Source: Dermatophagoides farinae (taxonomy: Eukaryota; Arthropoda; Arachnida; Sarcoptiformes; Pyroglyphidae). Taken from it: a stretch of DNA of 64,000 bases. Made by a program: the position numbers and the translations under genes. Within the stretch, counting starts at the first letter, position 1, and every line of letters starts with the position of its first letter. Of this stretch, positions 1-64,000 are shown piece after piece. Where the stretch lies: positions 3,417,001-3,481,000 of the forward strand of contig NC_134684.1 of the NCBI RefSeq assembly GCF_024713945.1, read 5' to 3'. The notes beneath the pieces were generated by a model, which searched no databases, was not told where the DNA came from, and worked only from the letters and a program-made list of their open reading frames with translations.

Positions 1-1288
1 ATTATTGATGATGATGATGATGATGAGTATATAGGAGATTAGAATCGCTGCGAAATTAAATCAAATTCAATCGATTAGCAGGTAAACATGAATTGAATAA
101 AAACAACAACAACAACAACAACGTATCATGCATGCATGTGTGTATAGTGAGTTTTTTTTTATATATTTTGGTTGTTGTTGTTTACATTGTTCATTACAAA
201 CCACCACCACCACCACTACCTATTGAAAGTGATGATGAGAATGGCATTTTTGTGTTGTTTTTTAATGAGAAAAAAAAAATGATACATACGTTGCCATGTA
301 AATGGTGAGATTTTTCATTATATCATTGCCATTGTTACAATCATCAATCAATAAAGTGAATTTTTCAAATTAAATTCAAAACAAACAAACGAACAAACGA
401 ACGAATGAATGAACGAAAAAAAATCTTGAATTAAAAATTTGAATGTAATAAGGAAAAATAATGGTTTTCCTCATTCATTCAACACCATTGACGTCATCAC
501 ATCTCATCTCATATTGATGATGATTTTGTTATCGAGGAAAATCCAAATATACAACGCAAATTTGTTCGAGTGAAAAGCGCCAAAACAAAAAAAAAAAATT
601 ACATTCAATCAAAATAAATCAAATGATGATGATGATGATTTTGTCATGATTATCTCTGTGTTTTTTTTTTTGTTGTTGTTGTCTATGCGATCAGTACATT
701 CGTGTGATGTTATTTTACAAATTTTTTTTTTCAAGGTCTTTGGAGGTTGCCTGAATTTTGAAGCATTGATGATGATGATGATGATAATGGCAAAAATGAA
801 TTTGTTGGCTGGAAACAAATAATGTCGTGATGATGATGATGATGATGATGATGGCGGTTACCATGCGAATATTTTTTTGGCTAGTTCTGATTCTGGGGTT
901 TTTTTCCCATTATCTATATATACTACTTGATGGTATGAAATTAAGAAAAAAAAAGAACAAATCAATTGCTTGCCTATGATCCAAAAAAAACCATTGTGAA
1001 TGAGTGCTAAATATAAAAAAAGTTTTGTTGGCAAGTAGGTAGAAAACCAACATTGAACCAGTTCAAACCGGATTCGCTATATAATATCGAAAGATGTATG
1101 TGATGATGAATTCACCAATAACATTTCGAGAATCATGCTCAGAAGATTTGATTTTAGCTTGCGCATTGAAAATTTCTTTAGATAATAGAATCTAGAATCT
1201 TGCACCGGATTCTTGTGTGGAAAAAATTGATTTTTTTTATTTCTTATTCAAATGATAAAAAAATTTTTTTGGAATTTAATTGATGTTA
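1..1288. other. Non-coding, low-complexity DNA
   Basis: I see no gene here. The stretch is AT-rich with (GAT)n, (AAC)n and homopolymer tracts. The short open frames are made of repeat codons (Asn, Ile, Pro runs). A perfect TGACGTCA octamer (CRE-type) lies at 489-496 with no recognisable gene beside it. Confidence 0.6.
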
Positions 1289-1559
1289 TTAAAAATAAGG
1301 TCCATAATTTGGGATGTAAACAATTTTTTCGTATGGACGTTGTTTATAAATACGTTTCGGATAATAGGTTTTAGGCCGATATCCATATATACGACGATAA
1401 TATGTCAGACCATTATGTTGCATCGGTTCATATTGATCAATAATGGCTGGATGATTATAATTGATGAGAAATGGTGTTGTACCATACATAATGTTCAAAT
1501 GTTGCCTGATTCTGGCCTATAAAAACGGCCACAATGACAAACAGAATAGCCAAATTCAT
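1289..1559 (-). CDS. Small secreted Tyr/Pro/Arg-rich protein, frame interrupted
   Basis: A minus-strand ATG at 1559 opens a typical signal peptide (MNLAILFVIVAVFIG, then QNQAT). Its frame stops after about 35 codons. A second frame, offset by one base and closed upstream by a stop at 1517-1519, encodes a Tyr/Pro/Arg-rich tail of about 60 residues ending YIPNYGPYF. No GT-AG intron of plausible size could join the two, so there is a one-base indel (assembly error or real lesion) between about 1516 and 1460. Orientation, size, signal peptide and composition match the three neighbouring small genes, which is why I regard it as a member of that group. The function is unknown; cuticle component or antimicrobial peptide are guesses from composition. 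Confidence 0.45.
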
Positions 1560-2420
1560 GATGGTTGCAGTGAATAAATTCGTTGTAATGATTCCGACGC
1601 ACATTGAAGAACATTCAAGCTATTTATATATCATTTTCAGTGGTGAAAAAGTAAATTTTTATGTCACCATGATTTATTTCTGTAATTTCTGATCTCCAAA
1701 AAAAAAAAAAAAAATTCCGATCACAATTTATTTTGAAGAATTTTTCATTTTTCAGAATCCAGATTTTGAGCAAATTAATTAGTTGAAGAATTCAACAGAA
1801 ACCTCATCATATGACATCTTCTGTTCTTAATTCAATGCTCAAGGCGATCATTTAAATTTATTTCAAGTACAATCTTTATTTCTTGATCGAAACAAAAAAA
1901 AATAATGATGACCATTTCTAATCTGTTTATTTATAGGTATAGTAGCATAAATTAAAGTGAATATTCGACGTAATGTTTGTCATGGAAAGAAATTAAAAAA
2001 AAAAACACCACCACCACCACCACCACCAACAACAACAAAATCATTATCGTTGCCATTTTTAGAAATTTCGATAATCACTTCAGGCATGATGGTGATGTTT
2101 TTTTTTTTTTTTTTTTTGGTCAATAACATTTGTTTATACACAAAGAGAGACGAAAAAAAAACATTCATAAATATTGAAAACATCATTTAGTTCATGTGAC
2201 TTGATATGATTTTTTTTCGAATGAAATGAAAATTTTTTTTTCATCTTAATAATCCATTAATGACTTTATTGAACTTTCCCGGTCATGTTCAAATTTTTTT
2301 TTTTTTTTTTTGGTTATTGACAAGAATTTTTTTTTAACAAAAAAGAGAACAAAAAGACAACAACAATGAAAAAAAAACCGAATTTCAATCGATTATAATC
2401 TGAAATTAAATCGAATATAT
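1560..2420. other. Intergenic, no gene seen
   Basis: AT-rich DNA with (CCA)n at about 2006-2028, T runs and A runs. Open frames on both strands are low-complexity (Pro, Gly and Phe runs from repeats). No coding signal is seen. Confidence 0.6.
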
Positions 2421-2642
2421 TTAGCCATAGTATCCACCACGTCTATATCCACGTCCACCATAGTATCCACCACGTCCACCATAACCACCATAGCCACGTC
2501 CACCATAACCATAGCCACGGTTATAATTGCCAAAACCACGGTTACCATATCCACCACCATAACCATATTGTGCTGAAACGTTTGTAATGGCAGCACCGAC
2601 GATTACCATTATGGCAAAAATCAATACAAATGCACGGTTCAT
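2421..2642 (-). CDS. Small secreted Gly/Tyr-rich protein
   Basis: This is a 73-residue protein. I chose the ATG at 2642 because it directly starts a signal peptide (MNRAFVLIFAIMVIVGAAI, cleavage probably after VSA); the frame is open further upstream but only with Lys/Asn codons. The mature part is made of GYGG, GRGYGG and RGGYYG units, is cationic through Arg, has no acidic residues and ends YYG. A TATA-like box lies about 95 bases upstream. Composition resembles nematode NLP/caenacin-type and arachnid glycine-rich antimicrobial peptides, but also cuticular glycine-rich proteins, and composition alone cannot decide. It is the second of four co-oriented genes of this kind. Confidence 0.75.
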   Translation of the reverse strand: MNRAFVLIFAIMVIVGAAITNVSAQYGYGGGYGNRGFGNYNRGYGYGGRGYGGYGGRGGYYGGRGYRRGGYYG

Positions 2643-2735
2643 GATTGAATGATTTTGGTTGTTGTTTTTTTTCGATGATTTATTTAATTTCAATTCTTAG
2701 ATTGATACTGAATGGATGGTTGGATTAACAGCCCA

Positions 2736-2743
2736 TATTTATA
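2736..2743 (-). promoter_or_regulatory. TATA-like box of the Gly/Tyr-rich gene
   Basis: The minus strand reads TATAAATA about 95 bases upstream of the ATG at 2642, a plausible TATA distance if the 5' UTR is about 65 bases. Inferred from sequence only. Confidence 0.45.
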
Positions 2744-2846
2744 CTTGATGTTTATATCGTTTTTTTTCTAATCTGCTCTAACATTAATAAAGCGGACATC
2801 CTAAAACTAAAATTTGAATATTGAAAAAAAAAATGATTACCAATTC

Positions 2847-3126
2847 TTATCTGGTACAATTTCCACAATTTGCAATATTATCAACCAGAACAGGATAAAG
2901 GAAATTTGATTTCAAACAAACACACACACACGAATCTATATATGTTTGCAATGGTGTTGGCTGTTTTGAATCATCAGCAATCAGCAACGTAATTGCATAA
3001 TATTGGCATTGGAAAAAAAAAATTTTCACGATTATTGCACACACAGTCTTCTTTTGTTTGTTCAGATTCAGTACAACCATCATCATCATCATCATCATGT
3101 GGAAGATATTTTTGTGTTGAATAAAA
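2847..3126 (-). pseudogene. Cysteine-rich coding remnant or unresolved exons
   Basis: The gap between the two Gly-rich genes holds a protein-like signal on the minus strand in two frames. An upstream piece (about 3126 to 2978) has an Asp run, then GCTESEQ, EDCVCNN and NFFFPMPILCNY, ending in a stop after ADC. A downstream piece in another frame ends SNFLYPVL, IANCGNCTR and a stop at 2847. Both share the pattern C-x-C, a few residues, N-F-x-x-P and a cysteine pair, as if a motif were duplicated. No start codon or convincing splice pair was found, so it may be a decayed gene or exons I could not join. The rest of 2643-3390 shows nothing else. Confidence 0.25.
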
Positions 3127-3390
3127 TTGCAATTTTTTTAATGGAAATTTTGTTTATTATTATCGCAAAATTTATAATTTTTTTTTTAATTAGAATTTTT
3201 CAATTATCGAAAATGTGCTATTTTTATTGCAATAACAATATTTTTGTTCTTTTTTTTTGGTTTTGGGGAAATTTTAACATTTCTAATTAATTCCAATTAA
3301 ATTATTCGATAGAATGCTAAATTTGTAGTAGACAAACAAGCAATTTCGGTCGATTTTGGTAATTTTTTTTTCTTTTTTTTTGTTGATTGA

Positions 3391-3585
3391 TTATCGTCCA
3401 AAACCACCGCCATAGATTCCGCCAGGTCCAATACTGCCGTAACCACCGTTTCGATGGCCAAATCCGCCACCATAAATGCGGCCATTATGAATACCACCAT
3501 AACCACCTTTACGCCATCGAAGTTTAGCATCTGTTATGGCCAATATGGTAGCCACAATGAAAAACAATATGATTCTGATGTTCAT
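3391..3585 (-). CDS. Small secreted Gly-rich protein
   Basis: This is a 64-residue protein starting at the ATG at 3585 with a clear signal peptide (MNIRIILFFIVATILAITDA). The mature chain contains KGGYGGIHNG, YGGGFGHRNGGYG and ends GGGFGR. The terminal Gly-Arg is the pattern from which an amidated Phe could be generated in neuropeptide-like precursors, although a structural role is equally possible. A TATATATA box sits about 65 bases upstream. It is single-exon, with no acidic residue in the mature part. It belongs to the same co-oriented group as its neighbours but differs in repeat spelling, so divergence is old. Confidence 0.72.
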   Translation of the reverse strand: MNIRIILFFIVATILAITDAKLRWRKGGYGGIHNGRIYGGGFGHRNGGYGSIGPGGIYGGGFGR

Positions 3586-3650
3586 GATTGGATTTTCGTT
3601 AGTGGATTAATTACCGAATGAACTTTGTAACATTTATGACAAATTCTTTT

Positions 3651-3658
3651 TATATATA
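3651..3658 (-). promoter_or_regulatory. TATA-like box
   Basis: TATATATA about 65 bases upstream of the ATG at 3585. A short AGC microsatellite lies directly upstream of it (about 3660-3688). Confidence 0.4.
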
Positions 3659-3961
3659 CAGCATCAGCAGCAGCAGCAGCAGCAGCAGTGGCCACATAGA
3701 CCTGATAAATAACAAAAGGAAATTGAATGAATTTTGTCAATTGTCGTTTGATAGAAGAAGAAAAAAAAATTCATTTTATCTAATTGATATCCGGTTTTTT
3801 TTATTAATAATTTTAATGGGTAAAACATTTTTTTTTCTTCAATCATTAAATTAAATCAGATAATGAAATGATAAACAGCACATTAAATAAATGATGATTG
3901 ATTTAAATTTTCTCATAAATCAGAATGATGATGATGATGATGATGATCATTGTTGATCATT

Positions 3962-4150
3962 TCATCCATAATATACGCCTCTTACTCTTCCCCATCGATT
4001 AATGCCCCAACCTCGTCTGTAACCGCCATAACCGTAGCGATAAAAGCCGCCTCTTCCATAATAACCAGGATAATAACCATAGAAATGTCCAGAAACAGCA
4101 CCAATGATGGCAAACAATACAAAAATCATCAATAAAAATATTTTTTTCAT
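3962..4150 (-). CDS. Small secreted Gly/Tyr/Arg-rich protein
   Basis: This is a 62-residue protein. The start at 4150 (MKKIFLLMIFVLFAIIGAV) is chosen because it begins the signal peptide; the upstream in-frame codons are polar and probably 5' UTR. The mature part (from about HFYGYYPGYYGRGG) is rich in Tyr, Gly and Arg, includes two Trp residues (RRGWGINRWGR) and ends RVRGVYYG. It is strongly cationic with no Asp or Glu. The shared YYG ending and signal-peptide layout link it to the 2421-2642 gene. An antimicrobial, silk-like or cuticle role is possible; I cannot choose. Confidence 0.75.
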   Translation of the reverse strand: MKKIFLLMIFVLFAIIGAVSGHFYGYYPGYYGRGGFYRYGYGGYRRGWGINRWGRVRGVYYG

Positions 4151-4649
4151 AATGGCTGAATTGGATTTATTTTTTTGGTTTTGTTTTGTGGTCAAAGTTG
4201 TTTATTTGTATCTGCTTGTAGATAAATGATGTTCTGAATGATCGGCAGGTTGATAGTTTATATATGGATCACTTTCAAGGATCATCATTATCATCATCGT
4301 ATGTGATGGCAAAAACAAAAACAACCCATCCGTAGCCAAATATTGTGCGGACAAAGTTGTTTTTCAGTTTTTTTTTTGTTGTTCAAATTTTATCATTAAA
4401 CATGATTAGCATAAAATTTCGGAATTTCTGTTTTTTTTAAATTTCAGAATTAATTAATTGATTGAATGTATTCAAAACATGAAAATTGTTTTTCTCTTTT
4501 ATTGGAAATATAACTGACATAATATTTGAGAAAAAAAATTTCAATTCGTCATTGAAAATTTCATCGACCCATCATTAACGATCATCATCCATTTCAAGGA
4601 TTGAATTGCCATACACAATGGTTCTTGTTCTGTGTTAAAGGCTCATTTT
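4151..4649. other. Upstream/intergenic DNA, no gene seen
   Basis: A TATATAAA-like element (minus strand, about 4258-4265) lies about 110 bases upstream of the ATG at 4150 and is a candidate TATA box. The rest is AT-rich and non-coding. Confidence 0.5.
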
Positions 4650-5645
4650 TTATTCACACATCATCATTGTTGGATGTAAAACCCAACGAATAGTTTCATC
4701 TTCCATTGGAATTTGCTGTCTAGTGTTTATATTGTAACGACCATCATTTGTAAACAATTGTTGTCCTTCGAAGATTATCTTTTTGATTCTTGGATTTTTA
4801 ACCGTTTCTCTTAGACGTTTAAGTTTCATATGAATTGATTCCATTTCATCGGCTACAGGTCTAGTGTTACAAATCAATGATGATGATGGTGATGATGGAG
4901 ATGAAGAATCGGAAATTAAATGAGGTATGGATAATAATGGTGCCGTTATGAGGTCATCATCATCATTGACGTCGTTATAATCATGATGATCATGATCATT
5001 CATTCTTCTTGGTAATTCAATTTGACAATTGATGGAATTTTCAACATTTGAAATCATCAAAGGAAATGAAACTTGTTTTTGTTCACATTTTGTTATTGGT
5101 GATGTATGTATGATTTGAAGGATTTCCTTCTCCTCATTTTGATATTGATCATCGTTTATTTGTTGATTATATGATAATTGTTGTTGTTGTAGTTGTTGTC
5201 GTTGTTTGATCATATTCAAATCTTGTTTTATCATTTCAATGTTGACATTATTATTTCGTATATCAGATAATATTTCTGTCAATAATTTTTCTGTTTTTCT
5301 CTGATCATGATAACTTTTTTGTTGATTAAAATAATTTTGTCGATGTTGTCGTAATTGTCGTTTGATTACATCTAATCGATGTTGAATACGATGATTATAA
5401 TGATGATTATCGTGTTCAATTTGTTCAATACAATCAATCATTGTACGAAAATTTTGTAGACCTGATGATGATGATGATGAACAGCTACTACTACTAATGG
5501 GGGTACAAGTTGATAATTCTTGAATATTCTTTCCGATTGTCGGTGTTGTCGTAATCATTGATTCTTCATATCGTATTTTACGTTTACGTATTAAAAACGG
5601 TGTAATGATCAATGATTTTTCACGAAATCGACGCGTAGATTTCAT
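4650..5645 (-). CDS. Unknown protein, Gln-rich with predicted coiled coil
   Basis: This is an uninterrupted 331-codon frame from the ATG at 5645. I do not recognise the family. The N-terminal 30 residues are basic (KSTRRFREK, IRKRKIRY). Residues about 75-165 carry Gln/His-rich heptad-like sequence (HRLDVIKRQLRQHR, MIKQDLNMIKQRQQ) that should form a coiled coil. A Ser-rich stretch lies near residue 50, and acidic and Ser runs near 225-255 encoded by GAT/TCA repeats. The C-terminal 65 residues (MKLKRLRETVKNPRIKKI, EDETIRWVLHP) look most conserved in style. Mixed codon use outside the repeats supports real coding. A perfect TATCGATA (DRE) lies 98 bases upstream. Confidence 0.6.
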   Translation of the reverse strand: MKSTRRFREKSLIITPFLIRKRKIRYEESMITTTPTIGKNIQELSTCTPISSSSCSSSSSSGLQNFRTMIDCIEQIEHDNHHYNHRIQHRLDVIKRQLRQHRQNYFNQQKSYHDQRKTEKLLTEILSDIRNNNVNIEMIKQDLNMIKQRQQLQQQQLSYNQQINDDQYQNEEKEILQIIHTSPITKCEQKQVSFPLMISNVENSINCQIELPRRMNDHDHHDYNDVNDDDDLITAPLLSIPHLISDSSSPSSPSSSLICNTRPVADEMESIHMKLKRLRETVKNPRIKKIIFEGQQLFTNDGRYNINTRQQIPMEDETIRWVLHPTMMMCE

Positions 5646-5742
5646 GTTATGATCGAATTTTTTTTTTTTGGTTTGAATGAATCAAAATTTTTTGAAATTT
5701 AAAATTTTTTTTAATTGAAAAAAACAATGTTTATATTTTGAG

Positions 5743-5750
5743 TATCGATA
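5743..5750 (-). promoter_or_regulatory. DRE-type core promoter motif
   Basis: TATCGATA is the palindromic DNA-replication-related element bound by DREF at many insect housekeeping promoters. It lies 98 bases upstream of the start at 5645. Whether mites use the motif is not known to me. Confidence 0.35.
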
Positions 5751-5852
5751 AGTGAATTTTTTTTTTTTTTGAATTTTAGAACTTTCAAATAGACTGCTCT
5801 ATTCTAAATTAAATCATTAAAAACAATGTGTGTGTGTAGATTATCAAAGCCG

Positions 5853-7683
5853 TCATGATGATGATGATGAAGATGATAATACATCCACCGGACAAGGTGG
5901 TATCCAGCCACCAAAATGTTTGGATAATTCTTCGACAATTGAAAGGCTTAATTTATCATTGTTTGGTGCAGCAATCACTTGTATGGCGAATGGCATACCA
6001 TGGCGATCAATACCCATCGGTATTGTTGTTATGGCCACATTCATTGAATTCCATAACATTGTATAGACACAATCGAAAGCTTTCAACAATGATTGATTAT
6101 GTTTAGGAGCTGGTTTGATGAACAGAAAACAAAAAAAATTAATTAATTTAATTATTATTATTGGATAAATTTTAAGACTTACCAATTTCTGGTGATATTG
6201 GACACAATATAACGCCATCATTTTCAAGTAATTTATGTAAATTTGATTGTGTTTTACGCCATTTGTCAAAAAAATCTTTTGTCAAAAATTTGTCACCAAC
6301 TTTTTGTGTGATACCAATCACTAATGGACCAGCAGCATAACGGCTTTGTGTGCCAATAAAACATTTAATTAATTCATAATATGGATTCATTTTCACACCA
6401 TAACTTATTAATTCATGATAGCTTGGCATTTGTGGATCATGTAATGCGGCCAACCAGAATAATGTTGCCAAACGAAAATCATAGAATGAATCTGGATCAC
6501 CTTTTGCCATATTCAATTCCATTGTTCGTGTACCATTTTCAATGAAATGTCTGACCATTTTGTCTAAACCTTTTAATATTTCAACATCCACCGGCAAGGC
6601 TAATGGATCACCAAGATCACGTATATAGTAGACATTTAAATCTGAATAATTGAATGGTTTTTCTGTTAGATCCAATTTATCACCAGTCATCACTTTAAGC
6701 ATTGGCCGTAGATCACATGCATAACGACACATTGGTCCAATGGTCAGAACATCTGGATGAATATCTTTTTGTGGTGGAAATATTTCATCAATTACAATAT
6801 TTCCAGCCGTTGTACAATGAGAAAATATTCCACAAAAATGTGCAGGAATTCGTAGTGATCCTCCAATATCGGAACCAATCTAGATGTAAAAAAAAAATTA
6901 TTTTAGATTTTGTCATTTTTTTTATCAAACAATGGAAAAAATCTACCCCCAAAACAGAGCCTGCAGAAGCAATCAATGCAGCTTCACCACCGGAAGAACC
7001 GCCCGGCACCCGAGATTTATCATAAGGATTATTTGTCTGTCCATCTAGATAGTTGAATGAATCACTAAATAATGTTGTATCCGGTACATTTGTAAGTGCT
7101 AAAAATATTGCACCACTTTTACGCATATTAATGATGGTCGTACAATCTTTATCGGCTACAATTCCTTTACGATTATAAGTACCACATGTGAATGTAAATC
7201 CTTTAACTGATATTGAATTTTTAGCCGTATAAGGAATGCCCAAAAATGGATAATCATGTATCGATGATTCATCTGGTAATTTTTCACCACGTAATTCACG
7301 TTGAACACGTTCATCAACATTACGTGCTTCTTGTAATGCATCGGTAAAATTATCATGTACAATTGTATTTAGATCTCCATTTACTTTTTTACAACGATCA
7401 ATATATGCTTGAACTAGATCTTCGCTTTTAAGCTATTTTAAACAAAAAAAAAAAAAAAAAAACAAAAAATTAAATTTCATTCACAAGTATAATCATATCA
7501 TCATACCTGACCAGATTTAATCTTTTGGGCCAATTTTATGGCCGGTTGTAATAAAAGATCATTTTTAATTGGGGGTAAAAAACCCTGTTGACTTGGATAG
7601 AATATGTAGCCAATTATTATGGCAAATATATTGACAATATAACGTAATTGTCGTAATAATAGATCGATGATTAACATGAACAT
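5853..7683 (-). CDS. FAAH2: Fatty-acid amide hydrolase (FAAH2-like amidase)
   Basis: Serine hydrolase of the amidase-signature family that cleaves fatty-acid amides at membranes. Four exons: 7683-7507, 7432-6947, 6879-6183, 6109-5853, all GT-AG with matching phases, giving about 538 residues (human FAAH2 is 532). An N-terminal hydrophobic segment (residues about 13-30) would anchor it. The catalytic triad is visible: Lys130 in PYTAKNS, Ser205 in PGGSSGGE, and nucleophile Ser229 in IGSDIGGS, the last two on either side of intron 2. The C terminus has the IPMGIDRHGMPFAIQVIA block typical of the family, and a terminal Asp-Val-Leu-Ser run made by a repeat. Substrate is inferred; other FAAH2-like paralogues exist in arthropods. 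Confidence 0.9.
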
Positions 7684-9891
7684 TTTTTTTATAGATCGGT
7701 GATTTGTTTACTCACATATATATGTATATAAAACACACAAACAAAAAACAAACGGTACACAATTTCCACAGGTATTGATATTCCAAAAAAAAAAAATAAA
7801 AAATTAGAACAAACAGATTGAAAAAGACGAAGAAAACAATGGTTTCTCTATTTGATTGATTGATTGATCGATTGTTGTTGTTGTTGTTTTCAGATCGATA
7901 GTGAAGAAAAGTCTATTTTTTTGGGCAAAATTCAAAGAAAAAAAATTGTTTATAACAACGGGCAACCAATATGGAAACAAACAAACAAACAAAAAAACAA
8001 GAAAAAAAAAGAGAAAATTATACCAAAAATAAAAATTTGCACATTTGTACTATTTGTATGAGGCACCAACATTTGATACAAATCACTCACACATAATCAT
8101 CATTTTGATGAACAAGTTGGAATCTTTTTTCTTCTTATCATATAAAACATGATGATGATGATGATGATGATGATGGAAAAAATGAGGGAAAAATTTTCGG
8201 ATAAATCATCGATCAATTTATATTGTACATTTGTTGTTGTTGTTGTTGTTGTTGTTGTAGATAGTTGTGATAACATTGATGATGGCCGTGATGCAAGTAT
8301 TTTTTTTTTTAATATTGAAAAAAAACAACAACAACAACAAAAAAAAAATCACATGAACTGACAATTAATTTCGGCTTTTTTTTGTTTTTTTTGTGGTTTA
8401 GTTTTGTTCATTTGATTGAAATTTATACCACAATCAATGTGTTGCCAAATTGTTTTTCCAATAATTTTACCATAATAAGGATGATGACAAAAAAAATAAC
8501 AAAAATTAAAGAGAAAATGATGATGAGGATCTTTAAAAATGAATACTGAACACAAAAAAAATAACTGATTTTCATTTTCATATTTATAGTGAAAATTAAA
8601 TTCAACTTGAATTGATTGAATTGATGATTATCATCAACGTCAAACATTGATAATTACAAAATAATGATGATGATGATGATGATGAATCAAAAGAGGCAGT
8701 TGTTAATCGCTGTCTGTAAAATCATCATCATCATCATCATGTTATTGAAAACACTCTTTTCTTTTTTTTGTTTGTGTTCATGTTTGAACCAAAGCATAGC
8801 CATTTTAAATATTATCATCATCATCATCATCATCATCGTCATTCATCGTCATTCATCATTTATTGCAATCATCATCATCATTGTGATTAAGAAAATTATA
8901 ATTAATTCAATTCATATAGAGATAATGTGATTCTTATACAATTCATAAATATATTATTATTAGTAGTAGTAGTAGCCATTTTATAACGGAATTTTCATTT
9001 ATTTATTTATTTACGAATGAAAGATGAAAGATTTGATTTGATTTGATTTGATTTTTACAAGAGAAAAACAAAATTCAATTCAATTCACATATATATTGGA
9101 TTACATACATCGGATGAAACTATTAGTCTTTTTTTCTTTTTTTTTGAAAAAAAAGTTCATTGAATCATTTTTGAATGTTGTTGTGGTTATTTTTATCAAA
9201 TGATTTTTTTGTTTGTTTGTTTAAAATGTTGAATCATCATTATAAATTTTGATTAATAATTAGTAATGATAATAATCGGTTGGTGTTTGTTAAAATAAAC
9301 AATTGTGGTGGCGTGGTACCACACAATATATTTATGCATATACAAACCGGTTTTTGACGATGTTTGTTTTGAAGGACAGACAAAATGATGTATATAGATA
9401 GAAAATGAATACAATATTTCGGGAAAAAAAATCACATTTCCTCAAAATCATCACCATAATTACAACAACAAAAAAAACTTAAGAATACATTGAAATAGAA
9501 AATCCTGGCCTGGCCATGGATGGTAATTATTTTTTTATTTTTATTTCTGATTTTTTTTACACACGCACATTCTTCATCTTTTTTGTTTTTGTTGTTGTTG
9601 TTGTTGTTGACAATCAATTATTCACAAATTATTTTTAGTTATTGTTTCGACAATTGATAATCGTTTTTTGTCATTTGTGTATGTAATAATTGATTAAACT
9701 TTTTGTGATAACTTGGAGAAATCTCGGCAAAATTATTTTTGTTTGTTTGTTTTTGTTTTCGAAAATGAATGTGAGGAAAAAAAATCGAATTCGAAAAAAA
9801 AATTCAAAGCTGCGCCATCTTGCGTCCGTTCTCTGAAATAAAAATTTTAAAATTCGAATTTTTTTTTTTTTTGACAAAATATTGAAATTCG
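7684..9891. other. Low-complexity intergenic region
   Basis: No gene seen. (ATG)n and (TTG)n tracts lie at 8149-8175, 8228-8258, 8664-8684 and 8810-8840. A TA-rich stretch at 7715-7735 may hold the FAAH2-like promoter. GCCATCT (YY1/CTCF-like core) occurs at 9814-9820. Open frames consist of Met, Ile, Val or Phe runs. Confidence 0.6.
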
Positions 9892-9926
9892 CTATTTAGA
9901 ATTTGAATTTCTTAATCGTTGTTGCA

Positions 9927-9957
<31 letters not shown>

Positions 9958-12900
9958 CGGAAGAGGAAATTCCATATGATGATGAAATGTTGAATTTTTC
10001 TTTTTGGATGATTTTACCATCATAATGGGTGGTGGTAGCGGTGGTGGTAGCGGTGGTGGTGAATGGTGGTGATCAATCATGAAATTTGTTTGTCCATACA
10101 TTTGTTGTTGTTGTTGATTATGATGAGGTAAATTGATAGGTATCGTTTTCGGTGACAATGATTGTAATGAATGATGCATTAAACTATTTATAAGAAAATT
10201 TTTACTAATCATTTTTTCCAATAAATTATTCACTGTTGAATGGTTATAATTATTATTCGATGATGATGATGATACAAATGGCTGTAGATATGAAGGTGTT
10301 AATGATGATAATGTCGATGTAGACTGCTGCTGCTGTTCTGAGGCTGATGATGATGATGATGGTGATGATGTTATGGATGGAGAATGTGATTGTAATGGTG
10401 AATGTCTATTATTAGCCTGCAAAATGGGTATTTTGAAATTAGCCTGATATGAATTGACCGGATCAAGTAGAATTGATTCATTCGTTTGTTGTTTTTGTTG
10501 ATCAGTTACTGTGTCGTTATTATTGTTTTTAATAATGATTTTTGTCGAATCTTCACAATGATTTTTTGAATTTATTGAATTTTTTGGTCCATTGTAACGT
10601 AATTCATCCAATTTAACATTATGTTGCCGTTTCCATTTGGTTCTGAAAAAATAAGAGAAAACAAAATCCAAAGAAAAAAAACCCGGAATAAAAAATTGAA
10701 ACGATTCCATCATCATTTGATTACTACATAATCATCATCATCATCATCAACAATTACCTTCGATTCTGATACCAAGTTTTTATTTGTGTTTCCGATAGAT
10801 TCAATGCATCCGCCACTTGACCACGATCAGCAACGGTCAAATATTTTTTTTCATGAAAATTTTTTTCAAGGAAATTCAATTGTGCCTAAAAAAATTTATC
10901 ATCATCATCATCATCATCATCATCAAACATTGAATCAAACAACAAAGCAAACACCGAAACACACATAGGGAATAAAATATCCGGAAAATGTAAATTAGAT
11001 TGGCAATTAGAAATTCTAATAATACTTACTTGTGTGAATGCTGTACGTCTTCTACGCTGTTTTTTTGTCGATGTTGTTGTTGTTGTTGTTGTTGGTGTTG
11101 CTGCTGCAGTCGATTGTAATTCCAATGTTTGGCCATTATGATTATTATTTGTCGGTATCATTTGATGATGATGATGATGTTGATTATGTTGTCCCTTTAT
11201 ATTTACATTTAATTCATTTGAACGCATCTGGTTTGCAGTTGTAGCTGCAGCAGCAGCAGCCGCTGCTGCTGCTGCTGCTGCGGCAAAAAATTGGAATTTT
11301 TTATCCATTGATCTTGAATGTTTACTGTTATTATGATTGTTGTTGTTGTTGTTGTTATCATTAATATTCGGTAATTCTGCATGATTTGTCAATGATGATG
11401 TTGATGATGATGGCGTAATTGTAATGGGTAAACAAAGCGGAAAATTTTTATAACAACTACCATCTATTGTTGATGGTATACAAAAACCTCCTCCTTCTAT
11501 TTTATTTTGATTTGTAATAAAATTTATTTCTGGATCGATGATTGCTGATGATGTTGATGATGATAATGATGATGATATCATTGCCTTTGATTGTGAATAT
11601 GATGATGTTGATTTATTTATCATCAGACCATTGACATAATCATCATCCGTATGATTCAATGATAATATCGGCATTGTTGTTGTTGTTGTTGTTGATGCGG
11701 ATGATCGAATATTAGCTACAAATATGAAATGATGATGATAATAATGAAATTTAAAAATTGAATTTACAAATTTATTCGAATTTTGTGTGTGTGTGTACTA
11801 AAAATCAACACCACTTGTTGTTGTTGTTGTATTTGGGTGTTATAAGCACTAAAATGGGCCAATTAACCATAAAACTATTTTTTTTTTCACATCACAGTGG
11901 GCAAAATCCATCCACCACTTCTTTAATATTACATTCAAAATTAACACAATGTGACATCTGTGTCAGAAAAAAAATTGAATGAATGAATGAATGAATGAAT
12001 GTCTCGTCCATTCAAATTGGAAATGATGTAATCATTTGGGTAATAAAAAAAAATTCACAGCATGACTATGAATGAAATGAAAAACTAAAATAAAACTTAA
12101 TGGTCCCAAATGTGGCATTTATGTGTTCGTGTGTGTGTGTGTGTGTGTGTGCGTTTGAGTTTTATATTTGAAAGTCAATTGGTCCATAAGTAATTTGATA
12201 TATTTGTACTTATTATATTACATGTAATTTTTCAATTGGTTTATCATCCACAAAAATTGTCTAATTCATTTCATATTATACGTCAACTTTGTAACATTGT
12301 CCTTGTCCAAGAACCATGATGATCATGATGGTCATGTCATTGGGAAAGCGAGTGTGTGTGTGTGTGAGGAATTTTTTTTTCTTCAGGAGGCACTCATTTG
12401 AAAATTGAAATAATTGAAAATTTTTTTAAAAAGAAAATTAGCACGATTAGCACGATTAAGTTCGATGAATGAATGAAACGCGTGCAACGCTTATATATAT
12501 ATAAATATGTGATGATTTGATTGAATCGAATATAATAATTCAAATCGATCACAAACAATAATAATAGGAATTATTATTGATTGGAAAGCTTGGAAAAACA
12601 AATTGAAAAAATCCGTTTCCTAGCCAGGACAATGTCCATTCATAATTTAGACACCATGTTGTGTTTTATTGTAAATGTTTCTGAATGTAGTAAACAAAAA
12701 GAAAAATCTCTGTTTGTTTGTTTGTTTGTTTTTTTTTGTTTATTTTGTTTACATATTCGGCTAGGATTTAAGGAAAATAGAAAAAAATGAAAACATTTTT
12801 TTTTTGTTTATCCAAAAATAACAATAGATTCATTCGATCATACATAAAAACACTACAGCATAAGTAACATTTTGCGAGGGTGCAAATGATAATGTGTTAA

Positions 12901-13805
12901 CCCGGTTATTGTCATTGGTCATCCAATGGTCTGTGTGTGTGTGTGTGTTTGTGAGTGTGTGAAAGTTCACACGTTTTTCTTGAACACAATACTTACATTT
13001 CATCAACAATTGATTCTTGTCATTCAAATCCATTATTATTTGATCTTTATTGTCATGATGATGAATCATTCTGGATAATAAATTCGTTGTTGTTGTTGTT
13101 GTTGTTTCCGATTTGGTTGTCGATTGATTATGATTAGCCATTAATAATAAATTATTATTATCATTATTAATACAGCCAATTAAATGATTTTTCGGTTGAT
13201 AATGATGATGATTGTGATGGTAAAATGGTAGAAATGAATAATGATTACCAAATAAAAATGATTGTACATTAAACATCGATGATGTTGATGATGATGTTTC
13301 ATTATTATTCAATAGATTTGTATCTTGTTGATTTTGACATAATTGATCATTATTATGATGATTCAATTCTTCATCATCATCGATATCATCATTGAAATCA
13401 TCGTTGTCATCGGAATTATTTGTTACAACACCATCATCATCATCATCATCATCATCAACATCATCATCTGGATGATTATTTTGATTATCATCATCATTAT
13501 TTGACATTAATAAATCACGTATTAAAAATGAGCTATGATGATGAATTTTATGATTTTTTTTGTTGTTGTTGTTGTTGTTGTTTCAATTTTATTGAAGATG
13601 ATGAAAGTGACGACGACGATGATGATGATGATGCTGTAGAAGAATTGGATGACAATTTCGATTCATTATTACCATCATTCATTATTGATGACGATGATGA
13701 TGATGATGATGATGATTGTGGTGAAGTAACATTTTGATGAATAACATTATCTTCTTCCATAATTTTATTGATAGTAACAATATTTATTGATTGATGATTT
13801 GACAT
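9892..13805 (-). CDS. Bar-class (BarH/BARHL-like) homeobox transcription factor
   Basis: NKL homeodomain protein. Exons: 13805-12997, 11715-11030, 10885-10758, 10642-9892; phases agree at all three introns. The homeodomain runs from RRRRTAFTQ through [10 protein letters not shown] and [19 protein letters not shown] to [14 protein letters not shown], with Thr47, Tyr49 and Gln50, the Bar-class signature; introns split it after residue 10 and inside residue 53. The N-terminal motif SSFLIRDLL is the FIL/eh1 repressor motif of Bar proteins. That motif is out of frame with the upstream ATG (13805, MSNHQS) by one base at an A8 run (13554-13561), so exon 1 contains an apparent frameshift, probably an assembly error; otherwise translation could begin only at 13507, losing the motif. 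Low-complexity Asp, Ser, Asn, Gln, His and a 14-residue Ala run (about 11246-11283) fill the rest. Likely a nuclear repressor in neural patterning. Confidence 0.85.
11716..12996 (-). other. Intron 1 of the Bar-class gene
   Basis: A 1281-base phase-1 intron, the longest intron I resolved in the window. It holds (GT)n runs near 12130-12151, 12353-12367 and 12930-12948 and no coding signal. Confidence 0.6.
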
Positions 13806-16800
13806 TATTACATCCGATATGATGTCGATGGTAACGGTTAGCAACAAATGTATCTATTTTTTTTTTTTTGTTTATTACAAACAATAAACAAACAAACAAA
13901 CAAAAAAAATTGAATGAATGAATGATTTATCTAATCGATTCAATGATCATCTGACAAATGATCCATAAATTGTGCATCAAAATCATCATCATCATCATTA
14001 TCACGAATGAATGAATGAATGAATGATTTTGAATTAGGAAAAAAAAACAGTGCCCGCCCATAAACATTCTTATACTCCGCCTCTATTCACTATTTTACCA
14101 TTTGTGATTCAGGAACAAATCAGGAAAAAAATGAATAACCACATATAGATAATTTAAATCGTTATTATTATGAACTGGATGATAAAAGGAAAAAAAAATT
14201 TATCCCATTCATAAAAGACACACGATTAGAGTATAAGTAAAAGAAAAATAAAAAAAAAATTTAAAAAAACTTTAAGCTCCACCTTTATTGCACCATGAAT
14301 AACCAATCATAGGCAGTCAATTATTAGATTGTTGCCCATATAACCAATACCTGCATAGTTCCAAATTCATTTGATCGATACATTACACACACACACACAC
14401 ACACAATGAATCAAATTTTTTTATCAACTAATTAGCTTGATATATGGATTGTGATTTATTGATTGACGAGAGAGAGAGAGAGAAAAAAAATAGAGTTAGT
14501 GGAGAGTGAGAAAATCAATGGATCAATATCATGGGATCATATCATTTGATTTTTTTTTTTTTTTTTTTTTTGGTTTTGGTTTCCCAAACAAAACAAAACA
14601 AAACAATTGAAACCGAAACAAATAAATGAAAAATATTTATTTATATGGAAATGAATATTCACACCCAAAATGAAACAAAAAAAATTCGAAACGATGAAAA
14701 ATAAAGAAAAATAGTGAAACTTTGACAAAACAAACCAAAACAAATGATACAATATTTACTGGTGGTTTGTATCGAACAAATACATATATAGATTACACAC
14801 GATAAACAAACAAACAAACAAATAAATAAATAAACTGCAAATAGACCATTGAACATGGAACACAAATGAATAATGAACTTGTCGATCGAAATGTTTTTTT
14901 TCCATTTTATTATGATTGACATGTACAATACAAATCGAATGAAAAAAAACAACCACCATTTCTTTATGAATGAATGAAATTTTTTTTTTCACAAATTCAA
15001 AATTCATGTGACCAGAAAATAGGGAAATGAAAAAAAAAATTAAGAAAACCACACACAATTGTCAGTGTGGATTGGATTTAAACAAACACTATACTCGATA
15101 CCCGATACCCGATGTGTGTATGGACCAATGTTGACTTTGGTTATTTTCACAATTTTTTTCTACTAATAAAAATTTTCGTTTGAAAATCAATTTCAAATTC
15201 AAATTCATTTTGTTTTGTTTTTTTGTGTTTATTTTCATCCATTAAATGCTTGAAGCAATTTAATATTATTCATTAGCGACTTTTGTTTCAAAAAAAAAAA
15301 AACAAAATTATCCAATGAATGAATGAATAAAAATGAATGATGAAAATCAAACAAGAGAAAAATTAAATTTGAAATGAATGAATCAAATCATATGTAAATT
15401 GAAATTGAAATTAAAATCAGAATAGGAATCGGAATGATGATGACGATGACTGACTGATAATTGACTGTGTTCAATGTGTACTAGCGCGCGAAAACAAAAC
15501 AAAAAAAAAGAAAGGATGGAATTTTACTGTATACAGAGCTATAATTGAAAAATTAGTGCTTTCATCAAATCAAATAAAAATGATGAATTGTGTACGTACG
15601 TGTGTGTTTGTTTTTCATCATATTCCAAAGTAATTAATATCATCATCATTTGATGATGATGATGATTATGAAATTGATTTCAAATTCAAATTGTAAACAT
15701 TGGCAAAATGAATGAATGAATGAATAAATTCTGGTTCAAGCTAAGGGAATGAATTAAAAATGAATTTCAATGATGATGATGATGATAAAAGCGCTTCAGG
15801 CAAAACAGAAAAACACTGAACACTCTTATGTAGTAGAAAAACATTTTTTTTTCACTTTTCATTATTTCTGATGTTTTCATACAATTTTTTAAATGAGAAA
15901 TGGGCTTTTCTTTCCATTCATTCAAAATCAAATCTGTAAATCAAACATATTACCACCGGAATGAAAATCATCGATTTAATCATCTATTCTACATAATATC
16001 AAAACATAATGTTTGCATATAAAATCAGAAAATCAAATGATAAATAAATAAACTACACGAATCACAGCGATGATGATTTGTGTGTGTGTGTGTGTGTGTG
16101 TGATTTGCATAATTATCAAAACGTCATCACTACGCAAATCAAAATCAAAAGTACAAAAAAAAATGAAGAAGTTCCGGTTTTTTTCTCATGAAATACATTG
16201 TTGTTGTTGTTGTTTTTTTTTCTGGGCCGGAATTCTAGAATTTAGGAAACTCAACTATTTGTAAATTACAGAATTTGAATTACTGAATCAACATTTTTTT
16301 TTTCGCATGATTATCATTAATGATTCCCGGTAAAATTTGAACAAATTGAATGAGCTCAGGAAAAAAACTATCTGAATCTAGCTGAATGAATTCATTTTCA
16401 TTGGATCAACAACAACAACAACAAAAAAAAACACACACACACACACAGATGGTTTGAGCTATTCAATTTCATCATCATCATGATGATGACGATGAATGGT
16501 CACTTGTGGTCAATATTTTTTAAACTTGACCAATTTCATTCGGAGAAACAAATAAAAATGCAAAAAACAATTTGAATCATGAGAAACAAAATGAAATTTT
16601 GCTCTAAAAATGAAAAAAAAACGAAAGAGATAACGGACACACTTCCACTTGAAAAATAAATAAAAACCATACACACACAGGCATAGAACAGATGTTTAAC
16701 ATGTCCAATGTTTCTCTATACAATCAATTGATGATAAATTTTAGTTTGATTTCATTGGAAATAATAAGTGGCCACTTTAGTAATTTTTTCTTTCTCCATG

Positions 16801-17800
16801 AATTATTAGTATCATCATCATCATCGTCATTATTGTCATTATTATATGGATGACAAGATCATCATTATTATATGTCACACACACACACACAACATAAGTA
16901 CCACGGATTCAGTGTTTTCATATTTTTTTTTCTCCATATAATAGATAAATGATGATGATGATGATCATTATTATCATCATCATAATGATTCGATTAATAT
17001 TGCTACTGAATAATTTGAAACAATCATTAAATTTATATCTGCGTCTTATATTCAAGTTGCGTATTATAGTCTCAATTTTAGTGTAATTAAAAATGAATGA
17101 AAAGAATCAATGAATGAATGATTACCGGCAGGAGATCTCCTTTTTCTATACGTTCATTTGATTGAATTGAATGGAAAAAAAAATTTTGTATTCAACATTA
17201 GTATTTTAATAGTGAAAATTAAATTTTTTTTCTCTCTCTGATCCAAAATGACCTTTTTTCCCCTCAGCCCCGATTTCTCTCCCTCAAAGGTCATGGTACC
17301 GTTTGAATGAGAGAAAGAGAAAAAAAAAATCGATGGAGGGGTTAGTAGATTGTCAACATGTTACATGTTGTAGTTTTTTTTTCATTCACTTTCATCATCT
17401 GATCAATTCAGGATCTGTTTTTTTTCTATACTCAATTTTGTGGAACCAGAGAGAAAATAAATTAAAATATGAATTGAGAAGCAAAAAAAAAAAAATTGTT
17501 GTTGTTGTCGTTGATGGCTACACAAAACAATTCATTCATTTGTTGACAAATAAATGTCATAATATAATAATATACACAGCAACAACAACAACAACAACAA
17601 CACAGCAATAATAATTAGATTAGATTGATATAATGACTATATATATGTATGTGTTATAAATATTGATGAATTGAATTGAATTGAATTTCAATAACAATTC
17701 AATCAATCATGAATAAATCAATCGATTTTGAAATCATTATTTATTCATAATAATAATCATTATTATATTATTTAGTTGCTGTCTGATTGTGAGAAAAAAA
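13806..17800. other. 4-kb low-complexity flank upstream of the Bar-class gene
   Basis: No gene seen. The region is dense in (GAAT)n, (CA)n (14385-14405, 16432-16448, 16876-16891), (GT)n (16079-16101) and (GAT)n repeats. Open frames are Phe/Ile-rich without protein-like composition. It probably contains regulatory DNA of the homeobox gene, by position only. Confidence 0.5.
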
Positions 17801-18550
17801 ATGTGTCAATGTCTTAGTAAACAGGATTTACGTAAACGTCATCGTCATAATAAACGTATTAGTAATCGTTATAATGATGACAATAATGGTGACGGTGATG
17901 ATGATGATAATAAACATAATAATAATAATGGAAAATTGTCTCGATGTCAACATCGAATATCATCAACAAAATCATCAATAATTTCAATTAATAATAATGA
18001 TCGTCCAGAATTGAATGCATTTAATCCTGCACCGACAATAAAAATAAATCTAAGTAAAATTTATACATCAATAACATCGATATATTCGAATGTACAAAAA
18101 CCATCATCAATGATTACGGTGATGAAAAAATCTGAACATAAAACACCAATGACACCATCATTAAAAGCAGACTTACCATCATGTGATGTAAAAACGATTC
18201 AGGTGCAAAAAAATTCACTACGTCCAATGCGATCATCAATATTCGATTGGAATGATGAAAGACAGGATAAAAATCGTCATATAAAATTGAAACAATCAAT
18301 GGTCATTGATAAACAACAAAAATTCATTGATGCTGTTGTTGATCGATTAATACGTAAACGATTTGATGGTGAAATTTTAAGAATGACTAAAAAACCATCA
18401 TCATCATCATCACCATCACACATAAGTAGAATTAAAAAAAAGAACCGACCATCAAAACGAAAGATGACGACAAAACCACGACAAAAAATAAGAACAAAAA
18501 TGTCGCCATCAAAATTTAGCTATCAATCATCATCATCATCACAATTATAA
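17801..18550 (+). CDS. Unknown basic protein
   Basis: An open frame of 249 residues from the ATG at 17801 (MCQCLSKQDLRKRH). I do not recognise it. It has an Asp/Asn-rich insert near residues 25-45, a middle with NAFNPAPTIKINLSKIYTSI, a plausible helical segment KQQKFIDAVVDRLIRKRFDG near 170-190, and a strongly basic Ser/Lys/Arg tail (KKKNRPSKRK, KPRQKIRTK) that could act as a nuclear-localisation signal. No membrane segment. Codon use outside repeats is normal. An AG acceptor-like site just upstream (TTATTTAG, about 17767-17774) leaves open that this is the last exon of a longer gene. Confidence 0.5.
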   Translation: MCQCLSKQDLRKRHRHNKRISNRYNDDNNGDGDDDDNKHNNNNGKLSRCQHRISSTKSSIISINNNDRPELNAFNPAPTIKINLSKIYTSITSIYSNVQKPSSMITVMKKSEHKTPMTPSLKADLPSCDVKTIQVQKNSLRPMRSSIFDWNDERQDKNRHIKLKQSMVIDKQQKFIDAVVDRLIRKRFDGEILRMTKKPSSSSSPSHISRIKKKNRPSKRKMTTKPRQKIRTKMSPSKFSYQSSSSSQL

Positions 18551-19107
18551 TATATAAAATCTTCACTTTTAAAAAAATAGATCAGAACAACAACAACAAC
18601 AAAATAAGCAAAAACATTCGAATATTTACCGCCGTGTGTCTATTCTAACTGGTAGCAGTCCATCTGGATGAAAACAGAAATGATTTCAACATTTGTTTGA
18701 TTATCAATCATCACCATCATCATCATCTTTATTATCACCACTTTTTTATTACGATGAATAATTTAAATACCCACACGAGCGTAATCGTTAAATCACTTAT
18801 ATGGAATTATTATAATAAAATTTTTACTGTTGGAAAACATCATATAAAAAAAAAATAATGAAAAATTTTGTTATTAAAATTTTTTTTCTTTCTAAATGAT
18901 GATTTTAAATAAATGATGATAAATTAATGTAGTATAATTGTCATATGATGATGATTATGCGATTATTATAAGTTAATTGTTATCATATACAACAATGAGA
19001 TGATTTGATACATGTTTTAATAAGACAATTATTATGCCATAATAATGATGGATTTTGGACATTGTCATTGACCATCCTTTTTTATCCTGTTTGAATGACA
19101 GATATAA
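18551..19107. other. Intergenic, no gene seen
   Basis: AT-rich 3' flank between convergent genes. AATAAA-like signals occur but none can be assigned with confidence. Confidence 0.5.
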
Positions 19108-19542
19108 TCAACATACGTCATCATTATTATTATCATCATCATCATCATCGGTATTTATTTTGAAAATAACACAATTTTGGTCTGGATTGATTTCATCTTC
19201 CGGATAGATTTCAGCAAATTCTTCGAATGGAATTTCATCGTTTTCTTTATTCGGATGTACATTTTCGTCTTGACAATCATCATTTTTGATGATCGATTTC
19301 ACGGATTTTGATATGAAATTATCATATGGTTCGAAATATTTGGAACGAATAATTAATGGTCGATCAATGATTCGTTTTGGCATCACTTGTTTCAAACTGA
19401 TTGATTGTTTATCTTTTTCTTTCAAACATTTCGACTGCTGCTGTCGACGTTTGATATTTTCTTCGATTTTAATTTTTTCCAAATCTCTTTGGGTCATTTT
19501 TCGTGGCCGAAATTTTTGAAGATAACCACCGTTCCAATTCAT
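19108..19542 (-). CDS. Unknown small protein, acidic C terminus
   Basis: This is a 144-residue frame from the ATG at 19542. The N-terminal half is basic and helical (RKMTQRDLEKIKIEENIKRR) with KQVMPKRIIDRPLIIRSK following; the C-terminal half is acidic (DEIPFEEFAEIYPEDEINPD) and ends in an Asp/Asn run made by GAT/AAT repeats. The sequence HPNKEND contains a KEN triplet of the type used by APC/C substrates, which is a weak hint only. No signal peptide or membrane segment. I do not recognise a family. Confidence 0.55.
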   Translation of the reverse strand: MNWNGGYLQKFRPRKMTQRDLEKIKIEENIKRRQQQSKCLKEKDKQSISLKQVMPKRIIDRPLIIRSKYFEPYDNFISKSVKSIIKNDDCQDENVHPNKENDEIPFEEFAEIYPEDEINPDQNCVIFKINTDDDDDDNNNDDVC

Positions 19543-19701
19543 TTTTAATGATCAAATTGTTGTAAACTTTCAGTGACTAAAATAGAATTTATTCGAATTT
19601 TTTAGAAAAAAAAAAGATTCGAATCATTATTATCATGTGCCATACATAGATGAAGTGATTATATTATCAACTTTTTTTTTGAAAATAAAAATAAAAATAA
19701 A

Positions 19702-20452
19702 TCATCGATTAAAAAATCGATGATGTATTAGATAACAAAATGCCTGAAACATTGATGGTATCAAATTGAATAAAATGAGAAAAATTGTGCCGAAAAAATT
19801 CATTATATAAACCAGACATAACCATATGTTCAATCCGATAACGCATTCACTGATTGCCAAAAATTTATTCGATGGCAATAACATTGATCTATAAAACATT
19901 AATTCTTCTTCATTGAATTCAAATTCAAAATAACGACTTGTTGTTTGTAAACGATGACCGATCGCTAGCCAAATTGTCAAATGAAATGTCCATAATAGTG
20001 AATAGGATTTTAAACGTAACACCAAATAAACGGCTATGATTCCACCGGCCATTAGATAAATGGCCAATAATATTTCTGTCCATTTATGGTGTGGACAATA
20101 ATTTCGAATCAATGACATATTCATCGACCATAGATAAATGATTATAATAGTATTGATTATCAGATTGGCCGTTATAAATAATCGACATGATCTGCAAACA
20201 AAACGATTGATTCGTTGCTTAATATTATCCAATCGGCTAATATGATGATTTTTATTATTCTCATCATCATCATCATTATCATCGGTATTGATCATCAATG
20301 AATTAATTGGTTCATCATCATCATCATCATCGTCATTATTGTTGTTATTAGAATTGTAAATCCACTAAATTCAAGAATAGAAAGAAATAATTTTCATTAA
20401 GAATATTGATATAACAACAATGGCTACATACCAGATCTTTATCCCAATCCAT
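19702..20452 (-). CDS. Unknown four-pass membrane protein
   Basis: Two exons, 20452-20432 (MDWDKDL) and 20364-19702, joined in phase 0 across a 67-base GT-AG intron, give 227 residues. After an acidic/Asn-rich N terminus (residues about 8-55) come four hydrophobic segments: FITANLIINTIIIIYLW, ILLAIYLMAGGIIAVYLVL, LLWTFHLTIWLAIG, and a long CVIGLNIWLCLVYIMNFFG plus IFLILFNLIPSMF that could be one or two helices. Cysteines CRSC precede the first helix. Topology resembles small tetraspan proteins, but no family signature is recognised. It shares a 207-base divergent promoter with the PARG gene. Confidence 0.7.
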
Positions 20453-20659
20453 TATAATTGATTCGATTTAATCATCATGGTTTTATGAAACAAAAAAAAA
20501 ACCAACTTTTTTCACATCTGTCATCAATCATCAATCAATCGATGATTAAAAGTTTAAAATCAGTCACTGATTCTGTCATCTGATCATAGATGTCAGCAGA
20601 TTTTTTTCGAGTAAACAATCGATCGATTGATATATCCATAAAATGATGATGATTTAAAA
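20453..20659. promoter_or_regulatory. Divergent promoter between membrane protein and PARG
   Basis: Only 207 bases separate two start codons facing away from each other, so both promoters must lie here or in the first exons. No TATA box is obvious. Confidence 0.5.
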
Positions 20660-22391
20660 ATGTCAAAAAAAATAAAAATTACCGATTATTTTGAGCGAAA
20701 AAAACCCATTATCAATAATGATGATAAAGAAGATGGCAATAAAACGATTGGAACCGTTGACAACATCGATAATTCGTTCATCATCACAACCGTTGATCAA
20801 AACAAAGATCGAATGTATCGTTTATCTGAAATTCTAACTGATGATAATCTTTGTGATCTAAGAAATGTTGATGAAACATTTGTTTATTATCGTTATCCAT
20901 TCAAATTGGATACGATACCGATTCCATTGATCGATATTGATGATGATTTTGTTATTCCATTAAATTATATATTGTTACCATTTCAAGAAACCGAACAAAT
21001 CACATATCAAAATGGTAAACAAACAAAATGGTCATTAGTAAAGACAGTTTTTGCCAATCAAATCCAAAATATTTTTCAACTTGATAAAGCAATCAAAACA
21101 TATAATCCATCATTACAACGATTACATTTTGATATATTAACCAATTATGTCCATTATCAAATGGATGATGATGAACGTCGAATGTTTTTCGATCAAATAT
21201 TGCCTGGTATCATACGTTTAGCATTGGATTTACCTCGATTAATTGGTTTTAATCTTGCCAATCTTGAACAATATACACCGATGACCATATTTTTATCACA
21301 ACAACAAATCAGTTCATTATTGGCCAATGCATTTCTTTGTACATATCGACCGGATTTTAATCGTAAAGAACGACGATGCATTAACTTTTCCAGGTAATTT
21401 TCAACTACTTAATTTTTATTTTCAATTGAATTTACATTTGAATTTTAGCCTTTTTGCAAGCGATGGTTGTAAGCCGAATAAAAAATTTTGTAAACAAGAA
21501 AAACTTAAATGCCTGTTCAATTATCTAAGACGTGTTGTGGAAAAAACACCAATTGGTGTGGTTAGTTTTGAACGTAAAGTTTTACGCCACCATCAACAAA
21601 CAGATCTGGAACAATCAACAAAACCGATAACGACATTTGAATTCAATCATGATCGTTGCCTATTGAAAGATGGCTGTGATTATTCACAAGTTGATTTTGC
21701 ACATAAATATATTGGTGGCGGTGTTCTTGATCAAGGCTGTGTACAGGAAGAGATTCTTTTTGTTTGTTGTCCAGAATTGATTGTTAGCAAATTGATTTGT
21801 GCTAAATTAACCGATAATGAAGCCATTGTTATTACCGGTATTGAACAATACAATGAATATAGTGGTTATGCAGAAAAATTCAGATGGCAATGTTCATATG
21901 AAGATAAACAACATCGTGATAAATATGGTCGCCGTTTTCGTCAGGTACTGGCCATGGATGCACTTTATTTTCATTGGAGTGCTAAAAAAAGTCAATATGA
22001 AAAGGAAAAAATTGATCGTGAAATTCATAAAGCAATGGCTGCATTTCAACCGGAACGATTTTTATGTTCACAATCAAAATTGGTAACCATTACAACGGGA
22101 AATTGGGGCTGTGGTGTTTATAATGGTGATGTTAAACTAAAAACACTCATACAGATTATTGCTGCATCTGAATCTAAACGAAATTTAATGTATTTTACAT
22201 TCGATAATCGACGATTAAAAAATGAATTTGATCAGATCAAAACTTTATTTGAAACATCTGAACAACCATTTACTGTTGGACGATTGTATCGATTATTATT
22301 ACAGTATGCTAGCCAGAAACAAAATGAAAACAAAAATATTGATCTAGTCGTTTTAATAACTGAAAATATTTTGAATACAGACGATTATTAA
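20660..22391 (+). CDS. PARG: Poly(ADP-ribose) glycohydrolase
   Basis: Hydrolyses poly(ADP-ribose) chains made after DNA damage. Exons 20660-21393 and 21449-22391 (55-base intron, phase 2) encode 558 residues. The catalytic macrodomain carries the PARG signature GGG (334-336) followed by QEE (344-346), with the two Glu corresponding to the catalytic pair, inside YIGGGVLDQGCVQEE. The YNEYSGYAEKFRW and TTGNWGCGVYNGDVKLK blocks are also family-typical. The protein begins MSKKIKITDYFERKKP, closely resembling the non-canonical PCNA-binding motif of human PARG (KITDHFMRLPK), so binding to PCNA at replication or repair sites is likely. The long regulatory N terminus of vertebrate PARG is absent. Confidence 0.95.
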
Positions 22392-25300
22392 ATGATTGAT
22401 TGATTGATTGATTGATTGAATTGAAATTTTTAATTTTTTTAATAAAATAAAAACTTGACATTCCCATCGGTAGATGGCAGTGTAGGATCATGTTTTGTTT
22501 TTCGAATGTTTCGAATGCCTGATTGTGTGTGTGTGTGTGTGTGTGTGGCTCAACACATTTCGAAAACAAATATCATCTCACCGTGAACATTTTTGAACGA
22601 CAAATAAAAAAAAAGCAAAAATGAAAAAAGCCAGCCAGATTTTGTTTTTCTATTTGTACATGAAATCTTGCATCAATATATATTAACCATCATCATCACT
22701 ATCATCGGAAATGATAAAAAAAAGTGCGATGGCGCCAAGAGGCGAAATATATCTAAAAAAAAAAACATTGCTGAAAGTCGATCCTATCTCTCTCAATTAT
22801 TAGGCTGCATCTTCAACATATCTTCAATCCACAATCTATAGAGCAGGCGTCATTATATATGATATATAGTACGACAAAACAACAAAAATTCAAACATTTC
22901 GAATGTGAATGAATATAGTAAAAAAAAATCCACCCAACTTTCGTTTATTTGTATAATGTGTGTGTGTATATGTGTGTGTTGAACGACCGAAATTGAATTG
23001 AATCAACTCATCTACGTCATCATCGTCGAACGAAATGTTTTTTGCTGCCATCACCGTGCAATAATCATCTTGATGAATATTTCCTTCATATATAAATGGT
23101 GAATATAAATTGATTAATAATATGATGAAATTTTTTATCTTATTATTCGATTGCTGTAATTTGAATATATATGTTTTTTTTCGAATCTTTATATCAATTT
23201 GGCGCCTTTTTGAGGAAACAAGTTTTCTTTCAGTTTTTTTTGTTGCTCGCGTGTTTGTTTTTTTTGTGTGTGTGTGTATGGCCGACAATTATCTCTCTCT
23301 CAAACAAATAGGATATCCATATTGGACATATTGATTAGATTTGTCATAACAAACAAAATCAACGAATGAATAGACCAACCAATTATATAGTTTTTGTTGT
23401 TGCTGTTGCTGCTGGTGGTGGAGATTGAAACATTTTAACCAAAAAAAAAAAAATTTATTGCTTCGTTGTTGATTATAAGCACAAGAAAGGAAGGAATTTG
23501 GTTTGTGGAAAATTCTCATGTATTGTTTTTTTTTTGGTGTATTAACACACAGTATATAATGTAGATCCGGTTTTGTTTTTTAAGTTTTTTTTATATATAT
23601 AATTTGCGCGCCATATTGACAAAACTATAATATATGTGTGTGTTTGTCTCGTGATTTTGTTGGTTTTTTTTTCTCGTTCATTTTCAATACACACATACAT
23701 TTTGGTGGCAATCAAAAAAACAACAAAAAAAAATTCTAATCGAATGCGGCGCCAAATAAACCAAGAAAAAAAAGAGAGCAAAGTTTTGCTTTGTATATAT
23801 ATAGTATATTCTGGAAAATGAACAGATTTTTTTTTTGTTCTTTAAACAAAAAAAAACCAAATCAACAGATGATGATGATGATAATAGAATTTGATTTTTT
23901 TCTTTATCGAATCCAAAACAGATACAAAAAAAATGTGTATTTAATGAATGAATGGGAACCGATCAAAAACAAAAAAAAAAAACATCGATGTCATCCTCTT
24001 CTCAATCATCATCATCACCATCAAAACGATGAATATCTACTTTCATCGTCATTTACTTGTATATCGTAATATATAAATATAAAATGACCTTCAATATATG
24101 TGGTGTGTGGTTTTTGTGCATGCAAAAAAAAAAAAAAAAATACGGATGACAAACATACACACACCACATACATTAAATTTAGATCAACAAGTAGATTGTG
24201 TATTTTTTGGTGTATGTACAGGAAAATTCCAATTAAAAAAAAAAAAAAATTCATTTCAATCAATCAATCAATGAATTTTATTATATTTTTTTTTGTATTT
24301 GATTCATCAATTTCATTTCATTGATTGATTTTGATATGTGATAATGATGATGATGTTGGTTACCAACCATCCATTCATTCATTCATCCATATTTATCTTT
24401 ATATCATAAGGAATTTTTTATGAGCTTGAATTTCTCTTTATTTGTTTGTTAAGTTAGTCATCATCAATAACTTTTTTTTATTTTTTTTTTTTTTTTTTTT
24501 TTTGATAAAATAAAATGAATTTGGTTATGGTTGTGGTGGTGGCCTATTATGAAATCAGAAAATCAGAGAATTTGAAATTTTGTATGTACAATACAATGTC
24601 AAATCATACTGGTAAAGTAGCCAAATCATCATAATGTGTTTGTGTGTGTTGATGGCAGCATAACAGAATGGCAGCTGGGCGCCATGGCCAACAAACCAAA
24701 CAAAACAAAACAAAAAAATCCAGAATCGAAATTTTTTTTTTCTTGAAAACCAACCAACTAACCACCCAATCATCCACCTTCGTTGATTGAAAATTGTAAA
24801 CGCATGTGCATGCATGTGTGTGTGTGTGTGTTTTAATCACTTGACACAAGTGAAAAAAACAAAAATTTTTTTCTTTTTTTTTTGGTCGTGTGTGTATTAT
24901 TTTTATTATTATTTAACTGCAAATATGTATATAGAGAGAAGTGTAGTATTTTATTCAAACAAATAACGATTTTGATATTTGTATAGTATTCACCATTATG
25001 GTTTTTTTTTCTGGTTGATCGTCGTTTTAATGGCAATGATGATGATGATGATGATTATGATGATGATGATGATAAATACGCAATGTTAGCGTCATTGTTC
25101 GAAAAAATTGCGTTGCTATGACGTCAAAGCCGTTATTTGGTTTTTACATTTTCAATTTTTTTTCTTTTTGGTTTGGTTTCAACAACCAAACATTTAGGAT
25201 ACTGCTAAATGTTGTGCATGTTTTTGTGTTTGTGTGTGTGTTTGTATCGCGTCTACCTATATGATTTGAAGATCATCATCATCATCATCATATAGAATGT

Positions 25301-27073
25301 GTATATATGCTGTCTATTATATAGTTGATGATTATTATATCGACGACGACGACGACAACACGACGCAGCAGTAGCATCTTTTGAATGTATAAACCAAAAA
25401 AAAAAAATGAAAAAGAAAATGTAAACGGATCACAGCAGCAGCAGCAGCACAAGAAGCATAAACAACCAAAAAAAAAAAATCAAATAAACAATAACGGCAA
25501 ATATGCTGTTATTTGGATGCGTGGATATCATCATTATTATATAGATTATAATTATTGACGCGAGCGACCGACCCAATAAAGTGAAATGAAAAAAAAAGAA
25601 AATCAACACAATCCTTAAAATACAAATCAACAACAACAACAACAACGTATCGTCATCCTCTTTCTCTCATCATCATCATCATCATCGTCGTAGTCGTCGT
25701 CATCATCGTCATCATCATCATCATCATTATTGATTTTTTTTTACAAGAAAAGACGACAGAAAAAAAAGTTGGCGTCATTTTTTTTTCTTCATCTTGTTTT
25801 TTGTTTTTTTTTTTTTTTTTGGCTAATAACCATCGAAACCGAAAACCAAACGATATATTGGTTTTTTTTTGGATTTTCTCATACTGTCAAAATATTGGCC
25901 ATGTTGTGTTCCATGTTGATGATGATGGCCATGGATAGAAATTTTTTTTATCCATTAAATTCAATTCAACACTAAAGAATTGGAATATTCTCACTTTCTC
26001 TGGTTCTTATTCTTAGAATTTCTTTTTGTTGTTGTTGAATCGAGATTCTTCCGAATTTTTTTTTTTTTTTGATCAAACTTTGTGGGTGTGTGTATGTGAA
26101 GTTTTTAAATATTATCCAACAGTAAAAATCAAACCTGTTCATAGTTTATGCGGTTGGGATTTTTTTTTTCTTTGAAAAATACAAATCCAACAACAACAAC
26201 AACAAAAAAAACCTCGACACTTTCGTCATTATATCGTGTGTTACAATAAACAATCATTATCCATCATTATAATGAAAAAACTGTTGAATTTTTTTTCAAA
26301 TTTTTAAATTCCTTATTATCATTTATTATTACAGCCTCGGGCATCGTTACTTTGTATGTTCGACAATAATAACCTCAACATTGAAAAAAAAATCACAAAA
26401 CATTCGATTCTATTTTGATCACAACAAAACCACTGAACACAACTGTGTTAACTGGATTCACTTTCGTTTTCTCTTTTTTATTTATATCATTTAATTTATG
26501 AAAAACATTTATAAAAAGTGAAAGTGAGAAAAAAAAAGAGAAAAACGCTAAATTCCAGCTACAGGTAAATGAGAAAAAAAAACGACAACAGCAAGGACAT
26601 CCACCATCATCATTGCAGCCGACCACCACCGCCATCACCATCATCATCATCAATCAACAACAACATTATTGATTGCCCATTGCCATAAATCTTGTTAAAT
26701 GCAGGTAAAATAAAAAAAAACAACATAATCATTGCAATGTTAAATATACGTGCATGGCTGCTGTTGCTGTTGCTGTTGTTGTTGTTATTATTATTGCGTA
26801 TATCGCCAGGTACGTGTGTCTAATGATGATGATGTTGATGATGATGATGGTGGTCGGTATCGTTGGTATTGGTGGCTATTTTCTGTTGTTTTTATCAAAT
26901 TGAATGATTCATATGAAATATTCGAGATTGAATAATTTTTTTTGTTGATTTTTTAAAGATAAAGATACCGAAATTATTTATTTATTTGTTATTGTTGTTT
27001 TGTTCATTATTTCCATTATCAAGATTATAATCATCATCATCAAAAAAAAAAAAAAAATTGAAATCATTGTCTA
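22392..27073. other. 4.7-kb non-coding region upstream of CREB
   Basis: No coding gene seen. It holds (GT)n (22524-22546, 22962-22978), (GAT)n, a T23 run near 24480-24503, CGA/GAC repeats near 25342-25358, and repeated GTCA-type half sites near 25089 and 25773. It probably includes the CREB promoter and untranslated first exon(s), because an in-frame stop lies just 15 bases before the CREB start and CREB genes normally have 5' non-coding exons. A GCCATCT core occurs at 22472-22478 on the minus strand. Confidence 0.5.
25119..25126 (+). promoter_or_regulatory. Perfect cAMP response element (TGACGTCA)
   Basis: A palindromic CRE about 1.95 kb upstream of the CREB start codon, in a locally CpG-richer stretch. 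Mammalian CREB promoters carry CREs and are autoregulated; the same here is inference. Confidence 0.4.
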
Positions 27074-28446
27074 ATGGTATCCGCTTCATCTACTGGTAGT
27101 GGTGGTGACAATAGTATTGTTGCAACAACTTCAGCTATATCTGCATCAACTGCCGGTAGTATGTCGATTGTACAATTTCAATTACCAACAAATCAATCTG
27201 CATCCACTGCTGCTGCCACAATGGTTCAATCGGTCATACAGCCAAATCATCAATCGGTTATACAACCGACCAATCCGATCTCGACCATTCAGGTAAATTT
27301 TTTTTTCAAATTTATTTATTCATTTAATTTAATTCGAATATTTGTAGGTATTCTGGTTTTTTTTTTGATTGAAATTAATTTATTTTGATTTTTGTTGTTT
27401 GATTAGTTTTCGAAAAATGTCATTCTGGTGAATAAATTGGCACCCGGATCGGTAATACAAAGTACCGAATCCGAACAATCAGCCATGCAAATGGTGAAAG
27501 AAGAGAATGAAACAACAATCTATGAAGATGAATCAAAAAGGCGACGTGAAATATTAGCTAGACGACCATCGTATAGAAAAATTCTAAATGATTTATCAGC
27601 TACCGGTGATACACCTGTTACAACAACAAATACATCATCAACAGCATCCGGTATGGAAGGACAAAAATCATCGAATAATGACGATAATGATAATGAACAA
27701 CAACATTCAACAACATCAGGCCAACAACAACAACAATCATCGAACGCAACACATACATCATCAGCATCACAACCAACAGGAGCAACGGCCACAACAATAC
27801 CATTACAGAGCTATATTAAAATGTTACCATCAATACAGATTGGATCAACGCATGATGGTACAACTATTCAAGGTATACCTACAATAATGACCAATACGAA
27901 TACGACCGGTTCAACTATTGTACAATATGCAACGGCTGCACATGATGGCCAATTTATTGTTCCCGGTTAGTTTTTATCATCATTATCATCATACATTATA
28001 TAATAAATGAATTTAATTTTATTTTATTAATCAAATAGATCTGCAAACATATCAATTAAGGCCTCCGCCACCACCACCACCGCAACCACCTACAAATAAT
28101 CCATCAGCAGCGGCAACAGCAGCACTTGCACAGAATGTCGTAATGGCCACACCACAATTACCATCAACACATAATATGGATGAGGCATTGAAAAAACGTG
28201 AAATGAGATTACTTAAAAACAGGTTAGTCAATCTAACTAAAATTAACAATTTTGAATTTTCTCAAATATCCGTGACAATTTTTCATTTAAAACCAAAACA
28301 GGGAAGCGGCAAAAGAATGTCGTCGAAAGAAGAAAGAATACATCAAGTGCCTTGAAAATCGAGTGGCCGTATTAGAGAATCAAAATAAAGCACTAATTGA
28401 AGAATTGAAAACACTTAAAGAATTATATTGTAAAAAGTCTGATTAA
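27074..28446 (+). CDS. CREB: CREB/CREM/ATF1-family bZIP transcription factor
   Basis: cAMP-responsive activator. Four exons: 27074-27292, 27407-27965, 28039-28222, 28302-28446; phases agree, giving 368 residues. The kinase-inducible domain KRRREILARRPSYRKILNDLS carries Ser128 in RRPSY, the PKA/CaMK site equivalent to CREB Ser133, preceded by an acidic stretch. The flanking segments are Gln/Thr-rich activation domains, with a Pro run at the start of exon 3. The basic region and leucine zipper (KKREMRLLKNREAAKECRRKK, then EYIKCLENRVAVLENQ) form the C terminus, with the basic region split by intron 3 as in animal CREB genes. An in-frame TGA just upstream (27059) supports the start unless an upstream coding exon is spliced in. 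Confidence 0.95.
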
Positions 28447-29948
28447 CAAAAATGACGAAACAAACAATTGAAAGATTTCGAATTGGGAGAAGAAAAAAAC
28501 ATCAACTTATTACCAACCTCATGAGATGATTGACAATCTATCATATATTGGAAATTTAAATTAATGGACTGATAATTTGGATAATTGGATCAATTTTTTT
28601 CCATATAATGATCAGTGAATTCCGAAAACGATACTATCGAATCTTCAAATATACATCTATACGAACAACCCTATTGCTTGACTTAAAGTTCAAAATCCAT
28701 TTCACTCTCGCTTCCTTCTCTAAATATTTTCACTGTTATTCCAAAGGAAATATCGTACGAATTGGCATCCATCCAATTGATTTAAACGCTGAAATGTTAC
28801 CCTATTCCGCAATTGTACAAAGCATTTAAACATTTTTCACTCAAAAATACACACCATCAAAACCACCACCTCCACCACTATTACATTGAAAATGTTAAAA
28901 CTTTTTGAAAACGAAAATATTCTTAAAACAAATGGGCTTACAAACACACACACACACACAAACATATTTTGTTATTTTTCCCAAATCAATCAACTAACCA
29001 TCTTATTTCACTCCACCAATTATAATCATTGATTGATTGATTGAAAATGTTTTGAAATCATCATCATCAAAAAACATCATGTTTCTGAAAACTAATTCAT
29101 CGATTACACTGCAAAAAAAAAACAAATTGATTCTATCGAATCCACAACTTATCAGATCTTGAATATCATATATATATCTCAATCGATATAATTCAACCTT
29201 ATATACTATCTCAATTTCGATTCGATCTATTCATCAAAGTTAATCATTTTCATCATTCATACTCTTTAATTTCTCATTATCTCTCACTTTCATTCACTAT
29301 ATTTACCTGTTGATTTGATTCTACTTATTATTATTATTTTTTTTTGTTTCATTTCTATTATTATTATATTTTTCAGTTCTCTCAAAGTCAATATATATAT
29401 ATCTATTATTATTATGTTTGAAATGAAATAATTTCATGATGAATATATATACCATATATATAACCAAAACAATCTAAAATGATGAGTGATATAAAAAAAA
29501 TTCTTATTATTTGGATTTTGTTGTTTGTTGTTTTCTGGTAACGAGACCAAAAAAATAAAAAATTCGAATTGTACGCGCCTTTAAATTGATTCGATTATTT
29601 CCACTCAAGTTAGTTGTTATATAAAAGTAGAAATAGTCAAATATAGTCTCCTATTGTTTTATATATACGCGTGCTACTTGTATGTATTCAATTGATTGTG
29701 TTTGCTGTGTGTGTGCGGTTCGATTCGATTATCATTATCTGACCATCTGATATATCATCATTCTTCATTGTAATATTATTGATTTGAATATTTTCATTTT
29801 TCTATATTCTAGTAAGTTCTTTGTGTTTGCTGTTAAAAATTTTTTTCATCAATCATTATTTTCTGTTATTATTGTTCGCAATATAGACAATCCTCCTGTT
29901 GCTGATGTTTGATTAATTGAATCAAAGTGTTATGAATTTTTTAATACA
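28447..29948. other. CREB 3' region and glomulin 5' region
   Basis: No gene seen. The first part is probably CREB 3' UTR; the 73-codon frame at 28608-28829 is not protein-like. A TA-rich tract lies at about 29380-29470. Pyrimidine-rich DNA ending in AG before 29949 suggests non-coding 5' exons of glomulin. Confidence 0.5.
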
Positions 29949-32066
29949 ATGTCTGATCTATTGACAACGATGCCATCTTCTACCGATCTGAATGAATCTT
30001 CATTGAATAATTCAGAGGATAAAAAAGATTCCATATTGCAACTATTTCAATATGATCTGGATCGTCATCGTATGCGTGAAGTTTGGGACATGTTCAATCG
30101 AGTTGTCGTTACAGAAATACATAATAATGGTTCATACATCGTATGGGATCTAGTACCGATCATATGTCAACGTCTTCGTGGCCTAAGTGAATTTCGTTTC
30201 AAAACATTTAGCATGTGTCGACAAATTCTGCTCGATCTATGTGAAATTTGTAATCCAAAAGAGCTTTTGATTATTTATCTATCGGAGCTTGAAAATGATT
30301 TAAATATAACCAGATATTCGAAACGTAAAGATCCGAATCAAGAACAGCCATCATCATCTTCGACCGCTGTGAATGATGAAAATGACGATGATGTGGAAGA
30401 TATTGAAATAACCGATAGTAATTGTTTCAAAGCATTACTCAAACCATTTGAAGTGATTCTATTGAAATTACCGAAAAAACGAAATGAAACATTGAAATCA
30501 GTGTTGAGCTCGCTAAACGAACACATAAGTAGGCTATCATTAAGTTCTATTACCAAATATAATCCCGAAACTGATGATCGTTTTAAATTAATGCTTGATC
30601 CGGTGGTAAATAACCTTAATTCTGTACTATCGATGTATGTGGATTTTCTCGAAACATTTGTCAAAGAAGTTGACCTATACAATCCAACCACTAGCCATCA
30701 TCATCATCAAATGTTGAATAATATTCATTCAAAAACATCAGATCCAAATATACAGCGCATAACATTATTGAAAACATTATTGCTAATGTTAGAATATCCG
30801 CTTAAATACATGGATCTTTATCGAGTGAATGGTAAAGAAAGTATCATTCAGGGCATCAAACAAGCTGGTACAAATCTATCGGCATTGTTTAATGAAGATT
30901 TCATTACAAGTCGAATGATTGCCGTGAAAATCGTACGGCTAATATCATCATTGCATTCAAATTTCTATACTCTTTTATCGCGAACCGATCTTATTACATC
31001 ACCTGAAGATGTAGAATCAAATTCCGATTGTTCCGATGTTTATCTATCGCAAACAAATTTTCAATCAGCCATGTCCATTCTGAGTTATCTGTTGGCCACC
31101 GAATCTGAGCTTTCTCCTTCGAATTTTATGCCACGTGTTTATACACATGTATACAATCTGGGTATTTATCTTCCATACATACAAAACCTGGTGGAAGATC
31201 AACAATTTTTTGTCTATGAAAAAGGTCTTCATCTATTGGCAGCAATGTTAGCACATATTAAAGAGGAAAGTTTAGAAGCTAATTTTCTTGATCTTTTACG
31301 CCAACATCCGATTGAAAAATCATTGACATCTATTATGGTATTCGCATTGGATAAACATAGCCGTACTACAGCGTTATTATTATTCAAACAATTAGTGAAT
31401 TGTTTTGAACCATCTGGCCGTTATAAGATTCTTTATTCAATTTTATCACAATCACGACAACATGCCGGATTTCAGGGTGTAGCCATTCAAATGTACAAAG
31501 ATTTTGTATTCGAACATCAAGTATATCAAGGTAGTAATCTACATCGAATGATTCGATCGGTCATTGCTGTTGCATTACCGCAAGATGCGAATTCAGATCT
31601 ACTCGAAAGAAATGATCTAATATTTGGTTTATTGAATTTTCTTCGTTACATTATGATTCGTGATACACGTCATCAAAATCATACACGTATATGGGATGTA
31701 GCTATTGTTATACAGGAAAATTTTCTAAAACCATTACAGGAAGCATTAGAATTATCCCGAATTAGCTGTAAATTGGAGCTATGTAAATTAAAAGATATGA
31801 AATTGAAAATGAACAAAAATGATCATCAACAGCAATTGGTAGGCAAAGGTAATAAGAAGAAAAAAGGACAAAATCATCATTCATCAAAAATCGATCAATC
31901 AGTTGTTATTTATCCGAATGAAAAACCAATACAATGGCCAGAAATGACAATCGAACAGGAACATAAACAAATTATGTTTGCATTACAAAATTTCGATCTA
32001 ATCGAAAGTATTCACACAAGACTTAAAGAAATTATTGATGAACAGCAACAGCAGCAACCACAATAA
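29949..32066 (+). CDS. GLMN: Glomulin (RBX1-binding inhibitor of cullin-RING ligases)
   Basis: A single-exon 705-residue protein of alpha-helical HEAT-like repeats. Family landmarks are visible in order: LCEICNPKELLIIYLSELE near residue 100, FEVILLKLPKKRNETL, YVDFLETFVKEV, a central VYTHVYNLGIYLPYIQNLVE, and the C-terminal RBX1-binding region NDLIFGLLNFLRYIMIRDT followed by NHTRIWDVA and ENFLKPLQEALELS, matching human GLMN (LLRYLVIKD...ENNFLKPL). Glomulin binds the RING of RBX1 and blocks E2 recruitment to SCF. It is longer than human (594) owing to acidic/Ser, His and a basic Lys/Gln C-terminal insert. The stop codon overlaps an AATAAA hexamer (32062-32067). Convergent with the following gene. 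Confidence 0.9.
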   Translation: MSDLLTTMPSSTDLNESSLNNSEDKKDSILQLFQYDLDRHRMREVWDMFNRVVVTEIHNNGSYIVWDLVPIICQRLRGLSEFRFKTFSMCRQILLDLCEICNPKELLIIYLSELENDLNITRYSKRKDPNQEQPSSSSTAVNDENDDDVEDIEITDSNCFKALLKPFEVILLKLPKKRNETLKSVLSSLNEHISRLSLSSITKYNPETDDRFKLMLDPVVNNLNSVLSMYVDFLETFVKEVDLYNPTTSHHHHQMLNNIHSKTSDPNIQRITLLKTLLLMLEYPLKYMDLYRVNGKESIIQGIKQAGTNLSALFNEDFITSRMIAVKIVRLISSLHSNFYTLLSRTDLITSPEDVESNSDCSDVYLSQTNFQSAMSILSYLLATESELSPSNFMPRVYTHVYNLGIYLPYIQNLVEDQQFFVYEKGLHLLAAMLAHIKEESLEANFLDLLRQHPIEKSLTSIMVFALDKHSRTTALLLFKQLVNCFEPSGRYKILYSILSQSRQHAGFQGVAIQMYKDFVFEHQVYQGSNLHRMIRSVIAVALPQDANSDLLERNDLIFGLLNFLRYIMIRDTRHQNHTRIWDVAIVIQENFLKPLQEALELSRISCKLELCKLKDMKLKMNKNDHQQQLVGKGNKKKKGQNHHSSKIDQSVVIYPNEKPIQWPEMTIEQEHKQIMFALQNFDLIESIHTRLKEIIDEQQQQQPQ

Positions 32067-32233
32067 AGAAATTTTTAGTCACATTTATATATTAGTGAGC
32101 GGAAAACAAAGAAAAAAAAATGAAATTTTTTTTCTTGTTTATCTCTCATTTCTTATTTGCTCGTCATCATCAGCTAATCTATCGATTTTATTATTATTAT
32201 TATTAAAATTCAGAAAAGAAAAGAAAAAAAATT

Positions 32234-33563
32234 TCATATGCAAAACACTTTGTTCATTTCAATTTTTGATTGTTTCATTTTTTCATAATCTATGAATACA
32301 CATTTTCCGGCTACAAATGTAGCCAGAATTTCTAGCTGATCATTCAGTATGATAAAATCAGCATCGGCACCAAATTCTAATGTTCCTTTTCTATGTTCAA
32401 TTCCAAGTACACATGCTGGATGTAATGTTGCACATTCAATAGCATCGACTATCGAACAATCTGGTACTTTTGTTTGCAAATATCGAACACAATGATCAAG
32501 TGTTGCAATTGAACCACAAAGTGTATTTGTACCGGCCAAATATGCACGATTATTTTTGATTTCAATCATTTCGGAACCAATTTTATGTATGCCTGTTTCA
32601 AGACCAGCAGCCGATATAGCATCACTTACTAGAACCATTCCATCACGATTTGCATAGAATGCTAATCGTAATGCAGAATAATGTGTATGAATTCCATCAG
32701 CTATGATACCATAGTACATTTGTCGTTTACTATCGATAGTCAATAGACCTAATAAACCAGGATCACGATGATGGAATAATGGCATTGCATTGAATAGATG
32801 AGTTATCATTGATGCTCCATTACGGAATGCACGTTCACTATCATCAAGACAAGCATTTGAATGACCCAAAGATACTACAATTCCTTTACTAACAAGTTGT
32901 TGACAAACATTGTTCTTATCCAATTCCGGTGCTATTGTTATGATCGAAACATTTGATAGATCATGATAATATTGTTCAATTTGTTCAATGGAATTGATTT
33001 CATTTTGAATATGTCGTTCAGGATGTGCACCTTTTTTCTCTGGATTTATAAATGGACCTTCAACATGAATACCCAAAATATTTGCACCACCAATGATTGG
33101 TCCACGTTTCATATGAGGTAATAACATACGATAATTTGATGATGGTTGTGTGATTAATGTTGGACAAAATGATGTCACTCCATAACGAACCAGATTTTTA
33201 CTGACCACTTGTAGCGCTTGATTGATATCAATATCAGGTGTTGAAAAATCATAGCCAAAACCACCTGTTGGAATTATATAATCAAATCATATGATTAAAA
33301 AAAAAATAATATTAATATTAACCATTTTAATACTTGCCATTAATTTGTAGATCAATATAACCGGGTGCAATGATAGCTTGTTTACAATCGACAACAATAT
33401 CGGCTTCTTTACGTTGTTCAAAAAATAATGGTTCAGGATTGATTATGATATCATCATGAATCCATAAATCATCAACAAATAGATGGCCATTTTTAATCAA
33501 TTTAACATTCTTAAAACGTATGATGATGAATGGTTTATTGTTGTTGTCGATCATTTTGTCCAT
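32234..33563 (-). CDS. AMDHD2: N-acetylglucosamine-6-phosphate deacetylase
   Basis: Amidohydrolase that removes acetate from GlcNAc-6-phosphate, feeding amino sugars (for instance from chitin turnover) back to glucosamine-6-phosphate. Exons 33563-33338 and 33264-32234 encode 418 residues (human 409). Joining DLQING to GGFGYDF as in homologues requires a GC-AG intron (donor G|GCAAGT at 33337). Metal and active-site motifs: HVEGPFINPEKKGAH, LGHSNA, MITHLFNAM, ADGIHTH and the catalytic Asp in VSDAISAAG. The C-terminal GADADFIILND belongs to the small beta-sandwich domain. It shares a 478-base divergent promoter with the copper chaperone. Confidence 0.95.
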
Positions 33564-34041
33564 AATTAATTCATTACAAATGAAAATAACCTAAAAATAT
33601 ATTCGAATGTCGAAAAAAAAAATCAATATATTGAATGTGATGAGCAATGATAATAACAGCTTGTTATGATTAATTTTTTTTTTGTTTCTCATGTACATCA
33701 TCAAATTAACATGAAAACAAGTCGGTCCACTTTGATTTTGCAATATCAATTTTTTTTCTATATATAAAAAAAATCTTGTTCTTTTTCGATGTTATGTCGA
33801 ATTTTTTTTTATTGATTAATTTCATATAAATACACCTTATTTATATACAAATAATGCCATCTATCGATTGTAGTGAATTGCAAAGAAATTCGATACATTC
33901 ATGTGATTTTGATGAACACAACCAGATTGAGTGTTTTGTGTATGAAAAATATTTTTTCAACGATTTTCATTTAATCATTTGATTCCAAAGACTGAACATC
34001 ATCACACTGTTTTGATTAAAATTGCTACCAATCTGTGGACG
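33564..34041. promoter_or_regulatory. Divergent promoter AMDHD2 / ATOX1-like
   Basis: 478 bases between diverging starts. It contains GCCATCT followed by ATCGATTG (33856-33869), a motif recurring in other short divergent gaps of this window. Some of it must be 5' UTR. Confidence 0.4.
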
Positions 34042-34281
34042 ATGTCTTCAACACAAACATATAAATTTAAAGCCGATATTACTTGTCAAGCATGTGTGAA
34101 TGCCATACAAAAATCATTGAAAAAAACATATGGTGATGAATTACAATCGGTCGATTCGAATGTCGAAAATAAAGATGTGACCATTGTTTTGGTTCGTCAA
34201 TCCAATAATGAACCATATACCTATGATCAGGTATATGAAGCATTGGCTAAAACTGGTCGTTCGATAACCAAATTGAATTGA
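34042..34281 (+). CDS. ATOX1: ATX1/ATOX1-type copper chaperone
   Basis: A 79-residue heavy-metal-associated (HMA) domain protein that carries Cu(I) to secretory-pathway copper ATPases. The start at 34042 (MSSTQTYKFKADITCQAC) places the metal-binding loop at the normal distance from the N terminus; an upstream in-frame ATG at 33979 would add 21 residues. The copper site reads ITCQAC instead of the usual MTCxGC, keeping both cysteines. The ferredoxin-like fold is traced by the second strand DVTIVLVRQS, helix TYDQVYEALAKTGRS and the end ITKLN. Slightly longer than human ATOX1 (68). Confidence 0.88.
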   Translation: MSSTQTYKFKADITCQACVNAIQKSLKKTYGDELQSVDSNVENKDVTIVLVRQSNNEPYTYDQVYEALAKTGRSITKLN

Positions 34282-36426
34282 ATTCTGTATACCAATCATT
34301 TTCATTCGGATTTCTGTTTTGGTTTTTATTATTTTCCTTTTGATTTCATAATTCCAATTACACTGAAAATAAAATTATAAAATTATTATTTATGAATTTT
34401 TTTAACAAATGAAAATAAAACACAAACCAATCTCTCTTTTTTTCTTGATGAATAAATGATTTTTTTTTCAAATAAAATTTTTCATTCAATAAAAAAAACT
34501 CATGATATATAACAGTGAAAGTTCGATTAACCATGATACCAATGTATGATATTAATGTTCAACAGATGGCGACACACAAACACAAATTGGTATTAAAGAG
34601 GCTCTCTCTCTCTCTCTCTCTCATTCTTCTTGCCATCGTCATTCTCAGTCATCATATATTATTTCTCTTTTCGTTTCATTTTGTATTCTCAGTAAAAATC
34701 ATTTGATTTGAAACATCGAACAAAAGACTGAAAATTTGTGGCCACAGATATTATGTGACTATCCATTTACCACTATCAATTACAACTGTAAAATTGTTTC
34801 AACCAATAGATGTTGTTGTTGTTGTTGATGATCGTCTGACATTTTATTTTGTATTCATGTTTAAAGATCGAATGTTGATCAATCATTCGTAAATTGTATG
34901 TAGAATGATCATCGTTTATCGGTTTTTTTTTGTGATAAATTATAATTTTTTTTTGTTGTTGTTGTTTTTCTCGTTTTGTTTACCGGATCATTGATAAAAC
35001 TCATCTCTATATCAAATTGTTTACGTGATCTTTTCATAATAATTTATCAATTTCCTTGATCGATGATTATCCAATAACAATTTGATTCAAATTATTTATC
35101 ATCAATATGATCATAAAAGATAACTGTAAGTATATTTTTCCTGGTTTCATAAGTTAATTTTCCATCGAATTCATTTCAATTTGAGAAGAGCTTGGGTATA
35201 TATATGAGTTCAGATGTAACATAGATTTCTGCAACATTCGATTTTTTTTCTGTTTTTGATTGTAAAATCCAAATGTAAGAAGAAGAAGAAGAAAAAAAAA
35301 TAGTCAATATTGTATTTCAAAATCGAATGTGTACAATTTTGTTTTTTTTTCTGCAATAAAAATTATAGATGTGATGTGATTTTTTAATTTACAATTTTCC
35401 TGTACTTTGTCCAAGTACAAATGATGATGATGATGTTTTGCAATAATCATCTAATCAATCGCATACGCATACACAGACACTCTCTGATAGTTGTTTTTTT
35501 TTGTTGTTGTTGCTTTAAAAAAAATCTCACCAGATCATCATCCGATGATGATGGTGATTGGACTATGATCATCAATCAATCACTATCAAATTGAACCATA
35601 ATCATATCACATCACATCATAGTAAAAAATAAAACATTAACCCAGCATTGATTTTCAATCATCAATAACAAAATTAAATAAACCTTAGTTCTTATGTGTG
35701 ACGTAAAAAAATTATTGGTAATTTTTTTTCTCTACCCGCCAGATTTTTTTTTTTTTTTGAATCCTATCTTATTATGATGATGATGATGATTTATATCTCA
35801 TGTATTGCCAACTTATTTATCAATCCAACTCCTTTGTATATATGAGTATGTTTGTTTGTCTGTTTGAATGTTCATCATGTTATTATTACTGCCGTGTATT
35901 GTTGTGTTTGATTATTGTTGATGATGTTGACAAATTTTTCTCTCTCTCTCATTGCTCGTCCGAGAGAAAAAAAAATTGTTCAACCTTGATTCACATTCAC
36001 ATTATTTTTCATTTTTTTAAAAAATATGACTAATTGACTTCCAGTCATATGGTTTTCAATTGTTGATGATTATCTTATCCACCAATATTGACAGTGTAAA
36101 TTCAGTGCTTTTAATTCAAATGATGATGATGATTTTAATATTCGATTTTTATATTATGCAAAAATTATAGTTGCCAAAAAAAAAAAAAATCATTATCACT
36201 TGTTGTTGGCAACTAGCCGACAAAATCTCCTCCTGTCACAAAAAAAATACAGCACAACTTTTTTCCATTCATTTTTGATTAATTGATTTGAATTTATCGT
36301 TTATATTGATTCGAACATTTTTTTTTTTAATTTTCACACATAGATTGTCCGTAAATCCGATATTTTTGTCATTGTTTTTCTAGATGTTGTTAATAACACC
36401 TCTGATTGAACGCGTGATCCTGTAAA
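34282..36426. other. Non-coding region upstream of lipin
   Basis: No gene seen. A (TC)n run lies at 34603-34622, GCCATCT on the minus strand at 34564-34570, and many T and GAT runs. A pyrimidine tract ending TTTTTCTAG at about 36376-36384 is a likely acceptor for the exon carrying the lipin start, so lipin probably has an upstream untranslated exon. Confidence 0.5.
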
Positions 36427-39400
36427 ATGAATTATTTTGGCAAAATATTCTCCAATATTAGCCAGGCATATAGTGAACTAAATCCGGCTACATTGACCGG
36501 TGCTATCGATGTGATTGTTGTTGAACAAGAAGATGGCACCTATCTTACATCACCGTTTCATGTTCGTTTCGGTAAAATGGGCGTATTACGAAGTCGAGAA
36601 AAAATTGTAAGTATCTTTTGTCTAAAGTTTCTCTTACTGACATAATTCTTTTTTTTTAGGTTGATATAGAAATCAATGATGAACCGGTGGAAATACATAT
36701 GAAATTAGGCGATAGTGGTGAAGCATATTTCCTGGAAGAATGTGATGATGATGATGATGGTAATGATGATGAAGAGGAAGAGGATAAAATTCCAGCTGTT
36801 GATGATACGGCTGCAACAACACCGGATGGCCAAACAAATGATCTTAACGATAATGATAATGAAGCAAAATGTGATAAACCAGTGCAAGACAGTAGTGTTG
36901 AAGCATCGGCGGAAAATGTATCTGCACAAAATGATTTACCCGTTCCAATTAATGATGAATCATCGGCCATTGAACATTCCTCCGCTACAATAACAACAAC
37001 TCAGGTTATAAATAATAATAACAAAATCACCGCTATTGATCCATCATCTACTGATTCCTCGACTTCGACACCATGTTCGTCATCATCATCCAATCAAAAA
37101 CGTACACGACGGAAAAAGAAAACCAAACACGGACAAAAGCCATCATTATCACAGAATTTTCCCGAATTACCTGATTCCATGCAGCTAAACAAAGAACAAT
37201 CGATCGAACAACAATTTAAAAATTCCTATCAACAAACAAATGAAAAGGATTTGCATCCATTTTCCGATAGTGAATATGATACTAAAAAACAACGAGAATC
37301 AATTTCATCTGAATGTTATAAATCGGATTCGGAAATCGAAACGTCACGAAGTGAAAAAATATCTAATAATCAAGATTTCATTTCTTGGGATTGGGGTGAA
37401 TTACCACATGTGAAAAATGATTCTACACCCATTTTGAATCATACAAAATCATCAATATCATCGATGCCGATAGCCATGGCCGAGTTAACATCTGATCAAT
37501 CTAAATCGATGCTTGGTGGTGTTCTGAATTTCATGACCAAAGAACAAGATGGTCCAAATAGCATCGACCCCAGCGGCACTAAAGATGATGATAAAGGAAT
37601 CTATCTTGATGAACTAGATCCTAATGACATGAATCCTGAAGTAGCAGCCAAATATTTCCCGAAATTTCGTTCAAGTTTAACAACTAAACCTTCTAATATT
37701 TTAACGGCTACAAGTAGTGATGATGACATTGAATCTGGTAAAGGTGCATCGTTATCAAATTCGCCACGTAGTGCTGATTTTAATTATCAACAACCAGAAA
37801 CATTACATTCAGATTTTGTTGATCGTGTAAAAGAACAACTAATGATACCAGGTGATCTATATAGTTTAAGTCGAATCTATCACGATATGTCAATGTCTCT
37901 ATGTGGACATGTGGAAGATTTAATTGAAAATCCTGATAATACTGAAAGATTTCTTCAATCAATCATATCATTCGATGATTTCAATGAAAACCCTTTACAG
38001 ATTCTTGATAATCCAAATTTGGTAATACGTATGGGTTCAGAATATTATACATGGAAAATGGCATCATCAATGGTACTATCATTGCTCTTATTTCAACGTC
38101 CATTATCGGATAAAACAATGCAAGTTTTAAAGGAAAAATGTATACCAAAAAAAGTTAATAATCAAAATTCTCGTTCATGGCGTTCATGGTTTCGTTCACC
38201 AACACAAAGTGAATCTAACCATCAACAATCTACTGAACCGGCAGCTACGACGACCATTGATAGCAGTAGTAATAGCAGTTCAAATAATATTCATACATCC
38301 GGAGCTAATGTAACGCCGACAAAAAATTCAAACAACAATTATTCTTCGAATAGTATCGAATATGTATCGGATGATGAAACATATAATTCGGTTATAATTT
38401 CAAATAATAGTGCAAGAAATTCAACGACAAACAAACAGGATTCAAACACTGGTACGAAGAAAAAATATCGTAAAGTATTGCGATTAAGTTCAGAGGTTCT
38501 AAAGAAATTAAATCTACGCCATGGATGTAATAAGATAATGTTCAGTGTAACTACTGCTTATCAAGGCACTACAGCTTGTGAAAGTAAAATATTTCTTTGG
38601 CGTCATAATGACAAAATTATCATATCAGATATTGATGGTACAATCACAAAATCTGATGTACTTGGACATATTCTTCCATACATTGGTAAAGATTGGGCTC
38701 AAATGGGTGTGACTAAACTGTATGCAAGCATCGGACAAAATGGGTACAAATTTTTATATTTATCTGCTCGTGCTATCGGTCAGGCTAAAGGTACAAGAGA
38801 TTATTTGACAAGCATCTGCCAGGATGGTCAATGTCTACCCGATGGACCTGTATTATTGTCACCGACATCATTATTTTCAGCTCTTCATCGGTTAGTAGTT
38901 TTTTTTTGAAATTAATAAATTAATTAATGATTAATGATGAATATCATTTTTTTCACAGTGAAGTTATTGAAAAGAAACCCGAAGAGTTTAAGATAAGCTG
39001 TTTGAAAGATATACAATCTTTGTTTCCAATGAATCCATTATTCGCTGGTTTTGGCAACAAAATCAATGTATGCAATATAATTATTTATTATCAAAATTTA
39101 AATTTTTTTTAATACAATTTTTTTTTGCACTAAAGGACACTTGGGCATACAAAGCAGTTGGCATCGATATAAGCCGTATATTCACTATAAATCATCGCGG
39201 TGAACTTAAATTGGAAAAAATCAGATCATTTAGATCATCGTAAGTTTTTTTTCAGATGATAAAAAAAAATGTTTTTAATTTCTTTTTTATTATTTATCAA
39301 TTAATTTATTCAAACAGATATAATGAATTGAGCCAATTTGTGGATCAAATGTTTCCACCATTGAACAAAGATCGATTAGTCGAACCGCATGATGATTTTA

Positions 39401-39495
39401 ATTCATTTTTATATTGGCGTACCGATATACCAATAATCGATGATAATGAATTGATTGGATCAACAAATGGATTATCATCAGTACTGGCCAAATGA
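36427..39495 (+). CDS. LPIN: Lipin (phosphatidate phosphatase)
   Basis: Mg2+-dependent phosphatidate phosphatase making diacylglycerol, and a nuclear coregulator. Five exons: 36427-36606, 36660-38890, 38959-39067, 39136-39239, 39318-39495; phases agree; 933 residues. The N-LIP domain starts [15 protein letters not shown] and includes [16 protein letters not shown] and [12 protein letters not shown] basic nuclear-localisation segment [14 protein letters not shown] lies near residue 150. The C-LIP catalytic domain holds the HAD motif DIDGT at about 717-721 ([13 protein letters not shown]), then [15 protein letters not shown] and [14 protein letters not shown], and ends with [16 protein letters not shown] and [14 protein letters not shown]. 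Acidic and Ser repeats in exon 2 are encoded by GAT/TCA tracts. Confidence 0.97.
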
Positions 39496-39773
39496 TGATT
39501 ATCATTATGTTAGCTATAATTTGTTGATTTTTATTTTTTTTTCTCCTTTTTTTTTAATTCAATGTCGATACAAATACATGAATGTTTTCACAACACCTAT
39601 TCATCATTAATATATGGTCTTTCATATCAGAATCCACTGTCTTGATTTTATTATTATTATTATTATTGCAATTTTTATTTTTGAAATACAAATCATTTTA
39701 TTTGTTTTTTCTTAATCGAATATTGAATCGAGTGATTAAAAAGCAATATCGTTTGATTTTTTTTTTGGTTCAA

Positions 39774-40557
39774 TCACCATTTACGTTCTTTACCGGCCCA
39801 ATCTAAAAATTTTCCAGTGTATGACATGTCGGCTTTGTTGAATACATCCAACAAACCAGTAGCACTAGTTTCCGTATTGATCAAAGCATTTGGGCCGCCC
39901 ATATCGGTTTGAACCCAACCAGGATGAAGTGTCATGACGATAATGTTATCCGATTTTAAGTCAACAGACAATGATTTGGTGAACATATTCATGGTCACTT
40001 TACTTGCACGATAAGCGTAACTACCACCGGAACCATTGTCATCGATTGAACCCATAGCTGAAGAAATGTTTGCAACCAAAGTTTTTTGTCCAGCTGCAGC
40101 TGAAGCCTATAAATTAAATTTAATTCATTTTAATCAATCACATCAATGACTACATATTGTTTATATTTACCTTCAACAATGGCAACAATGCTTTGGTCAA
40201 CATCAATGAACCAACGGCGTTCACTTCGACATTTGTCAATATATCTTTTGGGGTGACATTATCCAATGTTGATCGGATAGCCATTCCAGCATTGTTGATC
40301 AATAGATTGAGGCCTTCATTCTTGACAATCGATTCAACTTGTTTGACAAAATCACCATAGCTATCATAGTTAGTAACATCATAAGTCAATACATGTAGAT
40401 TATTATGAGCCAATTTAAGACTATCCAATTCAGGCGATTGTTTTCGAGTGGTTGCAATCAAATTTTTCGGCGAATTATTTTGTTTCAACAATTGTCGAAC
40501 AAATTCCAATCCGATTCCACGATTGGCACCGGTTACAATAACGTTTTTAAAAGTCAT
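39774..40557 (-). CDS. Short-chain dehydrogenase/reductase (C-factor/sniffer-like)
   Basis: Exons 40557-40171 and 40106-39774, a 64-base intron in phase 0, encode 239 residues. Classical SDR motifs: cofactor-binding TGANRGIG (residues 9-16), structural NNAG near 90, catalytic Ser in NISSAMG and YxxxK in YAYRASK. The closest type is the C-factor/sniffer carbonyl reductase group (LHPGWVQTDMGGPNA downstream of the active site). Probably NADPH-dependent reduction of carbonyl compounds; the substrate cannot be read from the sequence. It lies tail-to-tail with lipin (278 bases) and head-to-head with the THUMPD3-like gene. Confidence 0.9.
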
Positions 40558-40823
40558 TTTTTTTCTTTGTTTTTAAATTACTCGATTTTGTTGTTTATGT
40601 CAAGAGAAATTGTTTATATGTTTAGATGGTATCATCACTATATTTATATACTTTTAAATCGATTGCTCAAATTAAATCACGTCGATATCGATTTTCTTAT
40701 CATTTTCAATTGAAAAAAAATGATTTTTACTGCCATCTATTGCATTTTAATGGAAATATCCATTTCGATCCAACAAGACAGAAATTTGCTAATTGCCGAA
40801 TATTGAATTCGAATTACAAAAAA

Positions 40824-41972
40824 ATGGAGCCATCGAATATAATAACTTATGAAGCAACTGTTACTACCGGTTTAGAATCATTGGCTCGTAAAGAAATTCG
40901 TGAAAAAATTGCAGATTGTTTTGACATTAATCATACGAATGGACGAATCATTTTTCGTACAAAATGTGGTTATGATCAAATTTCGAAATTATGTTCAATC
41001 GATAATATTTTCACCGTTATCTATGACGAATATCATCCACATTTAATCGATATGGATCTCGAAACTCTTGAGCAACAAATCTTCATGTCTGTGATTGAAA
41101 AATGCGATTGGAAAACTGGAATTAGTGTATGGAAAGAAGCGATAAAATTTACCGGAGATATTGATGCTATACTTGATCCGGATGATAAATTGGCAATACC
41201 TTCATTCCGAGCTTCATGTAATCGTAGTGGTGAGCATAAATTTACATCCCAAGATGCTGCACATCGATTCGGTGGCCTTATCAATGATCGATTTCAGTGG
41301 AAAGTTTCACTCAAACAATATGATTTGGAAATTGTGCTCAACATCAAAGATAATTCGTTACGAATATCATTGTGTTTGACGAAACAATCGTTATCCAAAA
41401 GGCATATCGTATCGTTTGGCCTAACAACATTACGAGGAACAATTGCCTATAATCTCATTCAAATAGCCAATGTACAACCCGGAGAAATTGTCTGTGACCC
41501 ATTATGTGGTTCAGGTGTCATACCGATTGAATGTTCGAAAAATTGGCATGAAAATTTTACCATTGCTGCCGATCTATTTGAAACGGCTATCGATAAGACT
41601 CGAACCAATTTCAATGCAAATGGTCTATTTAAACGGGCTGATCTATCGAAATGGGATTCAACACAATTACCATTGAGAGACAATACAATCGATGTATTTG
41701 TCACTGATCTTCCATTCGGTAAACGAATGGGAACCAAAATGGAAAATAGAAAATTGTATCCATTGTTGATAACTGAGATGATTCGATGTGCCCGTTTAGG
41801 ATCGGCTCGAATTGTCATACTAACTCAAGATAAATTGAATGCAAACAAAACAATCTACAATCAAATTACACAAAAATATTGTAAATTCGAAAGAGCATAT
41901 CATGTAAATGTTGGTGGTCTGAATGCTTCAGTTTACTTATTGAAACGAAATGGACAATCATTTGACAAATAA
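40824..41972 (+). CDS. THUMPD3: tRNA (guanine-N2) methyltransferase, THUMPD3-like
   Basis: S-adenosylmethionine-dependent methyltransferase that, with TRMT112, makes m2G in tRNA. The start at 40824 (MEPSNIITYEATVTTGLES) matches where the ferredoxin-like/THUMP part of homologues begins; the frame stays open to an earlier ATG at 40626, which would add 66 residues of unclear value, possibly a mitochondrial presequence. 382 residues. The THUMP region is followed by the Rossmann methyltransferase: SFGLTTLRGTIAYNLIQIA, SAM-binding CDPLCGSGVIPIECS, AADLF, and the catalytic motif TDLPFGKRMG, of the (N/D)LPFG type seen in guanine-N2 enzymes. Single exon. GCCATCT lies at 40732-40738 in the shared divergent promoter. 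Confidence 0.92.
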   Translation: MEPSNIITYEATVTTGLESLARKEIREKIADCFDINHTNGRIIFRTKCGYDQISKLCSIDNIFTVIYDEYHPHLIDMDLETLEQQIFMSVIEKCDWKTGISVWKEAIKFTGDIDAILDPDDKLAIPSFRASCNRSGEHKFTSQDAAHRFGGLINDRFQWKVSLKQYDLEIVLNIKDNSLRISLCLTKQSLSKRHIVSFGLTTLRGTIAYNLIQIANVQPGEIVCDPLCGSGVIPIECSKNWHENFTIAADLFETAIDKTRTNFNANGLFKRADLSKWDSTQLPLRDNTIDVFVTDLPFGKRMGTKMENRKLYPLLITEMIRCARLGSARIVILTQDKLNANKTIYNQITQKYCKFERAYHVNVGGLNASVYLLKRNGQSFDK

Positions 41973-42021
41973 ACAAAATTTTTAATTTTATAAATCAAAA
42001 TGAAAAAATCATTAATTCGTT

Positions 42022-42507
42022 TTAAATGACCAATTCATATGGAAGTGGTCGTAAATTGATGGGTTTATTTGTCTTGCTAACACGGATGAAATGTCCCGGT
42101 TTTGGTTGATCTGGTTGTCGTTTTAGGTTGACAAAAACGCTCTTTTCTTTAGCAACTTTCTTCAATTCATCATTTCGTTTGAGACGATCAAGAAAATCTT
42201 TACGACATGTTGAATGCGAAATATGTTCAATACGAACATTGATCTTTTTCGGTATGACACGAGTACGTACACGTTTATTGACGACAATACCGACAGCATG
42301 TTTGGTTACATTATAAATTCGTCCAGTTTTACCATGATAGAATTTATGCGGCATGCCTTTATGGAACGCACCATTGCCTTTGATGTCGACAATATCGCCA
42401 CGTTTGTAAACTTTTAGAAATGTGGACAATTTTTGTGTACCATGGTTTCGAAAACCTTTGGAAAAAAGGTAACGGGTACCACGTCGGTAACCTTTTGGGT
42501 TAGTCAT
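42022..42507 (-). CDS. RPL21: 60S ribosomal protein L21 (eL21)
   Basis: 161 residues, the usual length, beginning [19 protein letters not shown] and containing [22 protein letters not shown] and [19 protein letters not shown]. Component of the large ribosomal subunit. Coding exon is single, but a TTTGTAG acceptor just before the ATG (about 42519) and a donor-like ACG|GTTTGT near 42597 suggest a short 5' UTR intron. The upstream exon begins with a 5'TOP-like pyrimidine tract. The stop codon lies 49 bases from that of the THUMPD3-like gene (convergent). Confidence 0.98.
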
Positions 42508-42617
42508 TTTTTATTCTACAAAAAAAAAATTATGAAAAACGAAAAAATCACTAAAAATTGCCAAGAAAAAAAATCAAAAAAAAACAATGACAAACCGTGA
42601 TTCTTGTGTTGAAACGT

Positions 42618-42630
42618 GGAGGAAAAGGGA
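42618..42630 (-). promoter_or_regulatory. 5'TOP-like initiation tract of RPL21
   Basis: The minus strand reads TCCCTTTTCCTCC, the oligopyrimidine context in which ribosomal-protein mRNAs start, about 110 bases upstream of the RPL21 ATG with an inferred UTR intron between. Start site not verified. Confidence 0.45.
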
Positions 42631-42881
42631 AACACACATCCACTAGAATTTGTACGCATGTGCCATACCTCGTGTTCAATAGAGCTATTCATCGACACTA
42701 GGACATTTGAAAATAAAACGCTTGAAAAAATTGTTCGTGAAAATTTTCAATTTGAAAATAACTTGGATTTTATTAGTAAAAGATAAAAATTTTATTAAAA
42801 TCATCAAGATCAAATCAATAATTTCAATGATAATTAAATTATTATAATTATAAAATGTGAAACGGCTACAATAATAAGAAA

Positions 42882-43307
42882 TTATGCATCATCTTCGAGT
42901 TGAACATGTGAATGAATATCTTTGGCTAGATTGATCCAATTCAATATTTGTGGCATTGAATCGTTACTAGATGGAATTTTATCCATATTCCAGCAATAGG
43001 CTTCGTCAACCAATCGACGAGCAACAACAGTGTTATCATTTTTCTCTCCTTCTATTGGATCGATAACTGTAAAGGAAAAATTTTTCGGCAATTGAACCAA
43101 TTGACCGTTCATAGGTCTACCTCTAAACGACACATTCAATCGTTCATCATTCGTATTGAATTGACTATCAAAATAATCAAATATTGGAACATTTTGACAA
43201 TCTTTATGAAATTGACAATTAATCAGATGTAATCGAGAAGTTGAATCTTTCGATGGAGAAATCGTATCTTCAGTTTGATCAACGATTTTTATTGTTTTAA
43301 TTTTCAT
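42882..43307 (-). CDS. RNASEH2C: Ribonuclease H2 subunit C
   Basis: Non-catalytic subunit of the RNase H2 complex that removes ribonucleotides from DNA and RNA-DNA hybrids. The start at 43307 (MKIKTIKIVDQTED) gives 141 residues; an in-frame ATG at 43379 would add 24. Recognised from the triple-barrel core FYLPC-like HLINCQFH, then YFDSQFNTNDERLNVSFRGR and NGQLVQLPKNF, and the C-terminal YCWNMDKIPSSND and WINLAKDIHSHV, which parallel human RNASEH2C (LEVSFRGRCLRGEEVAVP and TLWGLETIPGPD...LAAAIHAQV). Intronless. Divergent from the ARP2 gene. Confidence 0.88.
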   Translation of the reverse strand: MKIKTIKIVDQTEDTISPSKDSTSRLHLINCQFHKDCQNVPIFDYFDSQFNTNDERLNVSFRGRPMNGQLVQLPKNFSFTVIDPIEGEKNDNTVVARRLVDEAYCWNMDKIPSSNDSMPQILNWINLAKDIHSHVQLEDDA

Positions 43308-43777
43308 GATGATTTGTTTGTTTAATCCGAACAATGATGATAAAATTTGACGAAACACAACAAGAATGGTAATCATCAATTTTTATGGATACATCAATCA
43401 AGAAAGAAAAAAACAACAAATTGATCTCACCAGTAAGACAATCATCAATCTTGGCGCCATCTATTATCGTTGAAACCCATTATTTAGAGATTATTGCACT
43501 GTTTTAGATTGAAGCTGACACTAACTCCAAGCTTTTGGATAGTCTCTCTCTCTCTCTCTGTGTGTGTGTTTGTTTGTGACGCGATGATAAAATTTGGGTG
43601 GTGTAGTTTACATTTGATTGTGATGGCTGTGATGATGGTATGATGTTCAATCAATTCCGTTATCGATTCATAAATTTGTAAACGTCACTCATTAATTGAA
43701 TTTTATTATCAAACGGAATTGCTCGAATTATTTTTTTTGCTTGTTTTTGTTTTTCTTTTTCTTTTGGATCCTCATAA
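43308..43777. promoter_or_regulatory. Divergent promoter RNASEH2C / ARP2
   Basis: 470 bases between diverging starts, with GCCATCT at 43456-43462 in the context TTGGCGCCATCTATTATCG, and a (CT)n/(GT)n tract at 43544-43569. Confidence 0.4.
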
Positions 43778-45403
43778 ATGGACAGTGAAGGCAGAAAAAT
43801 TATCGTCTGCGATAATGGGACCGGTGTAAGTGAAATTCATTCATGATTCAATTTGTAGTGAAAAAATATTTTCCATTATGGACAGTTTGTTAAATGTGGT
43901 TATGCTGGTTCAAATTTTCCAAAACATACATTCCCATCTGTAGTAGGACGACCAATTATTCGTGCTGCCCAACGTATCGATGATATTGAGATCAAGGTAG
44001 AATTTAATTAATTTTATTTACATTATTTTTTTGACTAACTTTCGCTTTCTGATAATTACTTATTGCTTACCATTTCTTACTTAATTTATAATAATTTAAA
44101 GCATAATAAGGAGGAAATTATAGAATCTGTAAGATTCTTTTTTTTTGCTTAATTTTTAAAGATTTTTTTTATTGAATTCATTAATTATATATAATCCATT
44201 CTTGATATTGTAATAATAGGATCTTATGGTCGGTGATGAAGCGAATAAACTTCGTTCATATCTTGAATTATCATATCCAATGGAGAATGGTATCGTTCGA
44301 AATTGGGATGATATGTGCCACGTATGGGATCATACATTCTATGATATGCTTCAGATTGATCCTAAAAATAGTCGAATTTTACTGACCGAACCACCATTGA
44401 ATCCGATTAATAATCGTAAAAAAATGATCGAAATGATGTTTGAAAAATATCAATTTCATTCAGCATACATTGCCATACAAGCCGTTCTTACATTATATGC
44501 ACAAGGATTGATGACTGGTGTTGTTGTCGATATTGGCGATGGTGTTACACATATTTGCCCGGTTTATCAAGGATTTGCTATGCCTCATCTTACCAGAAGA
44601 TTAGATGTGGCCGGCCGAGAAGTGACACGATATTTAATCAAGGTAAGAGTACATGTGTGTTTGATTTTTCTTTGAATTTTAAAATTGTCAATTCTTAATA
44701 GTTATTATTGTTACGTGGCTATGCATTTAATCATACGGCTGATTTTGAAACGGTTCGAATGTTGAAAGAAAAAATGTGCTATATTGCCTATAATTGTGAA
44801 CAGGAACAAAAACTAGCCGAAGAAACTACCTATCTGACCGAAACGTATACGGTAACTGCTTGTTTGATTTTATTTTTTTCAATTCGCAAGGATAATGATT
44901 ATCATTTTTCTTTTCACTAGTTAAATGATGGTCGTATAATTAAATTAAGTGGTGAACGATTTGAAGCACCAGAAGCTTTATTTCAACCACATTTGGTCAA
45001 TATCGAAGGCCAAGGTATTTCGGAATTATTATTCAATACGATCAATAGTGCAGATCTAGATCTACGTAGTGAATTATATAAACACATTGTTCTTAGTGGT
45101 GGTTCAACAATGTATCCAGGACTACCATCACGATTAGAACGTGAAATTAAACAATTATATCTAGAACGCATACTAAAAGGTGATGGTCAAAAATTACAAA
45201 AATTCAAAATTCGTGTTGAAGATCCACCAAGGCGTAAAGATATGGTATTTATTGGTGGTGCCGTATTAGCCGATGTTATGAAAGATCATCCACAATTTTG
45301 GATCACTCGGCAACAATATGAAGAGATGGGTATTGATCATATTATACGTTTACAATCTAATAATGTTGCTTCATCATCTGCATCCGTGTCAGCATCATCG
45401 TAG
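43778..45403 (+). CDS. ACTR2: Actin-related protein 2 (ARP2/3 complex)
   Basis: Actin-like ATPase subunit that with ARP3 forms the first two subunits of a branched actin filament. Exons: 43778-43825, 43886-43996, optional 27-base microexon 44102-44128, 44220-44642, 44702-44851, 44921-45403; all phase 0. With the microexon 413 residues, without it 404 (human 394). Landmarks: [92 protein letters not shown] and [16 protein letters not shown]. The microexon would insert HNKEEIIES between the DIEIK and DLMVGDE segments. A Ser/Ala-rich tail of about 10 residues is extra. Confidence 0.97.
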
Positions 45404-45737
45404 TCATTTGCATCCACAATCAATATTCGATAAAATATATTTTTTATTTATTTAAGAATGAAAAAAAAGTTTGTATTATTATTACAAGAAAGAAAATAAC
45501 AAACAAGCTGGAAGAATGATATCCACAATAACAATCCATGATCATCAATTTTTAAATTTGAAACATTAAACATAACACATAAAAATTGGAAACTGAAAAT
45601 GTTATTCCTATATTTCTAAATTGATTAAGTTGTTTTTTTTTTTACTTTGAATAAAAAAATAAATAAATAAAACTGAGTGAGAATGATAATCAGATGCTAA
45701 ATTTTTGAACGTTTTTTTTTGTTTGTTTGTTTAAATA
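45404..45737. other. ARP2 3' flank, no gene seen
   Basis: AT-rich, with AATAAA-type hexamers on both strands between two convergent genes; 3' UTRs probably overlap here. Confidence 0.5.
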
Positions 45738-46181
45738 TCAATAAGAACCATTGTCCGGTAATGGTTGTGGTTTTCCTGTTGACCAATTATAGAATCGTTT
45801 TCCAAGTGACCATAAAACTATTGAACCAAGTGCAGCAACAGCAAATCCTTGTGCTGCTAAACGTGTATGGATAAGAAAGAAACTTAATTTCATTCCACCA
45901 CGTTCACGTGCCTTATATATTCGATAGCCAGCGATGCCCAAAAATCCAGCCGTAGCTATTATTTTGAAACATTTTTTTTTCAATAAATGAAACAACAAAT
46001 AAAACAAAACAAAACAAAACAAAACAAAAAAAACGAACATACCAAGTGGAAGCATTGGGCCGGATTTAATTTTTTTCATAAAACGATTCTCATCCTGTGT
46101 ATCTTCGAATATCTGTCCAGGTGCAACAAATAATTGTTGTGATTGTGGATTTTGATGATGATTGCTTTCCATCATTATCAT
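45738..46181 (-). CDS. HIG1-domain protein (HIGD1/2, respiratory supercomplex factor)
   Basis: Small inner-mitochondrial-membrane protein of the hypoxia-induced-gene family. Exons 46181-46043 and 45955-45738, an 87-base intron in phase 1 containing an AAAAC tract, encode 118 residues. The HIG1 domain has the typical order: RFMKKIKSGPMLPLGATAGFL..., first membrane helix, YRIYKARERGGMKLSFFLIHTRLAAQGFAVAALG with the family motif (K/R)xRxG...HxRxAAQG, and a second helix VLWSLG. The first two of three starting Met codons could each be used. Binds and tunes cytochrome-c oxidase/supercomplexes in characterised members. Confidence 0.92.
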   Translation of the reverse strand: MIMMESNHHQNPQSQQLFVAPGQIFEDTQDENRFMKKIKSGPMLPLGMFVFFVLFCFVLFYLLFHLLKKKCFKIIATAGFLGIAGYRIYKARERGGMKLSFFLIHTRLAAQGFAVAALGSIVLWSLGKRFYNWSTGKPQPLPDNGSY

Positions 46182-46463
46182 TATTTATCACAACAACAAC
46201 AACGAAAAAAAAACAAATTCAAAAATCTGATTGAAAATAAACTTGGTCAATGTCAAGGTAACAACAAATATCTGGAACAACACAAAATCACGATGATACA
46301 AACACCAGCAAACTTGAGTGAATATTAAATAGCAAAAAAAAAATCACAGCGATTGCAGAATGTAACGTCATTGAACATTAAGCGCCACCTGTCGCGTGAC
46401 ATTTGCATGATGCAATATAAATATTACAGCAAAAAAAAAGTACATTTAAGACGAGCATTTACC

Positions 46464-46494
<31 letters not shown>

Positions 46495-46633
46495 TTTCTT
46501 TAATGGCTCTTTAAATTTAAATGTTTATATTATATATTCGGTACCGTTGAAATAATCGTAATACAAATCATCAATCAAGTAAAAATTTGACTTTGTTTAA
46601 AAAAAAAAACAAAAATTTACAATATCACAAAAA
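46182..46633. other. Intergenic, with an A28 tract
   Basis: No gene seen. It carries a run of about 28 A at 46464-46491 and GCGCCACCTGTCGCG near 46382, possibly HIGD promoter elements. Confidence 0.5.
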
Positions 46634-47164
46634 TGATTAAGGGGGATAGGAACTGTAGAGGGCGCAAAAAAACGCATTTTTTGTTAAATGATTGCTCTTT
46701 AATGAAACGTCCGAAATTTTTGAAATTTATCTATTAAATTATTTAGAATTCCTAGAATAATTTAACATAAACAAAAAATAAAAAATATTTATACATCAAT
46801 ATGAAACAATCAGTTGAAAATCAGCTGTTTGACTAAATCGTTATATATCTCTAAGGAGAAGGGCATTTTTGGGCCAATTGAAACTTAGGGTTAAAAAATT
46901 AACAGTTTTTTTCTTCACATTCAGGCTAATATCTGCCATAATATCCGGTTCTGAACCATGCTTTTTGAACAGCTGATTTTCAACTGATTGTTTCATATTG
47001 ATGTATGAATATTTTTTATTTTTTGTTTATGTTAAATTATTCTAGGAATCCTAAATAATTACATAAGTAAGTTTCAAAAACTTCGGACGTTTCATTGAAG
47101 AGCAATCATTTAACAAAAAATGCGTTTTTTTTACGCCCTCTACAGTTCCTATCCCCCTTAATCA
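46634..47164. mobile_element. Palindromic MITE (foldback DNA transposon relic)
   Basis: Two inverted arms of about 196 bases, 46634-46829 and 46968-47164, match with roughly ten differences and one small indel (about 95% identity) around a 138-base centre. The outer ends read TTAAGGGGGATAGGAACTG and its complement, so the ends carry TTAA (or TA) and a G5 tract. No open frame of note, so it is non-autonomous. TA target duplication would fit Tc1/mariner-type transposases and TTAA would fit piggyBac-type, but the GGGGGATAGG start matches neither consensus I know. It sits between the HIG1 gene and DET1 and ends 24 bases from the DET1 stop codon. Confidence 0.85.
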
Positions 47165-47187
47165 AATGATGAAAAATAAAACTATTA

Positions 47188-48957
47188 TTACAATGGATTA
47201 AAATGACGAATATGAAAATAAAGTAAATATTGTGAATTATAACGTTGAACACTTATGATAAAAGGATCTGTTGGATGAAATATGAATGCAATTAATCGTC
47301 GATTGTTTGGAAGAGGAATAAGTAATGGTGGCAAACGTTGTGGTTGTCCAGTATGCATTCGAAATGATAGTCTATCTGTATTTCGATTGAAAAAACGAAT
47401 CGGTTCGTCACTTGTGTGTCTAGGTTTTTCATTCAAACCGATCACTTTTTCATCATATGAAAATAATGAAAGATCAAGATATGGACTTGGTGTTAATAGC
47501 TGAGCATGATGTGGCAATAAAGATAGTATACAACGAACAGCTTCACTATAATTGCCATTACGATTCTCAATAATTGATTGTTTGAATACTTCATATGCAA
47601 CATGAGCATAATAATTATTCGATGGTGAACATGGATAATAACCATATGGATGGCGGAAGTAGTTGCAAAAATTTTCATATGCATACAATAATGTTTGCGA
47701 ATGTTGTGGATAAATATTTATCACTTCGGTTGTTTTCCAATTATAAACAACAAATAGATTCCAAAGTTTTGTTTGATTATATGTATCATATTTACTGATT
47801 ATAAATTGATTATACGTCACAAGACTATATTCTTGTTCATATTTAATAAGTAAATGTTCTTCATCCAATAATTGCATCTTTAACATACGTAAATTGACTA
47901 AATAATCGAAATCATGATAGAATTGACATAATGGTTTCGGTGAACCATATTCAATGGATTGACGTTTTGCCTGTAAAAATGCAAATGTAATGATACGATG
48001 TTTGAGAGCATTGAATGGAATTTCACGAAATGCTGCCACTGGTCTATGACTAACCGGTATTGGCTGATTTAAACGACGATACATAGATTGCATTAATGAA
48101 TCTTCGAATAGTAAACGATCTTCTTCGGAACAGAATCGACCGATTTTTCTATTGAATATGAATTCACCGTTCGGTAGAATGTAGTATAGATGAATTATCT
48201 GATGTTGAACTGATAATATGGCAAAAACATTTTTGTACAGATAGATTCCATGATTATTAGCAATTTGTATTTTATCCGTTTTGAATTCAATACTGTCAAC
48301 CACACGACCAGCATCAATATCGATTATATGAAATTTATAATCTTCATATGTAGAACGATGGCTCATCGGTATAGATTCGTTTGTTTGATAACGATCATGG
48401 AATGAAGTTGTTGCCTCACTTGTTGATGATATCGATGCAACGATCAGAAATCGATTATCATCAGTAAATAGGCTACATTCTCGACTTAATTGTCCACCAT
48501 CCATTGCGACTGTAATTGTATGATGACGTTTAAAGAAACAGCTGAATATTTTTCGGCGAATCTCTGCATTTTCATCACCATAGCTAAGATAATCTTTATC
48601 ACCACTCGGTATCAAATGTAATAATTGAGCTGCAGCTGCTGCACCTTGATATTCATATAATTCAACACTGGTTATATCCGAACTGAAAGCCATCAAATAT
48701 CTTCCATCATAGGTGAATTTTCGTAAAAAACAATTCGGATGTTCGGCACGTTCGATTGAAAAATTTGGCACAACATTTTGATGAAGTTTATTATTGAATA
48801 CAAATGGATGAAAGCGTGGATGGAGATTATATTCACGATCAAATAATCGATGTACAATATTATTTCTTGGTCGTTTACGTTTTGGAAATTCTGTTGACAG
48901 AAAACGATATCCATTTTGACCAGTATGATCATTATCACAGCTTTCATTCATCATCAT
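47188..48957 (-). CDS. DET1: DET1 homologue (CRL4 ubiquitin ligase / COP1 adaptor)
   Basis: Intronless, 589 residues (human 550). Subunit of the DDB1-DET1-DDA1 complex that works with COP1 in cullin-4 ubiquitination. Matches to human along the whole length: NIVHRLFDRE, HQNVVPNFSIE, NCFLRKFTYDGRYLMAFSSD, LYEYQGA, RECSLFTDDNRFLIV, YKFHIIDIDAGRV, YLYKNVFAILSVQHQTIH-like, KMQLLDEEHLLIKY, FFVVYN-like LFVVYNWKTTEVI, SPYLDLSLFSYDEKVIGL and the C-terminal FIFHPTDPFIISVQR. Three consecutive Met codons begin the frame. The 3' end adjoins a MITE. Confidence 0.96.
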   Translation of the reverse strand: MMMNESCDNDHTGQNGYRFLSTEFPKRKRPRNNIVHRLFDREYNLHPRFHPFVFNNKLHQNVVPNFSIERAEHPNCFLRKFTYDGRYLMAFSSDITSVELYEYQGAAAAAQLLHLIPSGDKDYLSYGDENAEIRRKIFSCFFKRHHTITVAMDGGQLSRECSLFTDDNRFLIVASISSTSEATTSFHDRYQTNESIPMSHRSTYEDYKFHIIDIDAGRVVDSIEFKTDKIQIANNHGIYLYKNVFAILSVQHQIIHLYYILPNGEFIFNRKIGRFCSEEDRLLFEDSLMQSMYRRLNQPIPVSHRPVAAFREIPFNALKHRIITFAFLQAKRQSIEYGSPKPLCQFYHDFDYLVNLRMLKMQLLDEEHLLIKYEQEYSLVTYNQFIISKYDTYNQTKLWNLFVVYNWKTTEVINIYPQHSQTLLYAYENFCNYFRHPYGYYPCSPSNNYYAHVAYEVFKQSIIENRNGNYSEAVRCILSLLPHHAQLLTPSPYLDLSLFSYDEKVIGLNEKPRHTSDEPIRFFNRNTDRLSFRMHTGQPQRLPPLLIPLPNNRRLIAFIFHPTDPFIISVQRYNSQYLLYFHIRHFNPL

Positions 48958-49143
48958 CGTTCATTATTCATAAAATAAACATGATAATATAGGAAAATTG
49001 TTTGATTCAAATCATCGATCATCGAAATTATTTATTTTTTCTATTTTAAAATTATAAATTTACAAAAAATTTGAGAATCACAATCAAATTGAAACACAAA
49101 AACCAACAAATGAGGCAACAAATGGATCGTTTCATAAAGAACG

Positions 49144-51480
49144 TTATGCTAACAGAGGTATCATTTCGCTACTTTCGTATTGTTTTCCATTGTTCGTTAA
49201 AATATTCTTTGGCCTGGCCAATGATTGTTTGCCATGATGACGATTAGAGATTATTCGATTTTGTGGCAATGATTTTTGTCGTTGATTACCACGATTTTTA
49301 TGATTATGATCATGTGTATCCAATTCATCATAATAGATACAAGTTATACCACATACAAAAGCCTGTAATAAATAATGAAAATTAAACTGAAAATTCAGAT
49401 AATAAACGATTATTATTATTCATAATCCTTACCATAATTATCGCAATGATACCCATAATTGTTGATGATTGTTTAAAGCCAAAATTTTCTGTTAAAAAAC
49501 CACCAAACATAGGTCCAAGAATTTCACCTAACGAACAGAATGAAGTCCAAAATCCCGAAACTAAACTGTAGGTGGTGACATCATCCGGAAATCCGTTTTT
49601 TCTTTGAAAAAAAAAATTTAAAATTTAACCATATATTGGTTTTGATTCGATTATTGTAATAAATACTTACAAAGCAAGATTGTTCAATGTTTCAAATGTG
49701 GGTATGAATGCAATTGAATATGATATGCCAATCAATGCCATTACAATGGCTGTTTGTGTAAAATTTGTTTCCATTGGAATCATTTTGGCCGGACCAAGAA
49801 ATAAAAATTCCAATCCCATTAATAAAAGACCAATAGCCATAATTTGAAATTTATTTGGCACCATTTGTGAGATCCATCCAATGAATGGTGAACTTAGTGT
49901 ATATGTGGCTGATAATATAAGAAATATCAGGCTAACTAAATTCGTTCCCAATCCAATACTTCTTAAATGTGGTTCGATTGTTGGATCAAGATAGCTGAGC
50001 GATTGTGCAACAACAACAATCACACAACAATTGATAATTACTTTTATTATGGACAATAATCTAAAATAGGCATTCATCGGTGATTTAAGCCGTTCACAAT
50101 CTATTAACAATAATAATGAAATATTACTATATATCAAGAAATGACAAGGGGTTAGGTTAGGTTCCTTCCTACTTACTTTTGGTATCACGTATAATTACTA
50201 AACAAAGTGGTATATTGACCAACATGATTGTTCCTAATACATAGAATGGCAAACCATAACCTCCAATATTATAAAGGAAACCACCAATGGCCGGTCCAAG
50301 ACTTAAACCTAAGCCTACCGATGTTTCAACGATACTCTAAATAAATGAATCAGTTCAACATGATGATGGAAGAGCCTTTATTTTTTTTAAAAAAAAACTT
50401 ACGAATGCTGTGCCCACATTATCGGGAAATTCTTCCATTAAAATTGTATAAGTGGATGTTGAAAAAGCCGTACCACCGACTGCTTCGAATGTTCGCACAA
50501 TAAAACAGTATACTGTGAATGTTTCTAAACTATGAATTCGATCCAATAGACCGAAAAGAATGTTTGAAACGCCGGCAATAAAAATTCCCATAATTAATGT
50601 CATTTTTGTTCCAATTACCGGTATCATCAGACTAATGATTGGACTACAGATCATGAATACGAATGCATAGACACTAAATACAAGGCCATTGACCGATTCA
50701 CGCATTCCTTTTTTTGCCGATTCGGTTGGAAAGAACGGTGCAATTATAGCCATGGCCAACATTGATGTAAAACTAATGAATGCTAAACATATAAGAACCA
50801 AATGCTGTGTCTTATGTGTGGTGAATATAATCTTATTGGTCGGCGGCACCGTTATTCGCCGTTGTATGGTCATCGGTTGACAGATAATCATTTTGTTTTT
50901 CATCTTCGGTAATGTATCATATGACAATGAACGTCTTAATGTTTTCCGACGATTAACCAAAATTTTTGTTGGTGTTGGTTTGCCCGTAGGTTTAATCGCT
51001 ATTTTGGGCAATTTCGTTGACCGTCTAATCGTTTGTTTACCCATTTTATTAACAGTCGTTGTTGTGGCCGTTATCGATTTTTTGATGCCAACATTTTCCC
51101 AACTTGTCGTCGTTAAATTGACATTGTCATTATTATTGTTTAACATTATCGACAGATTATTATTCGTTCTAGATTTCAGATTATTATCATTATTTCGTGA
51201 TGATTCTATATGTTTTTCTTGATTGAACAATGATCGTTGTTGTTGTTGTTGTTGTTGTCGTTGTTTTTGATGAATAACATCATCATCCTATACAAACATA
51301 AACATTGATGATGATGATGATGCATGTAAACACACACATACCGTCATCATATGATCAAGGACATTCAGAATAACAAACAAGTGAAAAAAGAAGAAGAAAT
51401 TCAATTTACAAATTTAAATCAGTACGAAAACATATCTGGAAAAAATATACCATTTGTTTATCGTCATTATTATTATCCAT
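49144..51480 (-). CDS. SLC18B1: MFS transporter, SLC18B1-like (vesicular amine/polyamine type)
   Basis: Proton-coupled transporter of the DHA1 branch of the major facilitator superfamily. Six exons: 51480-51451, 51287-50403, 50336-50177, 50100-49671, 49601-49433, 49362-49144, all GT-AG with agreeing phases; 630 residues (human SLC18B1 is 456). About 170 N-terminal residues are Gln/Asn-rich and basic and have no counterpart in the human protein. Twelve helices follow, from LVLICLAFISFTSMLAMAII to KQSSTIMGIIAIIM; motif A-like SPIISLMIPVIGTK and family block LGLSLGPAIGGFLYNIGG (helix 5) are visible. SLC18B1 moves polyamines into vesicles in mammals; substrate here is inferred from family. The cytosolic tail ends YESSEMIPLLA with a dileucine-like sorting signal. 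Confidence 0.9.
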
Positions 51481-52509
51481 GATGATGATGAGCATATAAT
51501 TATGATCATATTGTTTTAACGGTTATGTGGCAAATTTTTTTTTTTTTTTTTTTAATCAGATCGATAAACCGATAGATTTGTCACAACGGTTACACTTATT
51601 ATTATTAATGTATATAAAATAGAAAAAATGCCCGGCTTTTTTCATTGGCTTTAAATAGATTTCATTCAACAAAAATTGATTATCAAAAAAAAAAAAAAAA
51701 AAATCGTTGATCATTATCATCATTCAATTTTTGAATCTTAAGTATCCAAAGTCTTGATTGATAAATGATCATTGTTATCAGGTTGTTGTGTTTTTTTTTC
51801 AATTTCTGGTTACTGTCCTGATAGATGGACACATGCGCCAACAACAACAACAACAATTAACAGCCGAATGGCATTAAATTTGTTGGTTATCATGATTTTT
51901 TTTATTATTATTATTCAAATTGAAATAAAGCGCGCTATAGATGAGAAAAAAAAATAGATTTCGAATGTGTTTCAATCAAATGTGAATACCGCACTCTGGT
52001 GTGATTAAAAAGAAAAGTTTTTAGTTTGTAAAAAACAATCGAAGTTTTTTTTTCTTTGGTTAAATGACCAAACATGTGATAATGTTAATCATCTGGACAA
52101 TTACATTATCAAAAATTGAAGAAGAACAAAATTCAATGTTCATTATTATTACTCATTATGTTTGAACTTTTGTTCTCTTTTTTTTTAAAAAAAAAAACGT
52201 AGATCGTATTTTTTTTTCTACAAAAACATACACATTCGTGGTCGTTTCGATGAATGAAATAAATAAGAAAAACAAAATTTTTCTTTCTCAATGACGCCAA
52301 TATACACAAAATTTATAATCAAAGTCCAATGGTATTTTATTTCAGCTACTTTGTTGTTGTGGTTAAGATCTTGACTCACGAGACTTGTGGCTGTTTTTCG
52401 TTTTCGTTTTTTTTGTTGCTCAGCTTTGATCAGTCCAAATTTCAAATTACAACCGTTCAAGTCCAACGCTCGAATACCGAAAACCCGAGAAAACCCCCAA
52501 AAAAAAAAT
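51481..52509. other. Divergent upstream region SLC18B1-like / APMAP-like
   Basis: No gene seen. It has a T20 run near 51536-51554, an A19 run near 51687 and (CAA)n at 51841. The frame is open upstream of the APMAP-like start at 52510, back to 52387, but its composition (Phe/Arg/Cys) is not convincing. Confidence 0.5.
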
Positions 52510-53890
52510 ATGTTTTGTCTGTTCTCCAGTTTTATTGGTTCCTGGTTCACCATATCGTTCATATTGATCATCTATATTCTATTGGCAAAACCTGGCCGAT
52601 TTTTACTTGATCTCAATCCCATCTATCTAAGGTTTGTCGTCTAATCATAATCATTATAATCTATTTCATTTTTATTTCGAATTTGAATCAAATTTATTAG
52701 GTTACCATTACCCAATGTTAATGATAAGATATTTAATCGTAATAAAAAATCATTCGAAGCAATCAAAATTGAAAATGATAAAATTATTACACCAAAATCA
52801 TTGGCATTAGATCCAAAGGATTCTAATCGATTATATATCGGTTCCGCTACCGGTTATGTATATTGTTTGCAGAATAAAAACATTGTTGATACCATAGCAA
52901 GTTTTTCTGATGGTAGACCATTAGGAATACGATTATTTCGTCAGAAATTATATTTTATCGAAGCCAATAGTGGACTTTATGCATATGATTTAGATACAAA
53001 ATTGTTGACACATTTATTAGGACTTGATAAGACAAAATTCTTGGATGGAAAACCTTCGAAATTTTTCGATGATTTAGTTGTCGTCGAAGAGAACGACGAT
53101 ATTATTGTTTATATTACTGATGTTAGTCGAAAATTTTCCATCGATATGTGGTGTTATACATATCTGGAACCGGATTCTACTGGACGAATATTGCGATACA
53201 GTACAAACAATCAAAATGTGACAACCATTCTGGAAAATCTTTGTTTTCCCGAATGGAATTGAAATTACTGACAATAATCAATCATTATTAATTTGTGAAT
53301 TGACCAAACGACGAATCATTGAATTTCAATTGAATGGAACGGAAAAAGGTAAATGTTCAGTGTTGATGGATAATCTCCCTGGTGAACCGGAAAATATTCG
53401 TCGAACTAGTAATAAAACCAAAGAATCCTATTGGGTAGGATTAGCATTGACACGTGATTATAATAGTAAACTTTCATTCATGGATGATTATTCGGATGAG
53501 CCTAATCTTCGAAAATTGATTCTAAGATCATGTTTTTTATTAGGTTCGTCATTATTATAATCACATCAAATATTATTGATATTGATTTTCATCTTCTATT
53601 TAGGCACAATTATGCACAGTATTGGTAATTGTTTTGGCAGTGAAACTCTTAAGACAAAAGGATCGAGCCTAAAAACTGGTATAGCACTGATTTTGGATGA
53701 TTTTATGAAAAATCCGGGAATGGCCATCGAAATTGATCGTGAATCAAATGTTTTACTTAGTTTTCAAATTAAAGACGATATATCTGTGATCTCGGAAATC
53801 AACGAATCCTATGACGATGATATGAATGCAAGAATCCTGTACACAACTTCATCAGGTGGCAATTTGAATCGAATAATTTTGAAAGAATAA
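52510..53890 (+). CDS. APMAP-like protein (strictosidine-synthase-like beta-propeller)
   Basis: Type II membrane protein with a six-bladed strictosidine-synthase-like propeller, related to adipocyte plasma membrane-associated protein. Exons 52510-52631, 52701-53543, 53604-53890. The N-terminal anchor is WFTISFILIIYILLA. Propeller landmarks: ITPKSLALDPKDSNRLYIGSATG, FFDDLVVVE, YITDVSRKFS, ENLCFPNGIEITD, LPGEPENIRR, YWVGLA. Exon 2 contains a one-base excess at TTTTCCCG (53244-53251): the frame ends EWN-stop, whereas the conserved FPNGI continues one base over. Exon lengths sum to 1252, exactly one more than 3 x 417, so the intended product is about 416 residues. Assembly error is the likeliest cause; a recent pseudogene is possible. 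Confidence 0.85.
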
Positions 53891-53912
53891 TTATTATTAA
53901 TTAATTAATAAA

Positions 53913-54218
53913 TTATTTAGCTAAATTTTTCATTGCTTTTTGAAAGCAAATTTTTAGTTGTTGAAATTGTTCATTACAGATATTTTGTTTGATATTATGA
54001 AGGTCATTTTGTTCAAGACATTGTGCATATGCTGTGGCCTGTATAAATAAACAGAAGAAAATGAAAAAAAGAAATCGATTATGAAAATATCAACCATTGA
54101 ACAAGACCAAATATTATAAAAAACAAACCTGAGTTGTACATTGCATGAATGCTTTTGGATAATATTGACGAATACGATTGAAAGATTTGGCGGTCATCGA
54201 TGACGATGGTGACGACAT
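53913..54218 (-). CDS. NDUFAF8: NDUFAF8-like twin CX9C complex I assembly factor
   Basis: Exons 54218-54129 (MSSPSSSMTAKSFNRIRQYY...) and 54038-53913, an 90-base intron in phase 0, encode 71 residues. Four cysteines form twin CX9C motifs: C-TTQATAYAQ-C and C-NEQFQQLKI-C, followed by FQKAMKNLAK. This matches human NDUFAF8 (C17orf89) in length and pattern (AYGRC ... FCAREFEALRSCF), a CHCH protein imported into the intermembrane space or matrix and needed with NDUFAF5 for complex I assembly. Other small twin-CX9C proteins remain possible. Its stop codon lies 22 bases from that of the convergent APMAP-like gene. Confidence 0.82.
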
Positions 54219-54756
54219 TTTTTTTCATGGAAAAATTATGAGAAACAAAAACAATATCAAAAAAAAAAAAAAATTCGATCCAAAAATCTATTTGGACCAA
54301 TGTCGGATGCATAGGGCGTAAATAGCCGTCGTTGTTTATGACATATAAACAAACTTTTTTTTCTGACTGTTGTTGCCATTGATATTTTTAATGGATTTAG
54401 TGATGATGATGATGATGATGATAAATAAATTTGCTTGTAAGCCTTGACGGTGGAGGACACTATGTGAATACGCGTAATTTGGCCGACTAGTAATAATATA
54501 CAAAGAAAAAAAAATTCCTTGATTGATTGATCTGTTCAGAAAAGTTTTTTCTTTTATCATTTTTTCCTTTCAAATAAACAGAAAAAAAAACATTATCATT
54601 ACTCGGAATCAAATGACAATGTTATGCTATCAGTGTGTTTGTCCATGAGAATTTGTTTTTTTTTTCGTTTAAAAATTAAAAAAAAAACATAAATTCAGCA
54701 ACTTCATTGGGTCTGATTGTTGATCGATCGTATTGATTGAAACAACAACAAAAACA
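54219..54756. promoter_or_regulatory. Divergent upstream region NDUFAF8 / WDR37
   Basis: 538 bases between diverging starts; A- and T-runs and (ATC)n at 54401-54422; no gene seen. Confidence 0.4.
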
Positions 54757-57419
54757 ATGTCAACATCAAAGAATTCGATTCATAAACAATATTCATTGGC
54801 TGCCTGTGAATTTGGCAATGCTAACATTACAACTGCTGCCGGTTCAGCTGTCGATCACCCACCACCACCGTCTTCGATGAAAATTAAGTAAGTTTTTTTT
54901 TATTTTCATTGTTCATTTTTGTGTATTCAATTTGATCGATCGATTTAACGATTGATTGATTTTTGTTGGATTATATTTATAATAATAATAATGATGATGA
55001 TAATTTTTCTTTCTTTCGTTTTGTTTTCTTTTTCTATTCACTCTATTCACACACCCTAATGATGATTCGATCGGATCAAAAAAAAAAAAAAAATAATAAT
55101 AATAATCGACAATAATCATCACAGACATCATATCCATAACTTGTTCGAAATGATTGATAAAGAAATCGATTCGTTAATTAATGAAAACATTTTATGTAAG
55201 TGTAGTTTATTTTATGATCACATATAATCATCATCATTCTTCGGTACTGCTTCTTGTTTTTTTTTATTTATTTCGTTATTATTAAACAAAAAAAAATTTC
55301 TGGCTGCTCTGGTGTTGTTCGGTGTATATATTCATACCAATCAAACCGTAGCCAATTAACCTTACAAATTGAATTATAATTGAAGATAATTTTGTTTTGT
55401 TTTTTTTTCGTTTGTTTTGCCAATGTCAAATCTGTTTTTTTCTCTTTTTTATTTTTTTTGGTAATAATTTGTTCAAAATTATCATAATACTAATATGTTT
55501 TCATTGTTTAATATTTCATCGTTGGCCAACATAGTGAAAGAACGTATTGAAACGCTTGAAGAATTGATTGAAAACACTGGAACACAACAGACAACATCAA
55601 CAGCTACAGCTATTGGTGGTGGTGGTTCGACAATTTTAACAACTACAGCATTACATTCATCATCATCATTGGATAATGCTGGTAATCTGATAAATCGAAA
55701 CATTTTGTCACAACAAAAACCATACCATCATCATCAAGTACAACAACAACAACAACACCAACATCATCATCATCATCAACAACAACAACAACAGCCGACA
55801 CCATTTTCCGTTAGTTCGGTCAAACGTGACTCAATGGTTGCAGGTATATTATAAATTTGGGTTATGATCATTGTTCCAGTTGAACTAATAATTATAATCA
55901 TTTTCAATCCAAACACTATGGATTTCACATCACAATGGTTATTAGCATCACAATTATCGCAGAAAATTAAATCAACATATAAACTAAAAACTTCTAGTAA
56001 AATATTCAAAGGTCAAAGTAATAGCAGTAGTAGCCATCTGATTGGTACATATGAATGGCATAAAGATGGTATTTGGTATATAACGTCAAGCCAAAAAAAT
56101 GGCCATCAATATATTGCTACGGCTTCAGCTGGTAAATATTTTTTGATTTTTATTTCAATTTTTCTTGTTATTCATAATTTGATTTGCACAGATTCGACCA
56201 TTAATGTTTGTGATGTGACACGTATTGATTATAATCTAACACCATGTGTCATCTATGCTGGCCATCAATCATCGGTTAATTGTGTAAAATTTCATTATGC
56301 TAATGATCTCGTCTTAACGGCTTCTGGTGATGGTACAGCTCATATATGGCGATTTAATCCCGATTTATTTGTAAGTTTAATTCAATTTTTTGATTGATTT
56401 AAAATTATAATCACGTATTCATAAATAGCGGTCAGATTATGATGGCGAACAAATGGGTGAAGAAGCTACGATCATTAAGACACCGTTACATGAATTAGAT
56501 GATCATCATAATGTAGTCGTATCATGTGATTGGATGTCTGGCCTTGAACAATGTGTAACAGCAAGCTGGGATCAAATGGCCAATATCTATGATTATCAAA
56601 CCGGTGAATTAATTGTACAATTAGCCGGACATGATCAAGCATTGACCGATGTTTGTGCTTGTGAATCAACAAGATTGATTGTAACATCATCACATGATAC
56701 TACATTTCGCTTATGGGATTTTCGTGATGCTATACATTCGGTTAGCGTGTTTCAAGGCCATAGTCGATCGGTTACATCAACTTGTTTTTTGGGTGCAGAT
56801 AAAATTCTTTCCGGTGGTGATGATCGTAATGTTAAAGTTTGGGATGTAAGTATTATTGTTCAGTTATGTTAACATTTTTATTTTTGAATATTTCATTTTG
56901 AATTTCAAATAGCTCAAAAATATGCGTTCACCTTTGATCACTATTTCTATGGAATCTGGTATTAATAAATTATCTGTATCACAACAACATAACTTATTTA
57001 CCATACCGTTGGATAATCGCAATGTTCGTATCTATGATATAAACGGTAATCGTATCTGTCGTTTATCACGAGATTCCCATAATCGTATGGTAACATGTGC
57101 TACTTGGCTCGATCCGACCAGCACTATTACTGGTACATCAACAACTTCCAACATTATTCAACAATCATCACAATCACAACCACAACCACCACCACCGCCA
57201 CCATCATCATCAACATCGACGGCTACATCATCAACATCGATGATTATGTCACCACCACCACCGCCATTATCAAAAATATCGGATACAAGTAACACTTCTG
57301 CTATGGGCACTGGTAATGGTGGTTCTGATTTTTTCAATAACAATAACAATACACTTACATTGTTCACTTGTGCATTTGATCGAAGAGTATGTGCTTGGAA
57401 TATAGTCATTGAAAAATAG
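54757..57419 (+). CDS. WDR37: WD-repeat protein 37
   Basis: Seven exons: 54757-54887, 55125-55195, 55535-55843, 55946-56131, 56192-56370, 56429-56845, 56913-57419; phases agree and lengths sum to 600 codons (599 residues; human 494). An N-terminal coiled-coil (HNLFEMIDKEIDSLINENILLKERIETLEELIEN) precedes SQLSQKIKSTYKLKTSSKIF, both typical of WDR37. The seven-bladed propeller follows with WD-type ends: HIWRF, NIYDY, FRLWDFRD, NVKVWDLKNMRSP, VRIYDINGNR, ACAWN-like VCAWNIVIE. WDR37 binds PACS proteins and affects ER calcium handling in vertebrates. The extra length is a Gln/His run in exon 3 and a Ser/Pro insert in exon 7 between the last two blades, both from CAA/CCA repeats. Confidence 0.95.
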
Positions 57420-57839
57420 TCATCCAAATCAATCAATCAATCAATCAATCAATACACGCGCCTTGTTCTAATTATATATATTGATCTCGTTTAAAAAATT
57501 CAAAAAATCAATCATTTTTATCCCATGAACACACGCATAGGTATTATATTATTTCCTGTGAAAAATGAAATGAAATTTTTTTATTTACAAAAAAAAATGT
57601 ATTTTTTCTTTGTTTGTTTTGTCTTGTTTTGTTTTGTTTTGTTTTTTCTCATTATAATTTGGAATGATACGTTGTTGTTAATGATGATGATGATGATCAA
57701 TAATAATAATAATAAAAAACCAATTATGGTATTATATGATGATGATGATTTTGTTTATATGTCAAAGTTTATAAAAGAATATATAAAAAAAACTCACGTT
57801 ATTTATATCGATCGATGTGTGTGTGTGTGTTTTTTATTG
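57420..57839. other. Convergent 3' region, no gene seen
   Basis: AT-rich with TCAA, TTTTG, GAT and (TG)n repeats, between the tail-to-tail WDR37 and neurexin IV genes. Confidence 0.55.
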
Positions 57840-60800
57840 TTAGATAAAATATTCTCGTTTAACCGAAACATCTGGTCCAGTAGTAGACTTAATGACAGCT
57901 GTATCCGGATCTAAGGCAGTATCAGCACCTTGATCTTCATGTGTAACATATTCACCTTTTTGACGGGCAATAAAACGGCTACTTGCAAAACAGAATAATA
58001 TTAAAAGAACAATCAATGCGGCAAGAAAACCGCCAATTATGGCGCTTGTTGAACCGGGTGAAAATCCACCAGGAATCTTGTCGCCTGGTCGTAATGTTGG
58101 TGGTGGTCGTGCTTCATGAATATCTGTAAATTAATTAGAATTAGAATTACCATGAAATTTTTTTTTGCATAAAATGCATCGATTTTATTTACCTGGTGGA
58201 TGTGTAGGCGGTTCAATACCACATTTATCTTCGAAAATTTCAGCATCCGATGGAAAAGCACGTACATTGCTTCGTTTATTTTCCTGATATAATCGTCGTA
58301 ATGGAAAATGATCATCAAAAGTGACACGAGATATACAGCCAATGAATCCTTCACCTGAATCCATTGTTTCATTACGGCCAATATAGATACTTTTCAGACG
58401 ATTGAATTGTGCTTCAGCTTTATCGCTTATTTTGTATGTATAATATTTTGGTTCATAATTGTCAACCCAGATGATCACTTTGCTTCCTTTGTCTGCACGA
58501 CGAATAGTAATATCATGATGTTGACCGAGAGCAAAATTTTCTTCTTTAATAATAATTTCTTGACGTTCAAAACCAAAATCAAATACCAATCGTAAATGGC
58601 CACTTGATGACATGAGAAGATTTAAATATTCACCAGTATACGATGAAATGCCATAGATAAGACCACGATGTTCTGTAGTGGTGAAACCAACACGAATATA
58701 TTCTTCCATTGTCGAAATGGTCGTTTCAAAATCATAACGAATAAAATAATCTGAACGAAGATTGACACCAATTTCATCGGCACAAATAGGTCCTTTGAAT
58801 GCTGTCCATTGACAATCACAACTATAGCCATTATATTCTTCAATACAGGTTCCATTATTCAAACATGGACTGGATTCACATTTACCAACACAACCTTCAT
58901 AGATTCCCCAAATACCACGAGCATATTTACGTAGCTCTACCGATTCACCATTGATAACCAATGCTCGCATACAGCCCAAATATCCTTCACGATATTCAGT
59001 GGTAGCACCGATTATAAAATAGCTTGTCAAATATAATGGAAAACTATTGTCAGCATTTTCTCTGTTTTCATTCGTATAACGGCCATCAACCACCAGACGA
59101 GCTTCTTTTTTATTCTTTTCCACCAAAATGGAATGCCATTGATTATCATTCAAACGGAACGGTGCTTCTACTGAAACCTGTTGTAATCCGGTACCGGAAC
59201 TATAACTAAATTGAATAGACTTATCATTGACAATGGCTAATTTGATAAAATCTTCTGGACCAGTAGCATGAAATAATACACCATATTCAGTGGTCGTTTT
59301 GAATTGCAAATAAATATCGCTTGCTTGTTCAAAATTTTGTGTCAATGGAATTTCAATGGTTGCATCACTGTAACGGAATGTGACAATATCATGAAATAAT
59401 AGATCACCATCGCATATTAATGGACCTAATGTAAAACGGCCATAACGATCATTTTGTTGGCTAGATAGACCAGTATCACCAACACGAATCTGTCGTACAG
59501 GCAGATATTCAAGCTGTGTGATTTCACCTTCATCAACAAGTTCTTGATTCGAGCTTGAATCACAATTGCACCATTTTTTAGGATCATAACAATTTCCGAA
59601 TAATCCACATTGACATTTTCGTGTTCCAGGCAATCCACCGGCCCAATAGTCCATTTTTTGATTATCTCTTGATACCCACCATGTATGTGGTGAAAATGTT
59701 TGCTTTTGAGCTGTTAATCAAGATAGAAAAAAATTACAATTAAAATAAATCATTCAACAATAGATATATAGATTTACTTGGTGAATTTAAAAGTCGTGCA
59801 TTACGGCATTCATATTTCAATTTTTGACGACAATTATCGGAACGATTAACTAGATGAACAATCTGTTCTAAAGGTGCATCATATTTTATATCTTGAATAT
59901 ATGAACCTGGTTGTAGAAATCCTTGCACTTTTTGCGGTGCTTCGTTCTGATGATGAATCACAGTTTCGATTGTGTTTTCAGCCGTTTGTAAACATGTAAC
60001 CCAGAATGGCTCCAATGGACCACTGCCATCAACATCGATTTTAATATCTTCACGTTTTGTATTTGGATTATCATTCATAAAAGCGGTACAAGAAAATGGA
60101 TGTCTTGGAACATGACAAACTGCACCCAGATAACCGCTATCACCACAATCACAAGCAAAACCTAAATGATTTTGTTTGCATGTTCCACCATGTTCACATG
60201 GATTTGGATGGCATCGATCAATCATTTGACATGATTTTATCGTAATATCACTTTCCTGAACTTTGTGTATATTTTCTGAGCCAATCATTTCTGGATTGAT
60301 GAAACGATTTTCAATGTAAATCCAACGCATACAACCAATAAATCCACGATATGATGGAATACCACCACCAATTGTATATTTTTGACCAGTTTGCATTTGG
60401 AATGTTCTAATGGTGGTACTTGGAATACCATCTAACGTCAAAATGATTCGATTTCGTTGTAAAGCTATCTGAACATTATGCCATGAGCCATCGTTTAATT
60501 TACGATCAAATGGTTCAAGTGGAACTTGTGGCGTTTCATCACCAGTAGTCGGATCAACACCTTGAATTTTCAACATAAGTTTACCATTCTTTAGAAAAAC
60601 GGCAAAAAAGCCTTTGATTGAAAATTGATGATAAATAAGTAGGCCATAATCGTTGAATGTTCGAAAATCTAAACTAGCATTGAGCACATTGTTCATATTG
60701 CCCAAAACATTTATATGTGATTCACGTGTGTTGAATGTAATCGGTATCACAGGTTGAAATTGGCAGGTATAATGGATGTTTCCAAAAATTTTATATACAA

Positions 60801-62919
60801 AATTTTTGTTATTATAATCATCTTGAATTTCATGGGCAATGTTGGTAGTGTTGAAACTAAGATTCTCAATACAGCCAGTAAAATTTTTTCTTGTATTGAT
60901 AAAACCGGTCAAATAACCGGGAAGGCCACCAATATAAAGATCATTGTTAAGATCAAGACGATTGAAATCCGTTTTCAAACGATATTTAACGACAACACGA
61001 TCGACACTGAATGTCAATTCACGACCTTGTCTTGAAATGAATACATCATGCCAAAGATTATCGTCAAGTAGGCTACCAGCCGATATGGTATCGACAATAT
61101 TCTCGCCTAAATCAAGTGTCAAAAGAAGTTTATTCTCGACCAGCTGTAAAGCCATCAGATCGCCTTGGATACCGGTACCGTATAGAATATTACCGAATGC
61201 TTCATTCGTACGGAATCTAAAACGGAATACATCATCGAATGATGATGATATAGGTCGAATATCAAGATTCATTTTAATGTAGGAATTTCCATCGAAATTT
61301 AATGAAATAGCATCTGAGAAAAATGGAATTAAAAATATGAATTTAAAAAAAAATTTCCTAGTTTTTTTTCTCTCAAAACTTACGATAATCGCATCCATAC
61401 AATTGAATACGCATCGATATACGATCTCTCCATCGGGTAGGATTGATTCGTACAAATTGAGCAATTATAGGTGGATCAAAACGATTTATGACCACACTGT
61501 TGCCATCAGTGTTTCCTTGGAATAGCTAATAACGAAAAAAAAATAAATATTATTCGTCTGTCATACATACATAGATGAATGACATGCAATGAAAAAAAAG
61601 GAAATCAATCAATGTTAATTGACAGAATTTAGAATAGACAAAAAACATGAATGTATGCCTCTTTATATGTAGAATTGCGCGTGTATACTGCATGCCAAAA
61701 ATGACCATCATCCGAACATGATACATAGAATGCCGATACAAATGAATTGGAATTCGGATGTCCTTGTGAAGCGATTGCATTCACCATGTAACGTTTGCCA
61801 AGATCGATTGTCAGATATTGTTTAAGATTTCCATAGGCTGCAGTCCATGATGATTCGCCTTTAAGTTTTGTTTTTGTTTTTTGTTTTTTGACAAATTGCG
61901 TGAGCCCAAAAGAGAAAATATTTTTGGAAAAAATACCGAGAACAAGTGAATAAGAAAAAAGAGAACAGGAAATAAGAAATACCGATAATCGGTTTTTGGT
62001 TAATTTGTTTATGGATAGACATGCAAATCATTTAAATAAGAAGCATGTCAACATGTCAATCGATAGATGAGGCAAAAAAAATCAAAAAAAAGTACAGAAA
62101 ATCAAAGCAAATGAAATGATGACTATCTTCCAATAGAAATGATTATTATTGTGAACCCCATACAGAGAACAAGAATTTTCAAAATTTTATGCAAACCTTT
62201 ATATTTCCATTACGATCTCTATAGATATTATAATCATGGCCATCTATACCGCTTTCTAATTTAAATTCTTGTACAAATTCCAATGTATTCTGTCGACCTT
62301 GTGTACCGATGGCCGATATATTATATTGACGGCCCAGATCGATTTCAATATATTGAGATAGATCATTATGAGCAGCTGACCAAGCGGATTGGCCTGATAT
62401 TTATTCACAATTTTATCATCATTGATTATTATGAAATAGAAACAAAAACAAAAAAAGGAGCGGAAAAAATTGCAACATAAAAACAAAACAAAACAAAAAA
62501 AAATAATAAAAAACAAGCGAAAAAAATGTGCTAAATGCAGAAAAAAATAAATGAAAATTATCATTATCATTTACGAACCATGAAGTATGGCAGAATAAGC
62601 ACTTTTATCTTTGCTTATATCCGATGAAGATGTTATCCGTATTCTTTTTTCAATGAAATTCGAATGTATTAGTTCATTATTACAATGATCACCTAGGTGA
62701 TGATAACCAATTTGATTGTTTATTATTAGTTAATTTAAAAAGGAAAATAAACTTACTTGCATTGATGATCGGTGTTACTATACAAACAATGATTAGAATT
62801 ATCAAATTAAACATATATGATGATGATAATAAATAATTTCGATTGCTGATGGTGTTTGATTTGTTGACTGTTGTTGTTGTTGGATATTTACAATAAAATT
62901 GATTCAACAAAGCCATCAT
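57840..62919 (-). CDS. Nrx-IV: Neurexin IV / contactin-associated protein (septate junctions)
   Basis: Single-pass adhesion protein of septate junctions and glia-neuron contacts. Exons: 62919-62757, 62692-62579, 62393-62197 (or 61858-61659), 61525-61384, 61313-59778, 59710-58193, 58123-57840; sums to 1317 residues (fly about 1280). Order: signal peptide (MFNLIILIIVCIVTPIINA, perhaps starting at 62814), discoidin/FA58C (HCNNELIHSNF to MRIQLYGCDY), LamG1, LamG2, EGF (CEHGGTCKQNHLGF), fibrinogen-like (WVTCLQTAE to MDYWAGGLPG), LamG3, EGF (CLNNGTCIEEYNGYSC), LamG4, a membrane helix (AIIGGFLAALIVLLILFCF) and a cytosolic tail RFIARQKGEYVTHEDQGAD that fits the protein-4.1 (Coracle)-binding juxtamembrane site. 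It ends EYFI, the PDZ-binding tail of fly Nrx-IV. Two alternative discoidin exons are present. Confidence 0.96.
61659..61858 (-). other. Nrx-IV: Alternative discoidin exon B of neurexin IV
   Basis: Encodes GESSWTAAYGNLKQYLTIDL, then GKRYMVNAIASQG, FYVSCSDDGHFWHAVY and YKE. Acceptor CTTAAAG at 61859-61860; phase 1 in, phase 0 out, identical to exon A. The donor is either GAG|GCATAC (GC type, at 61658) or CAT|GTTTTT at 61646, which would extend the exon by four codons; both keep phase. It can replace but not follow exon A without duplicating the domain core. Confidence 0.8.
62197..62393 (-). other. Nrx-IV: Alternative discoidin exon A of neurexin IV
   Basis: Encodes GQSAWSAAHNDLSQYIEIDL, GRQYNISAIGTQG, FVQEFKLESGIDG and YNIYRDRNGNIK. 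Acceptor ATCAG, donor AAG|GTTTGC; phase 1 in, phase 0 out. Homologous to exon B along its full length, with only about 40-45% identity by eye. Confidence 0.85.
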
Positions 62920-63474
62920 TGATATATATATTTGAAACTGAAAATGTTGAACACAATTGATTTCGTAAAAAAAACTTATTTGGTGAATATATCACCTAAT
63001 GAATTCACCAAAAAAAAAAAAAAAAAAACATTTAATCATGAACAAATTACATTATTGTATATTTTTTGTTTATATAATTGACGATGACGGTTCATGACCG
63101 ATTCTCGATTCGAACAGTTTTTTTTTGAATACACGCATATACAGACACACAATGTGTGCGTATTTATTGGCTGACAGAATGTAGAATTCTCGTATACAAA
63201 ATCAAAACAAAACAATAACAATAACAACATAGAATTCAGCTGCTTAATTCTGTTCAATTCGATTCAGTTTATGTGTATGCGTGTGTATGGAAAGACAAAC
63301 GGTTCTTTTCATTTTTTTTTTCTATACCTTCCCACTTTGTTTTTTTTCTTCTGGGAGTAATGGCGCGAGCCTATAACCATCAACACTTTGAATGTGGTCA
63401 GAAATAATAACCGGAAAAAAAATTCGTTTGATAATTTAACCCATAATATAACAAGTTTGGTTCATATCATGTGT

Positions 63475-63499
63475 TGTGTGTGTGTGTGTGTGTGTGTGT
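63475..63499. repeat. (TG)n microsatellite
   Basis: An uninterrupted dinucleotide run of about 12 units, probably polymorphic. Confidence 0.85.
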
Positions 63500-63892
63500 T
63501 AGAGTTGGTTGGACTTTTTTTGGACGTTTACGTTTCGATTCGGCTTTTTTTTCTGATTCTTGATGATGATGATGATGATGATGATGGCTCTCTATGGTAA
63601 CCAACATAATAATATGTTCACATGAACAACAAACAAGCTCTCTCTCTCTCTGTGTGTGTTGTGTTTATGGTTCATCTATCCATTTGGATGATAATGGCAG
63701 TTGTTGTTGTTGTTGTTGTTAGTTCGTTCGTTCATTCTTTCTCTTTCACTCTGTTTTTCGCTCTACTCGCGCATTCACTCAAAATTCGTTTCCATGGTGT
63801 AAAACGATGAATAAGCCAATTCAAATCCATAATACAAGTATGTTTTAAAAGAAATGACTTGTTCATTTTTCAACGATTTTCAACCTATCTGA

Positions 63893-63923
63893 TGGTGGCG
63901 GTGGTGGTGGTGGTGGTGGTGGT
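63893..63923. repeat. (GGT)n microsatellite
   Basis: About ten GGT units with one GGC; the most G-rich stretch in an otherwise AT-rich flank. Confidence 0.8.
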
Positions 63924-64000
63924 CACACCTCGAATATCAACATCATCATATGCACACAATATACTGTAAATATCTGGTGCTACCTGTGTGTTGTTTGTTT

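What the first reader, a model, noticed from the sequence alone, without database searches (positions are those of the whole stretch)
61659..62393. Two homologous, phase-matched exons in the neurexin IV discoidin domain: mutually exclusive splicing
Seen: exons at 62393-62197 and 61858-61659 each start in phase 1, end in phase 0, and encode the same discoidin segment (QSAWSAAHNDLSQYIEIDL versus ESSWTAAYGNLKQYLTIDL) with clear homology but much divergence. Only one can be used to make an intact domain. Known: Drosophila Nrx-IV has mutually exclusive exons 3 and 4 in this domain, giving glial and neuronal forms. Inference: if the mite pair is orthologous, the arrangement predates the chelicerate-insect split; otherwise it arose twice. 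I saw no perfect ACTAAY (HOW/Quaking) site in the introns between them.
Basis: partly seen in the sequence, partly recalled or inferred. Interest (0 to 1): 0.8.

Follow-up and report, generated by a model that had tools for sequence, protein, structure and literature searches.

The report
Swappable neurexin IV exons in mite
A mite's neurexin IV gene, which encodes a cell-adhesion protein of nerve and skin cell junctions, carries two diverged copies of one exon, and the reading frame survives only if exactly one is used, as in the fruit fly's version of the gene; whether flies and mites share one ancient switch is still untested.

Summary
Confirmed with corrections. On the minus strand (62919-57840) lies a complete Nrx-IV/CASPR gene. 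Exons A (62393-62197) and B (61858-61659) encode the same discoidin segment (26/65 identical; each matches Pfam F5_F8_type_C alone). With either alone the frame runs 1317-1318 residues to the C-terminus; with both it stops at codon 174, with neither at 99. B's stated end needs a non-canonical GC donor; a weak in-frame GT lies 12 nt downstream, but the GC end fits discoidin spacing better. B's acceptor has no adjacent pyrimidine tract; the best tract lies 92 nt upstream in a 262-nt AG-free zone, as in distant-branch-point exons, though a nearer branch-point-like site also exists. Introns flanking A and B are 133-338 nt, the other four 64-70. Long-range RNA pairing is not supported, and no HOW site lies in the flanking introns. 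Best reading: a functional mutually exclusive pair, a new member of a known kind. Orthology with Drosophila exons 3/4 could not be tested; no RNA or arthropod relatives were available.

The parts
62757..62919 (-). exon 1: start codon and signal peptide (signal peptide judged by eye)
   Evidence: ATG at 62919, donor CAA|GTAAGT, phase 1
62579..62692 (-). exon 2: start of the discoidin domain, shared by both forms
   Evidence: acceptor CCTAG|GTG; donor ATG|GTTCGT (weak, 5 of 9 U1 positions); an out-of-frame GTAAAT donor overlaps it 4 nt downstream
62394..62578 (-). intron 2-A, 185 nt; AG-free zone 135 nt; best 20-nt pyrimidine tract ends 54 nt before the acceptor AG of exon A
62197..62393 (-). 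exon A (2 nt plus 65 codons): alternative discoidin segment
   Evidence: Pfam F5_F8_type_C 6.0e-11; donor AAG|GTTTGC
61859..62196 (-). intron A-B, 338 nt; 262 nt without any AG before the acceptor; best 20-nt pyrimidine tract ends 92 nt before the acceptor AG; branch-point-like TTGAC (two) and TTAAC 140-196 nt upstream, and nearer ones down to CTCAC at 41 nt
61659..61858 (-). exon B (2 nt plus 66 codons): alternative discoidin segment; acceptor CTTAAAG|GC, donor GAG|GCATAC (GC)
   Evidence: Pfam F5_F8_type_C 1.6e-9
61647..61658 (-). possible 12-nt extension of exon B (AYIH) if CAT|GTTTTT is the donor
   Evidence: also in phase 0
61526..61658 (-). intron B-4, 133 nt, with a pyrimidine tract next to the acceptor
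61384..61525 (-). exon 4: end of the discoidin domain, shared by both forms
   Evidence: Pfam match of the joined domain 7.1e-27 with A, 2.9e-25 with B
59778..61313 (-). exon 5: laminin G domains; EGF match just under its cut-off
58193..59710 (-). exon 6: laminin G domains, EGF
57840..58123 (-). exon 7: transmembrane stretch, short cytoplasmic tail ending REYFI
   Evidence: transmembrane stretch read by eye

Best explanation
Exons A and B are an old tandem exon duplication in the Nrx-IV gene of this mite, spliced as alternatives so that each protein carries exactly one version of the central discoidin segment. Shown by sequence: phases and lengths make either exon alone productive, while both or neither shifts the frame and stops early. 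Inferred: nonsense-mediated decay removes mis-spliced messages; exon A, with a GT donor and a nearer pyrimidine tract, is the easier choice; exon B, with an AG-free zone of 262 nt, a displaced pyrimidine tract and probably a GC donor, needs activation, or repression of A, in some cells. Steric hindrance across intron A-B is unlikely: the first branch-point-like site inside B's AG-free zone is 85 nt from A's donor, while this gene's ordinary introns are only 64-70 nt in total. Inferred: the swap changes loops that in other discoidin domains meet the ligand (two of the three tip loops fall in the segment, by recall) and moves an N-glycosylation sequon, and so changes the binding partner.
For: Both exons hit F5_F8_type_C alone and complete the domain in context: 94.5 bits with A, 89.3 with B. 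A-B 26/65 identical, z 14.9; among the loci fetched from this genome each is the other's best match (59.3 bits; next a discoidin-domain-receptor-like exon, 37.4 for A and 28.1 for B). Frame outcomes of six exon combinations. Neutral decay of A: at 180 and 240 events (mean DNA identity 49-57%; A-B is 51%), 0 of 1500 copies in each of four runs kept an open frame and the similarity score; an open frame alone was kept in 0.8-2.1%. Flanking introns 185, 338 and 133 nt against 64, 70, 67 and 69 for the other four. AG-free zone before B 262 nt: 0 of 5000 base shuffles of the intron reach it; 8 of 3709 AG-free runs on both strands of the window, B's included, are as long. Gooding et al. 2006 (PMC1431707, passages) state that all experimental examples of distant-branch-point exons are alternatively spliced, some mutually exclusive. 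No allelic copy and no close second Nrx-IV gene was found in the assembly: the best other match of exon 5 is 27% identical.
Against: There is no RNA evidence. B's stated donor pairs with U1 at only 4 of 9 positions and is GC; the GT 12 nt on has 5 and a GT inside B (61785) scores 5.5. B's acceptor has only 6 of 22 pyrimidines nearby. B could therefore be used rarely or not at all. Nearer branch-point-like sites exist before B (41 nt) and A (37 nt), though without a tract behind them, and the cited paper says not all large AG-free zones mark distant branch points. B carries one extra cysteine in the segment. Long AG-free zones are not unique in this AT-rich genome. B's constraint was measured against a simple substitution model, not related species; at a milder divergence (120 events, about 67% identity) 0.2-0.4% of neutral copies still passed.
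Confidence: 0.82

Rival explanations
1. Exon B is a decaying relic of the duplication; only exon A is used and the gene makes one discoidin form.
For: Weak GC donor, purine-rich sequence just before the acceptor; no transcript evidence.
Against: 66 open codons at about 51% DNA identity to A, with the discoidin pattern kept; 0 of 1500 neutral copies in each of four runs near that divergence match this; Pfam hit 1.6e-9.
Confidence: 0.12
2. The pair is mutually exclusive because paired RNA elements compete, as in Dscam: the A-rich tract before B pairs with the U-rich intron before A and loops A out.
For: The A-rich tract and the intron 2-A U-rich tract form a duplex of -17.0 kcal/mol; 4% of 300 shuffles reach it; 14 of 14 complementary bases in one stretch (I16).
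Against: One of five targets tested, so 4% is not significant; both tracts are low complexity; the whole region folds no better than 30 shuffles (-198.4 against a mean of -198.3).
Confidence: 0.08
3. Mutual exclusion is physical: B's branch point lies too close to A's donor for A and B to be joined (tropomyosin type).
For: B has a long AG-free zone, so its branch point may lie far upstream.
Against: AGs at +69 and +73 of the intron limit the zone; the branch-point-like sites in it start at +85, more than the full length of this gene's ordinary introns (64-70 nt).
Confidence: 0.06

Closest known systems
Drosophila Nrx-IV mutually exclusive exons 3 and 4 (Rodrigues et al. 2012, known here through passages of the review PMC11893892)
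   Same: Same gene family and one of two exons chosen; by recall, the Drosophila exons also lie in the discoidin domain.
   Different: No ACTAAY (HOW/Quaking site, motif recalled) in the three introns flanking A and B; exon-by-exon homology with the fly pair not tested; no cell-type data here.
Distant-branch-point exons of alpha-tropomyosin, alpha-actinin and PTB (PMC1431707, passages)
   Same: Long AG-free zone and pyrimidine tract set well back from the acceptor; involvement in alternative, sometimes mutually exclusive, choice.
   Different: Candidate branch points in the AG-free zone lie too far from the upstream donor for steric exclusion; no branch point mapped; nearer candidates also exist.
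C. elegans let-2 regulated splicing with a weak GC donor (Farrer et al. 2002, cited in PMC7242645, passages)
   Same: A weak GC 5' splice site at a regulated exon.
   Different: Different gene; use of the mite GC donor is inferred, not shown.

Membership tests
Nrx-IV/CASPR family | Signal peptide, discoidin, laminin G and EGF domains, transmembrane stretch, short tail | tested here: met
   Pfam F5_F8_type_C, Laminin_G and EGF matches (the EGF match in exon 5 is 20.9 bits against a 21.5 cut-off, in exon 6 it passes); signal peptide, transmembrane stretch and tail REYFI read by eye
Nrx-IV/CASPR family | Discoidin segment groups with CASPR2 in a tree | tested here: inconclusive
   A+B+CASPR2 as one clade not rejected (p 0.23) but not found; by path the mite DDR is nearer to A and B than CASPR2 is
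Mutually exclusive exon pair (criteria of Kassiopeia, PMC3923563, passages) | Similar length, homology, same reading frame | tested here: met
   197 and 200 nt, 26/65 identical, same phases
Mutually exclusive exon pair (criteria of Kassiopeia, PMC3923563, passages) | Compatible splice-site pattern | tested here: inconclusive
   B needs a GC donor or a weak GT 12 nt downstream
Mutually exclusive exon pair | Transcripts with one and only one exon | not testable with these tools
   no RNA data
Ortholog of the Drosophila exon 3/4 pair | A and B each group with one insect exon | not testable with these tools
   no arthropod sequences in reach; scans of viral and prokaryote contigs with exon 5 empty
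HOW/Quaking-regulated exon | ACTAAY in the flanking introns | tested here: not met
   0 in introns 2-A, A-B and B-4; the two nearest upstream within the gene are in exon 2 and intron 1, the latter overlapping a branch-point-like site
Distant-branch-point exon | Long AG exclusion zone (100 or 150 nt in the cited paper) with upstream pyrimidine tract | tested here: met
   B 262 nt; A 135 nt, which passes only the lower limit
Distant-branch-point exon | Mapped distant branch point | not testable with these tools
   needs lariat mapping; nearer branch-point-like sites exist

The most novel reading that the evidence does not exclude
The mite pair is orthologous to the fly pair, so a two-form switch of the Nrx-IV discoidin domain predates the split of chelicerates and insects, while its control was rewired from HOW sites in the fly to a distant branch point with a GC donor in the mite.
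Probability: 0.35. Interest if true: 0.66.

Novelty: new member of a known kind. Interest (0 to 1): 0.42.

Why it matters
If the pair is shared with insects, the choice between two Nrx-IV adhesion forms would be very old, and comparing mites and flies would show which residues set partner choice and how splicing control changes while its outcome stays. If it arose twice, the discoidin segment is a repeated target for making alternative adhesion surfaces. Either way it gives a compact gene (about 5 kb) in which the question can be tested.

Tried and rejected
HOW/Quaking site in the flanking introns: none, although the genome has two places matching the STAR dimer family; of these L019 was compared with solved structures and matches quaking best, L020 was not compared. 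Long-range RNA pairing: not significant after five targets. Pyrimidine-tract-binding motifs: intron A-B holds 6 TCTT and 5 YTCTYT, the three other introns counted (1, 2-A, B-4) hold none; a rough head estimate from base composition puts this little above expectation, so nothing is claimed.

Second copies: the region itself matches only itself plus two short low-complexity stretches. Exons 5 and 6 have only weak other matches (best 27% and 29% over long stretches; short 41-44% ones on C2). L022 (C2, 27%) holds laminin G domains and no discoidin match was listed beside it; it may be another member of the neurexin superfamily. L023 (C2, around 4.13 Mb) is a large mosaic receptor-like gene with a discoidin domain, not Nrx-IV, judged by eye. 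Discoidin exons on contig C1 look like discoidin domain receptors (L001 and L008 read, the third not).

Tree of the segment with 10 rows (CASPR2, FV, FVIII, NRP1 domains and one mite DDR): A and B join with support 78/78, not decisive; A with CASPR2 (p 0.10), B with CASPR2 (p 0.12) and all three together (p 0.23) are not rejected; no branch is starred. Without insects it says nothing on shared origin.

Literature: nine searches, seven of them on Nrx-IV or on such exons in arthropods or mites and two on mechanism. I saw listings only, cut for (20 of 11,068, 20 of 1,103, 12 of 1,780, 8 of 28). No listed title reports this pair in mites; annotation databases were not searchable. Papers seen as passages: PMC11893892, PMC3195077, PMC10647682, PMC3923563, PMC7242645, PMC9013439, PMC1431707 (the last also as outline). 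Three Drosophila papers asked for by id are not held.

Structure prediction was not tried, because spliced proteins are not letter-for-letter in the DNA, as that tool requires.

Full report
What is there. The minus strand from 62919 to 57840 holds a Nrx-IV/CASPR gene with exons 1, 2, A or B, 4, 5, 6 and 7. The translated forms have 1317 residues with A and 1318 with B, both ending GPDVSVKREYFI. Pfam finds the discoidin, laminin G and EGF domains. The genome is a 62.4 Mb assembly in 22 contigs. No allelic copy of the region and no close second Nrx-IV gene was found; the best other match of exon 5 is 27% identical and that of exon 6 is 29% (these searches score only the best candidates).

The two exons. 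A (65 codons) and B (66 codons) share 26 of 65 aligned residues, 14.9 SD above shuffles; A and B share 20 of 62 and 17 of 62 with human CASPR2, against 21 of 45 for the shared exon 4 part. Each alone passes the Pfam cut-off, and each completes the domain (94.5 and 89.3 bits). Among the loci fetched from this genome each is the other's best match (59.3 bits, next 37.4 for A and 28.1 for B). Codon-position identity between them is 0.52, 0.60 and 0.42 over 65 codons, as expected if protein sequence was kept, though not tested for significance. If B were a free-running copy of A, reaching about 51% DNA identity would leave an open frame in 0.8-2.1% of cases, and 0 of 1500 in each of four runs kept B's similarity score as well; at 67% identity 0.2-0.4% still did. 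The model has no insertions or deletions, which makes it lenient.

Frame logic. Exon 2 ends in phase 1; A and B each add two bases plus whole codons; exon 4 starts in phase 0. Using both gives a stop at codon 174, using neither at codon 99. This holds whether B ends at the GC or at the GT 12 bases on.

B's splice sites. A GT donor 12 nt downstream has 5, and an in-phase GT inside B at 61785 scores 5.5. In all, one search lists seven in-phase GCs in B up to 61659 and four in-phase GTs inside it, so phase alone does not single out the GC. Spacing does favour it: from the aromatic residue after the DG-type turn to the F of FxGN there are 13 residues with GC and 17 with the downstream GT (3 with the GT at 61689), against 12 in A and 11-13 in 5 of 5 human domains measured (CASPR2, FVIII C1 and C2, FV C1 and C2; NRP1 domains not measured). 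Pfam also prefers GC slightly (89.3 against 86.4 and 85.9 bits). GC donors make up 0.7% of protein-coding junctions in Drosophila, and a weak GC donor is essential for regulated splicing of let-2 in C. elegans (PMC7242645, passages).

Displaced signals. In the 22 bases before the last three of the intron, B has 6 pyrimidines, A 8, the five other acceptors 12-17. The best 20-nt pyrimidine tract ends 92 nt before B's AG and 54 nt before A's, inside AG-free zones of 262 and 135 nt. Base shuffles of intron A-B reach 262 in 0 of 5000 cases; those of intron 2-A reach 135 in 2.5%. Over the window, both strands, 8 of 3709 AG-free runs are at least 262 nt (B's included) and 94 at least 135, so the B value is unusual but not unique. 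This is the pattern that Gooding et al. used to predict distant branch points (PMC1431707, passages); they add that not every large zone has one. Twelve branch-point-like pentamers lie in B's zone, from 252 down to 41 nt before the AG, and the nearest, CTCAC, is followed by A-rich sequence, not a tract. The other introns of the gene are 64-70 nt, those around A and B 133-338.

How it probably works. One exon is chosen per message, the frame removes errors, and A is the easier choice while B is the regulated one. The last two points are inference. HOW is a poor candidate for direct control here, because its site is missing from the flanking introns, although STAR-family genes are present. RNA pairing has no support beyond chance. 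In the protein, the exchanged segment holds a sequon NIS in A and NST in B, and one cysteine in B only; by recall of discoidin structures, two of the three tip loops that meet ligands lie in it.

What is known. [quoted passage not shown] So the kind of switch is known. What appears new is its presence in this mite gene with different splice signals; none of the seven relevant searches listed a report of it. Shared origin cannot be judged: there are no arthropod sequences in reach, and the small tree is weak (A with B 78/78; by path the mite DDR lies nearer to A and B than CASPR2 does).

Verdict. A real and most likely functional mutually exclusive exon pair; a new member of a known kind, with an untested and interesting evolutionary question attached.

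Noticed in passing
62571-62579: Exon 2 ends at two overlapping donors, GTTCGT (in frame with A and B) and GTAAAT four bases on (out of frame for both), so the shared upstream donor is itself weak.
   Followed up: partly
61785, 61740, 61725 and 61689: Four in-phase GTs inside exon B would give in-frame but shortened discoidin segments; the one at 61785 (ATG|GTGAAT) has the best U1 pairing of the B donors scored.
   Followed up: partly
L001, L008 (contig C1) and G000:C1:3315798-3316025: Three intron-split discoidin exons lie within about 90 kb on contig C1; the two read look like discoidin domain receptor genes (a possible cluster).
   Followed up: partly
L019, L020: Two places match the STAR dimer family; L019 best matches the solved quaking structure, so a Quaking/HOW-type factor exists in this mite.
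   Followed up: partly
L022 (G000:C2, around 6.20 Mb): A laminin G gene 27% identical to Nrx-IV exon 5, perhaps a diverged neurexin-superfamily member; no discoidin match was listed near it.
   Followed up: partly
L023: A very large reading frame with a discoidin domain, Nrx-IV-like modules and, by eye, LDL-receptor-type repeats, leucine-rich repeats and transmembrane stretches: an odd mosaic receptor.
   Followed up: partly
55855-57419: A WD-repeat gene on the plus strand lies tail to tail with Nrx-IV, about 400 bases from its stop codon (identified by eye from the reading frames).
   Followed up: no
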